Origin: a bacterium
GTDB taxonomy: Bacteria > Armatimonadota > UBA5829
Direction of reading: 5' to 3'
Assembly: GCA_021373255.1 (NCBI GenBank)
Contig: JAJFTD010000198.1
Span: forward strand, 1-46,256
DNA length: 46,256 bases
Shown here: positions 1-46,256 of the stretch, piece by piece
How positions within the stretch are numbered: the stretch's first letter is position 1
How the letters are laid out: each line of letters begins with the position of its first letter
Position numbers and translations under genes: made by a program
The notes under the pieces: generated by a model
Told to the model about the DNA's origin: nothing
What the model saw: only the letters and a program-made list of their open reading frames with translations
Database searches by the model: none

Positions 1-49
1 CGGTCTGCTTGCCGCACTCTTCGCACACCTTTACTGTTCTTATAGCCAT
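1..49 (-). CDS. Partial zinc-ribbon-like protein, N-terminus only
   Basis: An ATG on the minus strand at 49 is followed by 16 codons reading MAIRTVKVCEECGKQT before the window ends. The CEEC pair looks like the first knuckle of a zinc ribbon. A purine-rich GGTGGGAGAAG lies directly upstream, so translation initiation here is plausible. It lies downstream of ychF on the same strand, with the hairpin pair at 159-208 between them. Too little is visible to assign a function. Confidence 0.5.
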   Translation of the reverse strand, partial: MAIRTVKVCEECGKQT

Positions 50-158
50 CTTCTCCCACCACCTCGACTTGATCAGTGGTATGAAGATACCCAAATGTTG
101 GGATACTAATACAGCAAGCAACCTTAAATTTTTCGGTGTGATATAAAAAACTTGGGAA

Positions 159-208
159 CCGGGTCACAGACCCGGAATAGGGGCGTCCAGGGTCACAGAC
201 CCTGGACG
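159..208. repeat. Hairpin doublet with ACA loops, copy 1
   Basis: Two perfect inverted repeats lie side by side downstream of ychF. The first is a 7-bp stem (CCGGGTC, loop ACA, GACCCGG) at 159-175. The second is an 11-bp stem (CGTCCAGGGTC, loop ACA, complement) at 184-208. Both have the core GTCACAGAC. The same two-hairpin arrangement recurs at 36958-37007 with changed but still complementary stem bases. There is no T-run, so a plain intrinsic terminator is unlikely. It looks like a REP/BIME-type element or a structured 3' UTR. Confidence 0.8.
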
Positions 209-231
209 ATCATGATATAGCTGAAGGTTTA

Positions 232-1320
232 TCAGACCTTGAACCTGATATACATCACATCGCAGTCCTGCACTATATAGTCTTTGCCCTGCAGCACGAC
301 TATACCCTTTTGCTTTGCGGCTTCCCAACCACCGGCGGCTTCGACGTCTTTGAAATTGGCTACTTCTGCACGGATGAAGCCTCGTGCGAGGTCGGAGTGG
401 ATACTTCCCGCCGCGTCTACAGCTCTGGAACCCGCCCTGAGCGTCCACGCGCGGACTTCGGGCTCACCGGCTGTGATGAACGAGATCAATCCGAGAGATT
501 GATAACAGGCACGGATGAGGACATTGCGCGCAGGCTCCTCTATGCCCATCGACTGAAGAAATTCGGTTTCTTCCTCATCGGAAAGCTGCGAGACTTCCAT
601 CTCTACAGCGGCGCATAAGTCGATCTCAGGCACACCCGATTCTGCGCATAGAGCTTTCAACTTTATAGCCTGCTCGCTGGGAGAGCCTATCTCACTTTCG
701 GGAATGTTGAGGACTGCAATCACGTGCTTGAGCGTAAGGAAATCGTATCCACGAATAGCCTTTTCCTCGTCCGGCGTAAACTCCAATGACTGCAGCGGCG
801 TCCCCTCTTCGAGAGCAGATTGAATACGCTGGAGCATATCCATTTCTGTTGTTACCGGGCTGGTGGTGCCTTTTTTTACTCCATGTAGCTGCTTTTCCAC
901 GCGAGCGATGCGGTTCTCAACCAGTTGCATATCAGCCAGTGTAAGCTCGTCCTGCAGTGCTTGGATGTCCTGAATGGGTGTAGGCTCCTCGCCCGCTGTC
1001 CCCGTGAATCCACGAACAACGTGCACGAGCATATCTACTTGCCGCACGTCAGCAAAGAAGTCCGACCCGAACCTGGTTTTGCCCTGATCGGTGGCGATAC
1101 GCGCGGCGCCATCGATAAACTCGATGCTGGCATAGGTTATTTTCTTGGGTTTATATTCGTTGGCGAAGTAATCGATCCTACTATCCGGTACACTGACAAC
1201 GCCGATATTGGGCTTGCCGGACTGACCATAAGTTTCTTCAACTTTCACCGTGCCCCGCGTAAGCGCCTTAAACAAAGTGGTCTTACCCGAACTGGGCAGC
1301 CCCACGATTCCAACTCTCAT
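232..1320 (-). CDS. ychF: Ribosome-binding ATPase YchF (Obg-type P-loop protein)
   Basis: This is a 362-residue member of the YchF subfamily of translation-factor-class P-loop proteins, which bind ribosomes and hydrolyse ATP in preference to GTP. The Walker A motif GLPSSGKTTLFKAL is close to the N-terminus. It carries SSGKT where most family members have NVGKS. The G4 site reads VLNIPESE, with Asn and Glu in place of the GTPase NKxD, which is the known basis of relaxed nucleotide specificity. A coiled-coil stretch follows (ENRIARVEKQL). The C-terminus is the TGS-type domain ending GKDYIVQDCDVMYIRFKV. The start at 1320 is preferred over the in-frame ATG at 1338 because AGGTGA lies 8 nt before it. 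Length is normal. Confidence 0.95.
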   Translation of the reverse strand: MRVGIVGLPSSGKTTLFKALTRGTVKVEETYGQSGKPNIGVVSVPDSRIDYFANEYKPKKITYASIEFIDGAARIATDQGKTRFGSDFFADVRQVDMLVHVVRGFTGTAGEEPTPIQDIQALQDELTLADMQLVENRIARVEKQLHGVKKGTTSPVTTEMDMLQRIQSALEEGTPLQSLEFTPDEEKAIRGYDFLTLKHVIAVLNIPESEIGSPSEQAIKLKALCAESGVPEIDLCAAVEMEVSQLSDEEETEFLQSMGIEEPARNVLIRACYQSLGLISFITAGEPEVRAWTLRAGSRAVDAAGSIHSDLARGFIRAEVANFKDVEAAGGWEAAKQKGIVVLQGKDYIVQDCDVMYIRFKV

Positions 1321-1357
1321 ATTCACATTCACCTGCATCCTGTTTTGTTAACATAGC

Positions 1358-1386
1358 ATTTTATCACATTGGCAGGCAGCAGTCAG
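1358..1386 (-). promoter_or_regulatory. Predicted sigma70-type promoter of ychF
   Basis: On the minus strand CTGACT (-35, 1381-1386) is separated by 17 bp from TAAAAT (-10, 1358-1363). Transcription would start near 1351, leaving about 30 nt of leader that includes the AGGTGA ribosome-binding site. Confidence 0.5.
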
Positions 1387-1480
1387 TAGCCTGAAGCTAC
1401 ACCAATCCCCAACCCCTATCTCCCAACCCCCGTACGATAATGGAATACTTATTAAAGAGATACCTTCACTGGAGATCAAG

Positions 1481-4342
1481 TTGCCTTTTCATAGCAGTAT
1501 TATAATAGGTAGCGTGCGGTTTCAGTTTTACTCGGCGTTGGTTATTCGGATCGAATACTCGCCCAGTGGGTGTTTTCGCGATATTCCTACGGCAGTGGTA
1601 GCGAATCGCGAGCTTGGCGGGGCGGAGGTGACAGTCGAGGAACATTGCAGCGAGGTCATAATCGATACGGGCCGACTGGTCGTGCATTATCAGCCAGGAA
1701 CGATGGGGCTGAGCCGCGATAACTTGTGGGTTGAGTGGATGGACAGCAGCACCCGTCGGGAATGGCGGCCGGGGGATGTCGATACGCTTAACCTTGGTGG
1801 AACGCTTCGCAGCTTGGATGGGTTTGGTGCTGAGAAATTATACAAAGTTGATCCTGGAGTGATCAGCCGAAGCAAATACTTTGTGCTTGACGACTCGACA
1901 ACCCCTGGTCATGATACCGATGGTGATTCGCTTTGGCCGCAGTTTGAAGAGGGTTATGTCGATATCTACTTTGCTGTGTATGATGACTTTACTCAGGGGT
2001 TGCAAGCATATGCCGGGCTGACGGGGCGCGTACCGATGATCCCACGGCGGGCGTTGGGGTTGTGGTTCTCACGTTATTACCCGTACTCCAATTATGAATT
2101 CCGTGAGATAGTGCGTAAGTTTGAAAAGCTCAAGGTTCCACTGGATGTGCTGGTAATGGACGTTGATTGGCACCTGTGGGGATGGGAAGGCTTTGACTGG
2201 GACACAGATCTGATCCCGGACCCGAGCGACCTGCTTGTGTGGCTGCATGAACGCGGCCTGCTGGTTGGAGCAAATGTGCATCCTGGTGGAGTGCCTGATC
2301 AGGACAGCCATTCGGCGAAGATGAGAGACGCACTGGGTTGGGATAGCAATACACCCGTTAAACTTGATCTCACAGACCCGGACCAGGCGCATGCATATAT
2401 GGACGTTGCCCACCAGCCTGTTATGGAGCAGGGAATAGACTTCTGGTGGGTGGATGGCGATTCCGCACACATGCAAGGGCTCGATAGCCAACACGCGACC
2501 AACCACGTCTACTTCACTTTTACAAAGCAGCACTCCGATGCCAGGCCTATGATTCTAAGCCGCTTCGGTGGGCTGGGCTCACACAGGTATCCCATAGGGT
2601 TTTCAGGTGATACGAAATCGGATTGGGCAGCACTGGCCTATCAGGTTGAATTCACCAGCACTGCGGGTAACGCGCTGATGCCGTATTGGTCACATGACAT
2701 CGGTGGATTTTGTGGAAATCGGATTGATAGCCAGCTTTATGTAAGGTGGGTACAATTCGGCGCGCTCTCCCCGATTCTCAGGCTTCACAGCGACCACGGT
2801 TATAGAGCGCCATGGGACTACGGACCAGAAGTCTACGCCGCATTCAAGAAAGCCTATGACCTCAGGCTGTCGCTTATTCCTTATATATACTCACTGTGTC
2901 GAGAGTCGCATTCTGACTCAATGCCACTCGTGCGTCCGATGTACTACCATTGGCCGGAGGATGAAGAGTGCTACCAAAGGGGAAGCCAATTCATGCTCGG
3001 GCCGTGGCTGCTTGCGTGCCCGGTGACCTACCCTGCGTCGGGCGGCAGAGCACACGTGGAGGTATATCTGCCAGATGGGATATGGTTCGACTATTGGACT
3101 GGACACCGCATTGATGGCGGGCGTTCAATCCTCTACCCTTGCCCGCTGGATCGCACGCCGCTGTTCGTACGTGCGGGAGCTGTTATCCCTACGCAGAATC
3201 CTATGTCAAAAGCATCGGCCTGCTGCCCGGACCCATTGGTAATTCACGCCTACCCCGGCGCGGACGGCGGATTTACTATATATGAAGATGATGGTGAGAC
3301 GCAGGACTGGGAACGAGGGGAATTTACACTCTGCCCAGTAACAATGGTGCGCGAAGGTGATGGCGTGAAAGTCAGCGTTGGACCGGCAGAGGGGCAGTTT
3401 ATTGGATGGAAACGGGAGCGAAACGTGATCGTGCAGATGCACGGAGCCGGGGAATCCGCTACCCAGGAAAAAGTGATTGATCTGCGTGATGGAGCGGAAT
3501 TTCTTTTTACAGAAACAGAAGTTCCACCCTCAAGTGATATCGCCGAGGACTTTGAAGTATCATTAGCGATGATTCAAGGAACAGCTCAGTTACCCGCATT
3601 GTTGCAATTGAGTGCGGTTCATGGCATTAAAAACATGCAGCTAAGCGTAGATTTGCCCGAGGGTTGGAGTGTCAATCCACACCATATCAGCAGTTCAGGT
3701 TTGTCTATGTATACGCTTCAAATACCTAGACACCAACCGCCAGGCATATACAACATTTCTGCACAAGCATGCATAAGTCAAGACGATATTCTTATACAGG
3801 ATAGCACCAATATGGAGTGGGCATACGCATCAATAACACAGTTCAATATTCTTGGGACATTTAGCAACAATTGCAACTCTGGGATGGAAATCCCCTACCC
3901 GCCCGAAGCCGACTGTGGGCGCAGTGCGAGTTATAATGGCCGGGTGTGGAAACCGATTAATGATACGGCAGTGATTGGCGATGTACTTCCAGTACGCTAT
4001 ATCGACCTCACCAGGCACTTCGGCCCGATATGCGATGTTGTGGCTTATGCGATGACGTGGATACACAGCGAATGGCCCAGAGATGTGAGCTTCGACATCG
4101 GGGCTGATGATGGGATCATAGCATGGCTTAATGGCGCGGTTATCTTATCTGCTCCCGAGCCGGGCCCTGCCGCGCCTGGACAGTTCAGGGCGTCTGTGCA
4201 TCTGCGAGCAGGCTGGAACCAGGTAATGCTCAAGATCGGGCAGCTATTCGGTGATTGGGGGTTCTACTTCGAGATACGCACCCCCGATGGTAATCCCGCT
4301 GAAGGACTTAGGATTTCGCCCACTGGCACGTGCGAGATATAG
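1481..4342 (+). CDS. GH31 family alpha-glycosidase with C-terminal jelly-roll region
   Basis: This 953-residue protein belongs to glycoside hydrolase family 31 (alpha-glucosidases and alpha-xylosidases, retaining mechanism). The (beta/alpha)8 core shows LGLWFSRYYPYSNYEF and VMDVDWHLWGW near residue 225. WWVDGD near 322 marks the expected nucleophile strand, GFSGDTKSDW near 373 the acid/base Asp, and YWSHDIGGF follows near 401. After the beta-sandwich there is an Ig-like segment (about 690-790, LPEGWSVNPH) resembling NPCBM-associated NEW3 domains, then a jelly-roll-like tail (DDGIIAWLNGAVIL) to the end. No signal peptide is visible. The start is TTG with GGAG 6 nt upstream. The Ig and jelly-roll tail could bind carbohydrate. 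Substrate is uncertain; alpha-glucoside or alpha-xyloside are both possible. Confidence 0.92.
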   Translation: MPFHSSIIIGSVRFQFYSALVIRIEYSPSGCFRDIPTAVVANRELGGAEVTVEEHCSEVIIDTGRLVVHYQPGTMGLSRDNLWVEWMDSSTRREWRPGDVDTLNLGGTLRSLDGFGAEKLYKVDPGVISRSKYFVLDDSTTPGHDTDGDSLWPQFEEGYVDIYFAVYDDFTQGLQAYAGLTGRVPMIPRRALGLWFSRYYPYSNYEFREIVRKFEKLKVPLDVLVMDVDWHLWGWEGFDWDTDLIPDPSDLLVWLHERGLLVGANVHPGGVPDQDSHSAKMRDALGWDSNTPVKLDLTDPDQAHAYMDVAHQPVMEQGIDFWWVDGDSAHMQGLDSQHATNHVYFTFTKQHSDARPMILSRFGGLGSHRYPIGFSGDTKSDWAALAYQVEFTSTAGNALMPYWSHDIGGFCGNRIDSQLYVRWVQFGALSPILRLHSDHGYRAPWDYGPEVYAAFKKAYDLRLSLIPYIYSLCRESHSDSMPLVRPMYYHWPEDEECYQRGSQFMLGPWLLACPVTYPASGGRAHVEVYLPDGIWFDYWTGHRIDGGRSILYPCPLDRTPLFVRAGAVIPTQNPMSKASACCPDPLVIHAYPGADGGFTIYEDDGETQDWERGEFTLCPVTMVREGDGVKVSVGPAEGQFIGWKRERNVIVQMHGAGESATQEKVIDLRDGAEFLFTETEVPPSSDIAEDFEVSLAMIQGTAQLPALLQLSAVHGIKNMQLSVDLPEGWSVNPHHISSSGLSMYTLQIPRHQPPGIYNISAQACISQDDILIQDSTNMEWAYASITQFNILGTFSNNCNSGMEIPYPPEADCGRSASYNGRVWKPINDTAVIGDVLPVRYIDLTRHFGPICDVVAYAMTWIHSEWPRDVSFDIGADDGIIAWLNGAVILSAPEPGPAAPGQFRASVHLRAGWNQVMLKIGQLFGDWGFYFEIRTPDGNPAEGLRISPTGTCEI

Positions 4343-4476
4343 GCAAGTCCGCCACACTTGGAAAGACATCGTTATAACACGTATGCAGGCCGCAAAACAA
4401 CCAATCGTTATACATGGCCACCGCACTAAGTTTATACCCGACGTGCAGCAAGTCACAACATCAACAAGAATCGGTA

Positions 4477-5922
4477 TTATTTAGTGATCGATATGTCATA
4501 GTATGCTTGCCTTACAGATGGATTTCCGTCCGCGCTGGGCCAGATACAATGCGGTTCCCATGCCCCACCACTTTTTCCACAGGAGCGTGAATGTACTTTT
4601 ACATTGGCTCTGTCAGCGCTGATCTCTAAGATATTATAGATGCGAGGAGTGGATTCTGGACGAGCTGACGCACTTGCACCGAATGCTCCTACTCCCACTA
4701 CCCAGATGCTCTTCCTGGACTCGATTGGATTCACCAAATCGTTTCTATCTTCGTGAATATCGCCATGTAGACAGAGACGAATTCTCGCCTTACCCAAATG
4801 TTCAAGATAGGTCTCATCAGGCATCTTGTCATTGCCGGTAGCCGGGTCATGAAAGACACAAATCCGGAATATCGCCATGTTGACCGCTTGGACCTCAGCA
4901 TTTCTTAAACCACGTAGGAGTGCCGTAAGGTGAATACCAGCTCGGTCTGGGTAATAGTTGTCAATTTGCCAAACGGAGTTCGCAGCAAGAATCTGAATAT
5001 CTGTATTGGGAATGATATAAGGTATACATTGATCCTCGAACTCATGCTGATACGGCAATCCAAAAAGCGGCTCGTATAAATAAGTGGAGAAGTTGTCGAA
5101 CCGAGCTGGATACTTTTCATCGTCGCGCTTCAAAATCACCCGATCATCAATTACATAATGTTCATCGTTGATATTGGATGGCTTAGTAACCGTAGGGCGG
5201 TAGACTTCGGGGTCCCAATATACATCGTGATTGCCGGGTACGATCACACAAGATGAGGGTTGCAGCCTAAGATTCTGTAATAGGCAAACGACGAATATCT
5301 TTGCCTTATCGAACTCTTCGGGACTTGCATGATCTGTAAAGTCGCCGGTGATTACAACAGCGTCGATGCCTCCGCCGATCTCATTAAGGTCATTAATAAG
5401 AGGCAGTAATACTGTGTCTAGATCGCTGGAACTTTGGAAGTGCAGGTCACTCAGGTGAAGTATGCGCACAGTTGCATTAGTGGTTGGTTTTGCCACGGGT
5501 TGGTTTCGCTGGTAAGCGACATGCTCTTCCACTTTCTCTCCCAAGCTGTGAGTGCCTTTCGCTGAACGATAACAAGGCTGACGCGCACACTGCTGCTTCA
5601 TTATGTCTTCGCCACAATCTGAGCACTCAAGGGTTTCATGTTCATTTATGGCCTTTTCGACATCGGACCACAGGGTGAACATACCACAGCTCTCACATTC
5701 TACCACCTCCTCAATATATAAGAGGCCTTTTTGCGATAGCAGGTCGAGGGCAGAAGGGACTTGTTCCGCCCGAAGATTGCATTCCTCAGCGCATGCCACA
5801 AGGAGCTCGGGAACTAATAGCGCGCCTATGCCCTGATGCTCAATATACTTATCTAGAAACTCGATTACCCCTGCCGCGTCCGGTTGCTCAGACACTAAGC
5901 TCTCGCACTCTTCGAAGTACAT
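4477..5922 (-). CDS. Metallophosphoesterase with N-terminal helical and zinc-ribbon region
   Basis: A 481-residue protein. Residues about 150-400 form a calcineurin-like metallophosphoesterase domain: LSDLHF (motif I), VVITGDFTD (motif II), VPGNHDVYWD (motif III) and CLHGDIHED (late metal-ligand His motif). The first 110 residues hold a helical, winged-helix-like stretch followed by a four-cysteine ribbon (CESCG...CSDCG). Such an N-terminus suggests a sensor or docking module rather than a simple housekeeping phosphatase. It overlaps the upstream gene by 35 bp if the ATG at 5922 is used, or by 8 bp if the GTG at 5895 is used. The ATG has GAGG too close, so the GTG is a real alternative. Substrate is unknown; nucleic acid, nucleotide or phosphoprotein are possible. 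Confidence 0.85.
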   Translation of the reverse strand: MYFEECESLVSEQPDAAGVIEFLDKYIEHQGIGALLVPELLVACAEECNLRAEQVPSALDLLSQKGLLYIEEVVECESCGMFTLWSDVEKAINEHETLECSDCGEDIMKQQCARQPCYRSAKGTHSLGEKVEEHVAYQRNQPVAKPTTNATVRILHLSDLHFQSSSDLDTVLLPLINDLNEIGGGIDAVVITGDFTDHASPEEFDKAKIFVVCLLQNLRLQPSSCVIVPGNHDVYWDPEVYRPTVTKPSNINDEHYVIDDRVILKRDDEKYPARFDNFSTYLYEPLFGLPYQHEFEDQCIPYIIPNTDIQILAANSVWQIDNYYPDRAGIHLTALLRGLRNAEVQAVNMAIFRICVFHDPATGNDKMPDETYLEHLGKARIRLCLHGDIHEDRNDLVNPIESRKSIWVVGVGAFGASASARPESTPRIYNILEISADRANVKVHSRSCGKSGGAWEPHCIWPSADGNPSVRQAYYDISITK

Positions 5923-7054
5923 ACCTCATGCCACCCTCTGAATTGGCTCTCCTAAAGTTGATGCGGTTTTTGTTGGCGATGATTTCTACATGAATTTCTT
6001 TGGCCAATGGGTTGTCATTGTGGACGCCGCTATAATCTGGTAGCCAGTATAAATTCCCTGAGTCACCTAAACCATTATGCCTGACAGCATTAATCGCAGC
6101 CGAAACCGTCGGTTCAGAGTACACAGAATCTTTTCTAGTGGCGCATTTTCCGCTAACACAGGCCCCATTGCCCATCTTGTAGCTGATTCCCTGGATTCGA
6201 GCTTCACCGCCGCCCCTTGCTGCTGCATCATCAAGACGCTTTACTGCCCTTCTCAGACTCAATTTTTTAAATTGACCCATCGGGAACCAGTCCTGAACAA
6301 GTGCCTTTAAACACTTTTCTCGTTCTTCATACTTGCTTCCGCTCTCCAATTGGGTTATCTGGAGCATCGCGTTATTTGACACAAGGTCCCACTCAAACAT
6401 CACCAGTCCGCGGCTGACCACATGCACATATGCCCGGTAATGGACCTCGGCTCCATCACGTTGCTGAGGCTCAAGGTTCAAATCTCTGTCGTAGATGTAA
6501 TCATCACGCCGTTCAACTGCAGTGATACGTATCTTCTTGCTATTGTATTCAACTGAGGATGGAGTCAGCGTGGAAGGAAGGATAAGTCGGGTTTGCTGGT
6601 TGAGGTATCTGTCTACATTTCGTTCTTGCATGTGCTTGAGGACCCATTGTTCGTCCCGCCATAGGGCAAGCTCATCCGTGGGCCCAGTATACAAGAATAC
6701 GTGTTGCTTGTCCCATGGGCCTACTCTGTCCAGCAGATCGACTAGGTCATTGTAACTGATCTTGCCTCTCTTCAATGAACTGCGCATTTGTTTCTGCAGG
6801 TCTTCCCTAATACCCGTATGCTCTAGGTCGTGCACCTCTAGGAACTCTCTCAACTGAGCATTCCTCAGTTGGCTGACAAAATCGACTATCCTCTCTCGCT
6901 CTTCTTCCGTGTATGTCCGGTGCATTGCCGAACGAACAATCACAGGATTGACTCCACCCACCATGATCTTTCCTCCAAACTCATCACCGAACAACCACTC
7001 ATCATCAATATCGAAAAACAGATGAGGATTTACCCGGCGAGGATCGCGCGCCAA
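5888..7054 (-). CDS. Uncharacterised protein with SAP-like helical motif
   Basis: A 388-residue protein that I do not recognise as a family. Residues about 60-110 (LREFLEVHDLEHTG, LQKQM, SLKRG) have the helix-turn-helix spacing of SAP domains, which usually bind DNA. The centre is beta-rich (ITAVERRDDYIYDRDLNL). A cysteine-containing stretch (GACVSGKCATRKDS) sits near residue 305. The reading frame is bounded upstream by a stop. TTG at 7054 is the first standard start, and an ATG occurs about 30 codons later. The predicted promoter at 7081-7110 would give a leader of only about 20 nt. It is translationally coupled to the phosphoesterase gene, so the two proteins probably act together. Confidence 0.7.
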   Translation of the reverse strand: MARDPRRVNPHLFFDIDDEWLFGDEFGGKIMVGGVNPVIVRSAMHRTYTEEERERIVDFVSQLRNAQLREFLEVHDLEHTGIREDLQKQMRSSLKRGKISYNDLVDLLDRVGPWDKQHVFLYTGPTDELALWRDEQWVLKHMQERNVDRYLNQQTRLILPSTLTPSSVEYNSKKIRITAVERRDDYIYDRDLNLEPQQRDGAEVHYRAYVHVVSRGLVMFEWDLVSNNAMLQITQLESGSKYEEREKCLKALVQDWFPMGQFKKLSLRRAVKRLDDAAARGGGEARIQGISYKMGNGACVSGKCATRKDSVYSEPTVSAAINAVRHNGLGDSGNLYWLPDYSGVHNDNPLAKEIHVEIIANKNRINFRRANSEGGMRYVLRRVRELSV

Positions 7055-7080
7055 CGCAATCGCGCGCTCCGCGTGACCAC

Positions 7081-7110
7081 ATTATAGGGATTATAACACA
7101 TCACCTACAA
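7081..7110 (-). promoter_or_regulatory. Predicted promoter of the SAP/phosphoesterase cassette
   Basis: On the minus strand TTGTAG (7105-7110) lies 18 bp from a consensus TATAAT (7081-7086). It serves only the two-gene cassette, since the next gene on the other side (7310) is divergent. Confidence 0.6.
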
Positions 7111-7309
7111 TTTAGTATCGCATGGGGCAGATTGCGGACCAGAACTGCAAACAAATTAGCATATTTTCAGACAAGGCGACGATCCGGTTGAACTCAGCGC
7201 AAATCCATGTCTCATGAATTTCATTCTCAAAAATGCCACGGTGTTGCAGTTCGACCCGCCAGCTCCCGAGCCGGGCCATGGGTATACTAAACCTGGAGGT
7301 AATAATGTA

Positions 7310-8290
7310 ATGAGTAAGAGTATTATCGGCTTGCACCACGTGACCGCGATCGCCGGTGACCCTCAGCGGAATGTTGATTTCTACGCCGGCGTTCTTGGTC
7401 TGCGATTGGTCAAGCTTACAGTTAACTTTGATGATCCCGGCACTTATCATCTTTACTTCGGCGATGAAACCGGACGCCCCGGCACAATTCTTACATTCTT
7501 TCCGTGGCCGGGCGCACAGAAGGGTCTGCAGGGGACAGGGCAGGTCACAACCGTATCGTTCGCCATTCCCGAGGGTGCGATGGACTACTGGATAGACCGG
7601 CTCAGAAACGCAGCTGTTGATTACGATGGGCCGTTTGATCGCTTTGAAGAAGAGGTGATATCATTCAACGACCCTGATGGCCTCCAACTCGAACTGGTAA
7701 CTCATCCCGGCATCAAGACCGGCAACCCCCAGCACGGAGGCCCCGTGCCTACAGAGAAAGCCATTCAGGGATTCTATGGGATTACCATCTCTGAAGAGGG
7801 CTACGAGCGTACGGCAGGCCTGCTCACGGCAACGCTGGGGTTTAAGCAGACAAAAGAAATCGGTAGCAGGTTTCGGTATGAGATTGGAGAAGGGGGCTCG
7901 GGTACTATTGTCGACGTGCAGTGCCTCCCAAGCTGGCATCGTGGAGTGGTCGCGGTTGGGACCGTTCATCATGTGGCATGGCGCACGCACACCGACGAGG
8001 AGCAGCGCGAGTGGCGCGAGGAGATTGTGGAAAAAGGATATAACGTCACTCCCATTATAGACCGCAGATACTTCCACTCCATCTACTTCCGTGAGCCCGG
8101 CGGGGTGTTGTTTGAGATCGCGACAGATCCTCCAGGGTTCGCCATAGATGAGCCGGTCGAGCAACTTGGAACTCATCTCATGCTCCCACCGTGGCTTGAA
8201 CCAAATAGGAATAAGATTGAGATGGTGCTGCCGCCGGTAAGACTCCCAGCACATTCGGGGGATGGCAAGGATGAGCAAAGAGCGGCTTGA
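7310..8290 (+). CDS. Ring-cleaving dioxygenase / glyoxalase-fold protein (MhqO-like)
   Basis: A 326-residue vicinal-oxygen-chelate protein with two glyoxalase-like halves. IGLHHVTAIAGDPQRNVDFY opens the first and GFYGITISEEGYERT the second. Metal-ligand candidates are the HHVT histidine, the second-half VHHVAW histidine and the glutamate in GGVLFEIATD. The pattern and length match the MhqO/MhqE family, which in Bacillus detoxifies hydroquinones and related quinols. The ATG at 7310 has GGAGGT 9 nt upstream. A start-stop pair (ATGTAATG, 7305-7312) precedes it. The following esterase gene overlaps it by 20-29 bp. The mhqO/mhqD pairing is known from Firmicutes, which supports the assignment. Confidence 0.88.
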   Translation: MSKSIIGLHHVTAIAGDPQRNVDFYAGVLGLRLVKLTVNFDDPGTYHLYFGDETGRPGTILTFFPWPGAQKGLQGTGQVTTVSFAIPEGAMDYWIDRLRNAAVDYDGPFDRFEEEVISFNDPDGLQLELVTHPGIKTGNPQHGGPVPTEKAIQGFYGITISEEGYERTAGLLTATLGFKQTKEIGSRFRYEIGEGGSGTIVDVQCLPSWHRGVVAVGTVHHVAWRTHTDEEQREWREEIVEKGYNVTPIIDRRYFHSIYFREPGGVLFEIATDPPGFAIDEPVEQLGTHLMLPPWLEPNRNKIEMVLPPVRLPAHSGDGKDEQRAA

Positions 8291-8897
8291 TTTCATTCAC
8301 CGATTTGAGCCATCAAAAGAGCACGGTGACACAAGGGTGTTGCTATTGTTGCACGCTACAGGGGGCGATGAGAATCAGATGGTGCCCATTGCACACACTC
8401 TCGCCCCCGAGGCCACATTCTTAAGCCCACGGGGCAAGATTGTAGAGAACGGCAATGCACGCTTCTTTCGCCGGTTTGCGGAAGGCGTTTTTGACGAGGA
8501 AGACTTAGTTTTCAGAACCAGCGAACTCGCCGAATTCGTGGAGAAAGCCTGTATGGAGTATTCACTGGATTGCAGTAACATAATAGCCATAGGATACTCA
8601 AATGGAGCTAATATAGCGGCAAGCCTGCTGCTCCTGCAACCCCAGGTGCTTGCGGGGGCTGTTTTGTTCAGGCCTATGGTGCCACTTATCCCTCAAAAAA
8701 TACCCAAACTTGACGGGAAGCGCATCTTCATAGCGGCGGGCAAGTCAGATCCAATTGTCTCAGTTGAGCAGACTATGCAGTTGTGTGATCTTCTACGACA
8801 AGCAGGAGCAGACGTGACTTTGCACTGGGAAGACTCCGGACACGCCATTGTCGGTGGTGACATTAAGGCGGCTCGGAATTGGATGGAGTCGCGTTGA
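8262..8897 (+). CDS. Alpha/beta-hydrolase, phospholipase/carboxylesterase family (MhqD-like)
   Basis: A 211-residue serine hydrolase. HATGGDENQM near the N-terminus forms the oxyanion region, GYSNG carries the nucleophile Ser, AAGKSDPIV the acid Asp, and SGHAI the catalytic His, so the triad is complete. Length and pattern fit the small carboxylesterases of the MhqD/YtpA/EstB type. It starts inside the end of the dioxygenase-like gene (ATG at 8262 or 8271). This implies co-transcription and a joint role in handling an aromatic or ester substrate. Cytoplasmic; no signal sequence. Confidence 0.88.
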   Translation: MARMSKERLDFIHRFEPSKEHGDTRVLLLLHATGGDENQMVPIAHTLAPEATFLSPRGKIVENGNARFFRRFAEGVFDEEDLVFRTSELAEFVEKACMEYSLDCSNIIAIGYSNGANIAASLLLLQPQVLAGAVLFRPMVPLIPQKIPKLDGKRIFIAAGKSDPIVSVEQTMQLCDLLRQAGADVTLHWEDSGHAIVGGDIKAARNWMESR

Positions 8898-8901
8898 GGG
8901 C

Positions 8902-8930
8902 TTGTAGAAGGCGCGTTCGTGTGGGATAAT
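8902..8930 (+). promoter_or_regulatory. Promoter of holA, implying a leaderless mRNA
   Basis: TTGTAG (8902-8907), 17-bp spacer, GATAAT (8925-8930). The holA ATG begins at 8939, so transcription would start at or just before the start codon. There is no Shine-Dalgarno sequence. Confidence 0.5.
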
Positions 8931-8938
8931 GGGCCATA

Positions 8939-10075
8939 ATGAGCGCAAAAACCACTTCGGGTACGAGTTCCCGAAACACCAAAGCTACCAAAACTGCAAA
9001 GACAGATGAACCGCGTGCCTATCTGCTTAGGGGCGATGATGAGTTCCAGAAGCAGCAGCGGTTGAGCAAGATTTTGAAGACGCTGGTCTCCCCGGACTTT
9101 GCCGACTTTGACCTTGAGACAATGGAGGGAGATACCGCCACCAGCGACCGTATCATCACGGGTCTCAACATACCTCCATTTAGTGGAAAACAGCGGGTGG
9201 TGTTGGTAAAGTATGCAAACAAGATGCATACTGAGGAGCAGGAGAAGCTGGCATCTCGACTTGGACAGACTCCTAAGAGCGGATGCCTGGTGCTTGTAAA
9301 CCCAGCCGCTGAGAAGACCGATGGCAGACCTAAGAAGGGCAGCGAGGTGATCGGCGATCTCTCCAAGGCGGTGCGCAAGATCGGCGAGGTGGTGGAGTTC
9401 GACAGGATGCGCTCTGACAGCGCGACCAAGTTCGCCTTGTCACTTTTTGCGGAAGCGGGGAAGAAAGTGTCTCCACAGGTTGCAGCCGCATTAATCCAGC
9501 GCGTTGGGACTGACTCCGCTATACTCGTCGGCGAGGCTAAAAAGCTGATCGACTACTCCGGTGACTCGGCTGTAATCACAGAAAAAGAAGTCGCTGCAGT
9601 GACCAGCGAAACCCCTGAAGAAAAGATTTTCAAGCTGGTTGACGCCGTCGCCACACGCAACCAGGCCCAGGCTCTGCGGTTTTTGGATGAGATATTTGAG
9701 AATAGTGACGACCCACGCGCCGATGCCCCTAAAACGCTTGCGACACTCGCCCGTCAGTTCAGACTGATCTGGCAGATGAAGTTCCTGGTGGAATCGGGAG
9801 TGAAAACATTTCAAAAAAGCGCGGTGCCCGATGAGATTAAAAGCATTCTTCCATCCGACCCCAACATACTCGACGTTCTCGGCAGGCAGGCTTGGCAGGC
9901 CGATCGAATAGCCAGACAAGCACGGCCATTCTCTCGCCAAGATCTGATCAGGTGCTTCAATGCAATCACAAAAGCCGACTTAATGCTCAAATCCATAGAA
10001 GGCGATATCGAGGACCCCAGCTTGGTGATGCAGCTGTTGGTGATAGAACTAGCCCGCGGCAGCCAGCGGCGTTAG
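8939..10075 (+). CDS. holA: DNA polymerase III delta subunit
   Basis: A 378-residue clamp-loader subunit that opens the beta sliding clamp. The N-terminus after a Lys/Thr-rich stretch reads YLLRGDDEFQKQQRL, the usual delta start (normally YLLxGxDxFL). Residues 80-150 include the second Rossmann-like part (KQRVVLVKYANKM, GCLVLVNPA). The C-terminal helical collar has ALIQRVGTDSAILVGEAKKL and TPEEKIFKLVDAVATRN, both typical. Length is slightly above the 320-340 of most HolA because of the charged N-terminal extension. No ribosome-binding site is visible, and the promoter abuts the ATG. Confidence 0.92.
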   Translation: MSAKTTSGTSSRNTKATKTAKTDEPRAYLLRGDDEFQKQQRLSKILKTLVSPDFADFDLETMEGDTATSDRIITGLNIPPFSGKQRVVLVKYANKMHTEEQEKLASRLGQTPKSGCLVLVNPAAEKTDGRPKKGSEVIGDLSKAVRKIGEVVEFDRMRSDSATKFALSLFAEAGKKVSPQVAAALIQRVGTDSAILVGEAKKLIDYSGDSAVITEKEVAAVTSETPEEKIFKLVDAVATRNQAQALRFLDEIFENSDDPRADAPKTLATLARQFRLIWQMKFLVESGVKTFQKSAVPDEIKSILPSDPNILDVLGRQAWQADRIARQARPFSRQDLIRCFNAITKADLMLKSIEGDIEDPSLVMQLLVIELARGSQRR

Positions 10076-10166
10076 CGCTTATCCGCATTCCGAACGCTTG
10101 ACAAGCGACCATAAACCTGGTAATAATACTAGTGCTTCTATTTCTCCTTTCACTACCTCTGAAAGG

Positions 10167-10204
10167 CTTGGCTGTATATGTTTTTGCAGCCAAGTCATTT
10201 TTTT
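10167..10204 (+). terminator. Intrinsic terminator after holA
   Basis: An 8-bp perfect stem (CTTGGCTG at 10167-10174 with CAGCCAAG at 10187-10194) is followed by TCA and seven T residues to 10204. The T-run encodes the final Lys-Lys of the convergent DUF362 gene, and the stem begins right after that gene's stop codon. The terminator is thus built into the convergent gene end. Confidence 0.8.
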
Positions 10205-11358
10205 CTCAGCAGCGCTGATACGATTCGCCCGACCATCCCCACCTTGAGATTTATAGCGGAGGGATTGCAGACCTCGTGGCAGCAATAACATCTGATACAT
10301 CTTGTGAGGTCGATAGTTACCGGTTTGCCTGGAGTAATCGCTTTTACAGGACAGGCACGAGCGCAATCGCCGCAGCCCACGCATTCACCGGAGCGCACCT
10401 GTGGAGAGGCAACTAGTTGATTACGAAGAAGTCGGCGCACGGGTGTTGGGATACGGGCCCAGTCGTTGTGACCGGATGACTGTTTGAATCCGCTCACACG
10501 TACGCTCTCGATGCTTTCACCACGCACATCAATCGAGCTTAGATCCCCACAACCGAGACCCTGTTCATGGGCAAGACGCGTGGTGTGGATGGAGAGTGGA
10601 TCTATTCCAATGATTGCGCAGGCTACCGCATCCAGAGCTACTGGGTCAGCAGAAGCTATAATCAGCCCAACATGCCTCGGGTTCCCAGAGTTTGGCCCCT
10701 CGCCCTCCAGCGCTACCACGGCATCCATCACATTGATCGCAGGCTTGAACACACCCAGCAAGTCCACAAGCATCTGCGCGAACGTCTCTCTCTGTTCGGC
10801 GGACTGCACATGAAAGAGCCCCTTGCGTATGCCTGGAATGCACCCGAATAAGTTCTTTACAGCGCCTGTATATGCCGTGAGACCGTGTGTTTTGAGTTTG
10901 GGGATGTTGATTATGACGTCCGACTCCAGTGCCGCTCGAGCAACCTCAAAACTGCGATAAAAGCGCCCCTCAGGGTTCGCGGCCCGGACCACGTCTTCCT
11001 CGAACCTCAACAGCGGAATGCTCAGTTCATCAGCCACAGCACGAATTCCCGTGACCTCACAGAGCCGGTCATACCTGGCCTGGGTTTCACCATTAAATGG
11101 TGGGCTGTCCCCCACGGCCACCCGGCAACCCCGTTCAAGGGTAATTTTGCCGAGTGCGGTTACCAGCGCGGGGTGAGTGGTTACAGCCTCATCCGGCGTC
11201 CTTGCAGAGAGCAGGTTGGGCTTGAGAAGCACATTCTGGCCCGAGTTGAATGAGGAATCAAGCTCTGCAAGCCGCAATGCCTCAGCAACAGCATCCCCCA
11301 CCCGGCCAGCGTCGTAATCCTCGCATTTTACTATAGATACAATAGGTTTTATCTTCAC
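10195..11358 (-). CDS. DUF362 protein with two C-terminal 4Fe-4S clusters
   Basis: A 387-residue protein. The DUF362 part shows NVLLKPNLLSA, AVGDSPPFNG, INIPKLKTHGLTAYTGAVKNLFG and DPVALDAVACAIIGIDP, all family hallmarks. The C-terminus is a ferredoxin-like pair of 4Fe-4S motifs (CVGCGDCARACP and CIRCYCCHEVCNP). Members are cytoplasmic iron-sulfur proteins of poorly known redox function. GTG at 11358 is chosen as start because the promoter TTGATT-17-TACAGT ends 6 nt before it. The longer frame to 11397 would begin upstream of that promoter's start point. Confidence 0.88.
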   Translation of the reverse strand: MKIKPIVSIVKCEDYDAGRVGDAVAEALRLAELDSSFNSGQNVLLKPNLLSARTPDEAVTTHPALVTALGKITLERGCRVAVGDSPPFNGETQARYDRLCEVTGIRAVADELSIPLLRFEEDVVRAANPEGRFYRSFEVARAALESDVIINIPKLKTHGLTAYTGAVKNLFGCIPGIRKGLFHVQSAEQRETFAQMLVDLLGVFKPAINVMDAVVALEGEGPNSGNPRHVGLIIASADPVALDAVACAIIGIDPLSIHTTRLAHEQGLGCGDLSSIDVRGESIESVRVSGFKQSSGHNDWARIPTPVRRLLRNQLVASPQVRSGECVGCGDCARACPVKAITPGKPVTIDLTRCIRCYCCHEVCNPSAINLKVGMVGRIVSALLRKK

Positions 11359-11364
11359 GCTAAC

Positions 11365-11393
11365 ACTGTACCCGATGCGGAGAACGAAATCAA
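11365..11393 (-). promoter_or_regulatory. Promoter of the DUF362 gene, implying a leaderless mRNA
   Basis: On the minus strand TTGATT (11388-11393), 17 bp, TACAGT (11365-11370). The GTG start codon lies at 11358, about where transcription would begin. No Shine-Dalgarno sequence is present. Confidence 0.5.
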
Positions 11394-11420
11394 GCACAAG
11401 TTAATCATTACGACCTGCCT

Positions 11421-11612
11421 TTCTACTTTCGAGAACGCTAAAAGAGAAAATGTGCGTCCGGCGGCTTCGGCAGCTCCGCGGTCCGAAGCAACATATGTTA
11501 TCTCTTCGACTATCAATCGTCAACTGCTAACTGCCAACTGGCACCCGTCACCTGACACCATTTATTTCGTCCCGTTTTCGCATTTTCGCTCCTTCGCGCT
11601 GTCGCGATGAAA
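11421..11612. repeat. Degenerate copy of the MITE-like intergenic element
   Basis: The stretch ending near 11612 (CTTCGCGCTGTCGCGAT with TTTTCGC repeats before it) matches the right inverted end of the element at 35434-35764. Next to it, ACCTGACACCATTT is the complement of AAATGGT...GTCAGGT found inside that element. GTGCGTCCGG at about 11455 also matches an internal part of it. The left end (about 11421-11450) is poorly preserved. Between these lies a short quasi-repeat of AACTG units near 11521. Together with the promoter at 11635-11664, this accounts for most of the 344-bp gene-free stretch before the kinase gene. Confidence 0.6.
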
Positions 11613-11634
11613 TTCTCTTCCCTTCGCGCAGAGT

Positions 11635-11664
11635 TTGACATTCAGCCGCTATTACACGTAGAAT
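11635..11664 (+). promoter_or_regulatory. Predicted promoter of the PfkB kinase gene
   Basis: Consensus TTGACA (11635-11640), 18-bp spacer, TAGAAT (11659-11664). A small hairpin (CCACT-ATAGG-AGTGG) follows in the leader before the GGGAGAG ribosome-binding site. The repeat element ends just upstream. Confidence 0.6.
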
Positions 11665-11702
11665 TCCCACTATAGGAGTGGTAGTCAGGACGGGAGAGTA
11701 AA

Positions 11703-12635
11703 TTGATTGTAACTGTTACGCCCAATGCGGCGATTGATAAGACTTATACTGTTGAGGGATTTGTGCTTGATCGCGTGCACAGGCCCAGCGCAAGCCGGAC
11801 CGTAGCCGGTGGCAAGGGGATAAACGTTGTGCGTGTGCTGAGGACATTGGGGCGCAGCGGCACGGCCACTGGTTTTGTGGGTGGATCGACGGGCGAGTCT
11901 ATCCTGCAGCTTATCGAACAGGAGGGCTTGGATCACGATTTTGTTCGTGTGAAAGACGAGTCGCGCCTGTGCATCGCAATTGTGGACCCCGTGAACGGCA
12001 CGCAGACAGAGATCAACGAGAATGGGCCGCAGATCAGCGAGGATGAGATGCAGAGGATGCTGGATAAAATATCTGACCTGATGTCTGGCCGGGAATATGT
12101 GGTTATGTGCGGAAGTTGCCCGCCTGGGGTGCCGAAAAGTTTTTATGCCGATATTATCCGAATGGCGCACAGGGCCGGGGTCAAAACTGCATTGGATTCA
12201 AGCAACGATTACCTGCGCGAGGGTATTAAAGCCGCACCATATATAGTCAAGCCGAACCTTGCTGAGCTCTCACAGGTAGCGGGGCGCGAGCTTCTTACGC
12301 TGGAAGAGATTGTGCGCGCAGCCAGAAACCTTAAGCAATATGGAGTGGAGATCACGGTTGTTACAATGGGGCGAAGCGGGGCGATAGTGACCGATGGCGT
12401 GAACACATGGAAAGCCGTTCCACCTGAGATCGAATTTGCAAGCGCGGTGGGGTCTGGTGACGCATTTATGGCAGCATTTCTTGACGCATTACTGAGCAGT
12501 AAGTCGCTTCCCGAAGCTCTCGTGATCGGCACGGCTGCAGGTGCGGCCAATGCGACTACATTCGGCGCTGGTTTCTGCTCAAAAGAGTGTATAATGGATA
12601 CAAGTCAGGGAGTAACTCTGACACAATTGACCTGA
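11703..12635 (+). CDS. 1-phosphofructokinase / hexose-phosphate kinase, PfkB family
   Basis: A 310-residue PfkB-family sugar-phosphate kinase of the FruK/LacC group. The N-terminus IVTVTPNAAIDKTY and GGKGINVVRVLRTLG bind the sugar phosphate. GSCPPGVP is the family's LPPGVP-type lid. The ATP site and catalytic Asp are in SAVGSGDAFMAAFL. These kinases phosphorylate fructose-1-P, tagatose-6-P or similar. No PTS genes are nearby, so a FruK role in a PTS operon is not supported here. It starts at TTG with GGGAGAG 4 nt upstream. It is followed by the two tatA-like genes and may be co-transcribed with them. Confidence 0.87.
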   Translation: MIVTVTPNAAIDKTYTVEGFVLDRVHRPSASRTVAGGKGINVVRVLRTLGRSGTATGFVGGSTGESILQLIEQEGLDHDFVRVKDESRLCIAIVDPVNGTQTEINENGPQISEDEMQRMLDKISDLMSGREYVVMCGSCPPGVPKSFYADIIRMAHRAGVKTALDSSNDYLREGIKAAPYIVKPNLAELSQVAGRELLTLEEIVRAARNLKQYGVEITVVTMGRSGAIVTDGVNTWKAVPPEIEFASAVGSGDAFMAAFLDALLSSKSLPEALVIGTAAGAANATTFGAGFCSKECIMDTSQGVTLTQLT

Positions 12636-12701
12636 CCTGCAGACTTGCCCATCGCACAGTGCGGCGTGCGGCAGTTGTGCGGATATAAATCGAGGTTGAG
12701 T

Positions 12702-12926
12702 ATGTTCGGTCTGGGCACACCTGAGATCATTATAATACTTGCATTGGCCCTGCTGCTCTTTGGGCCTAAGAAGCTCCCGGAGATCGGCAAATCGCTAGGA
12801 CAGGGGCTACGCGAGCTGCGAAAAGCCTCACGCGAGATAGTGGACGCCGTAGAAACCGCCAGCGAAGAGCCGCAGGAGACTAAGGAGAGCATAAATGATG
12901 TTTCCAATAGCAGTCGGGCCCGTTGA
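12702..12926 (+). CDS. tatA: Twin-arginine translocase TatA/E-like protein
   Basis: A 74-residue protein with the TatA layout. A short N-terminal segment (MFGLGTPEI) leads into one membrane helix (IIIILALALLLF), the FGPKKLPEIGKSLGQGL hinge and amphipathic helix, and an acidic tail. It helps form the pore that exports folded proteins in the Tat pathway. The ATG at 12702 has GAGG 6 nt upstream. Its end overlaps the next tat-like gene by 32 bp. Confidence 0.92.
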   Translation: MFGLGTPEIIIILALALLLFGPKKLPEIGKSLGQGLRELRKASREIVDAVETASEEPQETKESINDVSNSSRAR

Positions 12927-13083
12927 GGTCGGAATTGTAGTTGTTGTGGTCGTGCTGTTGTTCGGTATAAAGAGACTACCTGAAATAGGCAGATCGCTAG
13001 CCGAGGGTATACACGAGTTCAAGAAAGCCTCAAAGAAGATCACGGAAGAAGATGAGGCTCAGGAAATTAAGAAGGGCGAATAG
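12895..13083 (+). CDS. Second TatA-like protein
   Basis: A 62-residue TatA/B-like protein: the membrane helix VGIVVVVVVLLF, then FGIKRLPEIGRSLAEGIHEFKKA and a charged tail. AAGGAGAG precedes the start (ATG at 12895 or 12898). Tandem tatA copies occur in several phyla, sometimes with one acting in place of TatB. The missing long tail argues against true TatB. No tatC is present in the window. Confidence 0.9.
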   Translation: MMFPIAVGPVEVGIVVVVVVLLFGIKRLPEIGRSLAEGIHEFKKASKKITEEDEAQEIKKGE

Positions 13084-13411
13084 CAATCCCCTAGAGTAGA
13101 TCCAGACCGAGTGGCTTATATAACTGTTGTGAAAGCTAGATAAGTCCTCGGATAAGTTCGACTTCCACACCCCCGCCAAAACACTCACCGCCAATTCTCA
13201 TTCATTATTAGATTAATGTAATTTACCCCATACTTAAGGACAAAAGATTAAATAATCTTAGTGCTTGCTGGTTTGATAGTTTAATCTACTGGGCATAATT
13301 TGGTAATGCGCATATTTTATGTATTGTAGCCAGGCAATTATGGTCAATGACTTTGCGCAAATCACAAATCATGCCTTAATTTGGCATATTATGGAGAGGT
13401 GGATTCTCATT
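13084..13411. other. AT-rich gene-free stretch upstream of the small orphan gene
   Basis: About 330 bp without a convincing gene. From 13200 on it is clearly more AT-rich than its surroundings (for example TTAGATTAATGTAATTTACC). It is likely the upstream region, and possibly the transfer junction, of the small gene at 13412. I see no clear promoter, repeat or RNA in it. Confidence 0.5.
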
Positions 13412-13789
13412 ATGGCTGATCAATTGACACGAACAAGCAAGGCAGACGAAGTCAGATCAATGATGCGTGCAACAGGTATCTTCTCCGAAGAAGAGTTGGA
13501 GTTGATTACAGATGATGTCATCTCTGATGCTGAAGAAAATGCTGTAGAGTTGACCGACGAAAACACAACAGGTATATACAAACCAGCCTCCCAGATATGG
13601 TCCGGTAACAATCTTATAGTTAAAAATGAAGGCGGAAAGGCAGTATGGTATTGGCAAGACAAGGTTGGCAGTCAGTGCGGGAGAGAAAGATGGTGGAAAT
13701 ACTTTGTAAGGACCAATGATTCGTACGCTGAGGGAGGCAAATGTCCCCAAGGTGGATATACTTGGTATCGTTTAGATATAATGCACTAG
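13412..13789 (+). CDS. Small orphan protein, acidic N-terminal half and aromatic C-terminal half
   Basis: A 125-residue protein that I do not recognise. Residues 1-55 are helical and acidic (SEEELELITDDVISDAEEN). Residues 65-125 are rich in Trp, Tyr, Gly and Lys with two cysteines (KAVWYWQDKVGSQCGRERWWKY, then GKCPQGGYTWYRLDIMH). No signal peptide or membrane helix. The ATG at 13412 has GGAGAGGTGG 9 nt upstream and is preferred over the ATGs at 13391 and 13319. Its AT-rich surroundings differ from the neighbours, which suggests recent acquisition. A leader-plus-core peptide or a small toxin-like protein are possible, but neither is shown. Confidence 0.65.
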   Translation: MADQLTRTSKADEVRSMMRATGIFSEEELELITDDVISDAEENAVELTDENTTGIYKPASQIWSGNNLIVKNEGGKAVWYWQDKVGSQCGRERWWKYFVRTNDSYAEGGKCPQGGYTWYRLDIMH

Positions 13790-13843
13790 ATCCTATCTAC
13801 AACCAAGAATTACTCCGACCAACGAACCCGAATATTAGAATGC

Positions 13844-13865
13844 CGAGGTGGATTGCTCCACCCCG
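13844..13865. terminator. Hairpin downstream of the small orphan gene
   Basis: A stem GGTGGA (13847-13852), loop TTGC, TCCACC (13857-13862), extended by flanking CG pairs. There is no T-run. It lies 55 bp after the orphan gene's stop and precedes the stronger hairpin at 13886. Confidence 0.45.
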
Positions 13866-13885
13866 ACATCATATAGAGAACACTG

Positions 13886-13922
13886 CAGGGGCTGTCAGTG
13901 AGACTGGCCCCTGTCGTTGCTT
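13886..13922 (+). terminator. Hairpin between the orphan gene and convergent URO-D gene
   Basis: CAGGGGC (13886-13892) pairs with GCCCCTG (13907-13913). An inner CAGT/ACTG pair extends it after a TGT bulge. The plus-strand sequence then reads TCGTTGCTTCT, a weak U-tract. The hairpin probably ends both convergent transcripts. Confidence 0.6.
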
Positions 13923-14909
13923 CTAGGACTGCCCCGCGAGCTTTCTCACCGTCTCGTATACAAGATCATAGGCAAATGTCAGCTCCTCAATCGAGCAATG
14001 GTCTTGGACGAAGTGGGTGGTGCAGAATAGCATTCCTCCGTTGGCAAACAGGGTGAGGACGCGTTCGATCTCGGACTTTAATAGGTCCAGTTTGCCGAAG
14101 CCGATGGTGGTTTGGACGTCCAGGCCGCCCATGATTACGAACTTATCGGAGTATTTCGATTTGTAGAGATCGTAGTCCATTCCTGCGGATTCCTGGAATG
14201 GGTGGACTACATCGAAGCCGAGTTTTACTATTCCATCGAGCACTGATGTGATATTACCGTCACTGTGGAGGCTGACGTAGGCTCCACGTGCCTTGACTGC
14301 GTCGCAGACTTGCTTGTGGTAAGGGAAGATCATCTCCCACCACACCTTGGGGCTGAACATAAGCCCACTCTGCGCGCCCCAGTCGTCGGAGACGTGGATC
14401 ATATCCACACCCAGGTCCAGGCAGTTCATCGCAAATGCCTTGTTCCACTCCGCCTGCTTGCGATAGATTTCCTTGATCTCATCCGGATACATGAGCAGGT
14501 AGGCGAGGTGGTTTTCTATGCCGAACGGTTCGTTCATAGCCTCAAAAAAACCCGGTGTCTGCACGTATACAAACCGGCTTCTCTGGTTCTTGTGATGCTC
14601 CACCTGCTCGACAATCGAGGCATACGCAGCGGAATCGTTAGGATCACACATCGGAAAGTCAAGCAGCGCCGATGGCTCGATCTCCCCACCCAGCTTTGCT
14701 CTCAGGTCCTGCAGTTCATTTCCATCGTAGGTTGACGGCCCCCCGAACAGATGGGCGAGATCGAACTCATATTTATCCTCAAACGCCCGCACCGATCCAA
14801 ACGCTTCGCTGATCTGTTTGTCAAGATTAGCCTGGACCCAGCCGTAAATCGGCACCCGGTCCGGTTTGCCGTGCCTGATAGTCTCAATAACTCTCTCACG
14901 TGACAGCAT
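13923..14909 (-). CDS. Uroporphyrinogen-decarboxylase family protein (URO-D-like), paralogue 1
   Basis: A 328-residue URO-D superfamily TIM-barrel protein. The N-terminus LSRERVIETIRHGKPDRVPIY is the usual opening. HVSDDWGAQSGLMFSPKVWWEMIFPY and VSLHSDGNITSVLDGIVKLGFDVVHPF follow the MtaA/CmuA-like pattern, with His and Asp at likely metal or ligand sites. The end is GGLDVQTTIG...GGMLFCTTHF. It is not true HemE, since the PGRY-type N-terminal motif is absent. Such proteins are predicted cobalamin-dependent methyl transferases or demethylases. GAGG precedes the ATG. It lies in a minus-strand run with a second URO-D and an Fe-S aldo/keto reductase. Confidence 0.88.
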   Translation of the reverse strand: MLSRERVIETIRHGKPDRVPIYGWVQANLDKQISEAFGSVRAFEDKYEFDLAHLFGGPSTYDGNELQDLRAKLGGEIEPSALLDFPMCDPNDSAAYASIVEQVEHHKNQRSRFVYVQTPGFFEAMNEPFGIENHLAYLLMYPDEIKEIYRKQAEWNKAFAMNCLDLGVDMIHVSDDWGAQSGLMFSPKVWWEMIFPYHKQVCDAVKARGAYVSLHSDGNITSVLDGIVKLGFDVVHPFQESAGMDYDLYKSKYSDKFVIMGGLDVQTTIGFGKLDLLKSEIERVLTLFANGGMLFCTTHFVQDHCSIEELTFAYDLVYETVRKLAGQS

Positions 14910-14999
14910 TATATACCTCTGTACTTCTTAGTCATTTCTCGGGTGATTTCCACCCAGCGGCCGAGGCGCCAGGGTTCGTGGTTCACAGTATGGACGTCC

Positions 15000-15602
15000 T
15001 TAAGAATAATCTTCAAGTTCAGGCGGTTTCCTACCAGTGTCTGTTCGTGCCAGGCGACCTAGTGATTCCTCCACCTCGCCACGGACTTTTTCTGAAGCAT
15101 CCTCTCTCATAGAATATATGAGACTTAGCGCTTTATGCGTTATGTCCTTGCTAATACTGTCATTGATAAGATGCTCTAGACCGTGCGGCACAAAAGACCG
15201 AGGCATCTCCGCATCGATTTTCGCCAAGCGGCCCAGCACTAGCAAAGCTCGTTCGTCATGATAAAATTCACCAAGCAATCCCGAAATGGTGAAGCAGGTC
15301 ATCCAATGGGTGTAGAGAGGATACGTCTCCTCCAACACAGGAAGTAACCGTTGCTTCTGATCATCTGATATATCCTCCCATCCCGTTTTGAAATTGAATA
15401 GCAAATGCCAAGCGCCTTCCAAGTCTTGAAAGTCAGGTCTGCACATAAATTCAAGTATAATCTGAAAAATGCTTTCCTCTAAATCGCCTTCCATGCTTAG
15501 AATATGATCGAACAGATCATCTGACATGGCCTTCAGCAATTCGGTGTCTTGCTTGTCCACAGCATGACCTAACGAAGCAGCAAATTTCGAAGCATCTGAC
15601 AT
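15000..15602 (-). CDS. Alpha-helical, HEAT-repeat-like protein of unknown function
   Basis: A 200-residue, almost wholly helical acidic protein. Helical pairs such as LEESIFQIILEFM, RALLVLGRLAKIDAEM and ALSLIYSMREDASEKVRGEVEESLGRLART resemble HEAT or ARM repeats, which act as protein-binding scaffolds. The ATG at 15602 has GAGAGGTG about 8 nt upstream and is chosen over the TTG at 15620. Similar short helical proteins serve as immunity proteins in contact-dependent systems, but no toxin gene is adjacent. It lies between the aldo/keto reductase and URO-D paralogue 1 on the same strand. Confidence 0.65.
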   Translation of the reverse strand: MSDASKFAASLGHAVDKQDTELLKAMSDDLFDHILSMEGDLEESIFQIILEFMCRPDFQDLEGAWHLLFNFKTGWEDISDDQKQRLLPVLEETYPLYTHWMTCFTISGLLGEFYHDERALLVLGRLAKIDAEMPRSFVPHGLEHLINDSISKDITHKALSLIYSMREDASEKVRGEVEESLGRLARTDTGRKPPELEDYS

Positions 15603-15725
15603 ATTAACCACACCTCTCAAGATAGGGAGCCAGTTTTGTTACTTTTTTGGGACGCCCCCATCCCGAAACCGCCGGGCGCAGTAACATGGGTTCGTTTCGG
15701 GAACAAGTTCTAGAAACACCGGACT

Positions 15726-16748
15726 CTAGCCTACATGCTCCTTATAGAATTCTTCATAATCTGTGAGCATCTTCTTAAGCAGCATTGGGGTGTCTAATCC
15801 GTATGGGCAATGGGACTTGCAGTGACCGCAGTTAAGACAATTCTCTATCCGGTGCATCGTCTCATTCCAATTGTCGTTCATAAACTGCTGGTAGGGCATT
15901 CGCCTGAGTAGCAGGCCCATTCGTGCAGCCATAGGAATAGGGATATCGGCGGGACACGGGAGGCAATAACCGCAGGCTCGGCAGAAATCGTTGGCAAGTT
16001 CTTTGCGGTCGTGCTCTATTGCCTGCAGCAGGTCCTGATCCAGCGTGGGCGGATTTGCATCCAGAGCGAGTATCTCTTCAAGCTCATTCATCCGCTGCAT
16101 TCCCCATATCGGAACCACATTTTCGTATTGGTGGAAGAAAGCGAATGCCGCACGGGCGTTGGTAATGAGTCCGCCTGAAAATGGCTTCATCGCGATCAGG
16201 CCCATATCCGCTGATTTGCACTGCTCTATGAGGGATAGATCGTCTGGGGATGATATGTGGCAGAGCGGATATTGCAGCGTGTCGAACAGGCCCGATTCTA
16301 TCGCTTCCCTCGCACGCTCCAAGCTGTGATTGGTTATTCCTATGAATCGAACCATGCCCTTATCCCTTGCTTCTATTAACGCAGCATAGGATGACTCAGG
16401 GTCGTTGGGATCAGGCACAACGCTGGGATTGTGGAGTTGATAGATATCTATATAATCTGTCTTCAATGTGCGCAGACTGGCCTCAAGGTCTGATAAAACT
16501 CCGGTTTTGGTGGTCGATCCGCTCTTTGTTGCGATGATGATCTCGTCACGAACGTCTGATAGAGCGTATCCGATCTTTTCTTCGCTGTCCGTATATGCAC
16601 GGGCAGTATCGTAAAATGTAATTCCCGCGTCGTAAGCTCTCCGAAGGATTCGCGCTGCTTCCTGCTTTTCCACCCTCTGCAGCGGCAGCACACCGAAAGC
16701 GGTTCGTGTTACATTGAGATTCGTTCTTCCGAGTCGAGTTACTTCCAT
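15726..16748 (-). CDS. Aldo/keto reductase with C-terminal 4Fe-4S domain
   Basis: A 340-residue protein. The AKR barrel shows the catalytic-tyrosine motif FYDTARAYTDSEEKIGYAL, the lysine in IIIATKSG, and the histidine region DIYQLHNPS. The last 90 residues carry cysteine motifs CRACGYCLPCP and CLNCGHCKSHCPYG. This architecture belongs to a widespread family in anaerobic and saprophytic bacteria that probably passes electrons between NAD(P)H, a carbonyl or sugar substrate, and ferredoxin. AGAGGAA lies 5 nt before the ATG. The upstream URO-D gene ends 29 nt away, so the two are almost surely an operon. Confidence 0.9.
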   Translation of the reverse strand: MEVTRLGRTNLNVTRTAFGVLPLQRVEKQEAARILRRAYDAGITFYDTARAYTDSEEKIGYALSDVRDEIIIATKSGSTTKTGVLSDLEASLRTLKTDYIDIYQLHNPSVVPDPNDPESSYAALIEARDKGMVRFIGITNHSLERAREAIESGLFDTLQYPLCHISSPDDLSLIEQCKSADMGLIAMKPFSGGLITNARAAFAFFHQYENVVPIWGMQRMNELEEILALDANPPTLDQDLLQAIEHDRKELANDFCRACGYCLPCPADIPIPMAARMGLLLRRMPYQQFMNDNWNETMHRIENCLNCGHCKSHCPYGLDTPMLLKKMLTDYEEFYKEHVG

Positions 16749-16777
16749 TTACTTCCTCTAGCAATCGATAAATCTGA

Positions 16778-17920
16778 TTAAAGAGCGGCCGCCTCGCGAT
16801 CGAGTATTTCCCAGGCTTTACTAATATAAAATTTATAGTTTTCCAGGGGTGTGCCGTTGGGAATGCGGTGGTCGAGGCCAAGAATGCAACCGCCAGTGCG
16901 CACCATCGGGGGAATCTTGTATTCCAGTTCGGCTGTAATCGCATCCTTGGTGCTACGCAGGACGTGTTTATCGATGCCACCGGAGAACGCGAGCTTTGCG
17001 CCATATTGCTCCCGCACCTTTACAATGTCCATTCCGGCAGCAGGCTCCATCGGATACATCACATTGAGCCCTGCATCGAGGAACTCCGAGATGACACCAT
17101 CCATATTGCCATCAGAATCCTGGCTGAATAACCTTGCTCCGCGTGTCTCCAGCATGTCCCATATCTTGCGATAATACGGCTTGATGAACTCGGTTACCTG
17201 TCTCGGGCCAGCAAGCGGGCCACTCTTACCTGCCATGTCTTCGTGGACACACAGTTCGTCTACCTGCACTGTTGCTGATACGCGGTCCATGACTTTATAA
17301 ACCGTGTCTCCGATAGTTTCCAGCATGTCGTGGATCAACTCGGGCTGCGTGTAGAACGCCACACAGAGCTCTTCTTCACCCATAAGCTGCCTGGGCTCAT
17401 CGAATCCGCCGGGCATTGGGACCATTATTGCACAGCCGTTTTCTATATTAGTCCTTGCGATCTGCTCCCAGTTCTCTGGGAAACGCTCCTCGGAGAACTG
17501 ATAGTGGTGTTTGATCTTCAGCCAGTCATCCATGTTCTTCACAGGATAATCCAGCGGCAGGGGAATGGTAGCAAAGCCTTTAGCCAACTTCATGGTACGG
17601 CCCATAGAGTCGCGGATGATCTGGTAGTCCTCGCTGTCTTCTAGCACAACGGATGCGTCTCCTCCTATCCAGCCGACTCTGAGAGGCATCCAGTGGGTCA
17701 TAGGGCAGCGGAACTTGAATGCGGAAAAGTCGAGCTCCTCCGTTGTGGCGCCTTGCTCCGCCCATTCGTCCTTAAGCCCGATCAGCGGCCCGAATATCTC
17801 GGTGAACAACGGCCGCGTATTGGATTTGAATGTCATGTAGTCAAGATATTCTTCTCGCCTTACTACGGGGGTCTTTTTGATCGCAAGTGAGTCGTGCGAA
17901 AGGTTTCTTGCTCGTGCCAT
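16778..17920 (-). CDS. Uroporphyrinogen-decarboxylase family protein, paralogue 2
   Basis: A 380-residue URO-D superfamily protein. DELCVHEDMAGKSGPLAGPRQVTEFIKPYYRKIWDML and LFSQDSDGNMDGVISEFLDAGLNVMYPMEPAAGMDIVKVRE are the diagnostic stretches. They place a likely ligand Asp and the family's EPAAGMD loop. The end reads GGCILGLDHRIPNGTPLENYKFYI, typical of the subgroup abundant in Armatimonadota, Lentisphaerae and Planctomycetes. Function is inferred as methyl transfer or demethylation of an unknown substrate. GGAGG lies 5 nt before the ATG. It is the first gene of the run with the Fe-S aldo/keto reductase. Confidence 0.88.
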   Translation of the reverse strand: MARARNLSHDSLAIKKTPVVRREEYLDYMTFKSNTRPLFTEIFGPLIGLKDEWAEQGATTEELDFSAFKFRCPMTHWMPLRVGWIGGDASVVLEDSEDYQIIRDSMGRTMKLAKGFATIPLPLDYPVKNMDDWLKIKHHYQFSEERFPENWEQIARTNIENGCAIMVPMPGGFDEPRQLMGEEELCVAFYTQPELIHDMLETIGDTVYKVMDRVSATVQVDELCVHEDMAGKSGPLAGPRQVTEFIKPYYRKIWDMLETRGARLFSQDSDGNMDGVISEFLDAGLNVMYPMEPAAGMDIVKVREQYGAKLAFSGGIDKHVLRSTKDAITAELEYKIPPMVRTGGCILGLDHRIPNGTPLENYKFYISKAWEILDREAAAL

Positions 17921-17943
17921 GATTCCTCCAGAGATGAGTTAGT

Positions 17944-17960
17944 GATGCGTTCGACGCATC
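17944..17960 (-). terminator. Hairpin between mutS2 and the URO-D operon
   Basis: GATGCGT-TCG-ACGCATC is a perfect 7-bp stem. A second small palindrome (GAGCGAATCGCTC) lies at about 17982-17994. There are no strong T-runs. The hairpins may partly separate mutS2 from the downstream operon. Confidence 0.4.
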
Positions 17961-18008
17961 GCCTGGCTTATCCTTCGGAAAGAGCGAATCGCTCGGGAGG
18001 TAGTCATG

Positions 18009-20375
18009 TTAACCCTTCATTTGCACCACAGTAACGCCTGACCCGCCTTCATCCTGCTCTCCAAGACGATAGCTCTTCACGCCCCTGTGTGAGCGAAGAT
18101 AGTCCCACACCGCGCTGCGCATCTGGCCGGTGCCTTTTCCGTGGACTATTCTCACGCTATCCATACCGGCGGCCATGGCATCGTCGAGGTACTTATCCAA
18201 GTCGATCAGTGCAGGCTCCACACGCATTCCCCTGAGATGGATTTCCGGAGTAAACTCGCGAGCCTTTTGTATCCCGATGCTATTGTCGGCTCTTTGCGGC
18301 TTGACCTCCTGTTCAGGCACGCCTTTCGCCTGACGAAGCGATGAGATAGGCACGGTAACACGCATATTGCCTACCATTACCACAACCTTACCCGCTTCAG
18401 GCGGCTCGGCGATCTCACCGTCACGATCCACACCAGCGATACGCACACGTGAACCTACCGCCAGCACGGTATCCCGCGAGAGTTTCTCTTCTTTGACCTG
18501 TTTGGCTTCGACTCGCTTCACAGTCTCGCGCTCAAGCTGGTCTATAAGCTTTTCAGCTTTCTTCTTCAAGTCCTGAGCCCGCGCGGAGTCGGCTTTTTGG
18601 GCAGCGAGTTCTTCAAGGGTGCGTTCGAGTTTACGCGAGAATGTGTCGATCACATTCTCAGCGCGTTCTTTAGTTTTATGCTCCACGCGGCTCTTGAGAG
18701 TTTCGATTCCACCTAACTGCTGTTCATAACGCTGCTTCAACTGCTCTGCGTCACGGCTGATCTGTTCCGCGGCTCTGCGCTGCTCGGCGGCGACGCGGTG
18801 GCTTTCTTCAATGCGTCTGATCAGCTCATCGGAAGCCACGGCATGGGTGGCAACATTCTCCTTCGCGGCATCAATGATCACAGAGTCCAGCCCCAGCCTT
18901 GCTGCGATCACGAACGCGTTGCTGCTCCCCGGAATGCCAACCAACAGCCGGTAAGTGGGGCGCAGGCTAACAGGGTCGAACTCCACGCTGGCATTCTCGA
19001 CACCATCGCGCATGTAGGCGTATTCCTTAAGCTCCCCATAGTGGGTTGTAGCGACAGTCTTTGCGTCGTGCTCCAGCAGAAAGTCTAAAATGGCTTTAGC
19101 CAGCGCTGCGCCCTCAGCGGGATCAGTACCAGCGCCCAGTTCATCGAGCAGCACCAGTGAGTTCTTTGTTGCGCCCCTGGTGATGCGGACAATGTTATTG
19201 AGGTGCGCGGAGAAGGTGGAAAGCGACTGCTCTATGCTCTGCTCGTCACCTATATCAGCATAAATATTCTCGTATATCGCAAGCTCGGTCCCTGGCAGGG
19301 CGGGCACATGCATTCCACACGCCGCCATCAGCGACAGCAGCCCAACAGTCTTCAGAGCAACCGTTTTCCCACCAGTATTTGGACCAGTAATGAGAAGGAT
19401 GCTGAACTTTTCGCCAAGTTGGAGATCGATGGGGACCACATCTCCCTCAAGCAATGGGTGGCGACCCGCAAGCATCTCTATCCGGCCTTCGTCGTTCAGG
19501 AATGGAGCGCAGGCACCCTGCAGAATGCTTAGCTTTGCGCGGGCGGTAATGGCGTCAATCAAGCCCACAACATTGAGCGTGGCAATTATACGATCACTCA
19601 CTGCTGCCACTTGAGCCGTGAGTCCAGCCAGTACTTTCTCTACTTCTTCACGCTCACGCACGACGAGTTGCTTGCGTTTGTTACCCAGTTCCACAACACC
19701 AGCAGGTTCGATGAACAATGTCGCCCCTGACGAACTGGCATCGTGAACTATCCCCGGAAACTGCCCCCTATGGTCGGATTTGATGGGGATGCAATAACGG
19801 TCGCTGCGGATGGTGATGACGGGTTCCTGGATAATAGTCTTGTAGGCGCTGCCCTGCAAGTAGGAGTTCATTTTCTCCGTTATGCGAGACTGCGTGGTGC
19901 GCAGTTCTGACCGTACACTGCCAAGCGCGTGGCTGGCGGAATCCATCACTTCTCCGCTGGATGCAATGGCCCCGGATATAGCACGTTCTACTGCATTGAA
20001 CTGCTCAATATCGCTGCCAAGATCACCCATTATGGGATATTTCGGACCCATCTTCGCCAGAAACTGCCCCAGCCGTTTCGTGCCCTGGAGGGTGTAGAGC
20101 ACGGACAGCAGTTCCGTTGGCTGCAGCAGTGCCTCGACCGCCGCCCGCTCGACAAAGTGGCGGATGTCTTCTATGCCGCCGAATGGTATGTTCCCCTCAT
20201 AATCAAGGATCGCGCGGGCCTCGCTGGTCTCCTGCTGCCTGCGCCTCGCCACGGCTAAATCAGTAGCCGGGTAGGATAAACCCGCAACCTCTTGCCCCAG
20301 TGAACACGCCGCCTGGCTTTGCAGCTTCGCTATTATCTTATCGAACTCAAGAACTTTGAGTGTGTGTTGTTCCAT
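18009..20375 (-). CDS. mutS2: MutS2 protein
   Basis: A 788-residue MutS2 protein, which acts in anti-recombination and in rescue of collided ribosomes. It starts MEQHTLKVLEFDKIIAKL. Walker A is LLITGPNTGGKTVALKT near residue 330, and Walker B is SLVLLDELGAGTDPAEG. A long coiled coil (about 510-620, rich in E, K, R and Q) precedes the KOW-like segment and the C-terminal Smr domain. In Smr the conserved LDLRG/LDLHG site reads IHLRG, while HGKGTG is intact, so nuclease activity may be altered. ATG 20375 is preferred over 20420. The promoter TATAAT ends about 10 nt upstream, so the longer frame would begin upstream of transcription. Confidence 0.95.
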   Translation of the reverse strand: MEQHTLKVLEFDKIIAKLQSQAACSLGQEVAGLSYPATDLAVARRRQQETSEARAILDYEGNIPFGGIEDIRHFVERAAVEALLQPTELLSVLYTLQGTKRLGQFLAKMGPKYPIMGDLGSDIEQFNAVERAISGAIASSGEVMDSASHALGSVRSELRTTQSRITEKMNSYLQGSAYKTIIQEPVITIRSDRYCIPIKSDHRGQFPGIVHDASSSGATLFIEPAGVVELGNKRKQLVVREREEVEKVLAGLTAQVAAVSDRIIATLNVVGLIDAITARAKLSILQGACAPFLNDEGRIEMLAGRHPLLEGDVVPIDLQLGEKFSILLITGPNTGGKTVALKTVGLLSLMAACGMHVPALPGTELAIYENIYADIGDEQSIEQSLSTFSAHLNNIVRITRGATKNSLVLLDELGAGTDPAEGAALAKAILDFLLEHDAKTVATTHYGELKEYAYMRDGVENASVEFDPVSLRPTYRLLVGIPGSSNAFVIAARLGLDSVIIDAAKENVATHAVASDELIRRIEESHRVAAEQRRAAEQISRDAEQLKQRYEQQLGGIETLKSRVEHKTKERAENVIDTFSRKLERTLEELAAQKADSARAQDLKKKAEKLIDQLERETVKRVEAKQVKEEKLSRDTVLAVGSRVRIAGVDRDGEIAEPPEAGKVVVMVGNMRVTVPISSLRQAKGVPEQEVKPQRADNSIGIQKAREFTPEIHLRGMRVEPALIDLDKYLDDAMAAGMDSVRIVHGKGTGQMRSAVWDYLRSHRGVKSYRLGEQDEGGSGVTVVQMKG

Positions 20376-20385
20376 AATCAAATAT

Positions 20386-20414
20386 ATTATACCAGGGCAA
20401 CAGCATACCGTCAG
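20386..20414 (-). promoter_or_regulatory. Promoter of mutS2, implying a leaderless mRNA
   Basis: On the minus strand CTGACG (20409-20414), 17 bp, TATAAT (20386-20391). The ATG is at 20375, leaving a leader of 0-5 nt. No Shine-Dalgarno sequence is visible. Confidence 0.6.
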
Positions 20415-20522
20415 CCTCATCTTTACTATTCCGCATACGTTTGGCTATAGGTGCACTGGGATACCTTCTGTGTAAAATGGCGCGGTGAACGCTGAAACCG
20501 CACCTGCAAGGAGGCAACAGAG

Positions 20523-21122
20523 TTGGCACAGGAATCAATGGTCAATGGAATCCCGGTTGATAAACTTACAAGCGTAATTGATGTCCTCAAGGGCAACAAA
20601 GAAGCAGCCCAGTTTACTTTTCGTGCAAAGAACAGGTGGGCGGGAGGCGCAGCAGCTTTCACGTCGATTCAGGATTTCTCCGCCGCCGGACAAGAGGACA
20701 TATCTCGCCCGTATCCCTTTGTTATGGAAGCTGGCGAGCCCGAAGTCCTACTTGGTATCGACAATGCCCCCAATGCCACTGAGGCATTATTGCACGCACT
20801 CGCTTGCTGTCTCAACGCATCTTTTATCTTCCATGCCGCAGCCCGAGGCGTAACCGTTCAGGAATTAGAGCTGGACATGGAGGGCGATCTCGATATTCGA
20901 GGCTTTCTGGGCATAGACGACAAGGTGCGCAACGGCTATAACCAGATTCGCGTATTGTTCAAAGTGAAAGCCGACGCATCGGAGGAGCAAGTGCGAGAGC
21001 TGGTTCAACTTGCGCAGAAACGTTCACCAGTCTTTGATATCGTCACCCACGAGGTTCCGGTTAATGCCAGTATGGAACTTGTGGGAGCTGGAACAGAACA
21101 CCCTGTGCAGGCGAGCATATAA
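20523..21122 (+). CDS. OsmC family protein
   Basis: A 199-residue OsmC/Ohr-fold protein; relatives reduce organic hydroperoxides. ATEALLHALACCLNASFIFHA holds the first conserved cysteine region. The second site reads QKRSPVFDIVTHEVPV, with Ser in place of the peroxidatic partner Cys. It therefore belongs to the OsmC subgroup without the Cys pair, and a peroxidase role is not assured. TTG start with AAGGAGG 8 nt upstream. Monocistronic, divergent from mutS2 and ended by the hairpin at 21138. Confidence 0.88.
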   Translation: MAQESMVNGIPVDKLTSVIDVLKGNKEAAQFTFRAKNRWAGGAAAFTSIQDFSAAGQEDISRPYPFVMEAGEPEVLLGIDNAPNATEALLHALACCLNASFIFHAAARGVTVQELELDMEGDLDIRGFLGIDDKVRNGYNQIRVLFKVKADASEEQVRELVQLAQKRSPVFDIVTHEVPVNASMELVGAGTEHPVQASI

Positions 21123-21137
21123 CCTGCATTAAGAAGA

Positions 21138-21164
21138 GAGGCGGTCTCTCAGCTAGGCCGCCTC
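21138..21164. terminator. Shared terminator between osmC and the CPBP gene
   Basis: GAGGCGG (21138-21144) pairs perfectly with CCGCCTC (21158-21164). On the minus strand the hairpin is followed by TCTTCTTAA, a U-rich tail. On the plus strand it is followed by AAAATC. It most likely ends the CPBP transcript and may act both ways. Confidence 0.65.
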
Positions 21165-21180
21165 AAAATCAGGATCAAAA

Positions 21181-21789
21181 TCATGTAAATGCTCTCAAAT
21201 GCACCGCAATTACGATACTCACATCGGCTATCACATGTGTGATGATCGGGAATAGCAGGCCACCGGTGGCGATACGGAGCATACGCCACAGCCATCCGGC
21301 GAAAGCACAGGCACAAAACACGGGAACTGCCCAAATCGGGCTTGCAAACGCAAGCAGAACCAGTGAGTGATAACCGCCAAACAGTAGGTCGTTCCCTACC
21401 GGTTTGAGCGTAACCGACATCAAACAGCCGCGCCAGAAGAACTCCTCGATGGTGGAATTAACGACGCTGAAGTAGACGGCGAGATAAGGCCACGTGTGCC
21501 TGCTAACGCCGAAATCCGCAAGTCTATTGGCAATCGTCGAACCGTTGTGGCTCATACATGGCCAGAGGAAATACATAGCAACTCCCCCAAGGGAGAATAC
21601 GCAGGCAGCCAAAGGCAGCCACAATAACCTGGCATTAACTTTGCGCTCTGCAGGTTTTCGGTTCCATAAAGCCAGAATAGCAGCAAGCATTCCGGCATGA
21701 TACAGACCGAGGGCCGCCCAAGCGCTATGATAACCATACAATGCCAGGCCTACAGCAAAGTATGGTATTAGTGGAATTGCTCTACGCAT
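21181..21789 (-). CDS. CPBP family intramembrane metalloprotease
   Basis: A 202-residue membrane protein with about six hydrophobic segments and the CPBP (Abi) glutamate motif STIEEFFWRG. The later His region is ITHVIADV. Relatives are Rce1-like membrane proteases, some linked to bacteriocin immunity or protein maturation. No clear ribosome-binding site precedes the ATG. Its start abuts the nitrate reductase fragment of the decayed locus, so the upstream region may have been lost in that rearrangement. Confidence 0.83.
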   Translation of the reverse strand: MRRAIPLIPYFAVGLALYGYHSAWAALGLYHAGMLAAILALWNRKPAERKVNARLLWLPLAACVFSLGGVAMYFLWPCMSHNGSTIANRLADFGVSRHTWPYLAVYFSVVNSTIEEFFWRGCLMSVTLKPVGNDLLFGGYHSLVLLAFASPIWAVPVFCACAFAGWLWRMLRIATGGLLFPIITHVIADVSIVIAVHLRAFT

Positions 21790-21825
21790 ATACTACATGT
21801 TCGCCGTTTTCTCGCATCCACCTGC

Positions 21826-22065
21826 TTGTAGAGCGGAACTTGCCGACCTTGTGCTTCCGGCTGCTCTGTGGGGCGAGAAGATAGGATGCTTTACGAACGT
21901 AGACCGCACCTGTCACATTTCCCACAAGGCTGTCGACCCGCCCGGAGAGGCGAAATCTGACCTCGACATTTTCCTTGACTACGCTAGGCGGATGGATTTT
22001 AAGAACAAAGATGGTGCCCCACTTGTGAAGTGGGATGGTTCGGAGGGAGCATTCGAGACCTGGGG
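21826..22065 (+). pseudogene. Fragment of molybdopterin-dependent nitrate reductase
   Basis: Reading on the plus strand, about 80 residues (RAELADLVLPAALWGEKIGC onwards, including NVDRTCHISHKAVDPPGEA and DIFLDYARRMDF) match the internal part of NarB/NasC-type nitrate reductases, typically read as AELADVVLPAAMWGEK. Neither the N-terminal Fe-S part nor the C-terminal cofactor part is present. The frame then continues antisense through the transporter gene. It is a remnant about one tenth the length of the enzyme. It sits beside other damaged molybdenum genes. Confidence 0.8.
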
Positions 22066-22107
22066 GCACGACTTGGAGACCGGGGCAGCAGTCACGGAGG
22101 GTGTGTA

Positions 22108-22734
22108 TCAGGTCGCGGCGAGTCTACCCGCAGTCACGCGCTCGCCGTCGTTACCGAAGTACTTGAGCGCGCAGTCGCGAGTTGCTACTATTGAGTTTCC
22201 AAGAGTAAGCGGAATCTGCGGGAGGACGAGGGCGGTCAGAGCAATAGCGAAATCGTTCAGCGACGGGAGCAGCCCGGCATGCGGAGCATGCACTCCGGTA
22301 AGTGTTGAACCCACCCCGCTGTAGTAATGCATCGCGAGTTTTGCCCCGGTCTTCATCATCAAGAGTCCCAGTCCCAGTTGCAGCCCTCTCACAAACACTC
22401 GCGGAAACAGAGAGTCCATCTTCCCGATCAGGCGCGTTGCGGCAAGAAAAAGCAAGATGGCAGACATGAGGAGAGCGGCGGCGGCGATCTGTGGCCTTGT
22501 TGCCCCCGTGGCAATTGCAATCATCGCGGTCGCCTTAAGTGGCTGGACAGGCACCGGAAGTTTATAGTAGAGTCCTACAAATATGTAAGTCAGTCCCAAA
22601 AGGGCAAATGCGGTACCTGGAGAGATACCGTTGTATATGATGAGGCTGAGTGTCAGTGGCAGGAGGGTACCGATGTCTCCAAATGCACCCACAAACTCGT
22701 GCCGTGTGAGGCGCAGAGGCCTGGCTTCCTCCAT
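22108..22734 (-). pseudogene. Truncated molybdate/sulfate transporter (MOT1-type)
   Basis: A 208-residue protein starting RLTRHEFVGAFGDIGTLLPLTLSL, the hallmark of MOT1-type molybdate permeases, with about five hydrophobic helices. It ends shortly after the conserved PQIPLTLGNSIVATRD and ALKYFGNDGERVTAGRLA, where full proteins of about 370 residues continue. The break falls near 22110 and runs into the nitrate reductase fragment in opposite orientation. The missing helices would likely abolish transport. Its ATG directly follows the moeA stop codon. Confidence 0.85.
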
Positions 22735-23270
22735 CTACCAGCACTCCCATAGCAGGATTGACACCGTTTCACCGGAAGACATGCCACCGCAATCTTCGGG
22801 CACAACTATGTAGGAGTTAGCACCCAGCATCGAACTCATTCGCGCCGAGCCCTGGTCTCCCGTGGGGGTAGCGCGGTAGCTGTCCTCCGACCACAGCGTT
22901 ACCGCTCTGATGAACTCCCTGCGGCCCTTTTTGTGACTGACATCGCCTTCAAGCACGCCAGTCACTGTGCTGAGCACCGGATCATTAACGCCAGACATTT
23001 TCAAAAGTGCTGGTCGGACGAAGACGTCAAAGGCTACCATTGATGAAACTGGGTTTCCGGGCAGGCCGAACACTGGGCAGTTGCCGATATGGCCATATGC
23101 AAGAAGCTTAGGTCGCAAGTCGCGCAGACATCCTGCGCAAGCACCCGTCCCGAACTTGTGGACAGAGAAACTGTCTCGCTTGCTGTTCGTGGAATGGTGC
23201 CAAGTATTGTCTGTAGCGCCTGCTCCACACTGATCAGATCACTTTTTATGGTGTTTGTCATTGATGGCAC
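22735..23270 (-). pseudogene. moeA: Broken moeA (molybdopterin molybdenumtransferase)
   Basis: The 5' part from GTG 23270 reads SDLISVEQALQTILG and SLSTSSGRVLAQDVCAT, the normal MoeA start. Near 23125 it jumps, out of frame, to DLRPKLLAYGHIGNCPVFGLPGNPVSSMVAF, which belongs near residue 290 of a normal 400-residue MoeA. The middle (about 240 residues, including the DNSAMDGYA motif and most of the catalytic domain) is missing. The 3' part then reads on to the true stop at 22735. A deletion plus frameshift inactivates it. GGAGGT at the end of moaA would have been its ribosome-binding site. Confidence 0.88.
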
Positions 23271-23275
23271 GACCG

Positions 23276-24205
23276 TTAACCTCCTATTGAGAACATAGAG
23301 ATAACCGGCAAGCTGGCTTCGGTTTGCGACGATGTTCGCTGCTTCATAACCTGGGAATGCTCGAGCAATGCCGCGATTACGTCATCGGCGCGGGGATCAC
23401 GGGCAATATGCAGCATATCATAAGTAGCGGATAGCCTGAGGCAAGGTTTCAGTGACCCCGCGCAAGTAAGTCTGATCCGGTTGCACATCCTGCAAAATGG
23501 TTCAGTCATGGGGGCTATAATGCCAACACACCCTTTGGCTCCGGGTATTTGGTAAGTCTTCGCGGTAGAGATCCCTGTTAATGGAACCGGCACAAGTTCT
23601 CCAAGCAAGTCCCTAATCTCCTGAGCGGGCACAAAGAATGTGTTCCAATCCAGTGCCGATCCATCCAGCGGCATCAACTCAATGAACCGAGTCTCGATAG
23701 GCAGGTCACGACTGAGCGCCGCGATAACCGGGACCTCGCCATCGTTTATCCCCCGCATCACGACAGTGTTTGTCATAACCGAATCGAGACTATCGAGACT
23801 GATGTTGATGTTGGTGACTCCCACCTGCCTCAATTGATGCGCACATCGGGCCAGATTCACCCCATTAGTAGTAAGGCCCACAGAACGTATGCCTGGAGCC
23901 GATGCTATCACGTGTGCGATCTCCGGCAGGTCCTCCCGCATTAGAGGCTCACCCCCGGTGATGCGGACTTTCTCGATGCCGGCCCGAGCAAGAATGTTGA
24001 CAATGGACCTGATGTCGCCCAGTGACAGGGGCGGTATCTGCCTGGTGGAGCAGTTGGCAGGACGACAGTATATGCAGCACTGGTTACAGTTGTCTGTCAC
24101 GGACAGCCGCAGGTATGTCGGCCGCACAGGACTGTCGTGTTCTTCGGCGACAGGGCAGTTCGCATGTTCTGTGACCGGCGGCACAACATCCACAGGCTGC
24201 TTCAT
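23276..24205 (-). CDS. moaA: MoaA-like GTP 3',8-cyclase with internal deletion
   Basis: A 309-residue radical-SAM enzyme for the first step of molybdenum cofactor synthesis. The CNQCCIYC motif fits CxxxCxxC, GGEP binds SAM, FCRMCNRIRLTCAGSLKPCL holds the second Fe-S cluster, and the C-terminus ends in the required Gly-Gly (MFSIGG). However NINISLDSLDSV runs straight into TNTVVMRGIND. Normal MoaA has about 28 more residues there (the REITRGG...VLAGIDAA strand-helix unit). The gap is in frame and next to a direct repeat AGTCTCGAT. This probably cripples the barrel, so it is likely a decaying gene. An in-frame survivor with residual activity is possible. Confidence 0.75.
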   Translation of the reverse strand: MKQPVDVVPPVTEHANCPVAEEHDSPVRPTYLRLSVTDNCNQCCIYCRPANCSTRQIPPLSLGDIRSIVNILARAGIEKVRITGGEPLMREDLPEIAHVIASAPGIRSVGLTTNGVNLARCAHQLRQVGVTNINISLDSLDSVMTNTVVMRGINDGEVPVIAALSRDLPIETRFIELMPLDGSALDWNTFFVPAQEIRDLLGELVPVPLTGISTAKTYQIPGAKGCVGIIAPMTEPFCRMCNRIRLTCAGSLKPCLRLSATYDMLHIARDPRADDVIAALLEHSQVMKQRTSSQTEASLPVISMFSIGG

Positions 24206-24275
24206 AATAATTTGGTATTACCTGGAGCCAGTGTGTGGAAACCTGCTTGCATCAGGCGGGGTGCGCCACCGCTGT

Positions 24276-26741
24276 TTACAGTCCAACGAGACACACTGTG
24301 ATACGCTCTGCTTCTTCGGCTGTCACTCTGCGAACGATGACTTCTCGCGATTCTCCGGGGAACATATCGAAGTAGTTGTCGTCCGGCCGGGCGAGGTCCG
24401 GCAGACCCTCGAAGTGAACACATCTGGCATATTCATTTGTTGTGATAGTCAGTATCAGGCAGTTGTCTTCATATGCCCGTTGCACGGACAAGCTCGTGTC
24501 TGGGAAATTGATGTTCCGAAATGGGGCGAAAAAGTAGTTGCAGCGGGAGATGATCTGGCCATCAACTTCCAGCTTTCCGATAAGAACCTGCTCCTCAGGT
24601 TTATCCCCAGGAATCCCCGACCATATACGCTGAGATGCGTTTGGTTGGGCTTCAAAGGAAACGCGCTTGAACTCTGCATCGGCCTCACCAAATGTCACGG
24701 TGGATATCCACGCGGTGCCGGATATCGTCTGCACGGTATCATTTACGACCCATGCACCCACTGTTTCGTTGTCCGGGCCGAAAGCCATCAGAACCGGTGC
24801 GAAAGCTCTCCTGGCGTAGTAATAGGCTGGCTTCGGGCGCAGGTAGTAGTCCACCAGGCTGTAACTGACCGAGGGCCAAGTGTCGTCAAACATCCAGAAC
24901 AAAGCACCCGCTGTGCCGAACTTGCGTGTGCGGTAGCGGTCTATTTCAGCTTTCACGAACTCGCCTTGTAAGACCCCTGCAAGCGTGGCAAAGTCTTCCG
25001 CGCTCTGGGGATCGCCCATCATATCATTGGTGAACTTCACAAGAGCTTCCTGGCTGGTCATCCCAATAAGATTTTGCCTGTAGATGTTGTTGGGGTTGTG
25101 GATTTCCCACACAGGGCCATCGACCGGCAACAGCTTGTCTTCGGGGATGCAGCGGCGAATGGTCTCAATCTCGGGCGGCCCCTGCGCATAGAACTCCGCC
25201 ACGAATCTGGCGTTCTCGACCTCTATCAGTTTTCGCCAGTAGCGCACATCACCTATCGCGGTTCCAAACCAGCTTCCGCCATGAAATGTGCCGACGTCCG
25301 GAGAGTTTGCTGTAGAGCCACCGTAGGGAGTAGATGGAAGATATGGGCGGGTGCCATCGAGCTCGTCGAGAATGCTCGGAATCATCTCGTGGAAGTAGCG
25401 TTTGCCTATCCAGGCTTCATTGGGTTGCATATCGATTTCGCACTCGTTGTTGCCGCACCACATCACAATCGAGGGATGGTTTCTAAGACGCCTTACGACC
25501 GACCTCACTTCACGTTCCACATTCGCTGAGAAGTTCAGAGATTCAGGATACTCCGCAAGAGAAAACATGAAGTCCTGCCAGACCATGATCCCCCATTCAT
25601 CGCAAAGATTGTAGAACTCATCGTCTTCATAGATGCCGCCGCCCCACACGCGGAGCATGTTGAAATGAGCATCTCTTGCGAGTAAAAGTAATTCTCTGTA
25701 TTTGTCCCGGGTAACGCGAGATGGAAAGTGATCCGCCGGAATCCAATTTGCTCCTCTGGCAAAAACCGGCACATCATTTATCACAAAGATAAATGCGTGG
25801 TTGCCGCTTTCATCTCGATCCCGAATTTCCACTTTTCGCAGGGCAAATGGCTGCTCCGCAACATCCACGGCTGCCCCATCGCACAGCAAGCTGACTATAG
25901 CTCTATACATTGGCTGCTCACCAAGTCCGTTAGGCCACCAGAGCTTAGGATTCGGGACAGATAAAACAGCATCGATTGTTTTGCCTCCTACCGGCACGGT
26001 TGTGGTCACATCCATAGTCTCGCGGGATCCGTTTCCGGCAATCGCCACTGAAACAACCGCATCGACAGAGCCGCCAGAGGAGTTTTCGATTTCAGTCGTG
26101 AGCCACACATTCGCGGAGTCTCCCTTGACCTCACTGCTTACGCGGACTCCGCCGATGGAGAGCCTGTCATAGCTTATTACCCGGACACTCCTCCATATGC
26201 CCGCCCCTATCAGCCTGGGGGTCCAGTCCCAGCCGAAGCTGCACTGCATCTTCCTCGCGCCGATTCTCATTGCGCCATATCTGTATCTGTATTGATTGAC
26301 ATCTATCTTCGAAGCCGCCAGTGTCGGGCTCAGTCTCACTTCGAGCACATTCTCAGCGTCGTGATGGATTCTGCCGGTGACATCGAAGCTGTGGGCAATA
26401 AACATGTTTTCCGTTGTGCCGATCACTTCACCATTCAAAAGCACAGCGGCGAATGTGTCCAAACCCTCGAATTCAATATACGTGCGTGATTTCTCAAACC
26501 CCGAAGGAAGCGTAAACGACCGCCTATACCACCACTCTTTGTCCTCAATCCACTGAAGATGCTCCGAGTTTGTGCCGTAGAACGGATCGTCTATGATTCC
26601 GGCCGATTCCAGCGCGGGATGGACCTCTCCGGGAACAGGCGCGTGCAGGGGATACGGACTCTCAACCCGTTGCCAATCACCACATCCGGAGTCGAATGCC
26701 GCAAGTTCCCATTTTCCATTGAGTATTTGTTCGTTTCGCAT
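24276..26741 (-). CDS. Beta-mannosidase, glycoside hydrolase family 2
   Basis: An 821-residue GH2 enzyme of the beta-mannosidase type. The N-terminal sugar-binding jelly roll reads LNGKWELAAFD, PVPGEVHPAL, WWYRRSFTLP. An Ig-like domain is followed by the (beta/alpha)8 domain with GANWIPADHFPSRV, RVWGGGIYEDD, the acid/base motif WCGNNECEID near residue 430, and the nucleophile region RFVAEFYAQGPP near 515. W-D-D-T-W-P-S-V follows. It removes terminal beta-mannose from short mannans or glycans. No signal peptide, so it likely acts on imported oligosaccharides. The start has only a weak GGTG ribosome-binding site. Confidence 0.93.
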   Translation of the reverse strand: MRNEQILNGKWELAAFDSGCGDWQRVESPYPLHAPVPGEVHPALESAGIIDDPFYGTNSEHLQWIEDKEWWYRRSFTLPSGFEKSRTYIEFEGLDTFAAVLLNGEVIGTTENMFIAHSFDVTGRIHHDAENVLEVRLSPTLAASKIDVNQYRYRYGAMRIGARKMQCSFGWDWTPRLIGAGIWRSVRVISYDRLSIGGVRVSSEVKGDSANVWLTTEIENSSGGSVDAVVSVAIAGNGSRETMDVTTTVPVGGKTIDAVLSVPNPKLWWPNGLGEQPMYRAIVSLLCDGAAVDVAEQPFALRKVEIRDRDESGNHAFIFVINDVPVFARGANWIPADHFPSRVTRDKYRELLLLARDAHFNMLRVWGGGIYEDDEFYNLCDEWGIMVWQDFMFSLAEYPESLNFSANVEREVRSVVRRLRNHPSIVMWCGNNECEIDMQPNEAWIGKRYFHEMIPSILDELDGTRPYLPSTPYGGSTANSPDVGTFHGGSWFGTAIGDVRYWRKLIEVENARFVAEFYAQGPPEIETIRRCIPEDKLLPVDGPVWEIHNPNNIYRQNLIGMTSQEALVKFTNDMMGDPQSAEDFATLAGVLQGEFVKAEIDRYRTRKFGTAGALFWMFDDTWPSVSYSLVDYYLRPKPAYYYARRAFAPVLMAFGPDNETVGAWVVNDTVQTISGTAWISTVTFGEADAEFKRVSFEAQPNASQRIWSGIPGDKPEEQVLIGKLEVDGQIISRCNYFFAPFRNINFPDTSLSVQRAYEDNCLILTITTNEYARCVHFEGLPDLARPDDNYFDMFPGESREVIVRRVTAEEAERITVCLVGL

Positions 26742-26796
26742 AGATTACACCGCAACCACTATACCCTCCGCATGGCGAATAAGATACGCGTGCGTG

Positions 26797-26825
26797 TTGC
26801 CCACCTTTGTTTTGGGAACTACTGT
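26797..26825 (+). promoter_or_regulatory. Possible promoter of the SDR gene
   Basis: TTGCCC (26797-26802), 17 bp, TACTGT (26820-26825), about 38 nt before the ATG. The ribosome-binding site GAGGGGAG follows in the leader. Confidence 0.4.
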
Positions 26826-26863
26826 GGAGTGAATGTAAACAAGACAGGTGAGGGGAGCCTTTC

Positions 26864-27640
26864 ATGACTGAACAAGCAAGCGAGAAGAGGGAGTTCGAAC
26901 CGGAGCTACAGAAACTGGAAGGCAAGGTAGCGCTGGTCACCGGCGGCACCAGCGGCATAGGTCGAGCGACAGCCAATCTATTGGCCAAACATGGAGTAAA
27001 GGTAGTCATCTACGGCCGCCATGAGCAGGAGCTTCACGATGCGCTGGACGATCTCGAAAGGACCGGTGGAGAGTTCTTTGGGTTAACAGCGGACCAGGCT
27101 TACGAAGACCAGATCATAGAGGTATTTCAGAAGGTGAAAGAACGGTTCGGCGATATAGACATCCTGGTCAATAATGCCGCGCTGCCCGCAAAGAGCATCC
27201 TTGACATGAGCTATGACGAGGCGCTTTATGTGCTGCGCGTCAATATCCTGGGTTACCTGACATGCATGCGGGAAGCCATCAAGATGATGCGCGACAAAGG
27301 CGGTGGGCAGATCGTAAATGTCGGGTCGATGTCAGCTCAGGTGAGGGAAGTCGGAAGCGATGTCTATGTTGCCACCAAGGCCGCTATTGAAGCTATGAGT
27401 GAAAGCCTGCGCAAGAATCTCGCCGATCAGAACATAAGGATAAGTGTTATTGAGCCTGGCATGGTCGGCACAAACCTGCATGGCGAGCCGCCGGACGTAG
27501 AAAGCCAGGTGGACGCGGAGGCGGAAGGACAGATGCTGGAAGCAGAAGATATCGCACACGCCATCCACTACGCTCTTACGCAGCCACTTCGGAGCAGCGT
27601 GCTGGAAATTCGAGTGGCGCCAATCAAGCAAGCCCTCTAA
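26864..27640 (+). CDS. Short-chain dehydrogenase/reductase (SDR)
   Basis: A 258-residue classical SDR. The cofactor motif TGGTSGIGRA begins near residue 27, NNAALP lies at the expected site, and the catalytic Ser (NVGSMSA) precedes the YVATK motif that supplies Tyr and Lys. The Arg after YGR in KVVIYGRHE suggests NADP(H) preference. It is preceded by GAGGGGAG and followed, after an 80-bp inverted repeat, by the large barrel protein on the same strand. Substrate is probably a sugar or other alcohol. Confidence 0.9.
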   Translation: MTEQASEKREFEPELQKLEGKVALVTGGTSGIGRATANLLAKHGVKVVIYGRHEQELHDALDDLERTGGEFFGLTADQAYEDQIIEVFQKVKERFGDIDILVNNAALPAKSILDMSYDEALYVLRVNILGYLTCMREAIKMMRDKGGGQIVNVGSMSAQVREVGSDVYVATKAAIEAMSESLRKNLADQNIRISVIEPGMVGTNLHGEPPDVESQVDAEAEGQMLEAEDIAHAIHYALTQPLRSSVLEIRVAPIKQAL

Positions 27641-27719
27641 CCCGCATTATTCACCATTACCGAATACTGCAGGCACTAGTGCGGTATTCAGTCTAATCAC
27701 GAATAATGTGGGCTAGCCC
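27641..27719. repeat. Nested inverted repeat between the SDR and barrel genes
   Basis: An outer arm CCCGCATTATTC (27641-27652) pairs with GAATAATGTGGG (27701-27712), 12 bp with one G-T. An inner arm GAATAC (27662-27667) pairs with GTATTC (27684-27689). A third, loop-less palindrome GGGCTAGCCC (27710-27719) shares its first bases with the outer arm. There is no T-run. It begins directly after the SDR stop and ends just before the next ribosome-binding site. Confidence 0.75.
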
Positions 27720-27734
27720 GCTAACGGAGGCTAT

Positions 27735-29978
27735 ATGACAGATCAGGATGAGATGCAGCTAGATGAGCAGGCACCCTATCGTGGTGCGAGCCCGTGGGCA
27801 TTTGCTGTGAAATACCAGTTCACGAAAGCCGAGCGCAAAGCCGTTGCAAAGCTCAAGCTCAAGGACATGAGCCTGGAATTGCAGCAGGGAGTGCAGTCAC
27901 TGTGGATTGTAGCCAAGTGGTCGTCCGGCAGCGGGATAGTCATCCGCACGAGCTTCAGCCCCGAAGAGGGACTGGTGGTGGATGAGTGCAGGCAGGAAGA
28001 GTGGTCTGCGGAGTGCATCTGCACGTCACCGGCCGGCAAGTATCGAGTAATGATCGAGATAATCGAGCCCGAGAAACAGCTTATCCACTTCACCGTCTGG
28101 CTCACGCCAGAAGGAGAACTCAGCATTCCATTCTGGCCGAGCGATACTTACCCAATAGACAAGTCAGGTGACCCAATCGCGACCGAAGGAGTTGTGCATG
28201 CGGCTCAACGTGGTCCAGCTATGGGTTTCGTTTATGCATCTCTTACAAAGCCTGAGTCCGGCTCGTTCCTTTACTTTCAGAACCTCACATCTCTTAACGA
28301 CCTTTGTGAGCAGACGCACGCAGTGCCGGAAACCCGCGTGGGCGGAAGCTGGCCCGAGCTCGGCTATACACCTCCAATTGCCGAGCGCAAGCCTCTTGAA
28401 CCCGGCAAAGAGGTAGTCCTCTCCGATGGCTATGTTCACTTCAGCCCTAAGGTGCCGGAGGATGTGGAGCATCTGGCGCAGCTCTTCTTTGACATGCTCG
28501 CCGAAATCTACCTGCAAATTCCCCACCCTGACGCAATATATCAGGACTGGCTATCGATGGCGGAGGACACGATCAGGGATTTGGAACATGAAGACTGCGT
28601 AACCACCTTCGGTGGCCAGCGTTATCTGAATGCCTACGTCGGCACCGGAGACAGAAGACCCGAGAGCCTGGTGCAGCTTGCAGTTGCGCTGCCGCTTCTG
28701 GAATATGAGGACTGGCGAGGTCGAAAGATCCCTTTAATCGACGAACTTAGGGAGACCCTTCCGTCTTTCTACTACGAAGATGTCGGCTGCATCATGCGCT
28801 ATCCCAAAACGATGAAAGACGTCGATGGCAGCGATGTAGACGAAAAGGGAACCTACGAAGTAGACGCGTGGTATCTCTACCATCCTCTGGTGAATATGGC
28901 CCGGCTGGCTGCACGTGGACACGAAGATGTCAAAGAACTGCTTCTGCGCTCCATCGAGTACGCCGTCAAAGTAGCTCAGCACTTTGAGTATAAGTGGCCG
29001 GTGCTCTTTGATGCCAAGACGCTCGAAGTAATGCGACACGCGCCCTCTCGTGAGCTCGGAGAGACGGATGTAGCCGGGCTATACGCCTATCTCATGCTGC
29101 AGATGCGAGACATCACTGGTGACGAGCACTTTTTGGACGAAGCGAAAAGGTCCGCCGAGACTCTTAAGGGGCTGAACTTCAACGTGGGGTATCAGTTCAA
29201 CAACACTGCCTGGGGTGCTAATGCTCTGGCAAAGTTGTGGCAGGCAACCGGAAATGATGACTATCTGCATCTCAGCTCAATGTGCATTGCCAGCATCCTG
29301 CAAAACGCCTTCATCTGGGATTGTGACTATGGCTATGCCAAGCACTATGTAACTTTTATGGGAGTCACGCCGCTTCGAGAGGGGCCATACATCGCAGCCT
29401 ACGAAGAGATGGAGATATTCTCGGCATTCCATGAGTATTTAAAGCTGGTGGACGCTCATGTGTCACCATCGATCCACATGCTGGTGTCGGAGTACTGCAA
29501 GTACGCTACCGACGGTAAGATATGCGCATATCCTCGGAACCTTCCCGAGGAGATCATAGCAGAGAATCCGAGGAACGGACACATCAACAGAGACCTGGCT
29601 ATTCCCTTGGAAGATATCTACCAGGGCTGGGAAAAGCCGGGGCAGGTGGGCCAAGAGGTATATGGCGCGGGGACGGCACCGGGTATCACGGCACGATGCT
29701 TTATTCGCGTCGCTGATGCCCCGTTTATTCTATACTGCCAGTACCCGATCTATGATTTCAACAGCGATACTGGTGCGAAGATGTGTGAATTCAAAGTGCA
29801 TGGCGACGGTCGGCTCAAGTGCACGATGCGGCTCATACCGACGAGCGACGAGCGGATTGGCGATGTGAAGATCAATCACGTAGATTCTGGAGAAGAACTG
29901 CAAGGCGCGCGTGTCGCCGGGGAACACCTGGAGTATCACCTCCCCGGTGGAGCCCACATCGTGTTGAAGTGGGATTAG
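27735..29978 (+). CDS. Large cytoplasmic alpha/alpha-barrel-like protein, putative glycosidase
   Basis: A 747-residue protein without signal peptide that I cannot place in a named family. The first 250 residues are beta-rich (a beta-sandwich, IVAKWSSGSGIVIRTSFSP). Residues about 260-600 alternate helices with conserved aromatic and acidic positions (EVDAWYLYHPLVNMARLAARG, DVAGLYAYLMLQMRDITGD, FNNTAWGANALAKLWQATG), as in six-hairpin (alpha/alpha)6 glycosidases or lyases. The C-terminus returns to beta-strands. GGAGG lies 4 nt before the ATG. Its setting with GH2 and an SDR suggests sugar work. Glutamate and aspartate catalytic residues cannot be fixed from sequence alone. Confidence 0.7.
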   Translation: MTDQDEMQLDEQAPYRGASPWAFAVKYQFTKAERKAVAKLKLKDMSLELQQGVQSLWIVAKWSSGSGIVIRTSFSPEEGLVVDECRQEEWSAECICTSPAGKYRVMIEIIEPEKQLIHFTVWLTPEGELSIPFWPSDTYPIDKSGDPIATEGVVHAAQRGPAMGFVYASLTKPESGSFLYFQNLTSLNDLCEQTHAVPETRVGGSWPELGYTPPIAERKPLEPGKEVVLSDGYVHFSPKVPEDVEHLAQLFFDMLAEIYLQIPHPDAIYQDWLSMAEDTIRDLEHEDCVTTFGGQRYLNAYVGTGDRRPESLVQLAVALPLLEYEDWRGRKIPLIDELRETLPSFYYEDVGCIMRYPKTMKDVDGSDVDEKGTYEVDAWYLYHPLVNMARLAARGHEDVKELLLRSIEYAVKVAQHFEYKWPVLFDAKTLEVMRHAPSRELGETDVAGLYAYLMLQMRDITGDEHFLDEAKRSAETLKGLNFNVGYQFNNTAWGANALAKLWQATGNDDYLHLSSMCIASILQNAFIWDCDYGYAKHYVTFMGVTPLREGPYIAAYEEMEIFSAFHEYLKLVDAHVSPSIHMLVSEYCKYATDGKICAYPRNLPEEIIAENPRNGHINRDLAIPLEDIYQGWEKPGQVGQEVYGAGTAPGITARCFIRVADAPFILYCQYPIYDFNSDTGAKMCEFKVHGDGRLKCTMRLIPTSDERIGDVKINHVDSGEELQGARVAGEHLEYHLPGGAHIVLKWD

Positions 29979-30145
29979 GTGAGGCAAAACCGGAAACTTT
30001 ACAGGTAACTTGAACCTTCGTGCCTACGCGAAGGGAATTCTGGCGAGAGACAGTCGTCCCGACTTCTCGACAAACCATCCTCATTGCACACAAAAAGAGG
30101 CGGCCCGAGCACGTTTCCACGCTCAAATCCACCTCTTTATGCTTA

Positions 30146-30166
30146 TCTGGTCGGGGAGACAGGATT
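30146..30166 (-). repeat. 21-bp copy of the tRNA-Pro 3' end, distal border
   Basis: The 21 bp at 30146-30166 are identical to 31779-31799, which cover the T-stem 3' strand, acceptor 3' strand, discriminator A, CCA and two bases beyond in the tRNA-Pro gene. A third, 15-of-17 match lies at 30943-30959. This is the pattern left by elements that integrate at tRNA 3' ends. Confidence 0.8.
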
Positions 30167-30189
30167 GTCACCCTGGAATGGTACACCTG

Positions 30190-30209
30190 CCGTATTGAGC
30201 TCAATACGG
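30190..30209. repeat. 20-bp perfect palindrome at the lipoprotein stop codon
   Basis: CCGTATTGAG followed at once by CTCAATACGG, a complete 20-bp palindrome. It could fold as an 8-bp stem with an AGCT loop. The TGA stop of the lipoprotein gene lies inside it. No T-run follows on the minus strand. Confidence 0.9.
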
Positions 30210-30698
30210 TATTGGTGGTGGATTATCCAAATCTTCGTAAACATTCACATCATCGCTTCCGTAAGGTACAGGCGGAGGTGCATCGAGGGCATACCCATCT
30301 AGATTCCCATCAGCGACAACAGTAGTGCCGTCCTTGACCAAAATGGAGAGGGTAACCTTACTGGTAGTAACAATACCATCACCTTCGATGTGCCGATTTA
30401 CACCAGATGATACCGGCCATGTTCCAAACACGTCGATAACACCTGTGGAACTGCATTTTCCGATTCTGTAACGCGTAGAATCAGCGCGGGTAGCGCTGAC
30501 TCGCACCATCACATTACCGGCGTTGTCGATCAACAGTTGATCGTCAGGCAGCCCAGCGTTTTCCACTTTCCAGACTCCGGCGTAGTCGTCCAGCGAAGGA
30601 GTAGGCACATTTTGTGCTCCGCCTCCCCCACCTCCACAACCGGCCAATGCGACACATAGCAATACTGCGAGCGACAACCATTTGAACACAGTAATCAT
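30201..30698 (-). CDS. Small lipoprotein with proline-rich C-terminal repeat
   Basis: A 165-residue predicted lipoprotein. The N-terminus KWLSLAVLLCVALAGC is a signal peptide with the lipobox LAGC, followed by six glycines. The mature part is beta-rich (WKVENAGLPDDQLLIDNAGN). The C-terminus has two copies of a PPPxPY unit (DAPPPVPY, NPPPIPY). Unknown function; likely surface-anchored. The ATG at 30698 has GAGG almost touching it; the GTG at 30689, 9 nt from GAGG, is a better-spaced start. A consensus promoter and operator-like palindrome precede it. Confidence 0.8.
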   Translation of the reverse strand: MITVFKWLSLAVLLCVALAGCGGGGGGAQNVPTPSLDDYAGVWKVENAGLPDDQLLIDNAGNVMVRVSATRADSTRYRIGKCSSTGVIDVFGTWPVSSGVNRHIEGDGIVTTSKVTLSILVKDGTTVVADGNLDGYALDAPPPVPYGSDDVNVYEDLDNPPPIPY

Positions 30699-30706
30699 AC
30701 CTCATT

Positions 30707-30754
30707 CGTTTGGTCAAACGCTCGCAGTATAGCTTATCGGAAATATATTGTCAA
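30707..30754 (-). promoter_or_regulatory. Consensus promoter with operator-like palindrome for the lipoprotein
   Basis: On the minus strand TTGACA (30749-30754), 17 bp, TATACT (30726-30731). The palindrome CGTTTG-GT-CAAACG lies at 30707-30720, across the predicted start of transcription near 30719. That is a good place for a repressor. No regulator gene is adjacent. Confidence 0.7.
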
Positions 30755-30896
30755 CTGACGGAATGCATCACTGTCTATGCATCACTGAGGGTGGCCGTTC
30801 GGATACTACCACCTGGGGCAATGCTTAAAACGACAATCGGCCCCGGCAATATCACTATCACCGAAGCCAATCTATCGTAAAGTTGGGGTTTTGGGC

Positions 30897-30959
30897 ATTC
30901 CTGTCTCTCGGATAATAGCACTCCTACGTAAGGTGTACTATTATCGAGGAGACAGGATT
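30897..30959. repeat. Long imperfect hairpin containing a tRNA-end-like repeat
   Basis: The 22-nt left arm (30897-30918) pairs with the right arm (30938-30959) at all but three or four positions. The 19-nt interior is itself partly self-complementary. The right arm contains TCGAGGAGACAGGATT, 15 of 16 identical to the tRNA-Pro 3' end. It follows the PEP-CTERM gene by 30 bp and may end its transcript. With the promoter at 30707-30754 it accounts for the recognisable content of the gene-free stretch 30699-30988. Confidence 0.7.
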
Positions 30960-30988
30960 AGAATACGGCTTAAGTCCCTCTGAAAATG

Positions 30989-31579
30989 CTATCTGCGTCT
31001 GCGAATGGCTATGCTGCCGAGACCAACAAGACCGGTGAAAAGCGCGAGAACGGAGGAGGGTTCCGGGACAGTCTCCCCGGTTACCGAATAGGTCGCTGAC
31101 TCCGGGGTGCACCATCCAAGTCCGTCAGAGCTACTATAAAGATAAATACTGTAATGGATAACTCCAGCGTTCATATCATCAAGGAACTGGTCTGGGACCC
31201 AAGAAGCACCCCGTGGGAAAGTGAAGCAAGCATCAAACTGCGACTCGCCAGTTAACCCACCTTCCCACACGGACCCACCGTAATTCGGATAACCATGGAA
31301 CGGCGCGCCGAAGTTGATTCCAATGCTATAAGGCACCAAGCTGCCATCATACCCGGCAAAGCTAGATGTTCCCTTGACCTGAACCGTAATGCTGTCTATG
31401 CGGTTGAATCTGACCTTCGTATCAAGGGTATAGCTGCTGCCATACAACGGATAGTTGTGCCGCCCTAGCACTCCTGACAGACTGAACGTATAAGTGGCGG
31501 CGCTGGCGCAGCTTACCAGGAGAACGCCCAGACAAGCTACAGCCGTGCTCACGAAAACTAGTAAATGCGGCCTTCTCAC
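30989..31579 (-). CDS. PEP-CTERM sorting-signal protein
   Basis: A 196-residue exported protein. The N-terminus (RRPHLLVFVSTAVACLGVLLVSCASAA) is a signal peptide. The middle is beta-strand-rich with many Tyr, Gly and Ser. The C-terminus has the PEP-CTERM signal VPEPSSVLALFTGLVGLGSIA followed by RRRR, the substrate of exosortase, which usually anchors proteins to exopolysaccharide. GTG at 31579 has AGGG 9 nt upstream. No exosortase gene is present in the window. A strong promoter and a 55-nt hairpin precede it. Confidence 0.92.
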   Translation of the reverse strand: MRRPHLLVFVSTAVACLGVLLVSCASAATYTFSLSGVLGRHNYPLYGSSYTLDTKVRFNRIDSITVQVKGTSSFAGYDGSLVPYSIGINFGAPFHGYPNYGGSVWEGGLTGESQFDACFTFPRGASWVPDQFLDDMNAGVIHYSIYLYSSSDGLGWCTPESATYSVTGETVPEPSSVLALFTGLVGLGSIAIRRRR

Positions 31580-31627
31580 GCGTTATTTCCCTCATTCGGC
31601 TCTCTCCGGAACCCACAAGCGTTGTGG

Positions 31628-31692
31628 CAAAACAAAAGCCCACTGTAATACTCGAACTGCTTGGCCAGCAGCCCCAATACTACAGTGGGCTC
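31628..31692 (-). ncRNA. Predicted hairpin RNA or leader attenuator, 55-nt stem-loop with U-rich tail
   Basis: On the minus strand AGCCCACTGTA (31691-31681) pairs with TACAGTGGGCT (31647-31637). The pairing continues inward through GTATT, one mismatch and an eight-pair helix to the loop GGCCA. In all 24 of 25 positions can pair, four of them G-U. The 3' arm is followed by TTTGTTTTG. The predicted start of transcription (near 31692) is at the base of the stem. It may be a small RNA of about 60 nt, a terminator-type attenuator for the PEP-CTERM gene 58 nt downstream, and/or the terminator of tRNA-Pro. Confidence 0.65.
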
Positions 31693-31698
31693 GACTTC

Positions 31699-31727
31699 AA
31701 TATATTCTAAGCTTGCTCGCATGTCAA
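31699..31727 (-). promoter_or_regulatory. Consensus promoter upstream of the hairpin RNA and PEP-CTERM gene
   Basis: TTGACA (31722-31727), 17 bp, TATATT (31699-31704) on the minus strand. It lies between the tRNA 3' end and the hairpin. Confidence 0.7.
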
Positions 31728-31780
31728 TAGCAACATGCAAAACGACCGCCTAACCTACGTCTAGATCAAGCGGCCATTTC

Positions 31781-31857
<77 letters not shown>

Positions 31858-31877
31858 ACAACCAATTATGCACCGAC

Positions 31878-31907
31878 AATATACTACGTTCGGGCTTGTC
31901 TTGTCAA
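31878..31907 (-). promoter_or_regulatory. Promoter of tRNA-Pro
   Basis: TTGACA (31902-31907), 18 bp, TATATT (31878-31883) on the minus strand, about 20 bp before the tRNA 5' end. Confidence 0.7.
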
Positions 31908-31948
31908 GCGTCGAAGTAGCCCAATTAGGCGTGTCGGATCGAAAAAGC

Positions 31949-32310
31949 AGGTGTGAGCGAGCCTGTAAGCCGGGTTTTGTCTTGGATGATCATCTATCTA
32001 CGCGCACGCGTTGCCGCGCGGCTTTAGCGGCTCACCCGGGAGGTCGGCGGGCAGCGTCAGCCCTCCCCTATTCGGCCTTGCTCCAGGTAGGGTTTACCAA
32101 GCCTCCGCCTCACGACGGAGCTGGTGGTCTCTTACACCACCGTTTCAGCTTTCCTCCAGCGGCTCCAAACGGAGACGCCAAAGGGTTTTCTTTTCTGTGG
32201 CACTTTCCTTATTCCAGTTACGGAACAGTTGCCGCTGGCAACCACCTTGCCCTGCGGAGCCCGGACTTTCCTCCCCGATTGCTCGGGGCGATCACCCGAC
32301 TCGCTCGCCT
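31949..32310 (-). ncRNA. rnpB: RNase P RNA (bacterial type A)
   Basis: On the minus strand the RNA opens with GGCGAGCGAGTCGGGTGATC. It contains the P4 and conserved-core signature GAGGAAAGTCCGGGCTCC near the 5' end, AGACCACCAGC and AATAGGGGAGG in the middle, AGATAGATGAT near the 3' part and ACAAAACCCGGCTTACAGGC before the closing GCTCGCTCACA, which pairs with the 5' end. It is the catalytic RNA that trims tRNA 5' leaders. Ends are placed to within a few bases. It lies just upstream of tRNA-Pro on the same strand. Confidence 0.97.
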
Positions 32311-32312
32311 AC

Positions 32313-32341
32313 ATGTTACCATTTCAAGTTCCCATTATCAA
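32313..32341 (-). promoter_or_regulatory. Promoter of rnpB
   Basis: TTGATA (32336-32341), 17 bp, TAACAT (32313-32318) on the minus strand. The predicted start point near 32306-32310 fits the RNase P RNA 5' end. Confidence 0.7.
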
Positions 32342-32379
32342 GCGTAATGGCATGCCAGACGTGTGACGAGGCTGTTTGC

Positions 32380-32407
32380 TTGACGTCGGGCGTGTATGTG
32401 ATAAAGT
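32380..32407 (+). promoter_or_regulatory. Promoter of the GH42 gene, implying a leaderless mRNA
   Basis: TTGACG (32380-32385), 16 bp, TAAAGT (32402-32407). The ATG at 32416 lies 8 nt beyond the -10. No Shine-Dalgarno sequence precedes it. Confidence 0.5.
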
Positions 32408-32415
32408 ACGGTTAT

Positions 32416-34515
32416 ATGAAATCAGAACTTTTTCCTTATGGGGCGCAGTATTATCGCACCCCCAACCCTCCATCCACGGATTGGGAACGCGACTTGCGGG
32501 AGATGAAAGCGCAGGGGATGAATAGCGTCCGTCTGTGGGCGATGTGGAGCTGGATTCACTTGCCAAACGGTGAGTTCGACTTTTCGCATCTCGACCGCTT
32601 GATGGATTTATGTAGTCAAGTCGGGCTTAAGACGCTTATCCAAGTTGTCCTGGAAAACGCACCTCCTTGGCTCGTCCATGCGCATCCGCATGCCAAATAC
32701 ACCTCTATGGACGACGAGCAGATATGGCCGATGGGACGGCCCAACACTCCTGGAGGCGGTTGGCCTGGGTTGTGTCTGGACAATCCACCTGCAAGCGATG
32801 CCGCGGCGCAGTTTATGACGGCGTTGGCTTCCCATTTTGCGAGGCATCCGGCACTGCTGGGGTATGATGTGTGGAACGAAGTGTGGTTTGAGCTCGATGG
32901 CTATATCGGGCCACAGTATTATTGTTATTGTCCTGCAACTGTAGCTGCGTTTAAGGAATATCTCGCAGGCAAGTATAGCGGATTGGATGGCTTGGGGGAT
33001 GCGTGGCACAGGCGCTATACATCATGGGATGAGGTCTATCCACCGCGCTATTGGGGCGGTTACCCGGACTGGTTGGACTGGATAGCGTTCAGGATCGAAA
33101 ACCAGGGCAAGCTGCTGCGCTGGCGAGTGGATACACTGCGTGGAGCTGATCCTGATGCGTTGCTGGTGAGCCACGGGCTGCCCACCACTCTCGGATCAAT
33201 GGCGACACATCTCACTGACGATTGGCGAAACGCGAAAGAAGTGGACATCTACGGTCTTTCGTGCTTCCCGCACTGGTTCAATTATCAGGATATCGATACG
33301 CTGGAAGTGCATGACCTGGTGCGGTCTGCAAGCTCCGGTAAGACTTTCTGGACGGCTGAGACCCAGGCTGGACCATCGGGTGAGGGGCTGATTCACAGCC
33401 GCACGCCATCACCACAGGATATTCGACTCTGGAACTGGATCAGCCTTGCCGCCGGAGCGAAGGGGCTGCTTTACTGGCAGTGGAGGCCGGAGCTTCTTGG
33501 GCCTGAGTCGCCGGGATTTGGGTTGTGTCACCTCGATGGGACGCCCACCGAACGGACTGAGGCGGCTTCATGGTTCCCATCATTTGTAGGTGCACACCCT
33601 GAGATCGGGGAACACAAGCCGTTGAAGGGACAGGTGGCGATAGCGATATTGCCGGAGTCACAGTTGTTCGCCCACGTGGCTGAGAAGAACGCGGGCAAGT
33701 ACTCTCAAGCCGTGCGTGGAGCATACAGAGCGTTCACGCGCGCGGGGTATCAAGTGGATTTCGCGCGAATTGAGCAGCTCATGGGTTATGAGATGGTCTA
33801 TCTGCCATTCCCGTTGATGATCGAGGAGAAATCTGCTCGAATGATCGCGGAATACGTTCAGAGTGGCGGAAAGCTGATCTCTGAGGCCTGCCCGGCGCAG
33901 TTTGGCAATGGTGGCCACGTGCAAGTCCCCACTCCCGGCTATGGGTTGGATGAAGTGTTTGGTGTGCGGGCTGAAAGTGGACCGCAGAGCATTCAAGATG
34001 ACATTCCGACGTTCCAGTGGAACGGGCGAAACGTCGGCTGCTGCGTACATAGACAGACCTTAACCGCCGTGACGGCCACAGTGTTAGCGGAGTTTTCAGA
34101 CGGTGGACCTGCTATTACGGAGAATCTTTATGGCTCCGGGCGCGCGATGCTGGTTGGTACCTACCCCGGCATCTGCAGCGAATGGGGCTGGCAGGACGCG
34201 GCTCCGATGCTAGGTGACCTGGCGGCGTATTTTGGGCTGAGTCCATTGGCTCATGCAGGGGACCCGGAAGTCGTGGTGAGGTTGCAAGTGCGGGATGAGA
34301 GCGTGCTGGCCTACGTTGTGAACCTCTCTGGTGACACGCGCGAGGCTCATTTACGTATATCTAATAGTATAGGTGACTTTTCAGTCGCAGAGGACATCGA
34401 CGGGGGTGGTGGCGCGCCTGTCGACGGCAACTCATTTACCGCCACCGTGCAAGGACGCGACGCGAGGGTGTTCAAGCTGATCCCTCGTTACACAAGAAAG
34501 GACGTAGTAATTTGA
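32416..34515 (+). CDS. GH42 family beta-galactosidase
   Basis: A 699-residue glycoside hydrolase of family 42. The opening FPYGAQYYRTPNPPSTDWERDLREMKAQGMNSVRLWAMWSW is the typical first strand of the TIM barrel. YDVWNEVW near residue 152 supplies the acid/base Glu, and FWTAETQAGPS near 313 the nucleophile Glu. LLYWQWRPELLGPESPGFGL follows. A trimerisation-like domain (VAIAILPESQLFAHVAEKN, later LISEACPAQFGNGG) and a short beta domain end the protein. No signal peptide. The open frame extends upstream through rnpB, so the ATG at 32416, just after the promoter, is the real start. It overlaps the next gene by 4 bp. Confidence 0.92.
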   Translation: MKSELFPYGAQYYRTPNPPSTDWERDLREMKAQGMNSVRLWAMWSWIHLPNGEFDFSHLDRLMDLCSQVGLKTLIQVVLENAPPWLVHAHPHAKYTSMDDEQIWPMGRPNTPGGGWPGLCLDNPPASDAAAQFMTALASHFARHPALLGYDVWNEVWFELDGYIGPQYYCYCPATVAAFKEYLAGKYSGLDGLGDAWHRRYTSWDEVYPPRYWGGYPDWLDWIAFRIENQGKLLRWRVDTLRGADPDALLVSHGLPTTLGSMATHLTDDWRNAKEVDIYGLSCFPHWFNYQDIDTLEVHDLVRSASSGKTFWTAETQAGPSGEGLIHSRTPSPQDIRLWNWISLAAGAKGLLYWQWRPELLGPESPGFGLCHLDGTPTERTEAASWFPSFVGAHPEIGEHKPLKGQVAIAILPESQLFAHVAEKNAGKYSQAVRGAYRAFTRAGYQVDFARIEQLMGYEMVYLPFPLMIEEKSARMIAEYVQSGGKLISEACPAQFGNGGHVQVPTPGYGLDEVFGVRAESGPQSIQDDIPTFQWNGRNVGCCVHRQTLTAVTATVLAEFSDGGPAITENLYGSGRAMLVGTYPGICSEWGWQDAAPMLGDLAAYFGLSPLAHAGDPEVVVRLQVRDESVLAYVVNLSGDTREAHLRISNSIGDFSVAEDIDGGGGAPVDGNSFTATVQGRDARVFKLIPRYTRKDVVI

Positions 34516-35429
34516 AAGGCAGAGCATTGGTATTCACGGACGTTGGCCGTGTTGAAGTAGAGGAGCAGGAAGTCGCGGGACCGCAGCCTTGGGAGATCAT
34601 GGTAAAGACCGAAGCCAATGGAATATGCGCATTTGAAGTTCACGCATTCACTGGCGAGCTCCCGATTGACTGGTTCCCTGCCGTTATGGGCCACGAGGCG
34701 GTGGGCACCGTTATAGATACCGGCAAAGATGTCACCCAATTTAAGGTAGGTGATAAGGTCAGTTCCCTTGGTTTTTCCAATTATCGTGACTATTATTCGA
34801 TATGGGAGGGACAAGCCTCACGCATTCCCGATGAAGAGCAAGCCCTGCACCATTGGCTGGGCGAGCCACCTGCCTGCGCGGTAAACGCAATAAGGCTGAT
34901 CGAGGAGCGCAACCCCGGCAACCATGTAACCATTATTGGGTGCGGGTTTATGGGGCTACTTCTGGTGCAATTGGGTGTAAAGCATGGAATGGATATAATC
35001 GCCCGTGACCTCAACCCTGATCGACTCGCGCTTGCAGTAAAATATGGCGCGCGGACCGATGCGCCTGACGAAAGTTCTCAGGACGTGGTAATAGAAGCAT
35101 CAGGCAGCGAACACGGGCTTACTGCGGCGGAGTTCTTCGTGCGCAACGGCGGCGTATTGTGCCTCTTCGCACACCATCTCCCAACCCGAGTGTGCAACAC
35201 GAACCAGTGGCACATGAAAGGTTTAGATATTCTCAATGCCACACCGGCCGCGTCACGTGATTGGACTCGAGACTTCCAAGAAGCCGTGCAATACATCAGG
35301 GACGGCGCGTTCGATCTGAAGCCGCTGGTCACCCATGTCTTCGATGCGAACGATCCCATGAAAGCCTTTGAAACCATCACCAAGACCCGCCCCGCTGATT
35401 ACATCAAAGGCGTGTTCAAGTTCAATTAG
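34512..35429 (+). CDS. Zinc-type alcohol/polyol dehydrogenase-like protein (MDR), paralogue 1
   Basis: A 305-residue medium-chain dehydrogenase. ANGICAFEVHAF and MGHEAVGTV hold the expected catalytic zinc Cys and His-Glu. The structural zinc loop is absent, which explains the short length. The cofactor-binding fold shows VTIIGCGFMGLLLVQLG. TTG start with AAAGGA 8 nt upstream, overlapping the GH42 stop codon (ATTTGA), so it is translationally coupled to GH42. It probably oxidises a sugar or polyol released by that enzyme. The gene at 42445 encodes a related protein. Confidence 0.87.
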   Translation: MKGRALVFTDVGRVEVEEQEVAGPQPWEIMVKTEANGICAFEVHAFTGELPIDWFPAVMGHEAVGTVIDTGKDVTQFKVGDKVSSLGFSNYRDYYSIWEGQASRIPDEEQALHHWLGEPPACAVNAIRLIEERNPGNHVTIIGCGFMGLLLVQLGVKHGMDIIARDLNPDRLALAVKYGARTDAPDESSQDVVIEASGSEHGLTAAEFFVRNGGVLCLFAHHLPTRVCNTNQWHMKGLDILNATPAASRDWTRDFQEAVQYIRDGAFDLKPLVTHVFDANDPMKAFETITKTRPADYIKGVFKFN

Positions 35430-35433
35430 TTTC

Positions 35434-35764
35434 TTTTATCGCGACAGCGCGAAATTTAGAAAACGCGAAAAGGAAAGAAATGGTATCGGGTGCCTGGTGT
35501 CAGGTGTCGGTATGGTGCGTCCGGCTCTCGTGGTTCTTTCAGGACCACTGTCACCTGAGAGGCGGTTTCGGGAAAAGGGTTTCCCGAAACAACCTGCGCA
35601 ACGTATACGTCACGTGGTGGCATCAGGAGATGCCATCTGGCCAATGCGGGCCACATCAGAGATATGCCCGAACATTAGCTATCCTTTCCCAACCTTTTGA
35701 CTTTATGACTTTATAACCTTGTGACCTTTTCGCGTTTTCGCCCTTTCGCGCTGTCGCGATTAAA
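35434..35764. mobile_element. MITE-like element with 40-bp terminal inverted repeats
   Basis: The 40 nt at 35434-35473 and the 40 nt at 35725-35764 are inverted copies with 35 identical positions (shared core TTTCGCGCTGTCGCGAT and CCTTTTCGCGTTTTC). The inside holds no gene but has two perfect hairpins: GTTTCGGGAAA-AGGG-TTTCCCGAAAC at 35565-35590 and GGCATC-AGGA-GATGCC at 35619-35634. A relative lies at 11421-11612. It fills the gene-free stretch between the dehydrogenase and URO-D paralogue 3. No transposase is visible, so it would be non-autonomous. Confidence 0.7.
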
Positions 35765-35787
35765 TCCCCTTCTCCAAGCGAGGCCTT

Positions 35788-36930
35788 ATGAAGCAGGAAC
35801 TTACTTCAAGAGAACGAATGCTGGTTGCTATGGCGCATGGTGAACCGGACACTGTGCCAGTTTCTCCAGATATCTCCAATATGATACCGTGCCGTCTTAC
35901 CGGTAAGCCATTTTGGAAGATATATCGAGACCAGGACCCGCCGCTGTGGAAGGCTTATGCAGATGCCGTGCGCTACTTTGGGTTCGATGGGTGGCAGATG
36001 CATGGGTCCATGGATTACATGTATGCCGATGCGGAATGGTCGTTTTCTGAAGATATAGTATCATCATCTGAGGACAGATTGGTCACGCGCACCACTTGCC
36101 ACACGCCCAAGGGCGACCTGTGGATGGAGACGACTTACTACTGTGACAACCCTCCCACCGCGACTCGCAAGTGGATAAAAGACCTGCAAGAGGACATGCC
36201 TCGTCTACGGTATATGTTCCCGAAGATTGTCGGCTACAACGACACGCGTTTCCGCGAGCAGCAGGCGTATTCGGGAGACACGGCGGCGTGCACAATATGC
36301 GTTCCGGTGCCTGGTCTGCAGGACTTGGACTCGTGGTTTGATGGCGGGGTAGCAGCCGCTGCCTACGCTGAAGCTGATTATCCTGGCGAGTTCGCGGAGC
36401 TTGTGGCTTGGCAGTCGGAATATTACCTCCAGATGGCCGAAATGAACATCGCCGCCCAACCGGATTTCTTTATGATGGGTGCAAGCGGGCTGTGGACCCT
36501 GCAATCACCCCACCACTTCCGGCGCTACAGCCTTCCCGTAATACAAAAAATGACCGTAATGGCCAAACAGGCAGGGCTGTCATCATTCCTCCACAGTTGC
36601 GGCAAGCAACGCCAGCTTGTAAGCATCCTTGCCGAGGAGACGGACCTGGACGTGGTCAACCCTCTGGAAATTCCCCAAATGGGCGACTGCGACCTTGGCG
36701 AGATCAAAGCTACTTTCGGTGACAGGCTGGCTTTAATGGGAAATATTCACACCACTGATGTTATGCTCAGAGGCACACCTGATACAGTTCGAGAGGCATG
36801 CGAGCAAGCAATCCAATCTGCAGCCCCCGGCGGTGGGTTCATACTATCCACAGGCGATCAATGCGGCCGCGATACCCCTGATGAGAACATCCTCGCGATG
36901 GTGGAGACTGCCAGGGGGTATCGTTATTGA
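35788..36930 (+). CDS. Uroporphyrinogen-decarboxylase family protein, paralogue 3
   Basis: A 380-residue URO-D superfamily protein. The start is ELTSRERMLVAMAHGEPDTVPVSPD. FMMGASGLWTLQSPHHFRRYSLPVIQKM, FLHSCGKQRQLVSILAEETDLDVVNPLEIPQMGDCDLGEIKATFGDRLALMGNIHTTDVM and GGGFILSTGDQCGRDTP are typical. The HSCG motif is the probable zinc site of MtaA-like corrinoid methyltransferases, which the other two paralogues lack. This copy is therefore the best candidate for a real methyl-transfer enzyme. No corrinoid protein gene is adjacent. Ribosome-binding site is a weak GCGAGG. Confidence 0.88.
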   Translation: MKQELTSRERMLVAMAHGEPDTVPVSPDISNMIPCRLTGKPFWKIYRDQDPPLWKAYADAVRYFGFDGWQMHGSMDYMYADAEWSFSEDIVSSSEDRLVTRTTCHTPKGDLWMETTYYCDNPPTATRKWIKDLQEDMPRLRYMFPKIVGYNDTRFREQQAYSGDTAACTICVPVPGLQDLDSWFDGGVAAAAYAEADYPGEFAELVAWQSEYYLQMAEMNIAAQPDFFMMGASGLWTLQSPHHFRRYSLPVIQKMTVMAKQAGLSSFLHSCGKQRQLVSILAEETDLDVVNPLEIPQMGDCDLGEIKATFGDRLALMGNIHTTDVMLRGTPDTVREACEQAIQSAAPGGGFILSTGDQCGRDTPDENILAMVETARGYRY

Positions 36931-36957
36931 GATTGCTAACTATCCATCATTAGGAAA

Positions 36958-37007
36958 GCGGATCACAGATCCGCAAGAGGTGGGTCCCAGGTCACAGACC
37001 TGGGACC
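36958..37007. repeat. Hairpin doublet with ACA loops, copy 2
   Basis: GCGGATC-ACA-GATCCGC (36958-36974) and GGTCCCAGGTC-ACA-GACCTGGGACC (36983-37007) are perfect 7-bp and 11-bp stems. Order, sizes, loop and downstream ATCATG match copy 1 at 159-208. It lies 28 bp after the URO-D stop codon, again in a 3' flank. Confidence 0.85.
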
Positions 37008-37091
37008 ATCATGTAACCATCTACCATCATGCCATCAAACCATCCGATCATCAAGCTATTTAGCCCACCCACCAATCCAGCCATCCGACCA
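37008..37091. repeat. Short imprecise CCATC repeats
   Basis: About eight loosely spaced copies of CCATC or ATCAT in 85 bp (CCATCATG, CCATCTACCATCATG, CCATCAAACCATCCGATC). They fill the space between the hairpin doublet and the convergent methyltransferase gene. No coding or terminator signal was seen. Confidence 0.6.
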
Positions 37092-37895
37092 TCAAACCCG
37101 CTGCCCTGTTGCGGCGAAGAGTTCGCAGCTGTTCCAGGTGCTTACGCAGGAGGGGCGATCGGGGTCGGGTTCGCAGAGGTAGGTTTCTACACCGGCACGC
37201 TCGATTATGCGCATTCCACTTGAGCGCAGTATTGCCTCCACTCCCGCTCGGTTAGGAATCCACCAGTTGGTGGGGTCGCCGGAGAACATGTGCTCAACGA
37301 ATGCCATCTTCGGCCAGCCGGAGGCGCAAAGGGTGTCGCGTTGGTAGAGGCCAAGGTCGTAGATGTTGTTTACTATATCTTCTCCCGGCAGCATCGCAGT
37401 TTGGAAGATGAGATTACGCTGGACCTTTTGTGCCACAATGTCCATAGCCAGAAGTGGATAGCGGAGGTGATAGAAGACACCCATGAACAGGACTATATCA
37501 AACTTATCATCGATGTGGGCGAGATCGTAGACCTGCATCTGCTTGAGTGTGACATGATTTTCCAGGTTGAATTGTCTTGATGCCCACTCCGCTTGCGTTA
37601 GGTAGTGGGGGTTAATATCAATACCGGTAACCTGTGCACCACGCTTGGCTAGTTCTATGGAGTAGAAGCCCGCGTTACATCCGATCTCAAGCGCGGTCCA
37701 GCCATCCAGATTAACAGGAATACTATTCGAGAACTCCAGCCACTTATACGATGGGAAATCCCCCAGGTATGTATCGGGTGAAGTCTGGGAGCCGTCCGGC
37801 AGATGGATATTCTGAAACCACGGTGCAAGTTCGGCAATTCTGCTCTGGATCGACTCTCCCTCTTGTTGATTGCCTGGCCCGTCTGAGATTACCAT
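37092..37895 (-). CDS. Class I SAM-dependent methyltransferase of the glycan cluster
   Basis: A 267-residue methyltransferase. ALEIGCNAGFYSIELAKRGAQVTGIDIN forms motif I and the acidic loop. FDIVLFMGVFYHLRYPLLAMD is motif IV, close to CmoB/DUF1698. From memory it resembles the TIGR04290 methyltransferases found next to glycosyltransferases. It would add a methyl group to a sugar or carrier in the cluster's product. AGGAGGTC lies 6 nt before the ATG. It is the last gene of the minus-strand glycan operon. The W-F-Q-N-I-H-L start and C-terminal cysteine (NSCELFAATG) are typical of the subgroup. Confidence 0.83.
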   Translation of the reverse strand: MVISDGPGNQQEGESIQSRIAELAPWFQNIHLPDGSQTSPDTYLGDFPSYKWLEFSNSIPVNLDGWTALEIGCNAGFYSIELAKRGAQVTGIDINPHYLTQAEWASRQFNLENHVTLKQMQVYDLAHIDDKFDIVLFMGVFYHLRYPLLAMDIVAQKVQRNLIFQTAMLPGEDIVNNIYDLGLYQRDTLCASGWPKMAFVEHMFSGDPTNWWIPNRAGVEAILRSSGMRIIERAGVETYLCEPDPDRPSCVSTWNSCELFAATGQRV

Positions 37896-37959
37896 TTTCT
37901 GACCTCCTGCACCACAAGTGTCAAGAGGTCGTTACCCTTGTAATATTTCCTCCAAACGC

Positions 37960-39033
37960 TTAGCAGCCGCTACTGATGAGCACTTCAGACGCATACTCCT
38001 CAAGCTCCATAGCCCTGTGTACGGCAGTATGCTCTGCCATTACTTTCTTTCGCGCACGCACCCCTATGGCTCGCCGCTCCTCTTCAGAGACCTCGCGTAG
38101 ATAATATAATATATCTTCGGTGGATTCCGACAGCAGGATTTCTGTGCCTGGAGTGAAGATCGTGTCCAAACCCGGCCACCAGTCACTGATTATCGGTGTG
38201 GCACATGCCGCCGCCTCAAACAATCGCACGCTGGGCGAGTATCCGGCGCGTATCATGTCCGCACGCGTGATGTTTAGGGTGAACCGCTGCGAGTTATACC
38301 ATGCACAGTGTTCGGCTGGAGGAAGGTGGTCCACTCGCCCGACGTTTTTCGGCCAGGCAATCTCTTTGGGATACTGCGGCCCTGCAACCACAAATCGCCC
38401 TGTGTGCCACTTGCGCGCGGGTTGGATCAGCAGTTGATCGAGTGAGGGTTGGCGATCATCACTGTAGGTGCCGAGATAACCCAGATCCCATTGCACTTCT
38501 GCTTCTTCAGGATAGTAGAGGTTCTGGTCGAATGAACAATACAGCGGGCGAGCCATCGGTGAGCCGAACTCGCTCTCCAAACGATTGAGCGTGGGGCCGC
38601 CGGTGAAGGACAGGTATAGGTGATAGCGGGGGATCAGGTGTGTAGAAAGGTATTCGTCATCACCACGCTCCAGCTTGGCTAGCGTAACGGGGGTGTCTAT
38701 ATCATAAAACGCTGAGATCCCTTTCGCAATACTCGTGACCCACTCGCCCACTACGACACCATCGGGAACGTATGAACCCACTATAACCAGATCGGCCTCT
38801 CGAATGTCTTGAGTGAAGCGGTCCTGGAGGTCAGTTATAGATGTATACAGCTCTGTATGGCCGTATGGCGGGGATGGCAGGTCACGATTTTCAGCGTACC
38901 AGGGCACATCCCGCTCCAAAAACAGAACGTCGTGCCCACGCGCACACAGCTCACGCACCAGTCCTCGATATGTTGTAGCGTGACCGTTGCCCCAAGCAGA
39001 TGTAATCGACAGCCCCAGGATAACAATATGCAT
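37960..39033 (-). CDS. CgeB-like glycosyltransferase, tandem copy 1
   Basis: A 357-residue GT-B glycosyltransferase-like protein of the CgeB/DUF3880 group. The N-terminal domain reads MHIVILGLSITSAWGNGHATTYRGLVRELCARGHDVLFLERD. The C-terminal donor domain has SPSVRLFEAAACATPIISDWWPGLDTIF, a variant of the nucleotide-sugar motif, and ends VMAEHTAVHRAMELE. It is clearly paralogous to the next two genes upstream. The gap to the preceding gene is 3 nt, so coupling is tight. It probably adds one sugar of the cluster's product; acceptor unknown. Confidence 0.87.
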   Translation of the reverse strand: MHIVILGLSITSAWGNGHATTYRGLVRELCARGHDVLFLERDVPWYAENRDLPSPPYGHTELYTSITDLQDRFTQDIREADLVIVGSYVPDGVVVGEWVTSIAKGISAFYDIDTPVTLAKLERGDDEYLSTHLIPRYHLYLSFTGGPTLNRLESEFGSPMARPLYCSFDQNLYYPEEAEVQWDLGYLGTYSDDRQPSLDQLLIQPARKWHTGRFVVAGPQYPKEIAWPKNVGRVDHLPPAEHCAWYNSQRFTLNITRADMIRAGYSPSVRLFEAAACATPIISDWWPGLDTIFTPGTEILLSESTEDILYYLREVSEEERRAIGVRARKKVMAEHTAVHRAMELEEYASEVLISSGC

Positions 39034-39036
39034 GCG

Positions 39037-40107
39037 TTAAGCCACCCCCATAAGCAGCACTTCGACTTCCTGGGCGCGGTGGGCGTAAGTGTGTTCGGCG
39101 ATAACACGACGGTATGCAGCCTTGCCTATGTCATGCGCGCGACCGGGTGTAAGCTCGCGAACGTGCTGGGCAACATGCAGGCCACTGTGTGCGACAAGTA
39201 TTTCCTTGCCCGGTTCAAGAAATGTCTCGATGCCCTCCCAATAATCTGTTATGATGCACGCTCCCGCTCCGGCGGCTTCGAACACGCGGGTGGCAGGAGA
39301 GAAACCGTATCTGGCCATGCTATCCCTTGCGATGTTCAAGACAGCCAGTGGAGAACTGTTAAATGCATTGTGATCTTTGGTGTAGATGTGGCCCACCCAG
39401 CGCACATTACTAGGCATAGGCTTACCGTCCCAACCACTGCCGCCGATTACAAAATTGCCATAGGGCATTTCCCTAGCTGCTCCGAGGAAAAACTCTTCAA
39501 CACGTACCTCGCGGTCCGGCAGGCGATTGCCCAGAAAGCCGAGATCACCGCTATACCTTCGGTCCGGCTCCGCGCGGTGGTGGGTGGATGGGTCCAAGGC
39601 GTTATAAATGGGCACACACTTGCACGCACCGAGGGCGGTATAGGCATCGACCACCGGCTGACCACCGCCATATGTCAGGATCATATCGTAGCGAGGGATA
39701 AGGTTAAGAAACGGGTCTGAAACGTTGTTTTGTACACGTTCGAGTGTGGCGGGGGCGTCGACGTCCCAGAAGATCGCAAGAGCATCGGGACGCTTGATAT
39801 CCAGCACGGTGGCTTCAAGCAGTTCATCGAACTTCCCCACCCCGCTCGCTTTCACTACCACATCAGCGCTTCGTGCATCTTCGAGCGCAGCATGTACACC
39901 ATCCTCACCGTCGCCCGAATACACTACCACTCGCGCCCACGAGGGGTCTTCTATATCACGATGATATTGCCGGTCGAGTATATTGGGCTCATAAAACGTA
40001 ACGCTGTGACCACGCTCGTTGAGGGCGCGAATGATGCCGCGATAGTAGGTGGCTGCGCCGTTCCAATACGCCGATACCAAACTAGATCCGAAAAACGCGA
40101 TTTGCAT
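39037..40107 (-). CDS. CgeB-like glycosyltransferase, tandem copy 2
   Basis: A 356-residue paralogue. The N-terminus MQIAFFGSSLVSAYWNGAATYYRGIIRALNERGHSVTFYEP aligns with copy 1. The C-terminal SPATRVFEAAGAGACIITDYWEGIETFLEPGKEILVA and VIAEHTYAHRAQEVE match the same family positions. Start and stop overlap with copy 3 by one base (TGATG). Differences from copy 1 along the acceptor half suggest each copy makes its own linkage. Confidence 0.88.
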   Translation of the reverse strand: MQIAFFGSSLVSAYWNGAATYYRGIIRALNERGHSVTFYEPNILDRQYHRDIEDPSWARVVVYSGDGEDGVHAALEDARSADVVVKASGVGKFDELLEATVLDIKRPDALAIFWDVDAPATLERVQNNVSDPFLNLIPRYDMILTYGGGQPVVDAYTALGACKCVPIYNALDPSTHHRAEPDRRYSGDLGFLGNRLPDREVRVEEFFLGAAREMPYGNFVIGGSGWDGKPMPSNVRWVGHIYTKDHNAFNSSPLAVLNIARDSMARYGFSPATRVFEAAGAGACIITDYWEGIETFLEPGKEILVAHSGLHVAQHVRELTPGRAHDIGKAAYRRVIAEHTYAHRAQEVEVLLMGVA

Positions 40108-41204
40108 CAGTCACCAGCCTCCAATTCCTCATATATATGAAGAAGTTCATCTACGCGGTGAGAACATGTATGCCGCGCGAGAACCGTCCGCCGACCGTGC
40201 TCTGCCAATGCCCGCGCCGTTTTTTGGTCATTCATCAACATCCCCAGGTGTTCCTTCATCTCATTGCCGTCACGCGCCACCAGGAAATCTTTTCCAGGTG
40301 TAAAGAGCCCCTCGATGTCGTCCCATGGTGCGGAGACTAATGGTATCTCGCACGCCAGCGCCTCAAAGACCCTGATTGTCGGTATCCCCGGCAGTGCCCG
40401 AGTATATGGCCTGCGTGGGACGTGGACGGTGGCTTTATAGCGTCCGAATACCTTGGGGACATCATAATTCGGCAGCCATCCGGCGTAATCTATCCCCATA
40501 TTCTTAAGCGTCTTGCGGGCGTGGTCGGGATAACGCACACCATAGATACGAGTTTTCGCGCCAAGCTCGTGGACAGGCTCCAGGAGATACGTGCGCAGTT
40601 CGTCTGTGCGTTCATCATCGCCCCAATTGCCGACCCACACCACATCACCCTCAACAGCTCCATCCCTCATAGGCCTGAATACTCGTGTATCAGCAGCCTC
40701 GTGCCAAGTCCATGCACGCTTTGTCCATCCGTTGGATAAATATAAATCGCGAATTACACTACCAAAAGCGAGCACACCATCGTAGTGCGTGAGATCGTAA
40801 GCTGCCATTGAGCTGCTATCAGTTACGCTGCGGTGATGGGTGTCGTGGAATAACAGGCGATACCCACCCACTTTCGCCCTATGTTTGCCGATATTTGAGA
40901 CTAATTCATGTTCGTTCCACTCGTGAACTATCACCAGGTCGGCATCATCCAATGCTTCGTTCAGGTTAATATTTGTGGTGTCATACCGTATGCTCTCAAG
41001 GCCGGGGTAAACGCGTCGAAAGCCGCGTATGGGCTCCCCGCCATGTTCTGTGATAAGATTGCACAAACTCCAGGCATCCACAGGCTCGTATACGATGACA
41101 TTGTGACCCCGCGACTTCAACTCCGTCACCACACCACGAAGAAAATGAGCATTGCCATGGTTCCAGTCTGAGAGAAGTGAATGATAGAACATTACTATTT
41201 GCAA
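40107..41204 (-). CDS. CgeB-like glycosyltransferase, tandem copy 3
   Basis: A 365-residue paralogue starting MQIVMFYHSLLSDWNHGNAHFLRGVVTELKSRGHNVIVYEP. The donor-side motif is TIRVFEALACEIPLVSAPWDDIEGLFTPGKDFLVA, with the end VLARHTCSHRVDELLHIYEEL. The start is TTG at 41204. The match of its opening residues to the other copies and GGAGG 7 nt upstream support it. A 122-bp gap with a palindromic repeat separates it from the GT4 gene. Confidence 0.87.
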   Translation of the reverse strand: MQIVMFYHSLLSDWNHGNAHFLRGVVTELKSRGHNVIVYEPVDAWSLCNLITEHGGEPIRGFRRVYPGLESIRYDTTNINLNEALDDADLVIVHEWNEHELVSNIGKHRAKVGGYRLLFHDTHHRSVTDSSSMAAYDLTHYDGVLAFGSVIRDLYLSNGWTKRAWTWHEAADTRVFRPMRDGAVEGDVVWVGNWGDDERTDELRTYLLEPVHELGAKTRIYGVRYPDHARKTLKNMGIDYAGWLPNYDVPKVFGRYKATVHVPRRPYTRALPGIPTIRVFEALACEIPLVSAPWDDIEGLFTPGKDFLVARDGNEMKEHLGMLMNDQKTARALAEHGRRTVLARHTCSHRVDELLHIYEELEAGD

Positions 41205-41263
41205 ACATGGGCCTCCTGGCTGATTGGTTTACTCTCATTGGTTCTGACATGCACGCCACGTTC

Positions 41264-41330
41264 GGGCGAAGCACTTGCGTTTAGGATTACAGCAAACACA
41301 GCAATCGTAGGGCAAGTACTTCGCCCCTAC
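41264..41330. repeat. REP-like palindromic unit next to the GT4 stop codon
   Basis: GGGCGAAGCACTTGC (41264-41278) is complementary to GCAAGTACTTCGCCC (41312-41326) at 14 of 15 positions. The right arm is also part of a tighter palindrome, GTAGGGC-AAGT and ACTT-CGCCCCTAC (41307-41330), that ends on the GT4 stop codon. It lies between two operon genes and might lower transcription past it or protect the mRNA end. Confidence 0.65.
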
Positions 41331-42448
41331 AGCATGTGCTCACCAACTAGACGTGGCGGGATTAATTGATCTAGCGCTGCCTCGTTTCCTAAAAGGTAGC
41401 TATAAGCCGATAAATAAGCATCCGCCATTCGGCGGGAGCCGTATAACAGGGCTCTTGTGCGCGCACGGGCTGCAAGGGTGGCGCGTTTGGCCGGGTCATC
41501 TGCCAATAAGTTGATGGTGTGGGCCAGGGCATCGGTGTCATCGGGTGGGACGAACAGCGCCGTGTCACCCCACACCTCCCGTAAGCTGTCGATGTCACCC
41601 AATACCAGCGCGCACTCGGACAGGGCGGCTTCCAGCACAGATAGCCCGAAAGGCTCGTAGCGCGCGGGAAGAGCGTATATACCTGCGCGGGAGTACCAGT
41701 ATGGCATCACCTGCGGGGCTAGCCTGCCAAGAAAAGTTGCGCCGCTGTGTTCTGATGTGCCACCGTCGGGATGCTCTTCCTCACCAGCCACATACAGCGG
41801 CCACTTGAGCGCAGGCGCGGCTTTTTCCAGGGCTGCAATGTTCTTCGCCTCATCCCACACTCGACCAGCCGTGAAGATGAACGGTTCTTTGCCCTGGTTT
41901 CTGAAGCCCGACGGTTCACGCCCGTTCGCGATTACAGCAGAATGCTGGAATGGGCCGTAGTGATGGTCCAGAGATGCGAGCATAGCATGCGTGGGAGCCA
42001 AAACCAGCGGCACTGAGGCTAAGCCGTTAGAAACTTCTTTCCGATAACTATCCCATTCCTGTGGAGCATCCTCCCCCTTCACCGCGCGCCACCACGACAG
42101 CACGCAGGAGTGCCCGACTATGAGCACAGGCGCATGCCATGGGAATGCGCCATGAGCGTAGCCATTAAGGTGGACCACATCGGGTTGGGTGCTCTTTTCC
42201 ACACGCAGAAGCCATTCTCCGGCGGCATGAACCTCGTCCCATGGGTCCTCCATCCACTCCAGCTTATAGTTGCTTTCGTAAACAATAACCCTGCGGAGAC
42301 CTTTCACTTCTTCGCGCTGTTCGGGACGGAGGGGTGCGCCCATGGTTGCCAGAACCACGTCCACATCCAGATTTTCCAGAGCGCGAGCCAGCTCTACTGA
42401 GTATGTCCAGACACCCCCTACGGTGTCGGCGGTCATCATTACTCTCAT
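41327..42448 (-). CDS. Family 4 glycosyltransferase (GT-B)
   Basis: A 373-residue retaining glycosyltransferase. The N-terminal glycine loop is TADTVGGVWTYSVELARAL. The C-terminal donor domain has GRVWDEAKNIAALEKA, and YALPARYEPFGLSVLEAALSECALVLGDI contains the EX7E motif of GT4 (Glu of YEPFG and of LEAA). It transfers a sugar from a nucleotide donor, unlike the divergent CgeB copies that follow. Its start overlaps the dehydrogenase stop (ATGA), so the genes are coupled. Confidence 0.91.
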   Translation of the reverse strand: MRVMMTADTVGGVWTYSVELARALENLDVDVVLATMGAPLRPEQREEVKGLRRVIVYESNYKLEWMEDPWDEVHAAGEWLLRVEKSTQPDVVHLNGYAHGAFPWHAPVLIVGHSCVLSWWRAVKGEDAPQEWDSYRKEVSNGLASVPLVLAPTHAMLASLDHHYGPFQHSAVIANGREPSGFRNQGKEPFIFTAGRVWDEAKNIAALEKAAPALKWPLYVAGEEEHPDGGTSEHSGATFLGRLAPQVMPYWYSRAGIYALPARYEPFGLSVLEAALSECALVLGDIDSLREVWGDTALFVPPDDTDALAHTINLLADDPAKRATLAARARTRALLYGSRRMADAYLSAYSYLLGNEAALDQLIPPRLVGEHML

Positions 42449-43437
42449 GACGGCTGGAATGTGATCAAGGCCTTGATGAACCCATCAGGGCGGTCTCGCG
42501 TGTCATTCAAGGCATCTGCGAGACTTTCGAGGGGGTAACGGTGCGTATAGAGCGGCGTTGGGTCAAGAATCCCATCTATCACAGCGTCCACCGCCGCGCG
42601 CATGCCGTTTATATAAACACTGTTCTCTCTTTCGTGGGCATTGATCACGTCCAACCCTCTCCAGTTCCAGAGCTGCATATTCACTTGTCTTGCTCCGTCC
42701 TGATGATAACCCGCGACCACCAGCGTCCCACGCACTTTAGTTAGCTCAGCAGAAAGGTCCAACGGCCACTGCTGCCCAACGGCTTCTATCACGCAGTCAC
42801 AAAACTCACCATCAGTCAGGTTCTTTACCTGCTCGATGATCTGCCAATGGTCGAGCATGGGTATGGTCTCGGCCGCGCCCATCCACCTGGCTACCTGAAG
42901 CGAAAAATCTCTTCGCGATATGGCAATGACTTCCGCCTGCATCCTACTTGCCATATTGGTCAGCATTGCCCCTAGAAAACCTATACCGACTATCGCGACC
43001 CTCTGGCCTGGCTGAATACCACTGCGGCGAAATATGTTCATCGCGCAGCCTAACGGCTCGCCAGGAAATGGCATTAATGAATCAATCCAATCCAGTTCCA
43101 CCACTGAGTCTACAGACGCCACATCATACTCGGCATAAGCATGGCTGGAGAGCATTGCTACCCGATCGCCTACATTGAAATTGCTCACGCCTGAGCCGAC
43201 GGCATCAATTATCCCCCAACCCTCATGCCCCAGTGCACCGGGCTCCATTGGGTAGTTGAACCACTCTCTTCCCTCCCATGGGGGCAGGTTGGACGCACAT
43301 ACGCCGCAGCCCTCCATACGCACCCTTACTTCGTTTGGCCCCGGTTGTGGAATCGGCACTTGTTCGATGATCACCCGACCAGGCTCAACCACCACTGCCG
43401 CGTTCATCATGTTGTCTGAGGCACTTGAGTTTTGCAT
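42445..43437 (-). CDS. Zinc-type dehydrogenase (MDR), paralogue 2
   Basis: A 330-residue medium-chain dehydrogenase. EGCGVCASNLPPWEG and GALGHEGWGIIDAVG hold catalytic zinc Cys, His and Glu. The four-cysteine structural zinc loop is absent. The cofactor fold shows VAIVGIGFLGAMLTNMASRM. The end PDGFIKALI resembles that of paralogue 1 (ADYIKGVFKF). In this operon it may oxidise a nucleotide-linked or free sugar. Its start overlaps the upstream fusion gene by 31 bp; the internal Met-Met (residues 10-11) is a possible later start. Confidence 0.87.
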   Translation of the reverse strand: MQNSSASDNMMNAAVVVEPGRVIIEQVPIPQPGPNEVRVRMEGCGVCASNLPPWEGREWFNYPMEPGALGHEGWGIIDAVGSGVSNFNVGDRVAMLSSHAYAEYDVASVDSVVELDWIDSLMPFPGEPLGCAMNIFRRSGIQPGQRVAIVGIGFLGAMLTNMASRMQAEVIAISRRDFSLQVARWMGAAETIPMLDHWQIIEQVKNLTDGEFCDCVIEAVGQQWPLDLSAELTKVRGTLVVAGYHQDGARQVNMQLWNWRGLDVINAHERENSVYINGMRAAVDAVIDGILDPTPLYTHRYPLESLADALNDTRDRPDGFIKALITFQPS

Positions 43438-45500
43438 TCACCGCTCCTGTCAGTGGAATACTTCGCCCTGGGGGTCATCCCTCGTGATTCCAACAACCAA
43501 TCGCCAAGTCTCGCTACGCCATCATAGACACCTACAAGTGGAGTCCAACCCGTGGCTTGATTGAATTTCCTGGTATCGGAGACATAATACCGCTGGTCTG
43601 CAAGCCGCCAATCCTCGAATTGGATGTGCAGCCGCCGGTTGTAGAAATCGTTAATCATCTCGACCAGCTCAAGCAGGCTGATGGTGCTCCCCGGCCCACC
43701 GCCAATGTTGAATGCGTTGCCTGATAAGCTGTCGATGTTCTCCCTGGCTAGTAGGAATGCATTTACGAGATCATCCACGAAGAGAATATCGCGAACCTGC
43801 ATCCCGTCGCCGTAGAGCGTGATTGGCTTGTCCTCAATCGCACTGATCAGGAAGTGCGCCACCCACCCCTGGTCCTCCGTACCAAGCTGATGCGGACCAT
43901 ATATGCAGCTCATTCTGAACACGGCTGTTTTGAGGCCGAATGTACGGCTGTAGTCCAATACATATTGGTCCGCTGAACCCTTTGAGCACCCATAAGGACT
44001 ATGGAACTCCACCGGGCACTGTTCGCCGATACCGTTCATGAGTGTTTGGGAGTCATGGGGTTCGTATCTGTCACCTCGTCTCACCAGCGGAAACTGCTCC
44101 AGCGCGCCATATACTTTATTGGTGGATGTGAAGATAACAGGCGGCGGGTTTTCAAGCGTCCTTATTGCTTCAAGCAAGTTCAGCGTCCCGTGCGCGTTTA
44201 CTTCAAAATCATCTATAGGCGAGACCAGACTTGTGGTAACTGCCACCTGGGCGGCGAAATGGAACACCGACTCAACCCCCGCTACGGCATTTTTCAATGC
44301 GTGTAGATCACGAACATCCGCCACTCTTACATCCACATTGCCGGGGTAGTTATCACACAGCCAGCGCACATTTCGCTCTACCCCAGGGCGAGAAAGGTTA
44401 TCTAGAAGTACTACTCTCTTGCTTGAATCTAGCATGCGGCGGGCGAGATTGGTGCCTATAAACCCGGCTCCACCGGTGATCAATACCGTGGGCTTGGGAT
44501 CTTTCACCCGCGTTGCCGTTCGGCCAAGTTCGGCAATACGCTTCATATCTTTGATACCACCGTTCCCCCAGATGCGATAGAGCAGCTTCGGAGAGTCGTC
44601 CACGCGCTTCAGTCCGAAGTGATATTCACGCTCATCCAGGTGAAATCCATCAACAGTAGGCAGTTCCGGGCGCAGATCGCTCGCGGCGTACCAATACACC
44701 CGATCAACCGGAGCGTGCACAACGTCCAGAAACTCACACAACTGCCTATGCTCATCGTGCCGCCAGGTCGAGAACCCGGCTTCCGTGATCCAAGTCTCAG
44801 CCTTTGAAGAGTGTTTTTCCAGCACCCCCCGGACCTTTTCAACTTGATCGTCCCACCCGAACCAGGGGTAATCGAACGTATCCGGGAAGCCATGAATGCC
44901 GAAAGCGTCGATATAACGCCCCACCCCACGTGAGAATATCATCTCCAACCAGCTCGGGTCTACGGGACTCATGCCGCCAAGTGCGGTTTTCTTCCCACGC
45001 TGCTTCGCCCAATACGCGGCTCCTCCAACCATCCGGCAGAACACCATCCAGTCCTGGTCGAGAGTGTAGTCCCACTCGCGTACGTTGTTAGGCTCGTTCC
45101 ACAGCTCCACCCACTCGAAATGCTCACCGAATTCAGTGATCATCACATCCAAGAAGTCTGCATATGCCCTGGGATCCCTGGGGGGCGAAGACATCTTGGG
45201 AGATATCCCCAACGAGGTCGGCGTGTAAAGGAAGCAAGGGAGTATTGTAATACTTTCCGCCAGTTTCTTGAACAGCCAGCGATACCACTCCGGCCCCTCA
45301 GGGGTGTGCCAATCCGCCCAGGAGATGCCCGTGCGCAGGTGCTCCACCCGCAGCGCCTTAAGGTCGGCAAGCACACGCTCGACTCGATCGTGCTCTCCCG
45401 GTCTGAACCACTCGACAACACCCACCACCGGGACTACTTTGCCCTGTGTGCGCCTTTTCACGCCGCCCGGCGGCTTGTGGCTATTATTGTTGCCATTCAT
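43407..45500 (-). CDS. Fusion of a GH39/GH5-like glycosidase domain to a nucleotide-sugar epimerase
   Basis: A 697-residue two-domain protein. Residues about 20-320 form a TIM-barrel glycosidase-like domain: VELWNEPNNVREWD near 134 gives an acid/base Glu, ETWITEAGFSTWRH near 238 the nucleophile Glu, both intact. Residues about 335-680 form an extended SDR: VLITGGAGFIGTNLARRM, STNKVYGA, YGCSKGSADQYVLDY, SCIYGPHQLG, close to CDP-paratose 2-epimerases/UDP-glucose 4-epimerases (DNLSRPGVERNVRWL). The join has no stop or frameshift. A glycosidase fused to a sugar epimerase in a biosynthetic operon is unusual. The barrel may bind or trim a glycan rather than degrade it. Confidence 0.9.
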   Translation of the reverse strand: MNGNNNSHKPPGGVKRRTQGKVVPVVGVVEWFRPGEHDRVERVLADLKALRVEHLRTGISWADWHTPEGPEWYRWLFKKLAESITILPCFLYTPTSLGISPKMSSPPRDPRAYADFLDVMITEFGEHFEWVELWNEPNNVREWDYTLDQDWMVFCRMVGGAAYWAKQRGKKTALGGMSPVDPSWLEMIFSRGVGRYIDAFGIHGFPDTFDYPWFGWDDQVEKVRGVLEKHSSKAETWITEAGFSTWRHDEHRQLCEFLDVVHAPVDRVYWYAASDLRPELPTVDGFHLDEREYHFGLKRVDDSPKLLYRIWGNGGIKDMKRIAELGRTATRVKDPKPTVLITGGAGFIGTNLARRMLDSSKRVVLLDNLSRPGVERNVRWLCDNYPGNVDVRVADVRDLHALKNAVAGVESVFHFAAQVAVTTSLVSPIDDFEVNAHGTLNLLEAIRTLENPPPVIFTSTNKVYGALEQFPLVRRGDRYEPHDSQTLMNGIGEQCPVEFHSPYGCSKGSADQYVLDYSRTFGLKTAVFRMSCIYGPHQLGTEDQGWVAHFLISAIEDKPITLYGDGMQVRDILFVDDLVNAFLLARENIDSLSGNAFNIGGGPGSTISLLELVEMINDFYNRRLHIQFEDWRLADQRYYVSDTRKFNQATGWTPLVGVYDGVARLGDWLLESRGMTPRAKYSTDRSGECKTQVPQTT

Positions 45501-46256
45501 ACAGTAAGTCTCCGCGCGGCGAGTTCGGCGTTAGCTTCAGCCAGTCGATCCACCGCCACCTGGCCGTCCAGCCATTCCACCAACTCACCCAGACCATCAT
45601 TCAACGATACTTCAGGCTCGTAGCCCAGCATCCAACGTGCCTTGGATATGTCAGCGAAGCAGTGCCTTATATCGCCCACCCTGTATTTGCCGGTAATTTC
45701 AGGCTCGATATCACTTCGGCCAAGCGCATCTGCCACACTCTCGGCTACTTGTGCAATTGTGTAACACTCACCACTGCCGATGTTGAACACCTCTCCGGCC
45801 GCTTCGGGAGTCTCTAGTGCCAGCCTGCATGCGCGAGCCACGTCCCGCACACTCACGAAATCCCGCTGCTGGTAACCGTCTTCGTAGATCAACGGGGGAT
45901 TGTCGTTCATTAACCGTGAAGCGAAGATCGCAAGCACACCGGTATAGGGGTTTGACAGCGCCTGCCTGGTGCCAAATACATTGAAGAACCGCAGGGCCAC
46001 AGTCTCGATGCCATACGCCCGGCCAACAACAAGACACATACGCTCCTGATCATACTTCGACAACGCATACACAGAAGCGAGCACTGGAGTTTTCCATTCA
46101 GGCGTTGCGAGGGGGGTTAAAACATTTCCATCTCCGTCCCTTATCTCCCACTGTCCCAGCTTCAATTGCTCTGCAGTGCGTTCAACGCCGGTAGCTTCCC
46201 TGCCGTCAGAGGTAACGTAAAGTCCTTCACCATATACACTCATACTCGAAGCTACC
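45497..46256 (-). CDS. NAD-dependent epimerase/dehydratase, 3' part
   Basis: The gene enters from beyond the right edge; about 252 codons are seen. The visible part starts at the strand before the catalytic site (VASSMSVYGEG), then YALSKYDQERM carries the Tyr and Lys. ALRFFNVFGTRQALSNPYTGVLAIFASRL and QQRDFVSVRDVARAC are typical of UDP-glucose 4-epimerase-like extended SDRs. The N-terminal GxxGxxG motif is outside the window. It ends 4 bp inside the next gene (ATGA-type overlap), so the operon continues upstream. Confidence 0.9.
   Translation of the reverse strand, partial: VASSMSVYGEGLYVTSDGREATGVERTAEQLKLGQWEIRDGDGNVLTPLATPEWKTPVLASVYALSKYDQERMCLVVGRAYGIETVALRFFNVFGTRQALSNPYTGVLAIFASRLMNDNPPLIYEDGYQQRDFVSVRDVARACRLALETPEAAGEVFNIGSGECYTIAQVAESVADALGRSDIEPEITGKYRVGDIRHCFADISKARWMLGYEPEVSLNDGLGELVEWLDGQVAVDRLAEANAELAARRLTV

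Follow-up and report, generated by a model that had tools for sequence, protein, structure and literature searches.

Few repeats are as common in bacterial genomes as REP elements, and subterminal hairpins that are read by a Y1 HUH transposase also mark the ends of insertion sequences of the IS200/IS605 family, such as IS608 and ISDra2. The RAYT proteins of groups 2 and 3 recognize a GTAG tag together with a single hairpin, and in one of these proteins the tag is able to determine where cleavage takes place (PMC8266576). The bench work reported in the sections of the cited literature drawn on here concerns only these single-hairpin GTAG REPs of RAYT groups 2 and 3. REPs form outward-facing inverted pairs, and their copies avoid divergent gaps between genes (PMC3733652, PMC2817692). 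Two descriptions are closest to the element analyzed in the present work. Di Nocera et al. (2013; PMC3733652, Fig. 9) depicted “double palindromic TIRs” around some tyrosine transposase (TIRYT) genes, and PMC6006769 reports that the RAYTs of subclass 2.6 (group 5, mostly from Bacteroidetes), which have the motifs NH[LIV]H, YIH[QN]NP and SS, a length of 179 aa and a 21-residue insertion before the W motif, are flanked by “atypical secondary structures”, found by hand, that lack GT[AG]G.

The window analyzed here, the whole of a 46,256-nucleotide stretch of DNA, contains two sites for which the original prediction had claimed a shared two-hairpin architecture with compensated stem differences at about five pairs. 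The architecture is as described, and both sites are copies of one 55-nt element which consists of an A, a 7-bp hairpin (hairpin 1), an 8-nt linker, an 11-bp hairpin (hairpin 2) and ATCA (Table 1), with ATCATG directly after the 11-bp stem in each copy. The stems of the two copies differ at exactly five pairs (pairs 1 and 5 of hairpin 1 and pairs 1, 6 and 7 of hairpin 2), and the difference is compensated at all five. Both strands of the window copies give the same two hairpins as DNA, and the folding of the element as single-stranded DNA, evaluated against shuffles, has z = -6.7 to -7.8 on either strand. The predicted location in 3' flanks was borne out as well: copy 1 lies between the stop codons of convergent URO-D family and methyltransferase family genes, and copy 2 lies between the ychF stop codon and the apparent start of the next gene. 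The ATCA that ends the element is a candidate counterpart of the GTAG guide.

Table 1. Positions of the element copies, their parts and the neighbouring genes; coordinates refer to the window unless a contig (C174) of the same genome is given.
Feature	Position	Strand	Remarks
Element copy 1 (subfamily B)	36957..37011	+	hairpin 1 and linker identical to those of the RAYT-flanking copies
Copy 1, hairpin 1	36958..36974	+	stem GCGGATC/GATCCGC, 7 bp, loop ACA
Copy 1, linker	36975..36982	+	AAGAGGTG, 8 nt
Copy 1, hairpin 2	36983..37007	+	stem GGTCCCAGGTC/GACCTGGGACC, 11 bp, loop ACA
Copy 1, end tag	37008..37011	+	ATCA, conserved; reads TGAT on the other strand, 5' of the foot of hairpin 2
Element copy 2 (subfamily A)	158..212	+	19 bp from the YchF stop codon
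Copy 2, hairpin 1	159..175	+	CCGGGTC ACA GACCCGG
Copy 2, hairpin 2	184..208	+	CGTCCAGGGTC ACA GACCCTGGACG
URO-D family gene	35788..36930	+	stop codon 26 bp before copy 1
Methyltransferase family gene	37092..37895	-	convergent neighbour
ychF (GTPase) gene	232..1338	-	copy 2 in its 3' flank
RAYT gene	C174:5468-6001	-	~177 residues
RAYT-flanking element copy (subfamily B)	C174:5391-5445	-	
RAYT-flanking element copy (subfamily B)	C174:6051-6105	+	

Other features of the window lie near the element or elsewhere in it. Directly 3' of copy 1, positions 37008-37110 hold a degenerate tandem run of a word of ~8 bases (CCATCAAA/CCATCAGA). The genome contains the word pair CCATCAAACCATC 21 times, mostly in apparently intergenic arrays, compared to 0 occurrences of its reversed control; this second dispersed repeat family adjoins three doublets (on contigs C9, C147 and C157). 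On the minus strand, positions 31784-32307 carry an RNase P RNA (class A) and then a tRNA on the same strand.

The exact apex word of the element, GGTCACAGACC, is found 20 times in the genome and its reversed control 3 times, which argues that the doublet is not a product of chance; this copy number relative to the control, together with slid and shuffled pair controls, rules out a chance origin. A covariance model (R1) was built from 14 oriented copies, whose gap-free 55-column alignment shows strong covariation. In the 4.19-Mb genome it yields 49 matches at E<=0.01, 41 of these at E<1e-10, with one locus at overlapping contig ends (C47:7752 and C123:90449) counted twice among the 49; the distinct copies number about 47. 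The copies are neither few nor broken in their stems: across 35 distinct copies from the own genome, pairing is kept in 97.2% of pair cells and 82 double changes are observed, compared to 25.8 in shuffles, which strongly supports the predicted selection on structure. Part of this covariation is the difference between two lineages, because the copies fall into two subfamilies, A (CCGGG..., outer pair of hairpin 2 C-G) and B (GCGGA..., outer pair G-C), of which the window holds one copy each; hairpin 2 varies in compensated ways even inside the subfamilies. Single hairpins of either type appear only as a handful of partial copies among the genome matches. In the flanks outside the element conservation is limited to a weak purine bias, and a target site was not found there.

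The arrangement of the copies was evaluated from their 1.5-kb flanks with a simple ORF caller, and none of the 18 copies with clear neighbours lies in a divergent gap. In close pairs (within ~230 bp; n = 19, own-genome and other-genome copies pooled), the first copy is on the minus strand and the second on the plus strand, with the ATC ends outward, in 14 cases, compared to an expectation of 25% (p = 1e-5). These 14 pairs have the inverted order with outward tags that defines a REPIN or BIME; most copies are single. The own genome contributes four independent close pairs, since two units on contig C123 are one duplicated pair. These BIME-like units (C123:29400-29575 and C123:31128-31264) have a common spacer of ~60 bp, and the left element of the second lacks hairpin 2, a loss that a deletion between short repeats of CCCGG may explain. 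In four genomes of the same genus (G001-G004) the 3' flank of ychF does not carry the element and cannot be aligned with the flank in the window. In a further relative (G005, locus L206) the place that copy 2 occupies in the window, 3' of ychF, holds a different pair of hairpins, GGGCAGGATT GCA AATCCGCCC and GCCGGATC...GATTCCGGC.

When the own genome was screened for Y1 transposases, a gene was identified on contig C174 which lies exactly between two inverted copies of the element. The flanking copies belong to subfamily B, like window copy 1; the upstream one is ~50 bp from the gene and the downstream one ~20 bp. On both sides the short hairpin is turned toward the gene, and the long hairpin is distal, its ATC end turned outward. 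Copies of subfamily A flank no RAYT in this genome. The start codon of the gene appears, on our reading, to be TTG or GTG after GGAGG. The protein scores 104.2 bits against the NCBIfam model NF047646 (REP_Tyr_transpos), for which the cut-off is 80, and passes Pfam Y1_Tnp; the sole solved relative found by sequence is the E. coli TnpA_REP (4ER8), which has 7 residues at the site of the insertion before the W motif, where the C174 protein has 30. The motifs of the protein are NHFH, YIHNNP and KYSS, with the H-x-H, Y and N-P columns invariant, and in length and motifs it agrees with subclass 2.6 (group 5), with F in NHFH instead of L, I or V.

A comparable locus is found in a genome from another family (f2) of the order, on contig C162 of G015, where a RAYT 54% identical to that of C174 has its own diverged doublets on both sides, oriented as at C174, and both loci have the composition of a REP/RAYT unit (REPtron). 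A RAYT with strongly scoring doublets on either side was seen in these two genomes only, among assemblies of which many are fragmented. The RAYT gene of this type is single in the own genome. At least five further RAYT-like genes or fragments are present there (L106 on C124, L114 on C82, and others on C139, C118 and C102), and some of these have other flanking hairpins, such as GTTTCGGGAAA...TTTCCCGAAAC at C82, which makes it probable that the genome harbours several REP-like families side by side. Because of these other genes, the cognate pairing of the element with the C174 RAYT rests on the bracketing combined with co-occurrence. At two loci elsewhere (L105, on contig C39 of G015, and L121), a RAYT lies amid several hairpins of 11 to 13 bp, of which three are repeated in tandem downstream of the gene with a period of 42; at L121 the model matches are placed as at L105, with a constant offset.

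Beyond this genome, the model R1 also matches diverged copies within the genus, the family, the order and the class. Among 29 such copies, double changes are found at 16 of the 18 pairs and pairing is kept in 94.7% of cells, counts which lean toward the model because the alignment was fitted to it; slid controls fall far below these pairing counts. What is kept across genomes is the layout, namely the short hairpin, ~8 nt, the long hairpin and ATC. The best-kept unpaired letters are the ATC beside the long hairpin, which on the other strand are NGAT at its 5' foot, the position at which a guide would be expected. A search of 291 genomes of the phylum with a broader covariance model (R2) detected the element in 12 genomes, the own genome and 11 other Armatimonadota, the latter with diverged copies. 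A RAYT of the C174 type (E<=1e-20) is present in 40 of the 291, and 10 of these also have the element. Within the class the element occurs in 10 of the 12 genomes with this type of RAYT and in 0 of the 16 without it (p = 5e-6), and within the phylum in 10 of 40 as against 2 of 251 (p = 4e-8), p-values which overstate the case because the genomes have common ancestry. The two exceptions that have the element without this type of RAYT (G058 and G063) have RAYT matches of a more distant kind. In G021 and G022 a related RAYT is accompanied by other hairpins and not by the doublet.

Since copies of the doublet bracket a RAYT gene and co-occur with RAYT, it is best explained as a DNA element of the REP/RAYT kind, and we are highly confident that it is a non-autonomous, REP-like, putative mobile element that represents the terminal repeat of a RAYT (HUH/Y1) of the subclass 2.6 or group 5 type. 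The basis for this assignment is the copy number, the covariation, the bracketing of a RAYT in two genomes, the co-occurrence, the inverted pairing, and a joint change of the apices. The last of these is seen in the innermost pairs and loops of hairpins 1 and 2, which agree better within a genome than when they are exchanged between genomes (p = 0.005), and it suggests that one protein, probably a dimer, reads both hairpins. Related RAYTs from other phyla (Bacteroidota and others) are often flanked by inverted repeats. At these RAYTs, where only flanks with a shared inverted repeat were counted (n = 56) and the far side served as control, a second, shorter hairpin is found on the gene side in 23 of 56 flanks and on the far side in 10 of 56 (p = 0.012). 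The second hairpin is present on both flanks at nine of these loci, and good examples of the two-hairpin form are L123, L135, L148, L155, L168 and L181. The co-changing apices and the more frequent gene-side position of the second hairpin are the reasons for proposing a single dimer that reads both hairpins.

If the element functions in this way, then both hairpins would most likely extrude when the DNA is single-stranded, for example in the lagging-strand template, and on the active strand a RAYT dimer would bind the element by reading the similar apices of the two hairpins, with the NGAT that is conserved at the foot of the long hairpin acting as a guide in the manner of GTAG in classical REPs. 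Cleavage beside the hairpins would then be followed by the copying or movement of the DNA to new sites, a movement that presumably continues, and most of these sites would lie 3' of a gene, where an insertion causes little damage. The odds appear evenly balanced that group 5 or subclass 2.6 RAYTs as a class use such a bipartite substrate, made up of two unequal tandem hairpins ~8 nt apart whose matching apices are bound by the halves of a dimer, and in which a tag specific to the clade, NGAT in the present case, takes the place of GTAG. If this is true, then bipartite recognition constitutes a mode distinct from that of groups 2 and 3, whose REPs have a single hairpin.

The original prediction had offered RNA hairpins on the one hand and cruciform or REP sites on the other as the level at which selection acts; the RAYT bracketing and the co-occurrence favour the REP alternative, and a purely RNA role found no support. 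If the doublet acted as RNA, either as a 3'-UTR structure that stabilizes mRNA ends or as a bidirectional terminator, then selection on the RNA would explain the covariation, and it would be in keeping with this that the copies lie 3' of genes and are absent from divergent gaps, that the stems are strong on both strands, and that many REPs are probably transcribed (PMC3733652). The element, however, has no T-run, as had been predicted, and no terminator call; Rfam has no family for it, and the only Rfam matches over the gathering score in the window are the RNase P RNA and the tRNA. Departures of the G.T kind number 30 and those of the A.C kind 19, a difference which is not significant (p = 0.15), so that neither strand is clearly favoured. 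A role as RNA would, moreover, leave the bracketing, the co-occurrence and the outward orientation of pairs unexplained, and it is distinctly improbable as the main explanation, while a secondary RNA effect of the element is possible. An intrinsic terminator as such was rejected, as the hairpin has no T-run after it.

Two further explanations treat the association of the hairpins, with the RAYT or with each other, as fortuitous. The copies could be MITE-like sequences or terminal-repeat relics of some other transposon that have come to lie beside the RAYT by chance, in genomes that do harbour several families of RAYTs alongside numerous other hairpin repeats; this is very improbable, given that diverged doublets with the same geometry are found at two RAYT loci in different families and that the genomes of the class without a RAYT of this type are also without the element. 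There is only the slightest likelihood that the doublet is a chance head-to-tail arrangement of two independent classical REPs, even though the apices of the two hairpins are similar and head-to-tail dimers of GTAG REPs exist, albeit rarely (PMC3733652), because the 8-nt spacing and the unequal stems of 7 and 11 bp are fixed in nearly all full-length copies, a closely similar layout recurs in other genera and families, the element carries no GTAG tag, and partial copies with one hairpin amount to just a handful.

The claim that no named family has this form holds only in part, since double-palindromic TIRs (PMC3733652) and the atypical structures of subclass 2.6 (PMC6006769) are on record. Membership in two established REP types was considered and rejected. 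A GTAG REP would have an unpaired GTAG or GTGG at the 5' foot of its hairpin, where the element has ATC[AG] after hairpin 2 (which reads NGAT on the other strand) and AAGAGGTG before it. Membership in the CGTC REPs, which would require an unpaired CGTC at one end, was rejected because the CGTC letters are paired and vary: they lie inside stem 2, in subfamily A only, and are GGTC in subfamily B. With classical GTAG REPs the element shares short intergenic palindromes located 3' of genes, stem-preserving changes, a RAYT between inverted copies, and outward inverted pairs of the REPIN or BIME kind (PMC2817692, PMC3116915, PMC3733652), but those REPs have one hairpin and a GTAG or GTGG guide where the element has two hairpins and NGAT. 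CGTC REPs, as described in PMC3733652, are likewise abundant tagged palindromes, and their letters appear in subfamily A, but they are without a dedicated transposase. In contrast to IS200/IS605, the transposase gene of the element is single and the terminal hairpins are dispersed alone, so that it is not a multi-copy insertion sequence.

The closest resemblance is to the double palindromic TIRs, since here too a Y1 transposase gene lies between inverted repeats, each with two self-complementary tracts, and copies occur elsewhere as singles and pairs. Those TIRs are, in the account given in PMC3733652, described for a few species and without covariance analysis; the GGGGWSAS motif that many of them, though not all, contain is absent from the element (the nearest sequence is GGGGCGTC, in subfamily A), which has instead a fixed 7 + 8 + 11 layout and the NGAT tag. 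The subclass 2.6 systems share with it the motifs and size of the transposase, the lack of a GT[AG]G tag, and copies elsewhere in the genome, but their hosts are mostly Bacteroidetes rather than Armatimonadota, and the passages of PMC6006769 cited here give no tandem two-hairpin form; such a form may already be drawn in the supplement of that paper or in that of PMC3733652. The covariance model finds such elements, which have no Rfam family, in genomes of Armatimonadota, and the element itself provides a precise, covariance-backed candidate substrate, outside Proteobacteria, for the poorly described enzymes of group 5. The class to which the element belongs is a known one, and its tandem two-hairpin form without a GTAG tag is an under-described variant which recurs in other bacterial phyla.
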